DNA of 42,372 nt, taken from the NCBI GenBank assembly GCA_013388435.1, contig JACAFE010000018.1, positions 77,390-119,761 of the forward strand. The letters are read 5' to 3'. Under the pieces are notes generated by a model that did no database searches, was not told the origin of the DNA, and saw nothing but the letters and a program-made list of their open reading frames with translations. This document shows, piece by piece, positions 1 to 42,372 of this stretch; within the stretch, counting starts at the first letter, position 1; each line of letters begins with the position of its first letter. The position numbers and the translations under genes are program-made. This DNA is from Nitrospirota bacterium. Its GTDB lineage: Bacteria > Nitrospirota > Thermodesulfovibrionia > Thermodesulfovibrionales > SM23-35.

Positions 1-1040
1 GGGTCAGGATAAGTTGGTATCCCTTCAAACATTAAACTTGTTGCTCCATTGCTTAAAGGTCCGTAGAGTATATAGCTATGCCCTGTAACCCAACCAATAT
101 CAGCAGTGCAGAAGTGTATATCTTCATCGTGATAATCAAATATCCATCTAAAAGTCAGATTAGTATAAAGCATATAACCAGCAGTTGTATGTAAAACACC
201 TTTTGGTTTTCCTGTTGAACCTGAAGTATAAAGTATAAATAGTGGATCTTCAGCATCCATCTGTTCGGGCTCGCAATAATCTTTTATATCAGGGTCTTCT
301 ATCTCATCATGCCACCAGAAATCTCTTTGAGGCTCCATATCAACAGGTCCGGTTCTTTTTACCACAATGACTTTTTCAACTGTAGGGCATTCCTGCAATG
401 CCTGATCTGCATTTGCTTTTAGAGGAACGCTTCTTCCGCCTCTTACACCCTTATCAGCAGTGATTAAAATACTTGATTTGCAGTCCTGAATTCTATCTTT
501 TAAAGCATTGGCACTAAAGCCGCCAAATACAACGCTATGAATAGCACCAATCCTTGCACATGCAAGCATTGAGATTGGAAGTTCAGGTATCATTGGCAGA
601 TAAATCGTTACCCTATCACCCTTTTTTACACCATGCTTTTTCAAGACATTTGCAAATCTGTTTACTTCGCGATAGAGTTGCTGATAGGTATAAGTTTTAT
701 ATGAGCCATCGTCTGCTTCCCAGATTATAGCTGCTTTATTTCTTGTAGGAGTATTAATAAACCTGTCAAGACAGTTATAACAGGCATTGAGTTTTCCTCC
801 TATGAACCATTTTATATAGGGCTTATTAAAATCCCATTCAGAGACTTTTTCCCATTTTTTATACCACGTAAGATTTTTTTCCGCCATTTCCGCCCAGAAA
901 CCATCAGGGTCATCAACAGAGCGTTTATAAATTTTTTCATATTCAGCAAAACTTTTTATATGCGCTTTTTCGCTGAATTCTTTTGAAGGTGGAAAAGTCC
1001 TTTTTTCCGCCATTAAAACATCAATGCTTTCTTTCGACAT
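1..1040 (-). CDS. acs: Acetyl-CoA synthetase (AMP-forming), N-terminal part, cut by window edge
   Basis: Activates acetate with ATP to acetyl-AMP and then acetyl-CoA in the cytoplasm. About 346 codons are present from the ATG at 1040, preceded by AAGGAGG about 12 nt upstream; no stop is reached, so the C-terminal half lies outside. The N-terminal region has the [16 protein letters not shown] type start of the Acs family, followed by the cap region. The adenylate-forming P-loop [12 protein letters not shown] is visible, then [18 protein letters not shown], a highly conserved Acs segment. It is the last visible gene of the minus-strand operon DUF294-exonuclease-DUF485-actP-acs, 48 bp after actP, which fits scavenging of external acetate. 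The regulatory acetylation lysine lies in the missing part. The family call is very secure; strict acetate specificity over propionate is inferred from the neighbours. Confidence 0.96.
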
Positions 1041-1088
1041 TCTTCAGGTAACCTCCTTTTTAGAAATTTGTTATTTATTTTATGTTTT

Positions 1089-2816
1089 TTATTCAGCGCC
1101 TATTCCTATATAGGATCTTAATTTCTCAGCATCATATTTAGCTTCAGCTTCTTTTTCACGTCCAAACAAAGAAAACAATATGCCGATTAAGAAAGCTGCA
1201 CCCATTGAATAAATGCCGGGATTTTTTAAAGGAAAAATCGCTTTTGGCATTTTTGCTTTTGCTTCTTTAATCTGAGCATCTGCCTGTTGTTTTTCTGCTG
1301 TAATTGAGGCATCTATTACAGCAACGTCTTTAGTTGTTGCCTTTTGCTGTTCAAGAGCATTTATTTTTTCCTTGGAAGCTGTTTCAATTGCTTTTATTTC
1401 TTTTTCAACTGCTGCTTTTTCAGATTTATGAATGATGTCAACCCACACAGTTGGACTTAAGACAATGAGTATTGAAGCTGTAAAAAGACCGGTATATATA
1501 CTTGCAACAGCTCCTTTAGTTGTAAACTTTTTCCATGTGATAGACATTAATAACGCTGGGAAATTTGCACTTGCTGCAATTGCAAAAGTAAGTCCTACAA
1601 GAAAAGCAACATTCTGTCCTTTAAAAAGAATGCCAAGAAGTATTGCTGTAACCCCAAGTCCTATTGTTGCAATTTTGGCTACTTTGACTTCTTCTTTTTC
1701 TGCAGCCACACCTCTTCTGATAACACCTACAAATAAATCATGAGAAAATGCTGATGCGCCAGCAAGAGTCAAACCTGAAACAACCGCAAGAATTGTTGCG
1801 AAAGCAACTGCCGCGAGAAATCCAAGAAATAAATTGCCTCCTAATGCTTCAGCAAGCAGAGGACCTGCCATGTTTCCGCCTTTATCTATGCTTGTTATAA
1901 TATCCTGTCCAACAAGCACTGCCGCGCCAAATCCGATTGTAACCGTTAATATATAAAAATAACCAATAAAACCTGTTGCATAAAATACTGATTTTCTTGC
2001 TTCACGTGCATCAGGCACTGTATAGAATCTCATTAAAATATGCGGAAGCCCTGCAGTTCCAAACATAAGAGCCAGTCCAAGAGAAAAAGCATCAACAGGG
2101 TTTGTAACAAGACCGCCGGGCTCAAGAAATTTCGCTGTATATTTTGCTTCAGCCTGCGCAAAAAGATCTCCATAGCTGAATCCAAATTGAGCCATGGTTA
2201 ATATAACAAGCAATGTCGCTCCGCCAAGCAGTAAAGCTGCTTTAATTATTTGAACCCATGTTGTAGCAATCATGCCACCGAAAATAACATACGCTATCAT
2301 TAGTGTTCCAACAACTACAATTGCTACTTCATATGGAAGGCCGAACATTAATTTTATCAAAGTCCCTGCCCCTACCATCTGAGCTATTAAATAGAAAAGA
2401 ACTGTTATCAGAGAACCTGCTGCCGCAGCAGCTCTTATAGGTCTCTGATTCAGGCGGTAAGCAACAACATCTGCAAAAGTATATTTTCCAAGATTCCTAA
2501 GAGGCTCGGATATAAGAAACATTATAATCGGCCAGCCAACAAGCCAACCAACTGAATAAATCAATCCATCATACCCTTTTGTTGAAACAAGTCCAGCGAT
2601 TCCAAGAAATGAAGCTGCACTCATATAATCTCCAGCAAGAGCCAATCCATTCTGGAAACCTGTTACACTTCTTCCAGCAGCATAGAAATCTTTTGTGGTA
2701 CGAGTTCTTTTTGCAGCCCAATAAGTTATTCCAAGAGTTGTTATAACAAATAAAATAAAAAACATTACAGCAACAGGATTAAATTGCCCTATGATAGTTT
2801 GTGATGCCTGCGGCAT
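1089..2816 (-). CDS. actP: Acetate/cation symporter ActP-like (SSS family) with coiled-coil insert
   Basis: Sodium:solute symporter family protein of the inner membrane, 575 aa, with about 13 hydrophobic helices. Recognisable ActP segments are the N-terminal [20 protein letters not shown] and the core [19 protein letters not shown]. The start at 2816 has AGGAGG 7 nt upstream and lies 4 bp after the DUF485 gene, an arrangement like yjcH-actP of enterobacteria, so the two are translationally close. An oddity is a charged Ala/Glu/Lys/Gln-rich stretch at about residues 464-525, between the last two membrane helices, where the E. coli protein has a short loop; it looks like a helical or coiled-coil hairpin. 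Position before acs supports acetate (or another short monocarboxylate) as substrate. The transported ion is inferred from the family. Confidence 0.93.
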
Positions 2817-2820
2817 TTTT

Positions 2821-3129
2821 TTATCCTCCTATCTTTTCTTTTACTTTTTTGACAAGCACATCATATTTGCTATTAGCCCAACGAATATAGATGCCTGTGA
2901 AAATCCAGGAAAGAACAATGGTTCCGACTGCTATGGGTATCCCTATTGTTATAGCTCCAGAGAGTTTTTGTGAAAGAAAAGGTTTGTTAAATGCTATAAG
3001 GGCAATAAACCCGAAATATAATACTAACTCAAGAATTGTCAGAATAAGTGAAATTGTATTTTTCTGACTTGACAATGATTTAAAATCCTCATCCTGAAGA
3101 ATTTCCTGTGTACTTTTAAGCTTGCTCAT
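2821..3129 (-). CDS. DUF485 family inner-membrane protein (YjcH-like)
   Basis: Small 102-aa protein with two transmembrane helices (about residues 28-48 and 60-82) and charged ends. The N-terminal stretch [18 protein letters not shown] matches the DUF485/YjcH pattern, and the gene sits directly upstream of actP as in acs-yjcH-actP operons. DUF485 proteins are thought to be accessory to the SSS acetate symporter, but no mechanism is established. It starts at ATG 3129, 32 bp after the exonuclease gene, and is followed by actP after 4 bp. The family call rests on length, two-helix topology and context. Confidence 0.85.
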
Positions 3130-3161
3130 CCAATTAAGACCCCCCTTCTTAAATTATTATT

Positions 3162-3866
3162 TTAAAAATTGTATATCAAACCAGATTTACTGTTTTTATC
3201 ACCCCCTTTTTCAGGATGCCCTACTTTAAGTAAAGCTCCAAGATTTTTAATTCCAAGGTTTATAAGCGCAGGTATAAACCTTTGAAATATTTGAGCAGTT
3301 ATAAATGCGTCTGTCAATGCATCGTGAGCACCGCGAACAGGAATCTCAAAACATTTTGCTATTTCATAAAGCCCTGAATCTTTTGGAACATATGAAAAAC
3401 ATGGTTTTGAAGGAGTTTGGGTTCTTATCCATTCGTAAATAAAAAAAGTGTCAATAACAGGATTAGGCATTGGATTTCCAAAAACCCTTTTCATTTCCCT
3501 GTTAATAAAAGCCATGTCAATAGAAACACAATGACCGATTAAAATGTCATCGCCGCAAAATTCAGCAAATTCAGATAAAATAGAGTCTATAGCAGGCAGT
3601 TCAGATACATCTGAAGGAGTAATCCCATGTATTACAACACTTTCTGATTTAAATTTTGCTTCAGGCTTTATAAGTTTATTAAAATTTTTGCTCAAGTCAA
3701 TTTTTGACCCAATCATTTTAACAGCGCCCATTGATATGATTGAATCCTTACGTTCATTCAAGCCTGTCAGTTCTGTATCTATTACGGTATAATTTGCTTC
3801 AGAGATAGATTTCTCTAAATCTACAGACAGTGTTTCCTGTTTTCTAATTTTGAAAAAATTATACAT
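3162..3866 (-). CDS. DEDDh 3'-5' exonuclease (DnaQ / Pol III epsilon-like)
   Basis: A 234-aa nuclease of the DnaQ fold. Exo I is DTE at residues 30-32 (YTVIDTELTG), Exo II has Asp117 in GHCVSIDMAF, and Exo III has His181 and Asp186 in HDALTDAF, so all DEDDh catalytic residues are present. There is no polymerase-binding tail obvious enough to call it the replicative epsilon subunit. It lies 5 bp downstream of the cNMP/CBS/DUF294 gene and upstream of DUF485-actP-acs. This pairing of a DUF294 protein with a DnaQ-like exonuclease beside acetate-uptake genes is known in several proteobacteria, but its purpose is not. The substrate could be DNA, RNA or a nucleotide second messenger; the sequence does not say which. 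Confidence 0.88.
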   Translation of the reverse strand: MYNFFKIRKQETLSVDLEKSISEANYTVIDTELTGLNERKDSIISMGAVKMIGSKIDLSKNFNKLIKPEAKFKSESVVIHGITPSDVSELPAIDSILSEFAEFCGDDILIGHCVSIDMAFINREMKRVFGNPMPNPVIDTFFIYEWIRTQTPSKPCFSYVPKDSGLYEIAKCFEIPVRGAHDALTDAFITAQIFQRFIPALINLGIKNLGALLKVGHPEKGGDKNSKSGLIYNF

Positions 3867-3871
3867 GTTAT

Positions 3872-5770
3872 TTACCAGATCATTGCTTTATAACGTTCAA
3901 TTATCAAATCCTGAATTCTGGATATTAAGTGAAAAGTTTCTTTTGCAATTCTTTTTTCAAGATTGCTCAGTGTATTTGGATTTATGAAATTATTGATATC
4001 TTCACCTTTTTTCAATTGTTCAAATTGATTTTGAATTCTCAACAATAAAATGAATTCAAAAGCATGAAGAAGTTCATCTGCATATTCTTTAATAATAGTA
4101 TGTTTATCTTTAAGAGACATTATTCTTTCGATGGTTGAGGTTTCATAAATTCCTTTTTCAAGACTGAAAAGTCTTACAATATCAACCAGAGGAGCAAGCC
4201 CTTTGACCTTAAGATTTAGTTTGTCTTTATGCTCACCGCTTTTTTCGACAACAAAAGTTTTAAGAAAACCAATCGGCGGCATGTTTTTTATAGCCATATT
4301 TGCTATATATCCAAGAAAAACTTTGTTGTCTTTTACCATATTCATTACATAATCTTTTAGCCAGTCAAGAAGTTTTGTTTCACCATATACAGCCCTGAAA
4401 TCAAAAAAAGTAACGGAATTTAATATAGCCTCAGAAGTAGGGGTTGAAATCCAGTTGCTGAAATATTTTTTCCAGACATGCAGAGGTTGACGCCACATAG
4501 GATTTGTCGCCATAAAATCTGCTGGACACGGAGGAAATCCACATTTAAGCAACCCTTCTCTTACAAAAAGAGAAAAACTCCTGAAATATTCCTGAGCCAG
4601 AGATTCTTCTTCTGACGAGGCTGGATCAGCGTAAATTAATGCGTTGTCCTGATCTGTTTTAAATGTTTGCTCTTTTCTCCCTTCACTGCCAAATACAATC
4701 CAGCAATACGGCACAGGAGGTTCTCCAAAACGTTCCTCTGCAATCTCAAGAATTTTTCTTACGAGTCTGTCGTTTATTTCCGTTATTATTCTTGTAATAC
4801 TGCTTGCCTTTGCTCCTTCATTAAGAAGCAACCCAATGATATTATTTATTCTCTTTGACACAGGGACGAGAGCATCTATTGTTGTCTGTCCTTCAATATC
4901 TTTTACAATTGATAGAGGTGAAGTTCCCTGAATAAGCATCAAATCATGATTTGTCAAAATTCCTTTAAGTTTCTCATCTTTCATTATCAGCAAATGATGA
5001 ACATTGTGTTTAACCATTTTCAATATTGCTTCAAAGCAATACTCTTTAACATCAGCTCTTACATGAGGCACACTCATAATGTTTTTTACGGGCTCCTTGC
5101 AATCTCTGCCTTTTGAAACAACTTTATCTCTTAAATCCCTGTCAGTAATAATTCCGGATGGATTTCCATCCGCATCAATAAGAATAAGTGAGCTGATGCT
5201 GTAATTGGACATTATCTCAGCCGCTTCCTGTATAGAAATATTTTCCGAAGCCTTAATAACATCCTTTGATGCTAATTCACCTACAGGCATGGTAAAAAGA
5301 ATTTTATCTCCTCCGCTATATACAAGATTCCTATTCTGGATTTCTTTGAATGTCTTGTCGAGATATTTGCTCAGAAAAGAAGTGTGAAAAAATTCCCTTA
5401 CAGCAGGATTTGTATAAAGAAGATTTTGAATGGGTTCTCTTTTTATAAGATAACAGATAGTGTCATTTACAGCCACAACTGTGGCTCTTGCTTTGTTTCC
5501 ACCGAATATAAGCATATAGCCTATAAGGTCTCCTTCTCCCCTGTAATCAACAAATACCTCTTCTGATTCATTCTTAATCGAAACTTTAACTTCACCTTTT
5601 TTGATTACGTAAATATATTCGGGAGCGGGTCCTCCTTGATATTGTATAGCTGTCCCCTTGGGAAAGAACTCCATCGTAACACCGCTTACAAGTTGTTTTA
5701 GAGTAGAGTTGTCAAGAAACTGAAACGGTGGTATTTTGCTTAAAAATTCTATAACTTCTTCTGTTAACAT
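3872..5770 (-). CDS. cNMP-binding / CBS-pair / DUF294 nucleotidyltransferase signalling protein
   Basis: A 632-aa cytoplasmic protein, first gene of the acetate operon. Domains in order: cyclic-nucleotide-binding fold at about residues 15-125 (FPKGTAIQYQGG, with FVDYRGEGDLIGYM); a CBS pair at about 160-285, with IITDRDLRDKVVSKG in the first and GILTNHDLM closing the second; the DUF294 nucleotidyltransferase-like domain at about 310-450, with FGSEGRKEQTFKTDQDNALI carrying the GS and DxD catalytic-type signature; and a DUF294 C-terminal helical domain to the end. The cNMP and CBS modules should sense a nucleotide (cAMP, AMP/ATP) and control the transferase. It probably couples energy state to acetate activation, but its target is unknown. 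Start ATG 5770 follows AAGGGGGG. The promoter and leader hairpin lie upstream at 5882-5959. Confidence 0.9.
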   Translation of the reverse strand: MLTEEVIEFLSKIPPFQFLDNSTLKQLVSGVTMEFFPKGTAIQYQGGPAPEYIYVIKKGEVKVSIKNESEEVFVDYRGEGDLIGYMLIFGGNKARATVVAVNDTICYLIKREPIQNLLYTNPAVREFFHTSFLSKYLDKTFKEIQNRNLVYSGGDKILFTMPVGELASKDVIKASENISIQEAAEIMSNYSISSLILIDADGNPSGIITDRDLRDKVVSKGRDCKEPVKNIMSVPHVRADVKEYCFEAILKMVKHNVHHLLIMKDEKLKGILTNHDLMLIQGTSPLSIVKDIEGQTTIDALVPVSKRINNIIGLLLNEGAKASSITRIITEINDRLVRKILEIAEERFGEPPVPYCWIVFGSEGRKEQTFKTDQDNALIYADPASSEEESLAQEYFRSFSLFVREGLLKCGFPPCPADFMATNPMWRQPLHVWKKYFSNWISTPTSEAILNSVTFFDFRAVYGETKLLDWLKDYVMNMVKDNKVFLGYIANMAIKNMPPIGFLKTFVVEKSGEHKDKLNLKVKGLAPLVDIVRLFSLEKGIYETSTIERIMSLKDKHTIIKEYADELLHAFEFILLLRIQNQFEQLKKGEDINNFINPNTLSNLEKRIAKETFHLISRIQDLIIERYKAMIW

Positions 5771-5881
5771 GGAGGCCCCCCTTAATGCGCACTTTTGTAT
5801 TGTTTTTTTTAAGATATAAAAGGTCGGATATTTGCAGTAAATTTTTTACTTGCATAGTATGCTTATAATTGAGTATAAAAT

Positions 5882-5917
5882 AGCCTCTGTATCGGTAGTT
5901 TGCCGACACCAGAGGCT
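5882..5917 (-). promoter_or_regulatory. Leader hairpin upstream of the acetate operon
   Basis: On the minus strand AGCCTCTG (5917-5910) pairs with CAGAGGCT (5889-5882). After a one-base bulge an inner stem TGTCGG/CCGATA (one G-U pair) closes a short CAAACTA-type loop. It lies just after the probable transcription start, about 110 nt before the first gene, with no U-run, so an RNA regulatory or 5'-end stabilising structure fits better than a terminator. I could not match it to a known riboswitch. Confidence 0.6.
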
Positions 5918-5929
5918 TAGGTAATTTAA

Positions 5930-5959
5930 AGTATAACAAAAAAATTTTTATAAATGCAA
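5930..5959 (-). promoter_or_regulatory. Candidate σ70 promoter of the acetate operon
   Basis: The minus strand has an extended -10 (TGTTATACT, hexamer TATACT at 5935-5930) with a weak -35 TTGCAT at 5959-5954, spacer 18. Transcription would start near 5923, placing the hairpin at 5882-5917 at the 5' end of a leader of about 150 nt. The -35 matches only three consensus positions, so the support is mainly the -10. Confidence 0.4.
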
Positions 5960-6041
5960 TATTTTAATGTTTAGATGTATTTCCCGGGTTAACGGCGGTA
6001 AATATTTCTTTTGTGGTAAAATTAGAAATATCAGGGAATAT

Positions 6042-6650
6042 ATGCTTATAAAGAATTTAGCAAGAAATATTAATATATTAAATTTGAGTTTATCCCTTAT
6101 TGCTATTTTATTTGCTTTGTATATTTTTTTGCCGTCATTAAGTGTAAAAGCCATAGTGACACTGCCTCCAGCCACAAAACAAAAAATAGAGGTCTTAGAA
6201 GAAACTTATAAAATAAAAACACCATCTCCTGCCGATTATGTTAAAGTTTCAGAAGAAAATCTTTTTCACCCTGACAGGAAAATACCAGCACCCCCTGAAA
6301 AAATTGCTGAAAAACAACTTCCAAAGCCTGAGTTTGTATTGTATGGCACACTTATAACAGATGAATTAAGACTTGCGTATCTTGAAGATACTAAAGCACC
6401 AAGAAATACACCCGGAAGAGGCAAGAGGCAGGCAGTTATGAAAAAAGGTGACACAATTAGCGGTTTTACAATAAAAGAAATCGAAAGCGACCATATTATT
6501 ATGACAAGGGATGATGAAACTATCACATTAAAAGTTACAGAAAGCAAAAAAAGTCGAACTATTCAAACAACTCCTCAAACAAAAGAACAACAGCCACCAA
6601 AAATTCCTGCCCCGCGTCAAAGAGGTTCTTCAGGCAGAGCAACAAGATAA
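6042..6650 (+). CDS. Orphan GspC/PulC-like inner-membrane protein
   Basis: A 202-aa protein. I chose ATG 6042 because AGGGA lies 6 nt upstream and it places one transmembrane helix (about residues 13-31) at the N-terminus; an ATG at 5967 would add 25 residues without a ribosome site. After a linker comes VKVSEENLFHPDRKIP and then a beta-rich domain of about 85 residues (FVLYGTLI, RLAYLEDTKAP, GDTISGFTIKEIESDHIIM). This is the pattern of the GspC homology region, which binds the secretin in type II systems. It ends in a Pro/Gln/Arg-rich basic tail and has no PDZ domain. The window's T2SS operon has its own full-length gspC, so this may serve another pilus or secretion assembly encoded elsewhere, or be a paralogue. 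It heads a plus-strand group with the MFS gene, tsaB and rimI, probably by chance. Confidence 0.72.
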   Translation: MLIKNLARNINILNLSLSLIAILFALYIFLPSLSVKAIVTLPPATKQKIEVLEETYKIKTPSPADYVKVSEENLFHPDRKIPAPPEKIAEKQLPKPEFVLYGTLITDELRLAYLEDTKAPRNTPGRGKRQAVMKKGDTISGFTIKEIESDHIIMTRDDETITLKVTESKKSRTIQTTPQTKEQQPPKIPAPRQRGSSGRATR

Positions 6651-6665
6651 TCATAATTAACGCAG

Positions 6666-6711
6666 AAAATACAGATATTGCCCAAAAATTTATTTTTGCC
6701 ATCTGCATTTT
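6666..6711 (+). terminator. Hairpin with T-run after the GspC-like gene (repeat family member)
   Basis: AAAATACAGAT pairs with ATCTGCATTTT (one mismatch), with an inner CAAAAA/TTTTTG stem, followed by TTTTTT. It can end transcription of the upstream gene. Its core closely resembles the hairpins at 10227-10268 and 12012-12056. Confidence 0.55.
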
Positions 6712-6728
6712 TTGAGTTAAAATAAAAA

Positions 6729-7928
6729 ATGTTATCTTCAAAAAGCTTTTCTTCATTGAGTTTCAGAGACTACAGACTATTTTGGCTCGGGCAATTGATT
6801 TCTTTATCCGGCACATGGATGCAGTCTGTTGCACAATCATGGCTTGTATATCAGTTAACCAAGTCTCCTTTTTATCTTGGAGCTGTCGCGGCTGCAGGCA
6901 CTTTACCCATACTTTTATTTACACTGGGTGGAGGAATTATTGCTGATAGATTCAGGAAAAGAAATCTTCTGCTATTGACACAAGCTTTGTCAATTATTCC
7001 GGCGTTACTACTCGGAATTCTTACAGATTTTGAAATGATAAAAGTCTGGCAGGTTGCAGTGCTTGCCGCAATCCTGGGGACTATAAATGCGTTTGACATA
7101 CCTGCGCGCCAGTCTTTTATGTCTGAGCTTGTAAGTAAAGATAGTCTTACTAATGCTATAGCTCTAAATTCTGCTGCATTTCATGGCGCGAGAATGGTTG
7201 GACCGGTAATTGCAGGCATTGCAATTGCTCGCATAGGATTGCCCGCATGTTTTTATTTAAATGGACTGAGTTTTCTTGCTGTTATAATTGCGCTCTCAAT
7301 GATTAAAACAATGGGTGAAAAACACAAAACCACAGCAAGCATTTCAAAATCATTTATTGAAGGTCTGCAATTTATAAAAAGACAAACAGATATTTTAGGA
7401 TTAATTATAATGATTACAATCTTCAGCCTTATTGCAATGCCTTTTATAACACTTTTACCAGTTTTTGCGGCTGAAATCTTTAAAAAAGGAGCAGAAGGCT
7501 TTGGTTTACTTGTAGGAGCAACCGGGGCAGGTGCTTTATCAGCAGCATTATTTCTTGCGTTTAAAGGTGATATTCGGGACAAAACAAAATTTATGTCTTT
7601 TTCTGCCTTTTGCATTTCATTACCACTTCTGGTTTTTTCATTATCAAATAATTTCCATCTTTCTGCTTTTACTTTATATCTTACAGGGTTTGGTCTTGTA
7701 AGTTTTCTTGCAACTGCAAATAGTTTTATACAGCTCTCTTCACCTGATAATTTAAGAGGAAGGGCAATGAGCGTATATACATTTGTTTTTCTTGGGACAG
7801 CTCCAATAGGGAATGCATTAATTGGAACGATTGCAGATTTAATAGGCGCTTCAAAAGCAATAAATATATCTGCTGTAATTTGCATTATTGCTTCTATTGC
7901 ATATTGCATGAAAATATGTAGAAAATAG
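6729..7928 (+). CDS. MFS transporter, EntS/MFS_3-like exporter
   Basis: A 399-aa inner-membrane protein with about 12 predicted helices. The start has the FRDYRLFWLGQLISLSGTWM pattern typical of the EntS-like MFS_3 family, and MFS motif A is visible as GGGIIADRFRKRNLLL between helices 2 and 3; FDIPARQSFMSELV is another family-conserved stretch. Relatives export siderophores, drugs or other small hydrophobic compounds, but the substrate cannot be read from sequence. ATG 6729 lacks a clear Shine-Dalgarno and follows the hairpin at 6666-6711 by 17 nt. tsaB follows after 16 bp, so they may be cotranscribed without a functional link. Confidence 0.88.
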   Translation: MLSSKSFSSLSFRDYRLFWLGQLISLSGTWMQSVAQSWLVYQLTKSPFYLGAVAAAGTLPILLFTLGGGIIADRFRKRNLLLLTQALSIIPALLLGILTDFEMIKVWQVAVLAAILGTINAFDIPARQSFMSELVSKDSLTNAIALNSAAFHGARMVGPVIAGIAIARIGLPACFYLNGLSFLAVIIALSMIKTMGEKHKTTASISKSFIEGLQFIKRQTDILGLIIMITIFSLIAMPFITLLPVFAAEIFKKGAEGFGLLVGATGAGALSAALFLAFKGDIRDKTKFMSFSAFCISLPLLVFSLSNNFHLSAFTLYLTGFGLVSFLATANSFIQLSSPDNLRGRAMSVYTFVFLGTAPIGNALIGTIADLIGASKAINISAVICIIASIAYCMKICRK

Positions 7929-7944
7929 TGCTATATTAGCAAAT

Positions 7945-8640
7945 ATGAAAATTCTTGCTATAGAAACATCAACAATGCTTGGCGGAGCAGCAATAATGGA
8001 TGACTCTATTGGCCTGATTGCAGAGATACGTCTTAATGTAAAATCAACGCATTCTGAAAGATTAATGACAGAAATAGATAATCTTATAAGACAATCACTC
8101 CTTGAAATATCTGAAATAGACGCATTCGCAATTTCAATTGGTCCTGGTTCATTCACAGGGCTTAGAATCGGCCTAAGCACAATAAAAGGATTATCTTTTG
8201 CAACAGGCAAACCAGTTGTTTCAATTTCAACTCTTGAAGCATTCGCATGGAACTTTCCATTTTGCAAGTATCCAGTCTGCCTGCTTCTTGATGCACGCAA
8301 AAAAGAAGTATATACAGCGGTTTTCAAATGGACAGACAGAGATTTGATAAAAATATCGCCTGAAAAAGTGATTGGCGTAAAACAATTGTTAGAGGATAAT
8401 ATTTTTTCAAACAGCAACATTTTATTTGCAGGAGAAGGTTCTCTAATCTATAAAGAAGAGATTACAAAAAAGATGGGGTCAAATGCTATTTTTGCCCCAC
8501 CGGAGAAAATGGTGCCTTTGCCTTCAAATGTTGCTTTTTTAGGCTTAAAAAAAGCCTTAAAAAATGAATTTTCCGAACTAATAAGCCTTGTGCCTTTTTA
8601 TATAAGAAAATCAGAAGCTGAAATAAAAGCGGATGGGTAA
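7945..8640 (+). CDS. tsaB: tRNA t6A biosynthesis protein TsaB
   Basis: A 231-aa ASKHA-fold protein of the cytoplasmic TsaBDE complex that transfers threonylcarbamoyl to A37 of ANN-decoding tRNAs. Diagnostic segments are the start MKILAIETSTMLGGAAI, then HSERLMTEIDNLI and the strongly conserved SIGPGSFTGLRIGLSTIKGL. Length matches the family. ATG 7945 lies 16 bp after the MFS stop without a clear ribosome site. The last 8 nt overlap rimI, the common tsaB-rimI arrangement, so the two are translationally coupled. TsaD and TsaE are not in this window. Confidence 0.96.
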   Translation: MKILAIETSTMLGGAAIMDDSIGLIAEIRLNVKSTHSERLMTEIDNLIRQSLLEISEIDAFAISIGPGSFTGLRIGLSTIKGLSFATGKPVVSISTLEAFAWNFPFCKYPVCLLLDARKKEVYTAVFKWTDRDLIKISPEKVIGVKQLLEDNIFSNSNILFAGEGSLIYKEEITKKMGSNAIFAPPEKMVPLPSNVAFLGLKKALKNEFSELISLVPFYIRKSEAEIKADG

Positions 8641-9094
8641 TAAATTAGTTATTAGAGACATGGTTGAAGAAGATATACCATGGGTAATGGATATAGAATT
8701 AAACTCTTTCAGCACCCCGTGGTCTGAGCAATCTTTTATCAATGAAATTTATAAAAAGTATGCCATTACAAGAGTTGCTGAATTTGAAAGTTTAATCATA
8801 GGATATATATCGGTAAATTATCTTTTTCATGAAGCGCATTTATTGAATCTCGCGGTTCACAAAGATTATAGACGAATGGGTGTGGCTACGGCGTTAATGA
8901 ACAATATACTGCCGGAATTAAAGAAAAAGGGCTGTGTTTTTATTTATCTTGAGGTAAGGGCATCAAATACTGGAGCTCAAAAATTCTATGAAAACTTTGG
9001 TTTTAAAGTCCAGAGCATCAGAAAAAAATATTATGGAAATCCGGATGAAGATGCTTTTTTAATGATGGCAAAAATCAACGATGGCTTAAATTAA
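8633..9094 (+). CDS. rimI: Ribosomal protein S18 N-alpha-acetyltransferase RimI-like
   Basis: A 153-aa GNAT acetyltransferase. The acetyl-CoA binding loop appears as VHKDYRRMGVATALM (R/Q-x-x-G-x-A pattern), followed by YLEVRASNTGAQKFYENFGF, the usual RimI motif B region, and KKYYGNPDEDAFLM near the end. It probably acetylates the N-terminus of S18, though RimI homologues can have broader targets. It starts inside the last codons of tsaB and ends 3 bp from the convergent amrS stop, leaving no room for a separate terminator between them. Confidence 0.93.
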   Translation: MGNKLVIRDMVEEDIPWVMDIELNSFSTPWSEQSFINEIYKKYAITRVAEFESLIIGYISVNYLFHEAHLLNLAVHKDYRRMGVATALMNNILPELKKKGCVFIYLEVRASNTGAQKFYENFGFKVQSIRKKYYGNPDEDAFLMMAKINDGLN

Positions 9095-9097
9095 CAA

Positions 9098-10108
9098 TTA
9101 TTCCCAGACACCTTCTATTTTATAGCCGCATTTCGGGCATGTGTCTTTCAATAATCTATTTTCTATAATACTAAAACCAACACGTTTTATAAGCATTTCT
9201 TTACAACCAGGACAATATGTATTTTCACCACCCTCACCCGGAACATTGCCCTCATAAACATATTTAAGACCGGTTTCAAACCCAATTTCTCTTGCCCTTC
9301 TTAGTGTTGAAACAGGAGTTCTTGGTTTATCCATAAGTTTATATGTAGGATAAAATTGAGTCACATGCCATGGTATTGATGGATTCACAGAATAAATAAA
9401 TTCAGCAATATTATGTATATCCTCTTCAGAATCGTTTAGTCCGGGAATAATAAGAGTTGTAACCTCTACCCATACACCTAATTCTTTCATAAGCTTTATG
9501 GTTTGTTTTACAGGTTCAGCTCTTGCTCCGCATATGTTTTTGTAAAATTCGTCATTTCCTTTAAGGTCAATATTATTGCCATGAAGGTAAGGAGCGATTT
9601 CCCTTACAGCTTCAGGACCTGTATAACCATTACTTACGAACACATTTTTTAAACCCTTTTGATGAGCAAGTTTTGCGCAGTCATATGCAAACTCAAAATA
9701 AATTGTCGGCTCGGTATAAGTATAAGAAATACTTTTACAGCCGCTTATTACCGCAGAAGCAATTACATCCTCAGGCGTTGCAACCTGCCCCGGAATATCT
9801 CCACCATGTTCCTTTGGATATTGTGAAATTTCAAAATTCTGGCAATGCTTACAGTGAAAATTACATCCTACAGTTGAGATAGAAAATGATGTGGTTGAAG
9901 GCATAAAATGGAATAAAGGTTTTTTCTCTATTGGATCTATATGCATGGCAATAAGTCTGCCATAAACAAGGCTGTATAAAATCCCTTCTCTATTTTGTCT
10001 TACAGCACATATGCCTCTTTTACCTTCTTTGATAATACAGTGATGAGCGCATAAAAAACACCTTACTTTTTTCTCATCAAGTTTCTCATAAAACATTGCC
10101 TCTTTCAT
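9098..10108 (-). CDS. amrS: AmmeMemoRadiSam-system radical SAM enzyme
   Basis: A 336-aa radical SAM protein. The cluster motif CNFHCKHC gives Cys82, Cys86 and Cys89. Before it is a Cys-rich N-terminal segment (Cys17, Cys20, Cys24, Cys34) of the pyruvate-formate-lyase-activase-like type; after it are YTYTEPTIYFEFAYD and SNGYTGPEAVREI, typical of the AmrS family. A zinc-ribbon-like tail has Cys299, Cys302, Cys324 and Cys327. AmrS normally occurs with a Memo protein and an AMMECR1 protein in a tripartite system of unresolved function; neither partner gene is in this window. It is transcribed alone, convergent with rimI. Confidence 0.9.
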   Translation of the reverse strand: MKEAMFYEKLDEKKVRCFLCAHHCIIKEGKRGICAVRQNREGILYSLVYGRLIAMHIDPIEKKPLFHFMPSTTSFSISTVGCNFHCKHCQNFEISQYPKEHGGDIPGQVATPEDVIASAVISGCKSISYTYTEPTIYFEFAYDCAKLAHQKGLKNVFVSNGYTGPEAVREIAPYLHGNNIDLKGNDEFYKNICGARAEPVKQTIKLMKELGVWVEVTTLIIPGLNDSEEDIHNIAEFIYSVNPSIPWHVTQFYPTYKLMDKPRTPVSTLRRAREIGFETGLKYVYEGNVPGEGGENTYCPGCKEMLIKRVGFSIIENRLLKDTCPKCGYKIEGVWE

Positions 10109-10226
10109 GTATGGATTATACCAATATTCAAAACTAACTGCAAATGTGTTTTAAGTATTACTGATATATTTGCTTAGTCTAAAAAATTAATTAAAAATTA
10201 TCCAGGGAAATCTACTAAAACATTAA

Positions 10227-10268
10227 ATTAAAAATGCAGATAAAATATAATTTATTTTTATTTTTAAT
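10227..10268. repeat. AT-rich palindrome sharing a core with 6666-6711 and 12012-12056
   Basis: ATTAAAAAT (10227-10235) pairs with ATTTTTAAT (10260-10268), and AAAATA pairs with TATTTT inside. The core ATGCAGATAAAATATAATTT resembles the other two hairpins. It sits in the 204-bp gap between the divergent genes amrS and 10313, so it is not placed as a terminator; the rest of that gap shows nothing else clear. Confidence 0.45.
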
Positions 10269-10312
10269 GTGTTGCTTTAAATTCAAAAGCTGTGTTATCT
10301 TTTTAAAAAACC

Positions 10313-11962
10313 ATGAGCAATTTAATAACAAAACTTAAATCAAAAAAAGAATTCTTATATATAGCCTCTATATTAATTATTTTAATAACCATTAATTTCA
10401 GGATATTAAACACCTGGTTTATAATAGATGATACTGCAAATATTTTTTGTTCAAGCTTTGATACTATTAATCTTCTTTTTGATAAAGGCACATACCTTTA
10501 TTTCAATCAGCTTTTTTTTACTCCCTTACTTCCTATTTCTTTTAAATTAGACTGGATACTTTTTAAAATGAACCCATTAGGGTATCACTTAATCAATCTT
10601 TTCGTTGCTTTTTTATGCTGCCTCATGTTTTATAAGTTGCAGAGGATTTATTTTACACCTTTTGCTTCATGGATAGGAACTATTGTTATGTCAATTTCTC
10701 TACCAATGTCTTTTGATATAAGCTGGGTTACAAGAAAACATTATTTATGGGGATTTTTTTTCACACTTACAGCTATATATTTTTTCAAAAGCTGGGAAGA
10801 AAATAAAAAGAAATATCTTCTGTTATTTTCTCTTATAACTACACTGATATCTTTTTTATTTAAGGAAGCTTATGCATATTTACCTGCGTTAGTTTTCGTT
10901 ATTTCTGCTGGTTCTATAAGTGATAGAGCTAAGAATTCAACACCCTATTTTCTTATTTTAATAGTATATATTTTCTGGAGAATACATATTCTCGGAGGCA
11001 TTGGTGGATATCCAGGCTCAATAGAAAAATCCTTTGTTTATCTTTTTAATAAACTGTTATATTTACCAGTAAACCTGTCAAAAAACCTTTATGGTTTATC
11101 TTATTTTCCATTTTTATTTTTTATAATATTAGCTTTTCTTGATTATAAATGGCTTATTTTTCTCATTCTGATAATATTTATTGTTATTTCACCCTTTATT
11201 TTTTATCCTGCAGAGGATTTTCTTCTTGCAAACAAAGCATTATCATTTGTAGCAGTTTTCTCTTTTATATTATCTTACATTTCAAATAAATTATTAAAAC
11301 ACAGAAAAATATATCTATTAATTTTTTTTCTTTTTCTAATCCCTGCTTTATTCGGATCCATTTCAAAAATAAGATTAAGCCAAAACGCAGTAATTCAATT
11401 GTCCTCTAACTATAAAAAAGCATCTGATGAAATACTTAAAAATAGCAATGAAAAAATATTAGTAATCGGGAATTATTCCTATTATTTTTCAAATCTTGAA
11501 GACATTTACAAAAAAATGCTTAAAAAAGATTTTCCTTATATTAAGTCTATATCCGATACTGTGGTTTTGCCCTATTTAGATAAAACTGATTTTGATAAGA
11601 TAATATTGACACAAAATCTTAATCTCGAACAGGATATAGCTTTTGAAAGTGATGTAAAAATTCTTACAGGTTCAGAAAGCAAGCAATTTATTTTAGAAAA
11701 CCTTAAAAGTAAAAATTTTTCAAACCCGCCAGATGTTAATTTTACTCCAACATCAGATCATGTAATAATAAATATAAATGATTCAAGAAAGGGGACTTAT
11801 CTAAGGTGCTTATATATGGGCACATATGTAGGTTGTTACCCGATACCCAAAAAATATCTATTCAAATTTAATAAAGTTAAACATATTGATAGAATTGATA
11901 TAATATTTTTATCTGAAAATGGAATACCAAGCAAACCCAGCAGTTTTGTTCTTCAAAAATAA
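10313..11962 (+). CDS. Polytopic membrane protein, GT-C glycosyltransferase-like
   Basis: A 549-aa very hydrophobic protein with about 10-11 transmembrane helices in the first 345 residues and a soluble C-terminal region of about 200 residues. The first outer loop carries an acidic pair, WFIIDDTANIF, where GT-C enzymes have the catalytic Asp/Glu. The overall plan parallels the N-terminal half of the TMTC-like protein at 13555-15759, whose equivalent loop is WAFDDIL. GT-C enzymes transfer sugars from polyprenyl-phosphate carriers on the periplasmic side, so protein or polymer glycosylation is the likely role. No TPRs are present and the C-terminal region is unfamiliar. ATG 10313 lacks a clear ribosome site. 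It converges with the VWA/FGE gene, sharing the terminator at 12012-12056. Confidence 0.6.
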   Translation: MSNLITKLKSKKEFLYIASILIILITINFRILNTWFIIDDTANIFCSSFDTINLLFDKGTYLYFNQLFFTPLLPISFKLDWILFKMNPLGYHLINLFVAFLCCLMFYKLQRIYFTPFASWIGTIVMSISLPMSFDISWVTRKHYLWGFFFTLTAIYFFKSWEENKKKYLLLFSLITTLISFLFKEAYAYLPALVFVISAGSISDRAKNSTPYFLILIVYIFWRIHILGGIGGYPGSIEKSFVYLFNKLLYLPVNLSKNLYGLSYFPFLFFIILAFLDYKWLIFLILIIFIVISPFIFYPAEDFLLANKALSFVAVFSFILSYISNKLLKHRKIYLLIFFLFLIPALFGSISKIRLSQNAVIQLSSNYKKASDEILKNSNEKILVIGNYSYYFSNLEDIYKKMLKKDFPYIKSISDTVVLPYLDKTDFDKIILTQNLNLEQDIAFESDVKILTGSESKQFILENLKSKNFSNPPDVNFTPTSDHVIININDSRKGTYLRCLYMGTYVGCYPIPKKYLFKFNKVKHIDRIDIIFLSENGIPSKPSSFVLQK

Positions 11963-12011
11963 ATAAAATATCATATTTTTAAATTATTATTCTAAAAAGC
12001 ACTTAACCAAG

Positions 12012-12056
12012 AAAAGTGCAGATAACAAAAAAATTTATTTTGCCACCTGCACTTTT
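12012..12056. terminator. Bidirectional terminator hairpin between convergent genes
   Basis: AAAAGTGCAG (12012-12021) pairs perfectly with CTGCACTTTT (12047-12056), with an inner CAAAA/TTTTG stem. A/T runs at both ends let it work for the plus gene ending at 11962 and the minus gene ending at 12135. It shares its core with 6666-6711. Confidence 0.7.
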
Positions 12057-12134
12057 GATTTATTGCAAATTTTTTAGATTTAATAAGAATAAAAAATATA
12101 TATTAACGACTCATAAAAAACATAACACAGAAAA

Positions 12135-13481
12135 TTATCTATTTTCATTCGGTTCAACTGATTTAGCACATCTAAAACCATTATTGCAATATTTCGCATC
12201 TGGATTTTTCGGATAGCGGCTTGTTGTTCGTACTTCATATATATGGCTATCCCAATTTCCACCACGAAGAATTTTCATAAAACCTTTTTCAGGTCCTTGA
12301 GGATTTTTTTCAGGACTTTTGCTGTAATAACTTTCACCATACCAATCAGAAACCCATTCCCATACATTTCCAGACATATCATAAACTCCGTAAGCATTAG
12401 GTTTTCTTAATCCAACAGGATGAGTTTTCATATTAGCGCCTGTATCGTGAATCCAAATATATTCTTCAAGTTTATTCATATCACTTGTGCCAGCCCATTT
12501 GTCATTAGTGCCACCTTTTGCTGCTTTTTCCCATTCTGCTTCAGTAGGAAGCCTTTTGCCAATTTTTTCACAGAATGTTTTTGCTTCTTTCCAGCTGACA
12601 CTATCAACAGGCAAATCGCTACCAAGCCAGAATGAAGGGTTTTCTCCCATTACTTCATAATATTGTTTTTGGGTAACTTCATATTTATCAATATAAAATG
12701 CATCAAGATATACCTTATGTTTTGGGCGTTCAATTGGATCAAAAGTGCGATCATCGGTACCCATGTAAAACTCACCAGCAGGAATCAAAACCATATCATT
12801 ATTAGTTACAGTTTTAGGATAATAGGGCTTATAAGAGTTTATTGATGAAACTAAAGATTCGATTGTGTTTTTAATATCTATAACAGAGTTGATTGCATAG
12901 AGTTGCCCTGATAGAGATTTTACAGCAAAATTATATTTTGGAAATTCTTTTTTGTCAGGGCTTATAAGCACAGTATAAAAGTTAAACCTATAATCATATT
13001 TTTGTCTTACCTCACGTGCTGATTTATATAAATCTTTTTCGCATTTATTGCTGGCATCTGTAATAAGAACAAAATTTACATAATCCTCATTATTATTAAG
13101 AATTTCAGCAGCCTTTTTAAGAGCCAAATCTGTTGAGGCATTACCAGCAGGTTTATAATCAGACATTTTTTGACTAAAGGTCTGTTTTTCCGCTTTTTGT
13201 AAAGGCATAACAATTTCAATATCATCGCATTTGTCTTTTTCCCTATGCCCGTAAAAAGTCAACCCAATTTTTGCTCCAGCTTCGATTTTATCAATTGTAT
13301 TAGCAACAACTTCGCGAGCGATATCTATTTTACTTTTATTGCCGAGCATCTGATTCATACTGTTAGAAAAATCAATAATAAACATAATTGATTTTTCTGA
13401 TGCAAAACCTTGAACAGCAAAACATCCTGAAATAATTACAAAAAATATAGTAGCAGAAATAAAAAGCTTTAAGACCCTCAA
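12135..13481 (-). CDS. Exported von Willebrand A + FGE-fold (SUMF1-like) fusion protein
   Basis: A 448-aa protein starting at TTG 13481, supported by GGAGG 8 nt upstream and by a signal sequence beginning right there. FVIISGC could be a lipobox (Cys20). A VWA domain spans about residues 30-215, with MIDAS residues Asp37, Ser39 and Ser41 in DFSNS, Thr117 and Asp142, so metal-dependent ligand binding is plausible. A formylglycine-generating-enzyme-like domain follows at about 228-440 (MVLIPAGEFYMG, RLPTEAEWEKAA, SGNVWEWVSDWYG, ILRGGNW, GFRCA). The cysteine pair used by true FGEs is absent: GGNWDSHIYEV stands where GGSY-x-C is expected. It is therefore probably a binding or structural module rather than an enzyme. 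It lies between two GT-C-like membrane proteins and probably acts at the cell surface or in the periplasm. Confidence 0.85.
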   Translation of the reverse strand: MRVLKLFISATIFFVIISGCFAVQGFASEKSIMFIIDFSNSMNQMLGNKSKIDIAREVVANTIDKIEAGAKIGLTFYGHREKDKCDDIEIVMPLQKAEKQTFSQKMSDYKPAGNASTDLALKKAAEILNNNEDYVNFVLITDASNKCEKDLYKSAREVRQKYDYRFNFYTVLISPDKKEFPKYNFAVKSLSGQLYAINSVIDIKNTIESLVSSINSYKPYYPKTVTNNDMVLIPAGEFYMGTDDRTFDPIERPKHKVYLDAFYIDKYEVTQKQYYEVMGENPSFWLGSDLPVDSVSWKEAKTFCEKIGKRLPTEAEWEKAAKGGTNDKWAGTSDMNKLEEYIWIHDTGANMKTHPVGLRKPNAYGVYDMSGNVWEWVSDWYGESYYSKSPEKNPQGPEKGFMKILRGGNWDSHIYEVRTTSRYPKNPDAKYCNNGFRCAKSVEPNENR

Positions 13482-13554
13482 TTTTTCTACCTCCTTATGA
13501 ATTTAAGAAAATTTATTATTTAATATTCTAACATATAAACCTCAAACTTATATG

Positions 13555-15759
13555 TTAGTGTGATTGAGAAAGCAATTTAATTGCCATATTTTTTATATTA
13601 TCCGGCACATCTTTAAGTTTTAGTAATTCTTTTAGACAATAGTTTTGTTTCTCTGTATTTCTGTTGATAGAATATCCCCATGCCATGTTAAACAGAATTT
13701 GATAATCACGGGCTTTTAATTCTTTTGCTTTAGCAAATACCATTTGAGCTTCTCTCTCATTACCAGGGGCTAATTTTATAATACCCATAATAAGATAAGG
13801 CTGATACAATGGAGGATTAGCTTCAATCGCCTTTTTTGCATAAGGCAATGCATCTTGAAATTTATTGCCCTGAATCAGCATTAAATAAGCCATATCAGTT
13901 AAAACCATAAAGTTGTAAGGATCGAACATAAGAGCCTTATTTAAATTATCTTTTGCGGAATCAAATTTTCTTTGAGCAATTTCTAATTTAGCAATACCAT
14001 GATAAGCTGCTGATAGAGACGGGGAAATATTTACTGCTGCTTGATAGTAATTATAAGCTTTCAAATATTGGCCTAAGCCACGATAAGATTCTCCTATTAA
14101 TGATAAAATTGTTGCTTTATCAGCCAATTCATATGGAGAAAAAGCAGAGCTTAAAGCAAAATTATAATTCTCTATGGCATTATTATAATCGCGATTTAAG
14201 TTTAACAACATTCCATTCAAAACATAATATTCCTTTGGATATTTATAAAGTTTACCAATTAAATCTTTTATCTTAACAGCTTGTTCTTGTTTTTCAAGAG
14301 AAATATACATGAAACCAAGACGATATAAAACATTTAGTAAAAACCCTGAATATTTTTTATCACTGCAAATTTTCACTGCCTCTTTATAATATTTTTCTGC
14401 ATCTGCAAAATAACCATGAGCGTGACTACTATTACCGAGCGCTATTAAAGGTCTTGGATTATCTCCTGTTTTTTCTAATACATCTTTCCAGAAAACTATC
14501 TTATCATTCCATACAAAATTTCTCTGAAATGTCATACCACCAAAGAATATTAGTATAACAATGAAGACTAATAATTTAGCATATCTAAATTCCAGCCATT
14601 TCCATGAAAATAATATTAATTGCGCAATAATTCCAAAACATAGCCCAGTTAATGGCATATAATTCCTGTGTTCAAAGTATAAATCTAATCCCACTGCTAT
14701 AAAACTTTCCAGAGATATTGAAATAAAATACCAGAGAATTCCAAATGATAAAAATGGATACTTCTTTATCTTAATCACTGAAAATATAATAAGAGATAGT
14801 ACAAACAATATAGCTACAAATGTACTTACAGGTTCAAACATGGTTTTTGATATAGGATAGTTCCAGTAATCAAACACAAGTAATTTAGGCAATGGGAAAA
14901 TAAATAATAAAAGGTATCTGCTTATAACCCTAAACTCTGTTAAAATATGCTGTAATGGAGTCCAATAAACATCAGCAGCAAGCCAGTTCCTATTTTGAAT
15001 TGGTTCATTAATATTTTGGAAAAGACTTATAATTTCTGCTGCGCTTTTAATGACAGGAACAAATAAAGATGCCAATATTAATGCTGCAATACCTATTGAG
15101 CAAATGAACAATAATTTTTTAAGAAAATATTTTTTGTCAAATTTTGAAATAAAAATATAATCATAAAGTAAAATTAATGGAATTGCCAATGTTGCTATTT
15201 CTTTTGAGAGAATTCCAGATATAATACTAAGAGCTGAAATTAAATAAAAGCCAATTTTTTTTGTCATTTCAGTTGCATTATTAGCATAGATGTAAAATAG
15301 CACACTAAGTAGAACAAATAAGGTTGCAAGTGAAGCCATCCTCTGAATAATATAAGATACTGCATTAATATTTAAAGGGTGAACAGCAAACAATAAAGCA
15401 CTAATTAAAGCAATATAAAAAGGGATTTGATTATCTTTTTGAATATTGTCATAATTTTTAATAGTTATAAAGGAAATAAGATAAACCAAATTTGAATTTA
15501 CAATATATATTAAAAGATTCAAAATTCTGAAATTAAATTGGTCATAAGCATTAATTTTTTGATTTATTAAGAATGTTAAATAAGAAATTATTCGTGTTTT
15601 GGATATATTAATAATCTGATCAATTGATGTTCCATAATTAATTAAAATATCATCAAAAGCCCAGATTCCATTTAAAGAATTCGAGTAAACAAGAAATGCT
15701 GAAATGCTTATCAAGAAAACTGCATAAGCATCTTGTTTCATTAAAGAAATATTAGTCAT
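13555..15759 (-). CDS. TMTC-like membrane glycosyltransferase with TPR repeats
   Basis: A 734-aa protein. The N-terminal part (about 1-425) has around 11 transmembrane helices and begins with FLVYSNSLNGIWAFDD, the NSL-x-G-x-x-x-DD pattern of TMTC/GT-C proteins, with the acidic pair in the first outer loop. HPLNINAVSYIIQRM is another family-typical stretch. From about residue 435 to the end run TPR repeats (ARPLIALGNSSHAHGYFADA-type helices, later PSLSAAYHGIAKLEIAQR and ANPPLYQPYLIMGI). Animal TMTC proteins are O-mannosyltransferases; bacterial members are widespread but mostly uncharacterised, so protein glycosylation is inferred. No ribosome site is obvious at ATG 15759. It reads toward the VWA/FGE gene, 73 bp away. 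Confidence 0.78.
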   Translation of the reverse strand: MTNISLMKQDAYAVFLISISAFLVYSNSLNGIWAFDDILINYGTSIDQIINISKTRIISYLTFLINQKINAYDQFNFRILNLLIYIVNSNLVYLISFITIKNYDNIQKDNQIPFYIALISALLFAVHPLNINAVSYIIQRMASLATLFVLLSVLFYIYANNATEMTKKIGFYLISALSIISGILSKEIATLAIPLILLYDYIFISKFDKKYFLKKLLFICSIGIAALILASLFVPVIKSAAEIISLFQNINEPIQNRNWLAADVYWTPLQHILTEFRVISRYLLLFIFPLPKLLVFDYWNYPISKTMFEPVSTFVAILFVLSLIIFSVIKIKKYPFLSFGILWYFISISLESFIAVGLDLYFEHRNYMPLTGLCFGIIAQLILFSWKWLEFRYAKLLVFIVILIFFGGMTFQRNFVWNDKIVFWKDVLEKTGDNPRPLIALGNSSHAHGYFADAEKYYKEAVKICSDKKYSGFLLNVLYRLGFMYISLEKQEQAVKIKDLIGKLYKYPKEYYVLNGMLLNLNRDYNNAIENYNFALSSAFSPYELADKATILSLIGESYRGLGQYLKAYNYYQAAVNISPSLSAAYHGIAKLEIAQRKFDSAKDNLNKALMFDPYNFMVLTDMAYLMLIQGNKFQDALPYAKKAIEANPPLYQPYLIMGIIKLAPGNEREAQMVFAKAKELKARDYQILFNMAWGYSINRNTEKQNYCLKELLKLKDVPDNIKNMAIKLLSQSH

Positions 15760-15796
15760 TATATTAAAAAATTATTTAAAATATTAACCTAATAAA

Positions 15797-15818
15797 ATCC
15801 CCCTTATCAAAGGGGGAT
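15797..15818. repeat. CCCCCTT/AAGGGGG palindrome
   Basis: ATCCCCCTT (15797-15805) pairs with AAGGGGGAT (15810-15818) around a 4-nt loop. A close relative stands at 42181-42200 (TCCCCCTT/AAGGGGGA). This is a common intergenic palindrome type in many bacteria; here it lies in the gap before the TMTC-like gene. Confidence 0.65.
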
Positions 15819-15921
15819 CAAGAGAATTTTTATGGAAAAATAAATTATTTTGCAAAATCTGTATTATTTCAATTCACTCTTTCTGAATTAATATGTTTTA
15901 CATATTTATTATCGCAATTTC

Positions 15922-15951
15922 ATCACTCTCTCATCAAATAAAGAGAGTGAT
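15922..15951 (-). terminator. 10-bp hairpin, possible terminator of the minus-strand lipoprotein gene
   Basis: ATCACTCTCT (15922-15931) pairs with AGAGAGTGAT (15942-15951), 57 nt past the stop at 16009. On the minus strand it lacks a proper T-run, so the terminator call is weak; a processing or stability hairpin is equally possible. Confidence 0.4.
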
Positions 15952-16008
15952 AATTTTATAAACAGAATTGGCTACAAAGAGTAATAAATTAAGTAAATTC
16001 AAATATAG

Positions 16009-16485
16009 CTAATAATTTACAATACCAGCTTCAATTGAATAAAGATAATATTCTTTATACCAATTGTCATATATATAAAGCCATGTTTCTGTTATCTCAG
16101 TTGTTGATTTAGGGACTGAAAATTCCTGTATCCTGAGCTTAACAGTTGGCAATGAATAAGTTATATTTAACGCAACCTTTGCCACATTTCCGTTTATTTT
16201 TATATCCTGAATATTAAAATCATGATATTTTATTTTCCCAAGTTGTCCAAAGAAAGCATACTTATCCGTTTTAGCCCTAAAAAATGGGTCATACAAATTA
16301 TATACTGTTTCATAATCTTCTTTCATAAAAGCAGACCAGAATGCATCAATTCTTTGTTTAAGCAAAGCCTCCTTTACTGGAGAGCCCATGTCATCAGAGA
16401 GATTCTCTTTGATGTTTGAATGTCCTGCACAGGCTGTTAAAACTAATAAAAAAAATATTTGCGTATATATTAATATCTTCCTCAT
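16009..16485 (-). CDS. Predicted lipoprotein of unknown function
   Basis: A 158-aa protein with a clear lipoprotein signal: basic start MRKILIYTQ, hydrophobic stretch and lipobox LTAC, giving a mature N-terminal Cys19. The mature part has an amphipathic helix (IDAFWSAFMKEDYETVYNLY) followed by beta strands (VAKVALNITYSL, TEITETWLYIYDNWYKEYY). This helix-then-curved-sheet order resembles NTF2/SnoaL-like folds; that is a guess from pattern. The start ATG 16485 has GGAGG 6 nt upstream and overlaps the TGA of the BNR gene by 4 nt (ATGA), so the two are translationally coupled and probably work together at the envelope. Confidence 0.8.
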   Translation of the reverse strand: MRKILIYTQIFFLLVLTACAGHSNIKENLSDDMGSPVKEALLKQRIDAFWSAFMKEDYETVYNLYDPFFRAKTDKYAFFGQLGKIKYHDFNIQDIKINGNVAKVALNITYSLPTVKLRIQEFSVPKSTTEITETWLYIYDNWYKEYYLYSIEAGIVNY

Positions 16486-17813
16486 TTTGAACCTCCGGGA
16501 ATAAAATCAAAAAGTATGAGTTCTTCTTTACCAACTTTATCATCTATTGATCTCGGTGAAAGAACATAGTATTTCTCTTTTATTTTTATAATGCTGTTAT
16601 TCATATGCCATAATGCTGTATTGAATCTACCGGGCTCTTCTAATGGTATATCTTTTTCCTGCCAAGTCTTACCACCGTCTTTTGAATACTGCATGTAGAG
16701 ATTACTACGTATATTTCTATAGTCTTCCCAAACCACAACAACCTCGCCATTTTCAGCAGCTTTTACAACAGGATTCATTGCAGTTGTCAAATCATATGGA
16801 TAATGCCTGATAGAAACAATTTTTCCCCATGTTGTGCCATTGTCATTTGATGCAAGCAAATAAACCTTGCTCTTTTCTTTTTCATCCCATTTGCCTCCAA
16901 AAGCAAGATAGATATTCCCCTGAGAATTATAAGAGACCTTTAGAGAACCAACATCAAAGCCTTTAGTTTCATCAAAAGCAATAGTCTTCCATGTTTTCCC
17001 CTCGTCATCTGAATAAGCGCCTTCTATAATTGGAATTCCTTCTCCATAACTGTTAAACCAGAACACATGCAAACGTTTATCAATTTTTATTGGCTCAATG
17101 AAAAGAGTTACAACCCCTATTTCCTTAATTTCCACCGGTTCAGTCCATGTTTTTCCTCTATCCGTTGTTTTTGTAAAAATCATATAATTTTTTTTGTTCT
17201 TTTCTGAATATGAAAAAGAATATGCATTATTTTCATCAACAAGCAAAGTAGGATAAATTGAATGTGCGTAGCCTGAAGTGATATTATAAGGTTTTGTGAA
17301 TGTCTTTCCAAAGTCATTTGAAGCTACAGCATATATGCTGTAATCAGATGTTTCAGTGCGTTTCTCGCTTAGCCATGTAACATATACATCACCTTTAGAA
17401 TTTGCTCCTACCTTAATCCTTGCCAGAGCTTCAGTGGTACTATCATCAAGCAATACAGGATCTGATAGGGTCTTGCCGCCATCATGAGATGCCCTGAGAT
17501 AGAGCTTTTTATTTGTCCCGCTTATTTTTTCTCTCCACACAACATAAATATGTTCACCCTGAACAGTAAATCCAAACCCTCTTGAACTCTGCTCTGCTTC
17601 ATCCTTAAAAATAAGCTCTTTACCAATATTAAGATTTTTTACAATTATCCTTCTTGACATATCATAATAAGCGATCCATATATCACCTTTTTCATCGGTT
17701 GTAATTTCTGCTCCGAAATAACCTTTAACATTTTCAGCAACAAGTTTTTCATCAGCATATGCTGAGACTGCAAGAAAAAGAAAAATCAAAAATGTAGTAA
17801 TAATTTTTCCCAC
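16482..17813 (-). CDS. Exported BNR/Asp-box repeat protein (sialidase-like beta-propeller)
   Basis: A 443-aa protein starting at GTG 17813 (AAGGAG 6 nt upstream) with a signal peptide ending near AVSAYA. At least six Asp-box repeats of the form S-x-D-x-G-x-T-[WF] are visible: SHDGGKT, SNDFGKTF, TTDRGKTW, SDDEGKTW, SNDNGTTW and SKDGGKTW, spaced as in a six-bladed beta-propeller. Sialidases share this fold, but I do not see the catalytic Arg triad in its usual arrangement (no FRIP near the start), so a binding or photosystem-assembly-like propeller role is as likely as glycosidase activity. It is coupled by a 4-nt overlap to the downstream lipoprotein gene. Confidence 0.82.
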   Translation of the reverse strand: MGKIITTFLIFLFLAVSAYADEKLVAENVKGYFGAEITTDEKGDIWIAYYDMSRRIIVKNLNIGKELIFKDEAEQSSRGFGFTVQGEHIYVVWREKISGTNKKLYLRASHDGGKTLSDPVLLDDSTTEALARIKVGANSKGDVYVTWLSEKRTETSDYSIYAVASNDFGKTFTKPYNITSGYAHSIYPTLLVDENNAYSFSYSEKNKKNYMIFTKTTDRGKTWTEPVEIKEIGVVTLFIEPIKIDKRLHVFWFNSYGEGIPIIEGAYSDDEGKTWKTIAFDETKGFDVGSLKVSYNSQGNIYLAFGGKWDEKEKSKVYLLASNDNGTTWGKIVSIRHYPYDLTTAMNPVVKAAENGEVVVVWEDYRNIRSNLYMQYSKDGGKTWQEKDIPLEEPGRFNTALWHMNNSIIKIKEKYYVLSPRSIDDKVGKEELILFDFIPGGSK

Positions 17814-17886
17814 AATAAACTCCTTTCATCTTATTTATTTTCAGTTTAAATATTATACCAGATTTAAATTATCTAAAAACTATATC

Positions 17887-18368
17887 TCATTCAATTACTG
17901 CTTTCCATTCCTTTAGCACAAAATCAGGAACAGCCCATTCAATATCAGTTCTATTTTTGCAATAAACTTTTAGTGTAATCTGTTCGCTGTTTTTATTTTC
18001 TCCTTTAATTTTTGATCAAATTGATATGCAGCCATTCTTGTTTCCTTATGTTGTTTTGTATCCATACTATTTTTAGTTGCGAGAAATTTTGCTTTAAAAT
18101 TTTCGCCATCAATATTAATATCCATATCCTTTTCATCAAAAAACCATAATCCGGACTCGGATATGAAAAAAATAATTGAGGTTATTACTAAACCATCTTT
18201 TCCGTTTGTATTAAATAATTTTATTTCATCCCATGGTTTTATATCAGATTTGACTATACTACTAATTGAAAAATTCTTTTTACCTTCATTCTCCTTTACA
18301 ATTTCAGCAAAAGCAGGAAATGATAATAATAATGATATTAAGATAAATATTAATATTAAATTTTTCAT
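17887..18368 (-). pseudogene. Exported protein gene broken by a 1-nt frameshift
   Basis: The frame from ATG 18368 (AAAGGAGG about 13 nt upstream) encodes a signal peptide (LISLLLSFPAFA) and a mature domain, stopping at 17970 after 132 aa. A -1 frame then reads on with clearly protein-like sequence, KNSEQITLKVYCKNRTDIEW followed by AVPDFVLKEWKAVIE, to a TGA at 17887. The switch falls at the A5 run near 18009-18013, where one more A would give a single protein of about 160 aa. Either a homopolymer sequencing error, a recent mutation or slippage explains this. I do not recognise the family. It lies between the BNR gene and the abundant-looking exported protein, all on the minus strand. Confidence 0.7.
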
Positions 18369-18692
18369 ATTAATATAAAGCCTCCTTTATTATTTCTAAA
18401 ATTTACTAAATGTAAATAGTCTGGATTATATAATATACTTATGAATATTTTATGAAAAAACTATAAATAACTTATGAATATTTACGAGCAATATTTACTC
18501 TATATTATCACTAAAACATTTATTTACATACTTTAATTAAAACAATTAAATTAAGTGAAATATCTTAGGGATGATATAGGTTAGATAAAAAAATTAAATT
18601 TGTCAGAATGCTTTGGAAATTTATTAAAAAGAAAAAAAAGAGGGAGATTTTATTCTCCCTCCTTTTCAATATCTTTACAATTAATTTAAAAA
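18369..18692. other. 324-bp AT-rich intergenic gap
   Basis: Besides the terminator at 18632-18661 and the ribosome site of the downstream gene (AAAGGAGG near 18380), I see no gene, repeat or convincing promoter here; the sequence is strongly AT-biased. Confidence 0.6.
18632..18661 (-). terminator. Strong rho-independent terminator
   Basis: On the minus strand GAGGGAG (18661-18655) pairs with CTCCCTC (18646-18640) across an 8-nt loop, followed directly by TTTTTTTTC. It lies about 30 nt past the stop of the gene ending at 18693, a textbook intrinsic terminator. Confidence 0.9.
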
Positions 18693-19943
18693 CTAATCAG
18701 GATAAGGTACATTTCGTACGCAGTTTATACCACCGCAAGCTGTTACACTCACTGAATTTCTGATCCAGTTAAAGTTGTTGAATGTACCAGACATTGTGTA
18801 TGTATCAAATGTTGCGCCGCCAGTTGTATATTCAAGTTTTCCAATTATCATGTCATCAGTTGGATTATCAAGTTTAAGATTAGCATTTGCATCAATACTT
18901 CCAGTTCTGGTATCAATCATTGTCCATCCAGGTCCTTGAGTTGCAGCAAAATCATTATATGCGCCTTCAGTCATAAGGTCACGAAGTGAATCTGCACTTG
19001 TGCATACAATGTTTTTAATTTTATTAAAGTCAATAGGTTTTTCATCGTCGTCATAAAGTCCACCATAAAAACCACCGCCTAAAGACGTGTAAATTAACTG
19101 AATAGCTGCATTTGCATTACCTGTCCTTTGATCCGCGGAATTATTATCATTTAAAGCATCTGGCAAAGGCACATCTGTTGGAACGCCGCTGTTGTCAATA
19201 GGTGTCATAAAGAACTTTGTAGCAAAATTAGCACCTAATGCTGATGCAGGCAGTAATACAACTGGTGTTACTTCTCCAGTTCCTCTTGGTTGGCCAAGGT
19301 CTTCTACCCCAAGGCCTGCAACACCACCGATAACCTCACCTTGAAGGTCAAGGCCATCATAAGCAAGCACAGGAGCAGTCTGTGAATTTGCGCTTGAATT
19401 GCCTGATGGATTATATGCAATATAGCCCCATGCAGCTCCACCAGCAATTTCAAGAACCATTGCTTCACCATAAAGAGTCCCATCGAGATTTATCCCGTAT
19501 GTTGTAAAAAATGGTGTATCATTATCAACTATTAGGAATGCTCTTCTTGGACCATCTGCGCTAAGCTTAAAGCTCTGGTCTCCATAACGAGCAGTATCAC
19601 CAAAAAGCGGTTTACCATCACTGATATTTGCCGCTGCGTCAAATATTACCAAGTCATCTTTTGATGTTGGTCTTTTGAAGCTCTGGTTTGTACATACCTC
19701 TGTCTGACCATTGGCAGTTGAAACTTTATACCAGTACTGATAGTGAAGAAGCTGATCAATACCCTGATAATTCCATCCAAGAGATGAACCTGCTGTATTC
19801 ACCACTGAAACAATGGTAGATACAGCTGAGCTTTTAGTAATCCACGGGAAGATAAGCTGATCTGCTTGAGCATTCTTCACTGTGCCGAAAGCGAACATCA
19901 TGCAAAATGCTACAAAAACAGCTATTAATACTTTCGATCTCAT
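18693..19943 (-). CDS. Exported protein of unknown function, probably highly expressed
   Basis: A 416-aa protein. The ATG at 19943 has AGGAGG 8 nt upstream; a TTG one codon earlier is too close to it. The signal peptide runs MRSKVLIAVFVAFCMMFAFG to about AQA. The mature part begins DQLIFPWITKSSAVSTIVSV, then looks all-beta, rich in Gly, Asn, Asp and Thr, with four widely spaced Cys (CTNQ, CTSAD and CGGINC near the end) that could form disulphides. I do not recognise a catalytic motif or a defined family. A near-consensus promoter, a leader of about 190 nt and a strong terminator mark it as a separate, abundant transcript. A surface or matrix protein, possibly a T2SS substrate, is an inference from export and expression signals only. 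Confidence 0.85.
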   Translation of the reverse strand: MRSKVLIAVFVAFCMMFAFGTVKNAQADQLIFPWITKSSAVSTIVSVVNTAGSSLGWNYQGIDQLLHYQYWYKVSTANGQTEVCTNQSFKRPTSKDDLVIFDAAANISDGKPLFGDTARYGDQSFKLSADGPRRAFLIVDNDTPFFTTYGINLDGTLYGEAMVLEIAGGAAWGYIAYNPSGNSSANSQTAPVLAYDGLDLQGEVIGGVAGLGVEDLGQPRGTGEVTPVVLLPASALGANFATKFFMTPIDNSGVPTDVPLPDALNDNNSADQRTGNANAAIQLIYTSLGGGFYGGLYDDDEKPIDFNKIKNIVCTSADSLRDLMTEGAYNDFAATQGPGWTMIDTRTGSIDANANLKLDNPTDDMIIGKLEYTTGGATFDTYTMSGTFNNFNWIRNSVSVTACGGINCVRNVPYPD

Positions 19944-20133
19944 CAATCATACCTCCTTTTTACTTTAAATTTACTTTTTGCCTTAGTCTGCAGCTAAGAA
20001 AACCCCAAATACTCCCTTTATGCTATAACTTTACGTATCACCTCCTTCGCTTCTGAATATCTCTACAATCTTAAATGCTATCAATGATAGCTTATAACTA
20101 TGAATTGACTCCCACTGCTCAAATAAATATCTT
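19944..20133 (-). promoter_or_regulatory. Long 5' leader of the exported-protein gene
   Basis: From the predicted start near 20133 to the ATG there are about 190 nt with two short hairpins: GCTATC/GATAGC at 20077-20091 and CTTAG/CTAAG at 19982-19998. A second GGAGG near 20040-20045 could start a tiny GTG peptide of seven codons. I could not match it to a known riboswitch. Confidence 0.5.
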
Positions 20134-20139
20134 GCGTAA

Positions 20140-20168
20140 ATTGTAAATGAAGGAGTCGGCTTTGTCAA
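20140..20168 (-). promoter_or_regulatory. Near-consensus σ70 promoter
   Basis: On the minus strand TTGACA (20168-20163), a 17-nt spacer, then TACAAT (20145-20140). It drives the exported protein gene at 18693-19943; the predicted start is near 20133. Confidence 0.85.
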
Positions 20169-20576
20169 GCATTTTTTTAATAATTTTTCCTTATCATTCT
20201 ATAGTTAGCAAGTATAACCATATTATCATTCAAGTGTCAAGTACTTTAATAAATATATTTTAAAAATTTTAAGCAAGAAACAGGCCATATCAAAATACCT
20301 AATAAACTACTGTTTTTCTTTAATATCATATACCTCATTGTGTGTTTTATGCATCATTACTGTGTTTTTTACATTATACATAAAATAAACAAAAAATAAA
20401 AACCTTCTTAAATATTTCAAACAATATTTTTTATTAAACGAATAATCTATACATCTGAATTTTAGTGAGCCAGAGATTAAGCCTGCAAGCTTTTTATCTA
20501 AAAATGCAATTGAAATAATGCGGAGGCTGCGAAAAAATTTATTTTTATACATGACTAAATGTAATATCATAATACT

Positions 20577-20740
20577 GGCAATAACTCAATTTATGAAACA
20601 AAATCACGGGTCCATTTTTACTGAGGCTGAAGTCGAAGCGTAAGCCTCAGATATAATATATGCATCTACATTTAAGTACAAAAAAACCATATATTTATGG
20701 TGATGGTAGTTTATTTTGTTTCATAAATTGAGTTATTGCC
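20577..20740. mobile_element. 164-bp MITE-like element with 28-bp perfect terminal inverted repeats
   Basis: GGCAATAACTCAATTTATGA continuing to 20604 is exactly repeated in inverse at 20713-20740. The interior carries a smaller palindrome (TGAGGCT/AGCCTCA) and no reading frame. The ends recur imperfectly at 40936-40974 and 42037-42069. No target duplication is obvious. The surrounding 19944-20837 gap holds the promoter and leader described separately and otherwise shows no gene; a weak 87-codon frame at 20307-20570 was rejected. Confidence 0.8.
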
Positions 20741-20837
20741 ATTTGATTTTGTTATTAGATGTTAACTATGCGCCATGAGCTATGAGCAATATCCGCATTA
20801 TTTGGGTTTAACTTTTCAATTGCATTATTCAGGCCGG

Positions 20838-22034
20838 TTAGACAATCAATGATAATCCACTGAATTCATCTGCTCTGTCATCCATTGAATTTCCATAAAT
20901 ATCTTTTCCTGTGAATTTAAAATAAATATGGGACGGGTCAATCGTTGCGTCTGCTGAAGAATTCTGGCTTATCTGAAAAATCACCTGCGCTGTGAGATCA
21001 TCTTCGTTATAAATTACATATAAAGGATGGGGAAGAAGACAGGCTTCTGTGGGAGCAAGCGGCATTCCCCAGTTATATCCTCCGCCCGGGCTGGTGGCAG
21101 GCGCTCTGCTTATCTGCCAGTTTATTATATTCCGGACAGAAGCCGGGTCCATATCTTTGTTAAAAATAAAATTCATCGTAAATAAACTTGAAGACCCTGC
21201 CTGTGACAGTGAAGGGTCTAATGAAGAAACAGATGTATTAGGTCCGAGTGTAGTTATAAAACCGTCTGTGTTATAGACAGCAAAAAACTCTGGCGAAGAT
21301 TTTTGATATATGTAACTATCAAGCAGGCTGGCTGAATCTGTATCATTCAGATTATTCAATATTTTCAGTTGAGCCTTTGCGCTATCAATATCACCCATAT
21401 CCGCATAGGCATATCCTATATCCACATAAGCGTAATTGAAATCTCTTTTTAGTTCAAGTGTCTTCTGAAAATATTTTATGGCTTCTTCATATTTCCCTAA
21501 TTTATAACTAAGTTTACCTAAACCGTAATAACCGGAATAATTTTGCGGGGAGAGCTGAATAATTTTTCTGAAAGCATCTTCTGCTTTTTCATATTTTTGT
21601 GTTTCAATATATGTTTGTCCAAGTGAATACCAGTTAGTTATAGACTGGGAATTAATTTTTATCGCTGTTTCATATTCTTTTTCTGCTTCATCATAACGCT
21701 TCAGGTCAAAAAATACATTTCCAAGACTTATATGTAATGAATCATCCGAAGAAGAAATCTTTATAGCAGACTTATACGCATTGATTGCATCTTCTGTCCT
21801 GCCGAGTCTGATATAGGATAATGCCTGGAAATTATATGCTTTAGCAGCATTTTCAGTATTTGGTGAAAGAGCAGCTACTCTTTTGAATTCCTCGAGTGAA
21901 GTCTCATAATTGCCCTTTTGATATTGATCAATACCGCGAGAAAGAGCTGCATTGACAACCACATCTACATTAATACTACTTTGATATATAGCTGTGAATA
22001 TTTTATTAGCACTATCTTCTATCTGTATTTCCAT
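20838..22034 (-). CDS. TPR-repeat protein with C-terminal Ig-like (SbsA-type) domain
   Basis: A 398-aa protein without a signal peptide. Residues about 30-250 form six or so TPR motifs (for example GIDQYQKGNYETSLEEFKRV, LGRTEDAINAYKSAIKI and LGKYEEAIKYFQKTLEL). After a linker the C-terminal 150 residues contain NFIFNKDMDPASVRN and end with HIYFKFTGKDIYGNSMDD. This is the pattern of Ig-like domains that begin with a -F-x-K-x-M-D- strand, usually found in extracellular proteins. The mixture of an apparently cytoplasmic TPR start and an exported-type C-terminus is odd; an unrecognised export route or a wrong start are possible. ATG 22034 has only a weak AGGA upstream. Function unknown; probably a protein-protein scaffold. 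Confidence 0.78.
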   Translation of the reverse strand: MEIQIEDSANKIFTAIYQSSINVDVVVNAALSRGIDQYQKGNYETSLEEFKRVAALSPNTENAAKAYNFQALSYIRLGRTEDAINAYKSAIKISSSDDSLHISLGNVFFDLKRYDEAEKEYETAIKINSQSITNWYSLGQTYIETQKYEKAEDAFRKIIQLSPQNYSGYYGLGKLSYKLGKYEEAIKYFQKTLELKRDFNYAYVDIGYAYADMGDIDSAKAQLKILNNLNDTDSASLLDSYIYQKSSPEFFAVYNTDGFITTLGPNTSVSSLDPSLSQAGSSSLFTMNFIFNKDMDPASVRNIINWQISRAPATSPGGGYNWGMPLAPTEACLLPHPLYVIYNEDDLTAQVIFQISQNSSADATIDPSHIYFKFTGKDIYGNSMDDRADEFSGLSLIV

Positions 22035-22210
22035 ATTTTTTCTATTTCCTGTTGCACAACATTTAAATTTTTTAATTATTATTTAGAGCCATAATTAACA
22101 AATTGTCACACAATATTTAATTCATATATATTTTTCGGAATAGAAAAGATATTTCTTTAATTGAATATACTTTTGACTCATCTTTGCTATTGACTTTGGG
22201 CTTTTCCCTC

Positions 22211-22240
22211 TTGAAAGCTCTTTATTATATAAGCTATTAT
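22211..22240 (+). promoter_or_regulatory. Candidate promoter giving a leaderless dCMP deaminase mRNA
   Basis: TTGAAA (22211-22216), an 18-nt spacer, then TATTAT (22235-22240). The predicted start falls at or next to the ATG at 22246, which has no ribosome binding site, so a leaderless transcript would fit. Confidence 0.35.
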
Positions 22241-22245
22241 GCATA

Positions 22246-22719
22246 ATGAAGAAAAAACAAAACCTGCGTCCCGGATGGGATGAATATTTCATAAACATTG
22301 CTAAAGTTGTTGCAACACGCGCCACATGTTTCAGGAGAAAATATGGTGCTGTTATAACTAAAGATAATATTATTGTCAGCACAGGCTATAATGGCGCTCC
22401 TGCTGGAATGAAAGATTGTCTTGAAGTCGGAAAATGCACGAGGAAAGAGTTGCAGATTCCGCACGGAGAAAGATATGAATTATGCCATAGCGTACATGCG
22501 GAAGCAAATGCAATTATAAGAGCTTCAGGAGAAGAATTAAATGGAGCAACAATTTATATATCAGGAAGCGATCATGACAGCGCTGAATGTTTGTCAGAAC
22601 CATGCATGATGTGCAAGCGCATGATACTAAATGCTCGTATTAAGAAAGTTGTTTATTCAAACGGGAAAAACGGAATCATTATTGTTAATCCTAAAAAATG
22701 GCTAAAGAAAAGGGTTTAG
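22246..22719 (+). CDS. dCMP deaminase family protein (ComEB-like)
   Basis: A 157-aa zinc-dependent deaminase. Zinc ligands and the catalytic Glu are visible as HAE (His84, Glu86) and PCMMC (Cys120, Cys123). YNGAPAGMKDC and the substrate-side Cys/His cluster around residues 58-80 (CLEVGKC, GERYELCHS) are typical of dCMP deaminases. It converts dCMP to dUMP for dTTP synthesis in the cytoplasm. ATG 22246 lacks a Shine-Dalgarno (see the candidate promoter). It opens a plus-strand housekeeping run with the epimerase, rluB-like gene and aspS, spaced by 0-10 bp, so probably one operon. Confidence 0.93.
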   Translation: MKKKQNLRPGWDEYFINIAKVVATRATCFRRKYGAVITKDNIIVSTGYNGAPAGMKDCLEVGKCTRKELQIPHGERYELCHSVHAEANAIIRASGEELNGATIYISGSDHDSAECLSEPCMMCKRMILNARIKKVVYSNGKNGIIIVNPKKWLKKRV

Positions 22720-22729
22720 AGGTGATTTA

Positions 22730-23698
22730 ATGCAAACAGTACTTGTTACAGGTTGTGCAGGTTTTATAGGATGGAAAGTTTCCGAACATTTACTTTCTCA
22801 GAATGTAAAAGTTATTGGTATTGACAATATGAACGACTATTATGATCCCCTGCTAAAAGACTGGCGTCTTAATAATTTAAATTCAAACAGTAATTTCCGA
22901 TTTCATAAGTGCGATATAGCAGGGTTTGAGTCTTTAAGAAGGATTTTCGCAAGTTATCAAATAGATGCTGTAATAAATCTTGCCGCAAGAGCAGGTGTCA
23001 GAGCATCTCTTGAAGATCCATGGGTCTATCTCGACACAAACACAAAAGGGACTCTAAATCTACTCGAATGTTGCAAAGATTTCAATATTCCAAAATTTGT
23101 TCTGGCATCTACTTCGAGTCTATATGCCAATAACCAGATGCCGTTCAGGGAAACCGATCAGACTGATAAACCACTCGCCCCATATTCTGCAACTAAAAAA
23201 GCAGCGGAGGCTCTATGCTACAGTTATCATTTTCTTTATGGAATTGATATAAGTATTCCGAGATATTTCACTGTATATGGACCTGCAGGAAGACCTGACA
23301 TGAGCATATTCATATTTGTTAAGAACATTGATAATGGAAAGCCCATAACTGTATTCGGGGACGGGAAACAGCAGAGAGATTTTTCTTATGTTGATGACAT
23401 TGCAAACGGAACATTAAAATGCTTACAGCCCTTTGGTTATGAGATATTTAATCTCGGTAATGACAACCCGGTTGAATTGATGTATGTAATAAATCTAATA
23501 GAAGAAATGCTCGGGAAGAAAGCTGTTATAAACTTCAAACCGAGACATCCTGCGGATGTTTTTGCAACATGGGCACATATTGAAAAATCGAGAGAGAGAC
23601 TAAACTGGCATCCAACCACGTCTATTGAAGAAGGCATCAAAAGAACAATTCAATGGTATATTGAAAATAGAGATTTTGTGAACAATCTCAAAGGCTGA
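22730..23698 (+). CDS. NAD-dependent epimerase, UDP-glucuronate 4-epimerase-like
   Basis: A 322-aa short-chain dehydrogenase-type epimerase. The NAD-binding loop TGCAGFIG is at residues 7-14, the catalytic Ser/Thr in ASTSS at about 126-130, and YSATK (Tyr152, Lys156). The stretch IDNMNDYYDPLLKDWRL and the block PFRETDQTDKPLAPYSATKK are characteristic of UDP-glucuronate/galacturonate 4-epimerases, pointing to UDP-sugar supply for surface polysaccharide. A related UDP-glucose or GlcNAc epimerase activity cannot be excluded. Start ATG 22730 follows GAGGTGAT, 10 bp after the deaminase. Confidence 0.87.
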   Translation: MQTVLVTGCAGFIGWKVSEHLLSQNVKVIGIDNMNDYYDPLLKDWRLNNLNSNSNFRFHKCDIAGFESLRRIFASYQIDAVINLAARAGVRASLEDPWVYLDTNTKGTLNLLECCKDFNIPKFVLASTSSLYANNQMPFRETDQTDKPLAPYSATKKAAEALCYSYHFLYGIDISIPRYFTVYGPAGRPDMSIFIFVKNIDNGKPITVFGDGKQQRDFSYVDDIANGTLKCLQPFGYEIFNLGNDNPVELMYVINLIEEMLGKKAVINFKPRHPADVFATWAHIEKSRERLNWHPTTSIEEGIKRTIQWYIENRDFVNNLKG

Positions 23699-23702
23699 TT
23701 CA

Positions 23703-24419
23703 ATGCAAAAACGCCTCCAGAAAATCCTATCCGAGATGGGTATTGCCTCAAGAAGACAGGCCGAAGAAATGATTCTTGAAGGAAGAATCACTGTTAATGG
23801 CCGCCTTGCAAATATAGGAATGAAAGCTGACCCGCACAAAGACCATATTAAAGTTGATGGAAAATTAATTGTTCGCAGAGAACCAAAAGTTTATCTCGCT
23901 TTTAATAAGCCGAGAGAAGTCGTAACAACACTGAATGACCCTGAAGGAAGGCAGACTGTAAAAGATTATTTAAAAAATGTAAAATATAGAGTTTACCCTG
24001 TTGGAAGACTCGATTATAATTCTGAAGGTCTGCTTTTGCTTACAAATGACGGAGATTTTGCAAATTCTATTATGCATCCGTCAAAAAAAATACTTAAGAC
24101 TTATCAGGTAAAAGTTAAAGGCATACCCGAAGAAAAAGATCTTGATAAATTAAGAAAAGGCGTCAAACTCGAAGACGGGCTGACAGCGCCTGCAAAAGTA
24201 ATAAAATTAAAGACTACAGAAAATAATGCATGGATAGAAATTACGATCCACGAGGGAAGAAACAGACAGGTTCGCCGGATGTTCGAAAGAATAGGTTATC
24301 CTGTAATAAAACTCATCAGGATTAGAATTAATGGTATCAGGCTCGGCAATATGAAACCCGGAGAATATAGGTTTCTCAATCCTGAAGAAGTAAATAAATT
24401 GAAATCGGAGGTTAAATGA
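23703..24419 (+). CDS. rluB: 23S rRNA pseudouridine synthase, RluB-like
   Basis: A 238-aa RsuA/RluB-family enzyme. The N-terminal S4 RNA-binding domain spans about residues 1-60 ([20 protein letters not shown]). The catalytic block [20 protein letters not shown] has Asp104 as nucleophile, and [18 protein letters not shown] closes the active site. Length and the [13 protein letters not shown] start favour RluB (23S position 2605) over RsuA or RluE, but specificity within the family is not fully readable. It starts 4 bp after the epimerase stop and overlaps aspS by 4 nt (ATGA), so it is translationally coupled to it. Confidence 0.88.
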
Positions 24420-26209
24420 TCAGGGATAAAGGATGCGGTGAAATTACAGAAGCTGACATTGGCAAAAAACTTACCTTATGCGGTTGGGTATATCGCAGAA
24501 GAGATCACGGTGGATTAATTTTCATAGATCTAAGAGACAGAAGCGGTGTTTTTCAAATAGTCTTCAGCCCTGATGTTTCAGGCAATGCTCATGAAAAAGC
24601 GCACAATCTGAGAAGCGAATTTGTTTTGTCAGTTTCAGGAGAAATCAGAAAAAGACCGGAGGGGACAGAAAATCCCGGCATGAACACAGGGCATGTTGAA
24701 ATGTATGTTGAAAAAATTGATATTTTAAACGAATCTTCGCCTTTGCCTTTTACAATAGAAGATGCAGCCGAAGCTTCCGAGTCTTTAAGATTAAAACACA
24801 GGTATCTTGATCTGAGAAGACCTGAGATGCAGAGAAATTTAATAATAAGGCACAGGGTTACAAAAATAATCAGGGATTACCTTGACGAAAAAGGTTTTCT
24901 CGAAATAGAAACACCAATGCTCACAAAATCTACTCCTGAAGGTGCGAGGGATTATCTCGTGCCAAGCAGATTAAATCCCGGCTGTTTTTATGCATTGCCA
25001 CAATCTCCACAGATATTCAAACAGATTTTGATGGTTTCAGGACTTGAGAAATATTTTCAGATAACAAAATGTTTTAGAGATGAAGATCTTCGTGCTGATA
25101 GGCAGCCTGAATTTACACAGGTTGACATAGAAATGTCTTTTGTTGATGTGAATGATATTATCTCACTTATAGAGGGAATGATACATAAACTTTTCAAAGA
25201 ATCTCTCGGGATCGAGATTGCAATGCCATTTAAAAGGCTCGGTTATAGAGAATCAATGGAAAGATTTGGAAATGATAAGCCTGATATGCGTTTTGGACTT
25301 GAACTTAAGGAAATGGCAGATCTTGCGGAAAAAGGCAGTTTTAAAGTTTTTCTCGATGCCATCAGGTCAGGCGGAAGAATTAAAGCTATAAATGGGAAAG
25401 GAATGGCTTCGCTTTCTCGTAAAGAAATAGATATGCTTACAGAAAAAGCAATTTCTTACGGCGCAAAAGGTCTTGCCTGGATAAAAGTTAAAAATGGCTT
25501 TGAATCACCTATAACAAAATTCTTTCCTGAAGATATATTGTCACAAATGGCAAAAAGGCTCGAAGCAGAAGATGGGGATTTGATGCTGTTTGTCGCTGAT
25601 AAAGAAAATATTGTTTTCGATGTGTTAAGCAGAATGAGGCTTGATATTGGCAAAAATTTAAATTTAATTAAAGGCGGTTTTGAATTTGTGTGGATTACGG
25701 ATTTTCCTTTGCTTGAGTGGAACGAAGATGAGGGCAGATACGAAGCAATGCATCATCCATTTACATCGCCAATGGATGAAGACATTATTAAATTAAATTC
25801 CCTGAACATTTCAGAAATGGGAACCCCGGGTTCTGAACTCTCACGCTTAAAAGCCAAGGCTTATGACATAGTTTTAAACGGTTATGAAATTGGAGGAGGC
25901 AGCATCAGAATTCACAAACGTGATATTCAAAAGAAAATGTTCGAAATACTCGGAATCTCCGATGAAGAAGCAAGAGCAAAGTTTGGATTTTTACTGGAAG
26001 CTCTTGAATATGGCGCTCCTCCTCACGGTGGCATTGCGCTCGGATTGGACAGGCTTGTAATGATTATGGTAGGGGCTTCGTCAATCAGGGATGTTATAGC
26101 ATTCCCGAAAACCCAGAAAGCTTTCTGTCTGATGAGCGGCACCCCATCAGCTGTTGATCCCAGACAATTGAGAGAGCTTTATATAAAACTTAATTTGCCT
26201 GAAGTGTAA
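24416..26209 (+). CDS. aspS: Aspartyl-tRNA synthetase (bacterial type)
   Basis: A 597-aa class II synthetase, usual length for bacterial AspRS. An N-terminal OB-fold anticodon-binding domain ([20 protein letters not shown]) is followed by the catalytic core: [29 protein letters not shown] (motif 2 region) and [12 protein letters not shown] (motif 3). The bacterial GAD insertion lies around residues 290-420. Whether it is discriminating, or also charges tRNA-Asn, cannot be judged here; no gatCAB gene is in the window. The start overlaps the rluB stop and has GGAGG 5 nt upstream. A terminator-like hairpin follows at 26243. Confidence 0.97.
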
Positions 26210-26242
26210 TTAATCCAGAGGAAATTACAATTCCATGTTCAT

Positions 26243-26263
26243 TGCAAATAATAACTATTTGCA
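26243..26263. terminator. Hairpin between convergent aspS and aroC
   Basis: TGCAAATA (26243-26250) pairs with TATTTGCA (26256-26263) around a 5-nt loop, followed on the plus strand by TTATTTTAG. AT-rich, so a modest terminator; it could serve both genes. Confidence 0.5.
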
Positions 26264-26272
26264 TTATTTTAG

Positions 26273-27481
26273 TTAAAAATCTGATGTGTAATTTATATAA
26301 GATTCATAATTTCTTTTTGTTTCATTTATACTGTCGCCGCCAAATTTTTCGAGAAAAGCATCTGCAACAGTCAGTGCTGCCATTGCTTCTGCTATAACAG
26401 CAGCAGCAGGCACCGCACAAATATCTGAACGTTCATAAGCAGCTTCTACTGGTTTTTTTGTGATAATATCAATTGAATTAAGAGGCTTGCGCTGAGTAGG
26501 TATGGGTTTCATGGCTGCGCGTAAAATAACAGGCATACCATTAGACATTCCGCCTTCAATTCCGCCTGCGTGATTTGTCTTTCTATAAAAACCTGCGCCC
26601 GCTAACTTACCTCTCTGTTCTTTTCTGTAGAATATTTCATCCATAACTTCTGAACCAAATCTTCTTCCCATCTCAAAACCATCTCCTATCTCAACTGCTT
26701 TTATTGCCTGAATACTCATTATAGACCGGGCAAGTCTGGCATCAAGTTTTCTATCCCATTGAATATAACTTCCGAGACCAACTGGAAGTCCTGTTATAAA
26801 AACCTCAAAAATACCACCGAGTGAATTACCGTTTTTAATAGCTTTATCGATAAGCGCCATCATTTTTTCTGAAGCTGTTTTATCAGGACATCTTACAGAA
26901 GACTTTTCCGCTAAATCAAACATCTCAAGAAGTTTCCCGGCAGATGTTTGATTTTTGATTTTTGAATTTTGAATCTTTTCCTTCCCTATCTGAATAACAT
27001 AACTCCCGATTTTTATATTAAACTCAAAAAGGAATTTTCTTGCTATCGCACCCAGAGCTACTCTCATAGCAGTTTCTCTCGCGCTTGACCGCTCAAGAAT
27101 ATTCCTTATATCGTGGTGCTGGTATTTTATTGCTCCTGATAAATCTGCGTGTCCGGGTCTTGGTTTTGTTACGGCCGGGATTGAACCTTCAAATGCTGCA
27201 AGAGAAGACATACCCTTTTCCCAGTTCTTAAAATCTCTATTTTCTATGATAAGTGTAATTGGTGAGCCGATTGTTTTTCCCCATCTGACACCTGATATAA
27301 TCTCTGCATGGTCTGCTTCAATCTTCATTCTACCGCCTCTGCCGTATCCACCCTGTCTTCTTTTAAGATCCGTATCAATATCTGCCGAAGATATAGAAAG
27401 GCCAGAGGGGATGCCTTCCATAAAACCGACCAATGCTTTTCCATGAGATTCACCGGCAGTAAAATATCTGAGATTTGACAT
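26273..27481 (-). CDS. aroC: Chorismate synthase
   Basis: A 402-aa cytoplasmic enzyme converting EPSP to chorismate with reduced FMN, the last shikimate step. I placed the start at ATG 27481 because MSNLRYFTAGESHGKALVGF is the conserved N-terminus; a further upstream start would add 32 unrelated residues. Other signatures are RRQGGYGRGGRMKIE, RPGHADLSGAIKY, RSSARETAMRVALG and GGIEGGMSNGMPV. An oddity is an in-frame KIQNSKIKNQTS near residue 170, encoded by an AT-rich near-tandem repeat (ATTCAAAATTCAAAA type), which lengthens the protein slightly. Divergent from the CPBP protease gene, with a 118-bp gap. Confidence 0.97.
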   Translation of the reverse strand: MSNLRYFTAGESHGKALVGFMEGIPSGLSISSADIDTDLKRRQGGYGRGGRMKIEADHAEIISGVRWGKTIGSPITLIIENRDFKNWEKGMSSLAAFEGSIPAVTKPRPGHADLSGAIKYQHHDIRNILERSSARETAMRVALGAIARKFLFEFNIKIGSYVIQIGKEKIQNSKIKNQTSAGKLLEMFDLAEKSSVRCPDKTASEKMMALIDKAIKNGNSLGGIFEVFITGLPVGLGSYIQWDRKLDARLARSIMSIQAIKAVEIGDGFEMGRRFGSEVMDEIFYRKEQRGKLAGAGFYRKTNHAGGIEGGMSNGMPVILRAAMKPIPTQRKPLNSIDIITKKPVEAAYERSDICAVPAAAVIAEAMAALTVADAFLEKFGGDSINETKRNYESYINYTSDF

Positions 27482-27599
27482 TTTGACAAAGCCCTTTCTT
27501 TTATTAATAAAGGTATACATAATATTCTGGACAGATTCACCTAAAAATGCAAGAGCATCATTATTGACAAAATACAAAAAAAGAATAAATTATTTATAA

Positions 27600-28121
27600 A
27601 TGAAAATTAAGGTTCTTTCAGGTTATTTCTTAATAATCATCATTTCTTTTATGCTTCATTATATAAAACCGGGCAGAATGTATTATGGCATTCTTCCTGT
27701 TTTAATGATCGCATATCCTGTTTTTTCAGGTAATAAAATAAGGCTGAATTTCTCCATAAGGGATATTTTGATTGGTTTTTCTATTTCATTTATTATACTT
27801 CTTCCATATCATCTTGTATTTGGTGGAGACATTGAGAGAATTACATTTGCTGAAGTTCTTTTTCAATTTATAGGAGTTGCTTTTCCCGAAGAAGTTTTTT
27901 TCAGGGGATATATTCAGGAATCTTTTAAAAGAAATTTTAAAGCAGTTTTAATAACAAGTCTGCTATTTTCCTTATCACATCTCCCGGAAGCAATGTTTTC
28001 AAATGACTGGATTTCTTTACTTAGCTTTTTTCCGTCTTTGATCATGGGTTGGCTTTATTTAAAAACCGGTAATATTCTGCCGGGTGTGATTTTTCATTTT
28101 TTTGCGAATGTAATATATTAA
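27600..28121 (+). CDS. CPBP-family glutamic intramembrane protease
   Basis: A 173-aa inner-membrane protein with about five helices. All CPBP (CAAX/Abi) motif residues are present: Glu97-Glu98 in FPEEVFFRGY, His127 in FSLSHLPE, and His166 with Asn170 in HFFAN. Family members cleave within or beside transmembrane segments. The MrtX/MrtJ branch processes C-terminal sorting tails (MYXO-CTERM, JDVT-CTERM). The gene is convergent with the subtilase at 28154-30427, with only 32 bp between stops, and that subtilase ends in just such a tail, so it is the likely substrate. Small size also fits the sorting-protease branch. Assignment to that branch is inference; CPBP membership is secure. Confidence 0.86.
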   Translation: MKIKVLSGYFLIIIISFMLHYIKPGRMYYGILPVLMIAYPVFSGNKIRLNFSIRDILIGFSISFIILLPYHLVFGGDIERITFAEVLFQFIGVAFPEEVFFRGYIQESFKRNFKAVLITSLLFSLSHLPEAMFSNDWISLLSFFPSLIMGWLYLKTGNILPGVIFHFFANVIY

Positions 28122-28157
28122 CCAAAATAATGAAGATGCCTGCATCATTTGGGTTAA
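28118..28157. terminator. Shared hairpin covering both convergent stop codons
   Basis: TTAACC (28118-28123) pairs with GGTTAA (28152-28157), AAAT with ATTT and GATGC with GCATC, with a bulge. It includes the TAA of the CPBP gene and the TAA of the subtilase. The right arm GCATCATTTGGGTTAA recurs near 20795 and, inverted, near 40876. Confidence 0.5.
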
Positions 28158-30427
28158 TCGGCTTTTCTTCCTATAATTAACAATATAATTAAAGGAATTA
28201 ATAACACTATTGTATCAGCTAAAGCTGTGGGAGTATTCTGTATGCCACCTATTGAGCAACCACCGCCTCCTCCGCCACCTGAAGATTTTTTTGTAATCGC
28301 ACTTGCTTCATTGGAATAAGAAGATTCACCTATTTCATTATATGCTTTTACACGATAATAATACCTGGTATTTTGTGTAAGTCCTGTATCAGAGTAAGTA
28401 GAGATGTTAGCGCTTGTTGTGCCAATAAGCTCATAATTTCCTGCATCTCCGGTCTTTCTTTCTATCATAAATCCTGTTTCATTATCTGAATTGTCATTCC
28501 ATGATAGATTAATTTGCGTTTTTGAGATTGCAACTGCAGAAAGTCCTGTAGGAGCAGATGGAATTGTGGCGCCCAGTGCTGAAGCAGCATTAAGTCTTCC
28601 GCCGGTAATGGTCTTGCCTGTTAATGATGATATTTTATCTACACCATTCAATATTCTATCCTTGACCTGAGCATAGGTTAATGAAGGATTTGCCGAAAGA
28701 ATTAGACCTGCTGCACCAGAGACAAAAGGAGCTGCCATTGATGTACCATTCCATCCACTCGATTCATATGAATAATTGCTTACAGAAATGGAGTATTTTT
28801 GAAGAACTACATCATCAATATTTATACCTTCGTAGTTTACTAAAGAGTCTGATTTTAGTCCGAATCCAATATAAAATTTGTCGAGTAAATCCGCCGCAGA
28901 TGTTATTTCGTCGGTGTAGTCAGAAACATATGAAGGATTATTTCCGTCTCTGTAATCAGCCCAGTCCCAGAATATACCATCCTGTGAATAATTCATGTAA
29001 AAAAAGTCATTTGTGGTGGTGTCTATATGACCTTTCCATTTGAAATAAAGTCTGTAAAGGTAGTTTTTTTGTGAATTAAATGATGTTTTATATCCTGCCC
29101 ATGAATTGGTATTGCTCAGATAATCTGTTCCGGGGCTATCTTCAAGACTATTAGTGCCATTTATACCAGTACCTTCGGTGATTGCCCATGTGCTCTGGGT
29201 TCCGCCCTTTTCCCATCCGAGCAAAGGCAAAGAACCTGAAGCACTGTCAAAGTTTTCGGAATATAAGATAACCGGGCTGCTATAAGAGAAATGGGGCACT
29301 GTGCTATAAATTGACACACCGGGTGCAGCGAGATGAACATTGGTACTACCGTAATTTGAAAAATAGGCTAATTGATCATTCTGGTCTGTTGCAGCAACAG
29401 AAATAATATTGGGAAGATTATAACTTGCTGGATAAAATGGAGATATATTATTGTTATTGCTTTCATTTCCTGCTGCGGCTATAAAAAGAACATTATGCTG
29501 TTTTGCATAGTTAATGGCTGAATAGACTGTTGCAGAGTAATCATAACCACCCCAGCTCGCATTAATTATTCTTGCGCCATTATCAACAGCGTATTCTATT
29601 GCTTCAGCAGCTCTTGCCACATCACCTGTGCCTGTTACTCCAAGAAATCTGAGCACCATAATTTTTGCAGACCACATCACACCCGAGATGCCTGTATTAT
29701 TATTTCCTTTTGCAGCTATAATTCCTGCCACATGTGTTCCATGCTGATTATAATCTGATGGGTATCCATCATTGTCTATATAATCCCATCCATAAAAATC
29801 ATCTACATATCCATTGTTGTCATCATCAACTCCTGTGCTGCCATTCACTTCAACTGTATTTACCCATATATTGTCTCTTAAATCAGGATGGTCATAGGAA
29901 ACTCCGGAATCGAGAACTGCTATAATGACACTATTAGAACCTTTTGTAACTTCCCATGCTTTTTGTGCGCTTATATCAGCCCCGGGCGTTCCGCCAAACT
30001 GTCCCGTGTTATTTAATCCCCATTGCTGATTATATCCGGGATCATCGGGGATAGCCGCGGTGCGGACTATATAATTGGGTTCAGCGAATTCAACCTCAGG
30101 ATAAGATTTATAATATTCAACAGCATCCTCAACAGAAGTTTCTTCAGGCACTCTGATATGCTGAATTTTTAAGTGTTTAATATCTCCTATCTTCTTTGCA
30201 TTTATATTTTTATGCAACATGTTTATTTTTATTAAAGATGTTCCGTCTTTGAACTTAATGAGTATTTCACCGGGCATGTAATTTTTTAAATTAGTGGGTT
30301 TGAATAATGAATTATTGTTTGAGTTTATATCAAGTTTATTATTAAATGCTATTTCGGTATGATTGATATCCGAACCACATGAAAAAAAACTTAAAAACAT
30401 GATTGCAACCAGTATTATCCTTAGCAT
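28154..30427 (-). CDS. Subtilisin-like serine protease (S8) with lipobox, propeptide, inserted beta domain, FN3 and sorting tail
   Basis: A 757-aa exported protease; ATG 30427 has AGGAGG 5 nt upstream. Order: signal with lipobox FFSC (Cys17); fervidolysin-type propeptide about 52-122 (GEILIKFKDGTS to EVEFAEPNYIVR); S8 domain with Asp173 (AVLDSG), His229 (HGTHVAG), oxyanion Asn321 and Ser563 (NGTSMAAPFVSG). About 160 residues (388-548) interrupt the catalytic domain before Ser563; the sequence (ENFDSASGSLPLLGWEKGG, SLEDSPGTDYLS) resembles MAM/jelly-roll sandwiches. Then FN3 (623-712), a Gly7 run, Cys724, a membrane helix (736-752) and GRKAD. It lies 10 bp after gspN, so it is probably the last gene of the T2SS operon and its dedicated substrate. 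The tail suggests processing by the neighbouring CPBP protease. Confidence 0.94.
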   Translation of the reverse strand: MLRIILVAIMFLSFFSCGSDINHTEIAFNNKLDINSNNNSLFKPTNLKNYMPGEILIKFKDGTSLIKINMLHKNINAKKIGDIKHLKIQHIRVPEETSVEDAVEYYKSYPEVEFAEPNYIVRTAAIPDDPGYNQQWGLNNTGQFGGTPGADISAQKAWEVTKGSNSVIIAVLDSGVSYDHPDLRDNIWVNTVEVNGSTGVDDDNNGYVDDFYGWDYIDNDGYPSDYNQHGTHVAGIIAAKGNNNTGISGVMWSAKIMVLRFLGVTGTGDVARAAEAIEYAVDNGARIINASWGGYDYSATVYSAINYAKQHNVLFIAAAGNESNNNNISPFYPASYNLPNIISVAATDQNDQLAYFSNYGSTNVHLAAPGVSIYSTVPHFSYSSPVILYSENFDSASGSLPLLGWEKGGTQSTWAITEGTGINGTNSLEDSPGTDYLSNTNSWAGYKTSFNSQKNYLYRLYFKWKGHIDTTTNDFFYMNYSQDGIFWDWADYRDGNNPSYVSDYTDEITSAADLLDKFYIGFGLKSDSLVNYEGINIDDVVLQKYSISVSNYSYESSGWNGTSMAAPFVSGAAGLILSANPSLTYAQVKDRILNGVDKISSLTGKTITGGRLNAASALGATIPSAPTGLSAVAISKTQINLSWNDNSDNETGFMIERKTGDAGNYELIGTTSANISTYSDTGLTQNTRYYYRVKAYNEIGESSYSNEASAITKKSSGGGGGGGCSIGGIQNTPTALADTIVLLIPLIILLIIGRKAD

Positions 30428-30437
30428 AAATCCTCCT

Positions 30438-31238
30438 TTAAATTGGGAACTCACCTTTTAATGGAATTAAATAATAACCCGGGGATACCCTGTATTGTTC
30501 GAGTCCTGCAAACAAAAGATGATTGTCAGTGAAATTTTTATCAGGCATTATTTCAAGAGTTGCATCCGCGATATAATCTTTTACGCAACCTCTTAATCTT
30601 GCATATACATTTCTCCCGTCAAATGAAACAGATTCTATATTAATTAAATTGTTATTGATATTAATTGCTCCGGACATTGAATGGAAAAAACTTGCTGGCG
30701 TTTTAATTCCTGATATCTCAATATCTTCAAGTGATAGATTTCTGGAAATAAATTCAATATGTGATTCGCTGTTATTAAAAATAAGTGAACCCGATATATT
30801 TCCCGAGCCTTTTATTTTTCTTTTTCCTAAAAAAGACAGAGCTGTTAAATCCAGATCTTTAAACTCGAGTTTACCGTTCGTGTTTTTTTTCGATAAACTT
30901 ATAAATCCTTTGATTTTTCCTTTTTTAGAATCTGCCTCAACTGACATATCAAGATTCTTTACTAGAAGTTTAAAAGGATTTATTCTTGAATTTATGTTAT
31001 TCAGAGTCATTATTTCTTCCTGCCCGGACTTTATAATAACTTCGTCAATGAATAAATCATAAAGAAAACCCTTCTTGAATCCTCTGATTTCAATTTCTAA
31101 AAAATGATTTTCAGCAGCATCTTTCATAATATTCATTATCGTTGATTCTGAGAATACGAACCATAGTGCCCAAAAAATAAATGGGAGAATAAATATAAAA
31201 GCGAAGCATATTCTGAAATTTGCTTTTGTATTTGTCAC
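30438..31238 (-). CDS. gspN: Type II secretion system protein N
   Basis: A 266-aa protein with one N-terminal membrane helix (ICFAFIFILPFIFWALWFVF) and a long beta-repeat periplasmic region (DLFIDEVIIKSGQEEIMTLN, GKIKGFISL, GSGNISGSLIF), as in the GspN/AsmA-like beta-barrel-groove proteins. It starts at GTG 31238, overlapping the gspM stop by 4 nt (GTGA). GspN is present in only part of T2SSs and is not always essential; its role at the outer-membrane side of the machine is unclear. Position after gspM and before the substrate protease supports the call. Confidence 0.8.
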   Translation of the reverse strand: MTNTKANFRICFAFIFILPFIFWALWFVFSESTIMNIMKDAAENHFLEIEIRGFKKGFLYDLFIDEVIIKSGQEEIMTLNNINSRINPFKLLVKNLDMSVEADSKKGKIKGFISLSKKNTNGKLEFKDLDLTALSFLGKRKIKGSGNISGSLIFNNSESHIEFISRNLSLEDIEISGIKTPASFFHSMSGAININNNLINIESVSFDGRNVYARLRGCVKDYIADATLEIMPDKNFTDNHLLFAGLEQYRVSPGYYLIPLKGEFPI

Positions 31239-31741
31239 TTTTGCCTTATGTATGAAATAACCATATTTATATTGAGAAGTTGTGGATTTTCAAAATCTTT
31301 TTTTATAGTAATCTTTTTAATTGATAGAAGAGAAGGAGAATTTTCGATTCTGTATAATATATTCAGCAATTCATTCATAGATGCTTTTTCCACAGAAATT
31401 TCGGTTGCTTCTTCAATACTGTCAATTGTCTGATTGCTCCCAGAGTTTTTAATACTTTTCAACTTATTTTTTAATCCCATTGATGAAAATATCTCGTCGA
31501 GAATTTGAATTATTCCAGCAGCTTTCCCTGTTCTTTTCTTTGATTCATAAAAACTTACTCTCTGGTTAAGATATGATATTTTATTTTTTATTCCTGTGAT
31601 TTCTTTCTGCTGCGCCTGCAGATTCATTAGTTCCTTCCTGTCATTATTTAGTTGTTTAAGCCCTGATATTATTAATATTGACAAAACTATAATAAAAACT
31701 GCGGGATAGAGAATCTTTTTATTGTTTAATATCTTACTCAA
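31235..31741 (-). CDS. gspM: Type II secretion system protein M
   Basis: A 168-aa inner-membrane protein. I choose the TTG at 31741, not a farther upstream ATG, because GGAG lies 7 nt before it and it overlaps the gspL stop by only 8 nt, while the upstream extension is Cys/Arg-rich and unlike the family. A transmembrane helix (YPAVFIIVLSILIISGL) is followed by a coiled-coil (LNNDRKELMNLQAQQKEITG) and a ferredoxin-like domain ending INMVISYIRQK. GspM pairs with GspL in the inner-membrane platform. Its end overlaps gspN by 4 nt. Confidence 0.84.
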   Translation of the reverse strand: MSKILNNKKILYPAVFIIVLSILIISGLKQLNNDRKELMNLQAQQKEITGIKNKISYLNQRVSFYESKKRTGKAAGIIQILDEIFSSMGLKNKLKSIKNSGSNQTIDSIEEATEISVEKASMNELLNILYRIENSPSLLSIKKITIKKDFENPQLLNINMVISYIRQK

Positions 31742-32792
31742 GTTTTTTCTCCTGTGCTGTAATCGTAAAAAGCATCTTATTCTGCAATGAAGATTTAGAG
31801 TCTGAAATAACAACGTTTTCAAAATTGCGAGACAAACTGTCTTTTATTTGTTGAATATCATTAAGATTATCTGCCTCTCCTTTGAGCGTAAGGTTTCCTT
31901 TCTCAATTATTAACTCATTGAAAATTGCGGACCTGCGTTCCAATTGCGAAAGGAGTCTGAGAGTATTCAGGCAGGATATGCCGGATAAATAGCTGTTTCT
32001 GTCAATAAGCTCTTTAAAATGGGACTGTAGTTTATAATATTCATTAACCACATTTTTTTCTTGAGGGTAAAGTTCGAGATATTGTTTTCTTATTTCTTTT
32101 TTTATATTCGAGATTTCACTTCTTGTGGTATATAAATGAAAAATAATATCAGCGGATATTGTGAAAAAAATAAGAAGCAAAAGGATTGATGCAATTTTCA
32201 ATCCCTTTTTCGTCTCCTCTAAATGCTGTTTGAAAACAAATTCTCCTTTGCTTAGATTTATTGAAGGGTTGATAATTTCCTCAATTGCGTATTTAATTCT
32301 TTGGGCATCATCAATATTGACAGGATTTATAAGTTTTTCAGTCGAAAATTCATTTAATACACTCCTTAGTTCAATGGAAGTTATCAAGGATGGGGTTAAT
32401 GATGAAGCTTTTAAATCAGAAAGAGTCCTGCCTAAAATAAGTTTTTCGATATAAACAGCAAGGACTTTATATTTGTTATCGGTTTTATTGAGAACTACAG
32501 CATCCATTATAACTTTATCAGAACCGCCGAGTATCATGCCTTCAAGTTCAAATGGTAAAACCTCGAGTATTCTTTCTTTATCTCTAAAGGGCAGTTCAAG
32601 CACCCTGAAATTAAGCATATTGATGGGAAGACTTATATTCACATCAATATTACCGGAGTTTTTAATTCCAAAATCATAATTTCCTGCTTCATTAACAACT
32701 TTTGTTTCTACATGTTCAAATCTGCCATGTTCAATCGAAAATAAATAGCATCTTGTTTCGTCATTCTTAATATCAATGAAAAGAGACTTCAT
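31734..32792 (-). CDS. gspL: Type II secretion system protein L
   Basis: A 352-aa bitopic protein: an actin-like cytoplasmic domain (about 1-200, with LPFRDKERILEVLPFELEGM, the usual GspL/PilM stretch), a transmembrane helix about 203-222 (IASILLLLIFFTISADIIF), then a coiled-coil and a ferredoxin-like periplasmic domain. The cytoplasmic part should bind the ATPase GspE and the periplasmic part GspM. ATG 32792 overlaps the gspK stop by 1 nt (TAATG). Confidence 0.87.
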   Translation of the reverse strand: MKSLFIDIKNDETRCYLFSIEHGRFEHVETKVVNEAGNYDFGIKNSGNIDVNISLPINMLNFRVLELPFRDKERILEVLPFELEGMILGGSDKVIMDAVVLNKTDNKYKVLAVYIEKLILGRTLSDLKASSLTPSLITSIELRSVLNEFSTEKLINPVNIDDAQRIKYAIEEIINPSINLSKGEFVFKQHLEETKKGLKIASILLLLIFFTISADIIFHLYTTRSEISNIKKEIRKQYLELYPQEKNVVNEYYKLQSHFKELIDRNSYLSGISCLNTLRLLSQLERRSAIFNELIIEKGNLTLKGEADNLNDIQQIKDSLSRNFENVVISDSKSSLQNKMLFTITAQEKKLE

Positions 32793-33691
32793 TAATATTC
32801 TCTCCAGTATTCTATTCTGCCTTTATCTTTATTCAATACGATATCTATTATCCTTTTTATATTTCCATTTGATGCAATGGCGTGTATTGAGAATATTGAT
32901 GCTTTATCTGTTATTTGATTTGCAGAAAAAGAGGTTCCAGCTTCTAAATTAAAGTCATGATAGGTTTCAAAGGACTTTGCTTTTCTCCTCTGTATTAAGA
33001 TATTTGCTTTATCTTTTGTTACAGGGAATATTCCTTTACCTTGATCGAAAAGGCTCATTAAAACAAACTCTCCTGCAGTATTGATATTGATAATAAGATT
33101 ATCACGGGTTCCATAAACAGTAACATATGGTGATAATTTATCATAATCACTTCTGTTTATTCCATTAATCAACAGCAGTTCATCCACACTACTTAGAATG
33201 CTATTTTTCGTCATGTTTTCTGAACCTGTTACACACGGAGTAGTATCAATATCTATCCAGTCCACAACTCTGTCCGCAATTGTTTTGTCTAAAGACAATA
33301 ATTCGAGAAGTTTCTGGAACGATTTATAAGCTGTTACATTAATAGTTCTTCCATCAGGATATACAAGACTATTAAGATTAATTTTTCCTGTCTCGTCTTC
33401 TATTTTTATTATTATTTCTCCGTTAAAATTTTCAGAAGGTTCCTTAAAAGACATATCTACTGTATCAGTGAATTTATCATTCAAATTTTTTATATATCTT
33501 ACTGCCAGATTTATGCCTGATTTCGCAAGGAGTGAAAGTCTCTGGCTGTCACGCCAGTTATAAAGATCATTGGTTCCAGTATAAACTCTATACGAAAACT
33601 CAACTACCATTGCTGTTAATAAAGCAAGCACAAGCAGGACAATTACAAGAGCAATGCCTTTCTGGTTTTTGAACTTAAATTGATTTGCCAT
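32792..33691 (-). CDS. gspK: Type II secretion minor pseudopilin K
   Basis: A 299-aa minor pseudopilin. The short leader NQKG is followed by IALVIVLLVLALLTAMVVEF without Glu at position +5, the characteristic GspK exception. Downstream features are DLYNWRDSQRLSLLAKSGIN, DETGKINLNSL and VVDWIDIDTTP with the family's alpha-helical insert. GspK caps the pseudopilus with GspI and GspJ. It overlaps gspJ by 17 nt and gspL by 1 nt. Confidence 0.93.
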   Translation of the reverse strand: MANQFKFKNQKGIALVIVLLVLALLTAMVVEFSYRVYTGTNDLYNWRDSQRLSLLAKSGINLAVRYIKNLNDKFTDTVDMSFKEPSENFNGEIIIKIEDETGKINLNSLVYPDGRTINVTAYKSFQKLLELLSLDKTIADRVVDWIDIDTTPCVTGSENMTKNSILSSVDELLLINGINRSDYDKLSPYVTVYGTRDNLIININTAGEFVLMSLFDQGKGIFPVTKDKANILIQRRKAKSFETYHDFNLEAGTSFSANQITDKASIFSIHAIASNGNIKRIIDIVLNKDKGRIEYWREY

Positions 33692-34283
33692 ACATTGGTT
33701 TTGCGATATCTGTAAGAATTATTTCCCTGTCTTTTATCTTAAATACCATGCTTATTCTTATTTGTTCAGGTGACTTATTATTGATTTCCGTATCCCATGT
33801 CTTTACCCATTTATTCTCAAATTTAGCTTCGAGAGAGAATCCTTCGATCCCTTCAATTAGATCCGCAGTGTTTTCAGGTTCATCCTGTGAGCCTGATTCA
33901 ACATTTTTGTAAAGCGTCAATCTACCGTCTTTTTCTACAACATAATATGAAAGTCTTGAAAGGCCGGGCTTTAATGATGAAAATGTTGTAAAAATAATTT
34001 GAGAAGCAGGCTTCCCATAATAATCCTTATCTTTTATTTTTATTTGTGTATCTTTTATTCTCTCGTCAAAGACTGCTGATTCAAGCTCACACCTTATGAT
34101 TTCAATAGTTTTTCTCGCTTCCTGTAGTCTTGTTATAGATTCATCCGAATTTTCTGTTGCCCTCTGAAGCAAAAAAAATGTGCCGTAAGTTACCACAAGA
34201 ATTATTGATAGTATAGCAATAGCAACAAGAACTTCAATTAAAGTAAAGCCATTAATTGATTTTTTATTTAAGAATATATTCAT
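33675..34283 (-). CDS. gspJ: Type II secretion minor pseudopilin J
   Basis: A 202-aa pseudopilin with leader MNIFLNKKSING followed by FTLIEVLVAIAILSIILVV; the prepilin peptidase site is Gly-Phe and Glu+5 is present. The globular part has LQEARKTIEIIRCELESAV and several beta strands consistent with GspJ, which forms the pseudopilus tip with GspI and GspK. The start lies inside the last 20 nt of gspI. Confidence 0.88.
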   Translation of the reverse strand: MNIFLNKKSINGFTLIEVLVAIAILSIILVVTYGTFFLLQRATENSDESITRLQEARKTIEIIRCELESAVFDERIKDTQIKIKDKDYYGKPASQIIFTTFSSLKPGLSRLSYYVVEKDGRLTLYKNVESGSQDEPENTADLIEGIEGFSLEAKFENKWVKTWDTEINNKSPEQIRISMVFKIKDREIILTDIAKPMYGKSI

Positions 34284-34620
34284 TGAGTTTAATTTCTTCC
34301 CTTCCAGATCTGATTGTCACAATAAATTCGGAAATTCCGGGATATGGAGAATCCTGTACAATCGTCTCAAAAGAGTATTGTTCATATGGTTTTTCGAAGA
34401 CCCCTTTTTTATTTTCCGGATTGCTTTCCATTTCGGATAAGATTTTCTTCGCAAGCATGGTGCCAATTGTGACTGTCTCCTGTTTCTCCACTATACCGAG
34501 ATGGTAATTTACAGTGTAAATCAGGGTGACAAGCAAACCACTGATTATTGCGAGAGATATTAAGACTTCAAGAAGCGTAAAACCCTTTTCCTGACAACAA
34601 TAATTTCTAAGCCATAACAT
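34264..34620 (-). CDS. gspI: Type II secretion minor pseudopilin I
   Basis: A 118-aa pseudopilin with cleavage site EKG-FTLLEVLISLAIISG and Glu+5. After the N-terminal helix come VEKQETVTIGTMLAKKIL and YEQYSFETIVQDSPYPG, matching the small GspI fold. It nucleates the tip complex with GspJ and GspK. One nucleotide separates it from gspH; it overlaps gspJ by 20 nt. Confidence 0.87.
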   Translation of the reverse strand: MLWLRNYCCQEKGFTLLEVLISLAIISGLLVTLIYTVNYHLGIVEKQETVTIGTMLAKKILSEMESNPENKKGVFEKPYEQYSFETIVQDSPYPGISEFIVTIRSGREEIKLNEYILK

Positions 34621-34621
34621 T

Positions 34622-35065
34622 TTAATTATAAATTTTTATTTTTCCATTAAGATGATTAAGTGAAACTATAAAATTTTTATCGTCTTTATTCAAATGTACA
34701 ATAATATTCTGCTGAATTCCTGTTGGAGGAAAGAATAATGTTAGTTCCCCTTTGTTAACCAGTCCGTTTGATTGGGTCTCAACTCCTGAAATATTTTCGA
34801 ATTTCTTTTTTCTTTCTCCTTCTTTTTCATTCCATATGAGAAGGTGTTCATCAAAGTTAAAGACAATCGAAAAAGTCTCTTTTGAAGAGGAAGCACTTTC
34901 ATTTAGATACTTTAATATAGAACCAATTTCACGAGCTTCGGATTTTAATTTATTTTCGCCGAAAATATCAAAAGAAGGAAATATAATTGCAGCCATCAGA
35001 GAGACAATAAACAATACAGTAATAAGCTCAATTAAAGTAACGCCCTTATAATTGTTATTTTCCAT
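34622..35065 (-). CDS. gspH: Type II secretion minor pseudopilin H
   Basis: A 147-aa pseudopilin. The N-terminus YKG-VTLIELITVLFIVSLMAA has the cleavage site and Glu+5, with Val instead of Phe at +1. SEAREIGSILKYLNESASSS and FFPPTGIQQNIIVHL are typical of the GspH/FimT family. It links the tip complex to the GspG fibre. It lies 33 bp after gspG and has no clear ribosome site. Confidence 0.86.
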   Translation of the reverse strand: MENNNYKGVTLIELITVLFIVSLMAAIIFPSFDIFGENKLKSEAREIGSILKYLNESASSSKETFSIVFNFDEHLLIWNEKEGERKKKFENISGVETQSNGLVNKGELTLFFPPTGIQQNIIVHLNKDDKNFIVSLNHLNGKIKIYN

Positions 35066-35098
35066 AAAATAAAAACAAAAAGTTATTATAATGAGTTA

Positions 35099-35560
35099 TC
35101 ACTTCATATCCCAGTTTCTTATATCAGCATCCTTTCCTTCTCCACCTTCTTTTCCATCTGCTCCAAAACTTACTATATCAAAATCTCCATGAAGACCCGG
35201 ACACAAATAAAGATATGGATTGCCCCACGGGTCATCAGGAATGCTTTTTTGTTCAAGATAGCCACCCTGTCTGTATTTTTGAGGTATTCTGCCTGTTGTG
35301 GGTTGTTCAATGAGCGCCTGTAATCCCTGGGATGTTTCAGGGTAAAAACCATTATCAAGTTTATACAATTTAAGAGCTGTCTCAAAGTTTCTTATCTGAA
35401 TCTTTGCATCAGCAATTCTTGCATCATCAGTCCTGCCAATAATCTTTGGAGCAACTATTGCAGCAAGAAGTCCGAGTATGAATACGACTACAATTATTTC
35501 AAGCAATGTAAAACCTTTTTCAGTGTTGATAAGAAAATTACAGAATCCTGTTTTTTTCAT
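35099..35560 (-). CDS. gspG: Type II secretion major pseudopilin G
   Basis: A 153-aa major pseudopilin. Cleavage at EKG-FTLLEIIVVVFILGLLAA, then PKIIGRTDDARIADAKIQI and LKLYKLDNGFYPETSQGLQA. The C-terminal DPWGNPYLYLCPG and FGADGKEGGEGKDADI (calcium-binding loop) are diagnostic of GspG. It polymerises into the pseudopilus that pushes substrates through the secretin. ATG 35560 follows AGGAGG by 8 nt. A 247-bp gap with a small palindrome separates it from gspF, which could allow separate expression of this abundant subunit. Confidence 0.96.
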   Translation of the reverse strand: MKKTGFCNFLINTEKGFTLLEIIVVVFILGLLAAIVAPKIIGRTDDARIADAKIQIRNFETALKLYKLDNGFYPETSQGLQALIEQPTTGRIPQKYRQGGYLEQKSIPDDPWGNPYLYLCPGLHGDFDIVSFGADGKEGGEGKDADIRNWDMK

Positions 35561-35601
35561 TTATTATCCTCCTATTAAAAATCTCCGTATTGTCAAAACT
35601 T

Positions 35602-35644
35602 AACCACAGAGAACAAAGGGAAAAACTCTATGCCTTCTGTGGTT
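35602..35644. repeat. Palindrome AACCACAGA/TCTGTGGTT in the gspF-gspG gap
   Basis: AACCACAGA (35602-35610) pairs with TCTGTGGTT (35636-35644) across a 25-nt loop. The ACCACAGAG-type sequence is a common intergenic repeat of environmental bacteria. It lies about 40 nt upstream of gspG on the minus strand and could also act as a processing site that raises gspG over the upstream genes. Confidence 0.55.
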
Positions 35645-35807
35645 TCATATTCTCTCCTCTTTTTTCATGAAACTTTTGATATTACCAAGAATCTTTTTTA
35701 CTTCTTGTGTCATTCTCTGGACTGACCCATTAAAGTTTAAATGGATTTTCTGAGCGAGTCATGTAATGACATAGAAATAGATAGAAAAATTGAAAATAGG
35801 TCTTCCA

Positions 35808-36983
35808 TTATTTTATTAATTGGTTCATCTGGAAAATCGGCAAAAGAACTGCAAGAACTATTATACCAACTATGATGCCCATGCATAATATCATAAAAGG
35901 TTCAAGCAATGAAAATGCTCTACTTACTTTTCTCGAAAATTCTTCTTCATAAGCATTGGCAGCATTATTTAAAATGCCCGTAAGCTGTCCGCTTCTCTCT
36001 CCAGTAGCTATAAGTTGTAAAAGAACCGGCGGAAATCCTTCGAGAGAAGTTGATATTTTTGCGCCTTCAGAAACTTTTCTCCCACACGTTGTTACTTTCA
36101 ATTCAAGCTCTTTATTCCCTATGGCTTTTGCTGACAATTCAAGAGCTTTTAACATTGGCAAACCGCCTTCGAGTAAAAAGCTTAATGTTCTTGCAAAACG
36201 GCTATAATAAAGGCTTTGGATTATATTGCCGGGGAGTTTTAATATCAACCTGTCAAAATATATTTTATTACTTTGTTTTAGTCTTCTGAAAAGAAAAACC
36301 ATTGATAAAATAAGACCTGCAATAAGCCACCAGAATCTCTGAAATATATCACTTATAAAAATCAGGGCAATTGTTATAAATGGCAAAGCGCTATGTGTAT
36401 CTTTGAATATTTTTGTTATCTTCGGAAGGACAAAAGCAAAAATAAATGAAAGAACTATAAAACCAACACATATCATAAATACAGGATATATCATAGATGT
36501 TCTGACTTTTGCTTTTATGTTTTCACGACCTTCAAGAAAATCAGCGAGTTTTTTTAATACATTATCGAGTGTCCCGCTTGCTTCACCAGCCGCAATCATG
36601 TTTATGTAAAAATCAGGAAAAATGTTTTTGTAATCCTCAAGCGCTCTGGAAAAACTCGAACCACCTTTAATTTTCTCTTTTATATCAATCAATATATTTT
36701 TCCAGATACCCCTGCTTTCCTGTGAAATAGATGAAAGCGCATCTATCAGAGTTACGCCTGAAAAGAGCAGAGTTGATAATTGTCTCGTGATTTGCGGGAG
36801 CAAAGAAAGATCAATCTTTTTGAAAATACTTAATCTTTTTCTGTCGGCAGACTCACTGATACTCTTTGCATAAAGACCTGTTTCTTTAAGACGGATAACA
36901 GCATCTCTGTGACTGTTCGCTTCAATTGTACCTGAAATTTCAGAGCCGTCTGTTTTATAGCCTTTATACTGAAAGATCGGCAT
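35808..36983 (-). CDS. gspF: Type II secretion inner-membrane platform protein F
   Basis: A 391-aa polytopic protein. The N-terminal MPIFQYKGYKTDGSEISGTI is the classic GspF/PilC start. Two T2SSF cytoplasmic domains follow (about 55-190 and 260-385), with membrane helices at about 157-180, 208-226 and 360-382; PVFMICVGFIVLSFIFAFVL and GERSGQLTGILNNAANAYEE are family blocks. It overlaps the gspE stop by 20 nt and couples the ATPase to pseudopilus assembly. Confidence 0.95.
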   Translation of the reverse strand: MPIFQYKGYKTDGSEISGTIEANSHRDAVIRLKETGLYAKSISESADRKRLSIFKKIDLSLLPQITRQLSTLLFSGVTLIDALSSISQESRGIWKNILIDIKEKIKGGSSFSRALEDYKNIFPDFYINMIAAGEASGTLDNVLKKLADFLEGRENIKAKVRTSMIYPVFMICVGFIVLSFIFAFVLPKITKIFKDTHSALPFITIALIFISDIFQRFWWLIAGLILSMVFLFRRLKQSNKIYFDRLILKLPGNIIQSLYYSRFARTLSFLLEGGLPMLKALELSAKAIGNKELELKVTTCGRKVSEGAKISTSLEGFPPVLLQLIATGERSGQLTGILNNAANAYEEEFSRKVSRAFSLLEPFMILCMGIIVGIIVLAVLLPIFQMNQLIK

Positions 36984-38502
36984 AATCTTTCCGGGTGACC
37001 CTTAATACTTCTTCAAGAGTTGTAATGCCTTTAATTGCTTTTTCAAGACCATCGGTCCTTAATGTCTTAATTCCCTTTGACAGAGCATAGTTTTTTATTG
37101 TTTGAGAATCCATCTTTTCATTTATCATGTTGCGAATTTCATTGTCAATGACAAGAACTTCAAATATGCCTGTTCTTCCGATATAGCCTTTTTTGTTACA
37201 TTTATTGCAACCTTTACCTTTTGAAAGAGTAAATTCCTGCGCATGACCATTTATTATATCTTTTAAAAGAATTTTTTCTGTCTCTGAAGGGATATAGGTT
37301 TCCTTACAGTCAGGGCAAATTGTTCTGACAAGTCTCTGCGCAATAACAACCGAAAGAGAAGAAGAAATAAGGAAAGGCTCAATGCCCATATCTATTAGCC
37401 TTATAACAGCAGAAGGAGCATCATTGGTATGTAGAGTGCTCAGAACAAGATGTCCTGTTAATGATGCCTGCATCGCCATCTCAGCAGTTTCAATGTCTCT
37501 GATCTCGCCAACCATAATAATGTCAGGGTCCTGCCTTAGTATAGACCTCAGACCTGCTGCAAAAGTCAGACCTATCCTCGGATTAACCTGAACCTGACCT
37601 ATCCCTTTTAATTGATACTCAACAGGGTCTTCTACTGTAATTATATTTTTTTCTTCTGTGTGAACCCTGTTTAATGCAGCATAAAGAGTAGTGGTCTTTC
37701 CGCTTCCTGTTGGTCCTGTAACAAGAATAATACCGTCAGACCTTTGCAGATAACTTTCAACTTTTCTGCAATCATCGTCGCTGAAGCCAACTTCCCATAG
37801 TCCGAGCAAACCCTGCTTTCTGTCAAGCAATCTTAAAACAGCTCTTTCTCCATAGGAGGTTGGGATTACCGAAACCCTTATATCAATATCTCTTCCTGCA
37901 AGAAGAAGTCTTATCCTGCCATCCTGCGGCAACCTCTGCTCGGCTATGTCCAGATCAGCCATTATTTTTATCCTGCTTATTAAAGCATCCTGAATAATTT
38001 TGGGTGGAGATAATACATTATGAAGAATCCCATCCACTCTGAATCTGACTTCAAGGACTTTTTCATACGGCTCGATATGAATATCACTTGCCCTTTCTTT
38101 GACAGCCTGAAGGAGTATCGCATTCAAAAGCCTTATAATTGGAGCATCTTCTGTTAACTCGAGTAAGTCCTTTGGTGTCTCAAATTCTGTAGCAACAGCA
38201 GTGAGATCTTCTCCTGTAATAGTATCCATGACCTCTTCTGCTGAACCTAATTGTCCGTAAAATCTGTTTATAGCATTTATTATAATCTCATGTTTTGCTT
38301 TTAAAGCTTTTGGTTTTAAGCCAAGTGTGCGTGAGAGTTCAGCCAGGGCAAGCAACCCGGAATCATCATCAACCGCGCATATTAATTCCGAATTCTGAAC
38401 TTTGATAGGAAAAATATTATTACTCTTTACAAATCCAAGCGGAATATTTTTCAATAAGGACAATTCAACATCATCATCTTTTATTACATCAATTGTTTCC
38501 AT
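36964..38502 (-). CDS. gspE: Type II secretion ATPase E
   Basis: A 512-aa cytoplasmic ATPase from the ATG at 38502; an ATG at 38520 or a TTG at 38556 are alternatives, all inside the gspD end. An N-terminal GspE-N domain is followed by LNAILLQAVKERASDIHIEP, Walker A GPTGSGKT (263-270), the Asp box VEDPVEYQ, Walker B region DIIMVGEIRD and the His box SLTGHLVLSTLHTN. A zinc tetracysteine (Cys396, Cys399, Cys432, Cys435) is present. It powers pseudopilus assembly through GspL and GspF. Confidence 0.96.
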   Translation of the reverse strand: METIDVIKDDDVELSLLKNIPLGFVKSNNIFPIKVQNSELICAVDDDSGLLALAELSRTLGLKPKALKAKHEIIINAINRFYGQLGSAEEVMDTITGEDLTAVATEFETPKDLLELTEDAPIIRLLNAILLQAVKERASDIHIEPYEKVLEVRFRVDGILHNVLSPPKIIQDALISRIKIMADLDIAEQRLPQDGRIRLLLAGRDIDIRVSVIPTSYGERAVLRLLDRKQGLLGLWEVGFSDDDCRKVESYLQRSDGIILVTGPTGSGKTTTLYAALNRVHTEEKNIITVEDPVEYQLKGIGQVQVNPRIGLTFAAGLRSILRQDPDIIMVGEIRDIETAEMAMQASLTGHLVLSTLHTNDAPSAVIRLIDMGIEPFLISSSLSVVIAQRLVRTICPDCKETYIPSETEKILLKDIINGHAQEFTLSKGKGCNKCNKKGYIGRTGIFEVLVIDNEIRNMINEKMDSQTIKNYALSKGIKTLRTDGLEKAIKGITTLEEVLRVTRKDYADLSV

Positions 38503-40813
38503 CTTTAATCTTTGATTCATGATGTTGCATTTTAATAATATAATCTGGCTCGGCAAATTGAACTTCCTTATAATTCCCGAATTTCTCCGCTGCTTTTAGC
38601 ACATCCATATTTTCTTTCAGTTTTATCCTATATACACCTGTTGATTTTGACATGCTGATAATCGAGGCTTCTTCTAAAGTGAGTATTTCATTGATCCTTG
38701 CTTCACTTACACCTTCTTTGAACTTGACAAGCAATTCTCCCTGTTTAAATCTTTCCTCTGCTTTTGCGAATTCGGACTTCTTGCTTTCACTCAGCTTTTC
38801 AAGATTTTCTGATTCTTTGACAATATGGGGTGTAAGAAAAATTAAGAGATTGGTCTTCTTTTTTTCCTGTTTTTTATTCTTAAAAATCCAGCCCAATACA
38901 GGTATATCACCAAGTAAGGGTACTTTATTAATATTGACCTCTTCTTTTTCCTCCATAAGTCCGCCTATTACAACTGTCTGGCTGTCTTTAACAACAACCG
39001 AAGTCTTTGTGGAACGTTTTGTTGTGGTCGGACCAACATTAAGAATTATATTTTCTGTATCGCCTTTCAATGAAGATATTTCCTGATAGATTTCCATCTT
39101 AACATAATCACCTTCAGTTATCTGCGGGGTAAGCCTTAAGGTTATACCAACATCTTTCCTCTCTATAGAATTCAGGATTGTGCTTGATGTGGTAATATCG
39201 CGTTCTCTTTTTGATATAAAAGGAACATTTTCTCCAACTACTATCTCAGCTTCTTTATTATCGGATGTTAATATTTGAGGCGTGGAAAGAACATTTACAG
39301 CGCCTTTGAATTCATTCAGGCTGAAAAGCGCTGCGAATCCGGGGATTGTCAGAGTCGTTGTAGTTGTATTTACTGATGAATCTGTTGTTGTAACAGGAAT
39401 ATTAAGAAAATTGCCTATGCCACCCAGTGTCATACCGCTTAGTCCGTTAATTATATTGCTAACAGCGGATGCATCCATTTTCCCGAATCCACTTATAAAT
39501 ACCGGTTCATTATTTTTCTCAGCGGTTATTCTCCATTGAGCTCCGAGTTCTTTTAAATTGTCTATAGATGCCTCTACAATCATTGCCTCAACATAAACCT
39601 GTTTTCTTCTTCTGTCGAGTTGTTTTATTACCTGCATTATATTCTGATAATCAGCAGGCGGAGCAACTATAATCAATGAATTTGTAGCTTTATCAGGTGA
39701 TATTATGATCTTCCCGGATTCAAAAGGTCCTTTAATATTTTGCGGAGCCTGTACTGCCTGGGATACTTTTACCTGTGAAATTCCAGAAATCATTCCTTCG
39801 AGAACTTTTGAAAGCTCGGTTGCATCAGCATATTCAAGGAAATAGACATTGATTTTACTTGTTGCTTCAGGCATTGGTATATCAAGGAGTTTTATCATTC
39901 TCTTTATTTCTTCTTTTTCCTGTTTGCCCGCGATCATTATAATCGCATTCAATCTTGTATCCGCAAAAATATTAGGTCGGGTTTCATCAATTGATACTCC
40001 AGATACTGTTTCACCTCTTAAAGGAGGTCTCACTCCTACAGTTGGAGCCTGAGATTTTGTTACCGTGGAGATGGATTCATTTAACATTTTGACGATTTCT
40101 TCTGCAGATGCATATTTGAGCATGATAAGTTCGGGCTCTTCAATATCCTGTTTATCTATGCTTTCAATTATCTTCATTACTTTTTCGATATTGGCAGAGG
40201 AATCAACAATCAGAAGCATATTTCCCGGTCCGTATGAAGAAATATGCCCGTCTTTAGATATAAGAGGCTGGAGAAAATTCATTGCTTTTGTGCTTGAAAT
40301 AGAATTCAACTGTATAATCCTTGTTATATAAGTATCGTTAACCGCTGCATTTTCGTCTTTTATTAATTCTGTGCTGGATTGTCTCGCCTGTGAAAGGGGA
40401 ACTATTTTATATACTTTACCCATCTGAATAATCGTAAAGCCTTTTAATTCAAGTACAGATGTAAACAAACTGAAAGCGTCCTCAACAGATAACTTTGAAG
40501 GTGCAATAATAGTAACAGTGCCTTTAACCTTATCATCAAAAACAAAATTTTTGCCTGTCACTTCGCTTATGAATTTCACAACTACGGGGATATCAACATC
40601 TACAAAATTAAAGGTAACCTTTTTTTCTTTAGTCTTCTGAGCATCCTTTTCTTTTGTTTTAATATCTTTGATAGCAGATGTTTGACTGTCCATTGAAAAT
40701 GAAGAAGGATGAATTATCAAGGATAAAATTAAGACCGAGGAAAAGATAAAAACTGAAAGATGAACAGAAAAGGTCTTTTTTATAAAAGCTTTTATATATA
40801 AAAAGATACTCAT
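38489..40813 (-). CDS. gspD: Type II secretin GspD with C-terminal subtilase-propeptide-like domain
   Basis: A 774-aa outer-membrane secretin. An N-terminal signal-like segment (about 15-40) precedes N0 (about 65-140, VTFNFVDVDIPVVVKFISEV) and N1-N3 domains (about 160-400). The secretin barrel domain (about 405-668) carries NVLSTPQILTSDNKEAEIVV, VGITLRLTPQI and VPLLGDIPVLGWIFKNK. After a charged linker (about 670-690) comes the oddity: residues 692-761, GELLVKFKEGVS to EVQFAEPDYIIK, a fervidolysin/subtilase propeptide homologue. This domain aligns without gaps to the propeptide of the subtilase in the same operon (about 27 of 70 identical by hand). It stands where other secretins have the pilotin-binding S-domain. 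The frame is intact, overlapping gspE by 14 nt. Confidence 0.96.
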   Translation of the reverse strand: MSIFLYIKAFIKKTFSVHLSVFIFSSVLILSLIIHPSSFSMDSQTSAIKDIKTKEKDAQKTKEKKVTFNFVDVDIPVVVKFISEVTGKNFVFDDKVKGTVTIIAPSKLSVEDAFSLFTSVLELKGFTIIQMGKVYKIVPLSQARQSSTELIKDENAAVNDTYITRIIQLNSISSTKAMNFLQPLISKDGHISSYGPGNMLLIVDSSANIEKVMKIIESIDKQDIEEPELIMLKYASAEEIVKMLNESISTVTKSQAPTVGVRPPLRGETVSGVSIDETRPNIFADTRLNAIIMIAGKQEKEEIKRMIKLLDIPMPEATSKINVYFLEYADATELSKVLEGMISGISQVKVSQAVQAPQNIKGPFESGKIIISPDKATNSLIIVAPPADYQNIMQVIKQLDRRRKQVYVEAMIVEASIDNLKELGAQWRITAEKNNEPVFISGFGKMDASAVSNIINGLSGMTLGGIGNFLNIPVTTTDSSVNTTTTTLTIPGFAALFSLNEFKGAVNVLSTPQILTSDNKEAEIVVGENVPFISKRERDITTSSTILNSIERKDVGITLRLTPQITEGDYVKMEIYQEISSLKGDTENIILNVGPTTTKRSTKTSVVVKDSQTVVIGGLMEEKEEVNINKVPLLGDIPVLGWIFKNKKQEKKKTNLLIFLTPHIVKESENLEKLSESKKSEFAKAEERFKQGELLVKFKEGVSEARINEILTLEEASIISMSKSTGVYRIKLKENMDVLKAAEKFGNYKEVQFAEPDYIIKMQHHESKIKDGNN

Positions 40814-40875
40814 AATTTGTCTATTTTAGCATCAAACAACATTTCAAGTCAGCATTATAAATAAAGATTTATATC

Positions 40876-41060
40876 TTAACCCAAATAATACATACATAAT
40901 TAATAGTTAATGGTTAATAATATTATCATCTGTCTATAACTCATTTTATGAACCAAAATCACGGGTTGATTTTTCAATAAAACCAGAGCTCATACTTCAG
41001 GCTTCAGCCTTTTTTTATTTCGCAATATCTCCATTATTTCTATGCATTTTTGGTTAACTC
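40876..41060. repeat. Decayed copy of the dispersed repeat between gspC and gspD
   Basis: At 40936-40974, ATAACTCATTTTATGAACCA and onward matches 35 of 39 positions of the MITE-like end at 20581. At 41022, GCAATATCTCCATTATTT matches 16 of 18 positions at 20786. At 40876, TTAACCCAAATAAT is the inverse of the motif at 20795. AGCTCATACTTCAG at 40987 recurs at 42125. It fills most of the 282-bp gap inside the T2SS operon. Confidence 0.65.
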
Positions 41061-41095
41061 GATGATTAAGTCTTAAACCAAAATTAAGCATGACT

Positions 41096-41971
41096 CTATT
41101 TAATTTGATAATTCATTGTCATTCTCGAGCCTGCCCTGATTAAATCTATCTCAACCCTGTCAAGTCCTTTAAGAGCTGTAAGCGCCTGCAATGCCACTTC
41201 AGGATTTGATATTTCATATTCATTGATTTTTAAAAGCACATCTCCATCCTGAAGTCCCAGACTTTGATAAATACCTCCTGGTTTTACTTCACTTAGAATA
41301 AACCCTCCTGTTCTTCCGTTTGATGAATTTGGTTTGAGTCTTGCGTCTGTCATTATCTGTGATGGATTTGCTATTATTTGCTGGAGCTTTGTCTGATCAA
41401 CTATATAAGAACTTCTGCCAACCCTTTGAGTAAATCCTGTGACTCCCAATGTTTGAGAAGATTGGGTTGACTTTATTTCTCTAACTTTTACAATGTCCTC
41501 AATCGGCAATTCTTTTACACCTTCGCTACTTTGTATTAAGACCTTATCCTTTTTAACACTATGGAGCTTTCCTGCTCCAAAAACTGAATCTCCTATCTTG
41601 AATATTTCCTGTATTCCTGAATTGTTTCTGAATATTGCATAACTTAGCTCTTTAGGACCCGATACAGTTCCAATTAATGTAAAATTCATCTGCTGTACAG
41701 CAGGCATTGACGAAGCTGTTAATTGTTTCAACTCACCTGTTTGAATTCCAAAAATATTATTTTTCATTAATGGAGCATATTCAATAAATTGAGTGGTAAT
41801 TTGTGAGAAAGACTGCTGAGCTGCATTAGAAGTGTCGTTTTTCAAACTTTTTTTATTCTGAAATTTATATGTAATGATGTCTCTGACAAAAGTCAGGATT
41901 AAAACTAAAAGAACTATTCCGAGAATAAAATTTATACGATTTAAAGGTTTTTTGTTTATAAAACTATGCAT
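41096..41971 (-). CDS. gspC: Type II secretion protein C with PDZ domain
   Basis: A 291-aa bitopic inner-membrane protein, first gene of the T2SS operon. It has a cytoplasmic start, a membrane helix (about 13-31, INFILGIVLLVLILTFVRDI) and the HR domain at about 65-165 (PLMKNNIFGI, FTLIGTVSGPKELSYAIFRN, IFKIGDSVFGAGKLHSV), which contacts N0 of GspD. A C-terminal PDZ domain at about 205-290 (GGFILSEVKPGGIYQSLGLQ, DGDVLLKINEYEI) is thought to take part in substrate choice. ATG 41971 has no ribosome site. A TATAAT-like -10 at 41983-41988 would give a nearly leaderless mRNA, with no good -35. The gap to gspD (282 bp) is filled by a repeat. Confidence 0.93.
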   Translation of the reverse strand: MHSFINKKPLNRINFILGIVLLVLILTFVRDIITYKFQNKKSLKNDTSNAAQQSFSQITTQFIEYAPLMKNNIFGIQTGELKQLTASSMPAVQQMNFTLIGTVSGPKELSYAIFRNNSGIQEIFKIGDSVFGAGKLHSVKKDKVLIQSSEGVKELPIEDIVKVREIKSTQSSQTLGVTGFTQRVGRSSYIVDQTKLQQIIANPSQIMTDARLKPNSSNGRTGGFILSEVKPGGIYQSLGLQDGDVLLKINEYEISNPEVALQALTALKGLDRVEIDLIRAGSRMTMNYQIK

Positions 41972-42028
41972 ATATATTTCATATTATACCTTAATATATA
42001 TAAAATTATTGCTATATCAATATATCCA

Positions 42029-42167
42029 AAAAATGCAATTGAATTATTGCCATTTGATTATGTTATTAGTTTTTTGCCGTGATTCATAAACTACAAACTA
42101 TGAGCTTTTTTTACTAATTAGCAAAGCTCATACTTCAGCCTTCAGCCTAAAGCCTTCAGCCTTTTTT
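42029..42167. repeat. Further fragments of the dispersed repeat family
   Basis: At 42037-42069, 31 of 33 positions match the right end and flank of the MITE-like element (20726-20758), including ATTGCCATTTGATT. At 42125, AGCTCATACTTCAGCCTTCA repeats the sequence at 40987 and continues into tandem CTTCAGCCT units up to 42167. No gene was found in the whole gap from 41972 to the window end. Confidence 0.65.
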
Positions 42168-42180
42168 GCTCTTCGCTAAT

Positions 42181-42200
42181 TCCCCCTTTGTTAAGGGGGA
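42181..42200. repeat. TCCCCCTT/AAGGGGGA palindrome
   Basis: TCCCCCTT (42181-42188) pairs with AAGGGGGA (42193-42200), followed by a further TTAAGGGGG. Related to 15797-15818. Confidence 0.65.
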
Positions 42201-42218
42201 TTAAGGGGGTTGTATATT

Positions 42219-42242
42219 AAACGCTATAAACGCTATAAACGC
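42219..42242. repeat. AAACGCTAT 9-bp direct repeats
   Basis: AAACGCTAT occurs at 42219 and 42228 in tandem, with a partial third copy at 42237, and again at 42362-42370 on the other side of the hairpin array. Confidence 0.7.
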
Positions 42243-42260
42243 AAAAAACAGTTTGATAAA

Positions 42261-42352
42261 TTCCAGTCGCCAGAGCGACTAACTTCCAGTGCCGTTTTTC
42301 GGCACTCAATTCCAGACCCGCAAAGCGGGTCTCACTTCCAATGCGAAGCATT
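42261..42352. repeat. Tandem array of four small hairpins with a constant TTCC linker
   Basis: Units start at 42261, 42284, 42310 and 42336. Each is TTCC followed by a perfect stem-loop and a 3-nt A/C spacer. The stems differ: AGTCGC/GCGACT, AGTGCCG/CGGCACT, AGACCCGC/GCGGGTCT and AATGC/GCATT, with loops of 3-5 nt. Unit lengths are 23, 26 and 26 bp. No frame crosses it with coding character. It may continue past the window. Confidence 0.8.
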
Positions 42353-42372
42353 AAATTTGATAAACGCTATAA

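Follow-up and report, generated by a model that had tools for sequence, protein, structure and literature searches.

A subtilase propeptide domain at the C-terminus of a type II secretion system secretin in Nitrospirota

Secretins, the outer-membrane channels of type II secretion systems (T2SS), are oligomers, with 15 subunits in the solved GspD structures, and to our knowledge there is no general answer to how T2SS recognise folded substrates. The propeptide of a subtilisin-like protease normally folds and inhibits its own protease. Propeptide-like folds that act in trans have been described in SUB1-ProM (PMC6993865), in POIA1 and YIB2 (PMC10580911), and in ORF2, the external chaperone of the Aeromonas protease ASP (PMC5638518). 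The lipase foldase Lif of Burkholderia is likewise a separate steric chaperone of an exported enzyme and has been compared with subtilisin propeptides (PMC3352829). In text searches of a literature that largely left out subscription journals and preprints, no secretin with a propeptide domain was found described, and this absence is not proof of novelty.

The window analysed here is a stretch of 42,372 nucleotides from a Nitrospirota bacterium, and it encodes a GspD of 774 amino acids (38489..40813, reverse strand). This protein scores 558 bits against TIGR02517, with a cut-off of 351, and is a genuine T2SS secretin; Pfam finds PF21305 (N0), three copies of PF03958 (Secretin_N) and PF00263 (Secretin) in it. 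Like the canonical secretins PulD, EpsD and ExeD, it combines N0, N and secretin domains with a first S-domain helix and is encoded in a gspC-N operon, but where those proteins carry the distal S-domain, including the helix alpha-12 that binds the pilotin in EpsD, it carries a propeptide domain. That domain shares the fold, the family PF22148, an E-x-[DN] capping motif and the tail length of the fervidolysin and subtilisin BPN' propeptides, and differs from them in being fixed to an outer-membrane channel with no protease attached. SUB1-ProM, POIA1 and YIB2 resemble it in having a propeptide fold in trans with a C-terminal tail, and SUB1-ProM also in its Glu and Asn capping residues and in a gene that lies beside its protease gene; these three are soluble and biochemically tested, whereas the GspD domain is part of a secretin and is known here from sequence and prediction. 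Aeromonas ORF2 (3WQB) is a separate propeptide-like fold whose C-terminus sits at the subtilase active site of a Gram-negative secreted protease, and it is among the structural matches of the GspD domain; unlike that domain it is soluble, and its protease is described as propeptide-deficient. Lif is neither an S8 propeptide nor part of a secretion machine.

All genes of the operon lie on the reverse strand. C, D, G and N are supported by profile matches, with weaker matches for H, I, J and M, and E, F, K and L are assigned by gene order and by matches in related operons. gspC (41096..41971) scores 145.8 bits against NF041515 (cut-off 150) and also matches TIGR01713. gspE (36964..38556), a T2SS ATPase by sequence, overlaps the end of gspD and is followed by gspF (35808..36983), and both are matched in related operons. 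The block gspG-H-I-J-K-L-M-N occupies 30438..35560, where GspG scores 177.6 bits against TIGR01710 and GspN 79 bits against TIGR04411, and where H, I, J and M fall below their cut-offs. The last gene encodes an S8 subtilase (28154..30454; PF00082, 198 bits) with an fn3 domain, conserved Asp and His catalytic regions in the alignment and a GTSMAAP serine motif in the translation. It has an N-terminal propeptide (NPro) of its own (residues 49-127; 30074..30310; PF22148, 60.3 bits, E=2.4e-16) and ends in a sorting-signal-like Gly run, Cys, transmembrane segment and basic tail (28157..28291), and GGGC-TM-RRR endings recur in related S8 proteins. Convergent with it on the forward strand is a gene for a CPBP-family intramembrane protease related to MrtS/myxosortase (27600..28121), whose best NCBIfam match, NF040589, reaches 79.4 bits against a cut-off of 130 and whose Mrt_core score is 69.6 against 100, both below the Synerg-CTERM/MrtS cut-offs. 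A homologue adjoins the terminal S8 gene in G003, G006, G011 and G014, and at L210, L211 and L212, as in the window, an Mrt/myxosortase-like protease gene lies next to S8 genes, or between them, and the S8 products end in Gly-Gly-Cys, a transmembrane segment and Arg/Lys.

The tip of GspD is a true subtilase propeptide domain of the fervidolysin NPro type. The original prediction had aligned GspD residues 692-761 (38531-38740, reverse strand) with the operon S8 without gaps and counted about 27 identities in 70 positions by hand; BLASTP returned exactly this segment, with 27/70 identities, no gaps and E=3e-14 as a single comparison. Evidence independent of that comparison comes from Pfam, in which PF22148 (Fervidolysin_NPro-like) matches GspD residues 678-757 (38543..38782, reverse strand) over profile positions 4-81 of 81, with 51.9 bits (gathering cut-off 21) and E=1e-13, in agreement with the predicted propeptide family. 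The same Pfam scan found no peptidase S8 catalytic domain joined to it. With the domain as query, its own genome yielded only three places: the GspD and the S8 of the window, and one further S8 encoded on a different contig. The predicted structure points the same way: an AlphaFold2 model built on an alignment of 57 GspD C-termini has the order strand-helix-strand-strand-helix-strand, the beta-alpha-beta-beta-alpha-beta fold expected of the Fervidolysin_NPro-like family, with pLDDT 90-96 over the core. Foldseek against the PDB placed the propeptides of subtilisins BPN' and E first (1SPB_P and 1SCJ_B; probability 1.00, target TM 0.72-0.73), with modest E-values (best 4e-3); among its other matches are fervidolysin (1R6V), the ORF2 chaperone of Aeromonas and PC1/3 prodomains bound to furin. 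A sequence profile of the 57 domains ranked 1R6V first (E=0.02), followed by 1SPB_P and 1SCJ_B, with weak E-values of 0.02-0.14, while a single-sequence PDB search with the domain gave nothing useful. Chance similarity is ruled out by Pfam, BLAST and fold, and the existence of the fused secretin itself is firm.

It had also been proposed that the domain takes the place of the pilotin-binding S-domain, and this is right for its distal part. GspD residues 653-690 (38744..38857, reverse strand), which comprise the end of the secretin domain and the first S-domain helix, are kept; profile positions 1-47 match cryo-EM GspD chains 5WQ7, 6I1Y and others. Likeness to these structures stops after the first S helix, and the remainder is NPro, so the window GspD has no alpha-12 with a pilotin motif. 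In pilotin-dependent secretins this pilotin helix lies in the distal S-domain (PMC6532946). By analogy with other secretins, the domain is expected in the periplasm on the outside of the barrel and not in the channel lumen; in that position, docking or inhibition is more readily pictured than gating.

The domain ends in E757-P-D759-Y, followed by I-I-K-M-Q765 (38519..38545, reverse strand). The fifth residue of this tail, Q765, corresponds to the last (P1) residue of the BPN' propeptide. E757 and D759 align with Glu69 and Asp71 of that propeptide, which cap helix ends on the catalytic domain and have Glu146 and Asn148 as equivalents in the stand-alone inhibitor SUB1-ProM (PMC6993865). In an alignment of 77 GspDs, made up of the 75 fused ones of the order together with G016 and G017, the Glu69 equivalent, E in 71, is conserved more strongly than any other polar residue of the domain; the Asp71 equivalent is N or D in 62. 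The tail after the Tyr is mostly x-hydrophobic-K/R-hydrophobic-Q/K, with a hydrophobic residue (Ala included) at P4 in 61/77 and K/R at P3 in 53/77. The chain stops exactly at the P1-aligned residue in 31 of the 77 and no more than five residues from the domain end in 61; GspD of the window's genus runs nine residues beyond the P1-aligned position, in the stretch that overlaps the gspE ORF. A free C-terminus is not universal, since five named GspDs (L072, L080, L092, L094 and L098) have 179-234 residues after the domain. These extensions look SPOR-like by eye at their ends, and Pfam run on one of them gave no match.

Within the order, 141 genomes of at least 85% completeness were surveyed, and this GspD is present in 80. 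The domain was read in 75 of these, is clearly missing from GspD in three (G031, G115 and G139), whose T2SS loci otherwise look intact, and was counted neither as fused nor as unfused in G128 and G138, which have contig-end breaks or partial matches. G103, which appeared unfused by BLAST coverage, is fused on reading. An apparent split between GspD and NPro at L117 is caused by N bases, and the GspD end at L113 is cut by a contig edge. Outside the order but within the class, 14 genomes were compared: 12 are fused (families f15, f16 and f19), and both f14 genomes are unfused. For GspDs from other classes of the phylum the match stops at about position 680-700 of the query, with the one exception of G154, in which it runs to 750 with a stop inside and whose genome has no PF22148 match. 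Named relatives are mostly Nitrospirota metagenome-assembled genomes labelled Thermodesulfovibrionales/-ia, Nitrospiraceae or Nitrospirae.

The simplest reading of this distribution is one ancient fusion, now found in 14 families, in which GspD would have gained the propeptide as its C-terminus before the Thermodesulfovibrionia-type class of Nitrospirota radiated or at an early stage of that radiation. A tree built from 132 NPro domains has poor resolution, with few well-supported forks (8 changes for GspD versus 44 when shuffled), so the case for a single origin is made by position and distribution and not by the tree. A recent copy from the neighbouring S8 gene is rejected, as the domain is class-wide and the window copy is nearer to other GspD domains than to the operon S8: identity is 86% within its genus and 47-53% to its nearest relatives, with lower values for distant GspDs, against 39% to the operon S8. 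The domain is divergent in families f3 and f4. Its dN/dS is 0.06-0.53 over nine genome pairs, near 0.5 for G017/G005 and G036/G024 and 0.06-0.21 for the others, and it is under purifying selection; the secretin domain usually has a lower ratio.

In 16 genomes, which belong to four families (f1, f2, f4 and f9), genes for S8 proteases with NPro are found within a T2SS operon or next to one. They follow gspN and/or precede gspC in eight (G000, G001, G003, G006, G009, G011, G014 and G015), precede gspC in G116, lie between gspF and gspG in G034, G045, G092 and G095, accompany gspG-H-I-J in G022 and G097, and stand beside gspF/E in G027. Chance linkage would be expected in a few per cent of genomes, in a calculation with assumed rates of 2% and 5%. 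Across the order, 80 genomes have this GspD, and PF00082 was found in 64 of them, or in 65 when G005 is included, where a contig end cuts the start of an S8-NPro gene (L217); it was found in 19 of the 61 that lack this GspD (65/80 versus 19/61, p=2e-9, uncorrected for phylogeny). The same search found no S8 in 15 fused genomes of at least 85% completeness, including G008, G026 and G054, which are rated 100% complete and of which G008 and G026 have an intact capping motif. A more permissive search of these three and six others found an S8 only in G017, and in some cases a gap in the draft genome may explain the missing S8, as in G005. All three genomes of the order with unfused GspD have S8, so S8 tracks this T2SS rather than the domain. 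The expected co-occurrence of fused secretins with S8 genes was thus borne out for the secretion system, in its strong statistical tie and its operon linkage, and not for the fusion itself, given the 15 fused genomes without S8 and the three unfused ones with it. Loss of the capping motif showed no association with absence of S8 (broken in 13/60 with S8 versus 6/15 without, p=0.19).

The propeptide domain and the shared operon suggest, short of proof, that the pore binds its protease cargo or keeps it in check. We put at roughly 45% the probability that the GspD domain acts in trans to dock or guard S8 cargo of the T2SS. Because the secretin is oligomeric, the pore would carry a ring of propeptide domains on its periplasmic outside, near the outer membrane. 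Each would bind in trans the catalytic domain of a T2SS-exported subtilase in the manner of a cleaved propeptide: its sheet would pack on two helices at the enzyme surface, which the conserved Glu and Asn/Asp would cap, and the tail would lie product-like in the active site. Prematurely processed S8 could then be held and inhibited beside the pore until export, and the ring would serve as guard and docking site and possibly as a folding aid. The analysis shows the identity and fold of the domain, its conservation and capping residues, the frequent chain end at or near P1 and the operon linkage; binding, inhibition, docking and topology in this organism are inferred, as are the holding and release of the substrate that were originally proposed. 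Nearly all S8 proteins read near T2SS genes have a propeptide of their own, so it is not obvious why another should be needed in trans. The more specific proposal, that at the outer membrane the channel specifically captures and inhibits the subtilases that are its cargo, as a built-in cargo receptor and safety catch, is correspondingly more tentative. In this bacterial class the secretin bears a domain that is known for binding a single family of enzymes, whose genes are often found in the same operon, so that recognition or protection at the pore becomes a question of binding between two proteins. If the ring of propeptide mimics is real, substrate recognition by a T2SS would, for this family of enzymes, have a definite physical explanation.

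The main rival is that the propeptide fold, taken up in place of the distal S-domain, serves structure or assembly, whether in pilotin-like targeting, as a subunit clamp or in binding of peptidoglycan or an accessory protein, with S8 merely a common cargo. This is a possible reading, though we would not bet on it. It would account for the position of the domain, at the site of pilotin helix alpha-12 after the kept first S helix (PMC6532946), for its retention in the 15 fused genomes without detected S8, and for purifying selection that extends to pairs including S8-negative genomes; the long extensions in five GspDs and an S8 presence that follows the T2SS also fit it. It leaves unexplained why, among the polar residues, a protease-capping Glu is conserved best, why so many chains end at or near P1, and why the GspDs of G031, G115 and G139 do without the domain in otherwise intact-looking loci.

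Free versions of NPro beside S8 genes elsewhere are also unexplained by a structural substitute. Loci titled Nitrospira, one titled Nitrosospira and one from a gammaproteobacterium encode short NPro proteins directly upstream of S8 genes that have their own NPro; the domain is at or near the C-terminus of these short proteins, most of which have a lipobox-like STSC or VMGC. Such genes were seen at L123, L125, L127, L128, L130, L131, L133, L134 and L140 (Nitrospira-type) and at L132. In G031 and G156, whose GspDs have no such domain, a free NPro with a signal-like leader likewise stands directly upstream of S8; a short NPro ORF in G115 is a frameshifted S8. The recurrence of NPro in trans beside S8 with different anchors is the strongest circumstantial argument that the domain binds proteases, as in the dock or guard for S8 cargo preferred here.

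A broader protective role, in which the propeptide ring shields secretin and envelope against subtilases whatever their source, such as other cells or the extracellular medium, instead of dealing with the cell's own cargo, seems improbable. It would accommodate the domain in S8-negative genomes, and propeptide-like inhibitors are known (PMC6993865, PMC10580911), but the expected position is periplasmic and not external, and propeptides can be highly selective for their cognate enzyme (PMC10580911). That the domain is a functionless passenger of a chance fusion would fit its absence from the S8-positive G031, G115 and G139 and from family f14 and its divergence in f3 and f4, but is made very unlikely by its conservation in 14 families, with the dN/dS values above and a conserved tail and motif.

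Several further arrangements were seen around S8 and NPro. In three f4 genomes an S8-NPro frame runs without a stop into GspG (L143:13166-15958 and L152:13031-15823, both G045; L159:3079-5862, G022; L213:1212-3947, G097), giving a single ORF of 912-931 amino acids that combines protease and major pseudopilin, which are separate ORFs in the relatives G034 and G095. At L089:11373-13262 and L109:11489-13345 the slot between gspF and gspG holds another large protein with a similar membrane-anchor-like C-terminus, which suggests that this is a slot for cargo. Two S8-NPro proteins (L217:1505-1948 and L227:7186-9465) have a lipobox-like leader (LLTSC, LLGC) ahead of the propeptide, which may therefore itself carry a lipid anchor. 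An S8 from a Chromatiales bin (L121:3701-6088) has a propeptide domain at its N-terminus and another at its extreme C-terminus. NPro-like domains also occur at the very C-terminal end of transmembrane anti-sigma-factor-like proteins (L218:2477-3109, G047, with VEFAERAY; L219:1603-2214, G108, with VVFAELAY), and a 414-amino-acid protein from a Parcubacteria bin (L136:3103-4344) has NPro at its extreme C-terminus.

Follow-up and report, generated by a model that had tools for sequence, protein, structure and literature searches.

The window, by which we mean the whole analysed stretch of 42,372 nucleotides of the Nitrospirota bacterium genome (G000:C71:77390-119761), ends on the final base of its contig. 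Type II secretion genes are found on the minus strand at 35099-41971, with the Pfam families T2SSG, T2SSF, T2SSE, Secretin and T2SSC, and a hairpin array sits upstream of the T2SSC gene. This array occupies 95 bases (42261-42355) and consists of exactly four head-to-tail units on the plus strand, each made of TTCC, a perfect hairpin with an A-T closing pair and a 3-nt A/C tail. Unit 1 (42261..42283) carries the hairpin AGTCGC-CAGA-GCGACT and the tail AAC, unit 2 (42284..42309) AGTGCCG-TTTTT-CGGCACT and CAA, unit 3 (42310..42335) AGACCCGC-AAA-GCGGGTCT and CAC, and unit 4 (42336..42355) AATGC-GAA-GCATT and AAA. The stems of units 1-4 measure 6, 7, 8 and 5 bp with the A-T closing pair counted, and the loops 4, 5, 3 and 3 nt, which gives hairpins of 13-19 nt in units of 20-26 nt. 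The first stem pair is A-T in all four units, the second in unit 4 only. Four consecutive TTCC hairpins with an A/C spacer, perfect pairing and an invariant A-T closure had already been described by a sequence-only reading of this DNA, and the description is borne out over the array.

The direct repeat TTTGATAAA abuts the array on both sides of the plus strand, at 42252..42260 on the left, where it is near-constant across copies, and at 42356..42364 on the right; from copy to copy both repeats mostly keep nearly one sequence. Outside them lies the host array, a degenerate 9-bp minisatellite of AACGC with T/A-rich linkers in the same strand direction. Its left part, of the form AACGC(T/A)ATA, spans 42219..42245 with AACGC at 42220, 42229 and 42238 (Tandem Repeats Finder reports 42218-42242, period 9). 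On the right its first part spans 42363..42372, with AACGC at 42363, and is cut by the contig end. Dispersed modules, namely CTTCAGCCTTCAGCC repeats and the CCCCCTTTGTTAAGGGGG palindrome, are observed nearby at 42120-42212; they recur near several AACGC arrays with and without the cassette, as we call the block of four units, and a near copy of the CCCCCTTTGTTAAGGGGG palindrome is present in genome G006.

Folded as single-stranded DNA, the array region forms exactly those four hairpins at -25.6 kcal/mol (z = -6.7), against -9.7 +/- 2.4 kcal/mol for shuffled sequences, none of 200 being as good. The RNA fold is also stable on either strand (z = -4.7 on the plus and -3.5 on the minus strand; 0/200 shuffles as good on each). 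The step from TTCC through a hairpin and three nucleotides to the next TTCC is found four times in the real window, three of them within the array, and three times in total when the window was simulated 100 times with a first-order Markov model.

The array is not unique. An exact search with the 27-mer of unit 1 gave 23 occurrences in the 2.15-Mb genome and none for the reversed-pattern control, and the last 163 bases of the window gave 78 matches at E up to 0.01. The hairpin core itself is present in 36 distinct copies, obtained from 38 BLAST rows after extraction and duplicate removal, with cores 91-100% identical to that of the window and array lengths that vary between copies. All four hairpins stand in identical order in 30 of them; five copies are cut by contig ends, and one, on contig C37, is truncated to unit 4 and the end of unit 3. 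The sequence-only reading had supposed that the array may run past the window, but other copies end after four units. Seventeen of the 36 copies lie at contig ends, with one flank shorter than 60 bases, which makes the repeat one likely cause of the broken assembly; the other 19 have longer flanks on both sides. The looser pattern TTCCA..TTCCA matches 345 times in the genome versus 149 for its reversed control, and no different cassette was seen by eye among the matches listed (the first ~100 of 345). The block is an interspersed, non-coding repeat: four palindromes, each tagged with TTCC, form one cassette.

The copies are apparently intergenic. The core is free of any kept ORF of at least 80 aa in 30/36 copies, and the ORFs of 82-125 aa that overlap the remaining six were judged spurious. 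Genes to the right point + in 14 cases and - in 14, those to the left + in 8 and - in 13, the remaining copies having no ORF on that side of the retrieved stretch. Across the 36 copies no clear orientation bias of the cassette with respect to neighbouring ORFs is observed, on which ground a terminator or UTR element was rejected; the sequence-only reading had also found the array unlike a terminator. Relative to the AACGC arrays the orientation is constant: the flanking arrays and the TTCC strand share one orientation. With the variants AACTC, AACAC and AATGC included, AACGC-type units stand left of the cassette in 25 of 26 copies and right of it in 30 of 30, among copies that have 50 or more bases of flank; the single copy without a left unit is that of locus L057.

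The AACGC arrays outnumber the cassette. Three-unit matches, overlapping ones included, number 439 in the genome against 43 for the reversed control, and arrays without cassette are found in at least six places (C6, C10:1961, C18, C27, C38 and C44). Array matches are found in four of eight genomes searched (own 439, G006 19, G003 1, G009 1), and none in the other four (G001, G002, G008 and G015). In G006 such arrays occupy several loci, and the cassette was not found in that genome; at one of these loci (L308:1-280) the arrays are broken up by AACAGTTTTTTATGAACGC and similar sequences, and AACAGTTTTTTATGAACGC resembles the left edge of the cassette, AACAGTTTGAT. A search for empty sites, in which both cassette edges are kept and the cassette is missing, gave 47 matches at up to three mismatches (reversed control 22); its non-cassette matches look like chance and no convincing empty site is among them, so that insertion of the cassette is not directly seen. 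A MITE would have terminal inverted repeats and a target-site duplication; by eye the cassette shows no inverted ends, and the direct repeats TTTGATAAA at its sides hardly differ among most copies. To be noted, contig C37 with the truncated copy carries the single Y1_Tnp gene of the genome (IS200-like, 215 aa, L094:1333-1980), with the hairpin CTTGCACTTCGGAAGTGCAAG just upstream.

Variation between copies is limited. The first core of L043 has an indel and was set aside; the 35 ungapped copies carry 32 substitutions, of which 12 hit paired and 20 unpaired positions. This difference is not significant (Fisher p = 0.075, with 33 copies as denominator), and with identical changes collapsed the counts are 12 and 12; a lower mutability of stems relative to unpaired positions is not clear. 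Six of the 12 paired substitutions give G-T on the TTCC strand, one gives A-C, three break a pair, and the last two together make up a compensated double change, G>A/C>T, at one pair of unit 2 (L051). The wobble asymmetry, six on the TTCC strand versus one on the other, is likewise not significant (binomial p = 0.125). In L049 unit 3 has the loop TTT instead of AAA, which makes its hairpin the in-place reverse complement of the usual one. Among all 36 copies there is one such double change and one such loop inversion. An alignment of 21 of the 36 copies has standard pairs in 99.5% of pair cells and changes on both sides in 1/26 pairs, a value reached by 30 of 500 shuffles. Within-genome covariation is therefore weak.

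In a phylum-wide sample of 395 genomes, convincing TTCC hairpin arrays were found in our genome and in G015, a member of the same family, only, by search patterns that fix much of the unit grammar and may let other array forms escape. Three patterns matched 4, 37 (judged on the matches listed) and 2 of the 395 genomes; the two genomes hit by the first pattern besides our own and G015 have no hairpin by eye. The same-genus genome G001 gave no cassette in the pattern searches. The array of G015 (contig C24) reads TTCC-AGCCGAAGGCT-CAC-TTCC-AATGCGAAGCATT-CAA-TTCC-AGCGAAGCT-CAC-TTCC-AATCCGAAGGATT-CAC, and about 100 bases further a shorter piece ends in TTCC-AATCCAGAGGATT-AAA-TTTGATTAA, with TTTGATTAA at the place matching the right direct repeat of the window. 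Both G015 arrays lie between ORFs (L129, G015 C24:1-3000), upstream of an ORF that by eye resembles GDP-mannose dehydratase, and adjoin degenerate short repeats (the 7-bp TATCCAG, another repeat than that around our cassette, and AACCAGA). The contig is only 3.3 kb long and may be misbinned. Tag, A-T closure and tails are alike in the two genomes, while the stems (AGCC/GGCT, AATGC/GCATT, AGC/GCT and AATCC/GGATT in G015) are mostly different; AATGC-GAA-GCATT, the hairpin of our unit 4, is also present in the G015 array at a different position.

These data bear on further claims of the sequence-only reading. It had named a single copy in the genome without structural conservation in relatives as the outcome that would speak for chance or an assembly artefact; we found 36 copies, and in G015 the same grammar with other stems. 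Its view that the stems are unrelated holds when one unit is compared with another or one genome with the other, but the stems are near-identical across the 36 copies of our genome. Its proposal that structure and not sequence is maintained stands only in part: within the genome structure and sequence are alike near-constant, and covariation is weak, with both sides changed in a single pair of 26. A protein-binding scaffold, another of its suggestions, would be a conceivable role, as would a structured RNA.

Outside our genome and G015, a hairpin filter over the fetched loci, which skipped stems already seen, left weak chance cases only. A scan of named relatives' contigs gave 11 loci with no hairpin array in their surroundings by eye. 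Four scans of viral contigs gave, in turn, three loci without array, at least 120 loci of which the hairpin filter left two weak chance cases, no match, and four loci in which no hairpin was seen; a distant blastn search of plasmids and phages had no match. In G089, of the same order, a 31-bp tandem repeat (L295:1474-1583) carries near-identical hairpins GGCGTCC-GAATT-GGACGCC with ACTTTTATTTCCA between them, so that TTCC stands before and CAC after most hairpins. It is a repeat of another kind, possibly a convergent or related design.

Our best reading is that the cassette represents REP-like TTCC-tagged palindromes that hitchhike in dispersed minisatellites. Recent recombination or gene conversion between dispersed AACGC arrays would have spread the copies, the arrays providing homology on either side of the cassette. 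Copies that keep one orientation and reside in arrays, loci with arrays alone and the failure to find an empty site fit recombination better than classical transposition. An array built by recombination, as the sequence-only reading had proposed, is still the best reading, although we only infer it. At the replication fork, single-stranded DNA would fold into the hairpins, and a polymerase that switches template from arm to arm could keep or remake perfect stems and sometimes invert loops. According to PMC8794818 and PMC8604942, template switching yields homogenised arms, compensatory changes and inverted loops; the double change of L051 and the inverted loop of L049 are typical of it. Over longer times the same process would permit wholesale stem change while the unpaired TTCC tag and the tails stay. 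Stem perfection is best read as kept at least partly by template switching, and the cassette may be neutral or selfish. To spread by recombination between arrays combined with template-switch upkeep of the stems we give an even chance.

Other explanations of the spread have to be weighed against this one. A REP-like element moved by a HUH (Y1/RAYT) transposase for single-stranded DNA, with the TTCC tag and the hairpin foot as its recognition site, would agree with the unit design, in which a tetranucleotide beside a hairpin, an A-T first pair and a 3-nt tail resemble the GTAG/CGTC REPs of PMC3733652, and with the use of a tetranucleotide and a stem-loop by REP enzymes reported in PMC8266576. 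Our genome does contain one Y1_Tnp gene (C37:1698-1970). However, even the truncated copy on C37 lies 11 kb away from this gene, cassette matches on that contig beginning at 13003, and Y1_Tnp is found in 17 of 20 genomes searched (our own and 19 relatives), including the cassette-free G001. Gene presence does not track the cassette and a transposase link was rejected; the tag here is TTCC and the units are head-to-tail, so we consider this explanation unlikely. Joint dispersal of the cassette and the AACGC arrays as one mosaic element, with the cassette-free arrays as deletion products, would equally give the fixed orientation within arrays, and it draws further on the truncated cassette of C37 and on outer modules such as CTTCAGCC and CCCCCTTTGTTAAGGGGG, which are common to arrays with and without cassette. 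But G006 has its AACGC arrays at several loci with no cassette found, and we regard the mosaic as improbable. In a further, modular reading, the array would gain or exchange TTCC palindromes one unit at a time in a fixed register, tag and tail being the recognition sites of a putative single-stranded DNA enzyme that builds head-to-tail arrays and targets minisatellites. If that were true, G015 and our genome would hold two compositions of one system; we rate it as doubtful.

A structured RNA or an RNA-level regulatory scaffold would be consistent with the stable fold on either strand and with the wobbles, kept as G-U six times on the TTCC strand and once on the other (p = 0.125). Against it stand the inconstant place and orientation relative to genes, the weak covariation and the absence of the cassette from the one same-genus genome. 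Rfam gave no match to the array, with 0 matches at gathering scores and, at E up to 1, one chance-level match outside the array; it lends no support to a structured RNA family, and such a role is rather improbable. The contig-end position of 17/36 copies could point to chance or an assembly artefact, but the 19 copies with longer flanks on both sides have different neighbouring ORFs, and the single-stranded fold is far from that of shuffles (z = -6.7). Those 19 copies already refute this explanation, whose probability is close to nil.

Recombination-driven spread with template-switch upkeep remains our preferred reading, and the cassette can be compared with known systems. A CRISPR array has identical repeats and unique spacers; here the constant part is 4-7 nt, with palindromes between, the same at all loci, and the sequence-only reading was right to call the array not CRISPR-like. 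TIGR arrays (PMC12045711) were set aside because the same four hairpins occur in all copies. A limited literature search gave no description of TTCC-tagged head-to-tail hairpin arrays. REPINs are inverted REP pairs. REPIN and BIME mosaics (PMC3116915 and PMC2817692) are similar as composite intergenic repeats of palindromes, but in BIMEs the REPs alternate in orientation (PMC2817692) while the cassette units all point one way. Mitochondrial double-hairpin or palindromic mobile elements are likewise small, dispersed and palindromic, but belong to organelle DNA. Template-switch-made hairpins share perfect stems, changes in both arms and inverted loops with the cassette; in PMC8794818 they are a mutation process rather than a repeat family.

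The closest likeness is to the GTAG/CGTC REPs. In PMC3733652 these are short palindromes beside a conserved unpaired tetranucleotide, present in many, mostly extragenic copies, with stems that vary between families and between dimer partners; in CGTC REPs the first pair is A-T and the 3-nt tail is mostly CCA. Of this CGTC trait, with A-T at stem positions 1 and 2 and a 3-nt tail, the cassette shows the first pair in 4/4 units, the second in 1/4 and the tail in 4/4. The REP tag is GTAG or CGTC, or a listed variant, and the cassette tag is TTCC in 4/4 units. REPs are mostly singletons or inverted (HH/TT) dimers, and PMC3733652 gives head-to-tail dimers as absent, under-represented or negligible, whereas the cassette is a head-to-tail tetramer of four unlike stems. 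A GTAG REPtron has a RAYT gene flanked by the repeat; no linked transposase was found for the cassette, which moreover sits inside a minisatellite, unlike these REPs. As it departs in tag, arrangement and transposase link, we do not file the cassette as a REP family member, and by this comparison it is a REP-like variant closest to the CGTC REPs. If template switching and not selection keeps the stems, the many parallel copies in one genome would allow the process to be measured, as a test of hairpin origin and persistence. To the bacterial tagged palindromic repeats the cassette adds a TTCC-tagged, head-to-tail, multi-stem design, and it ties tagged palindromes to dispersed minisatellites.
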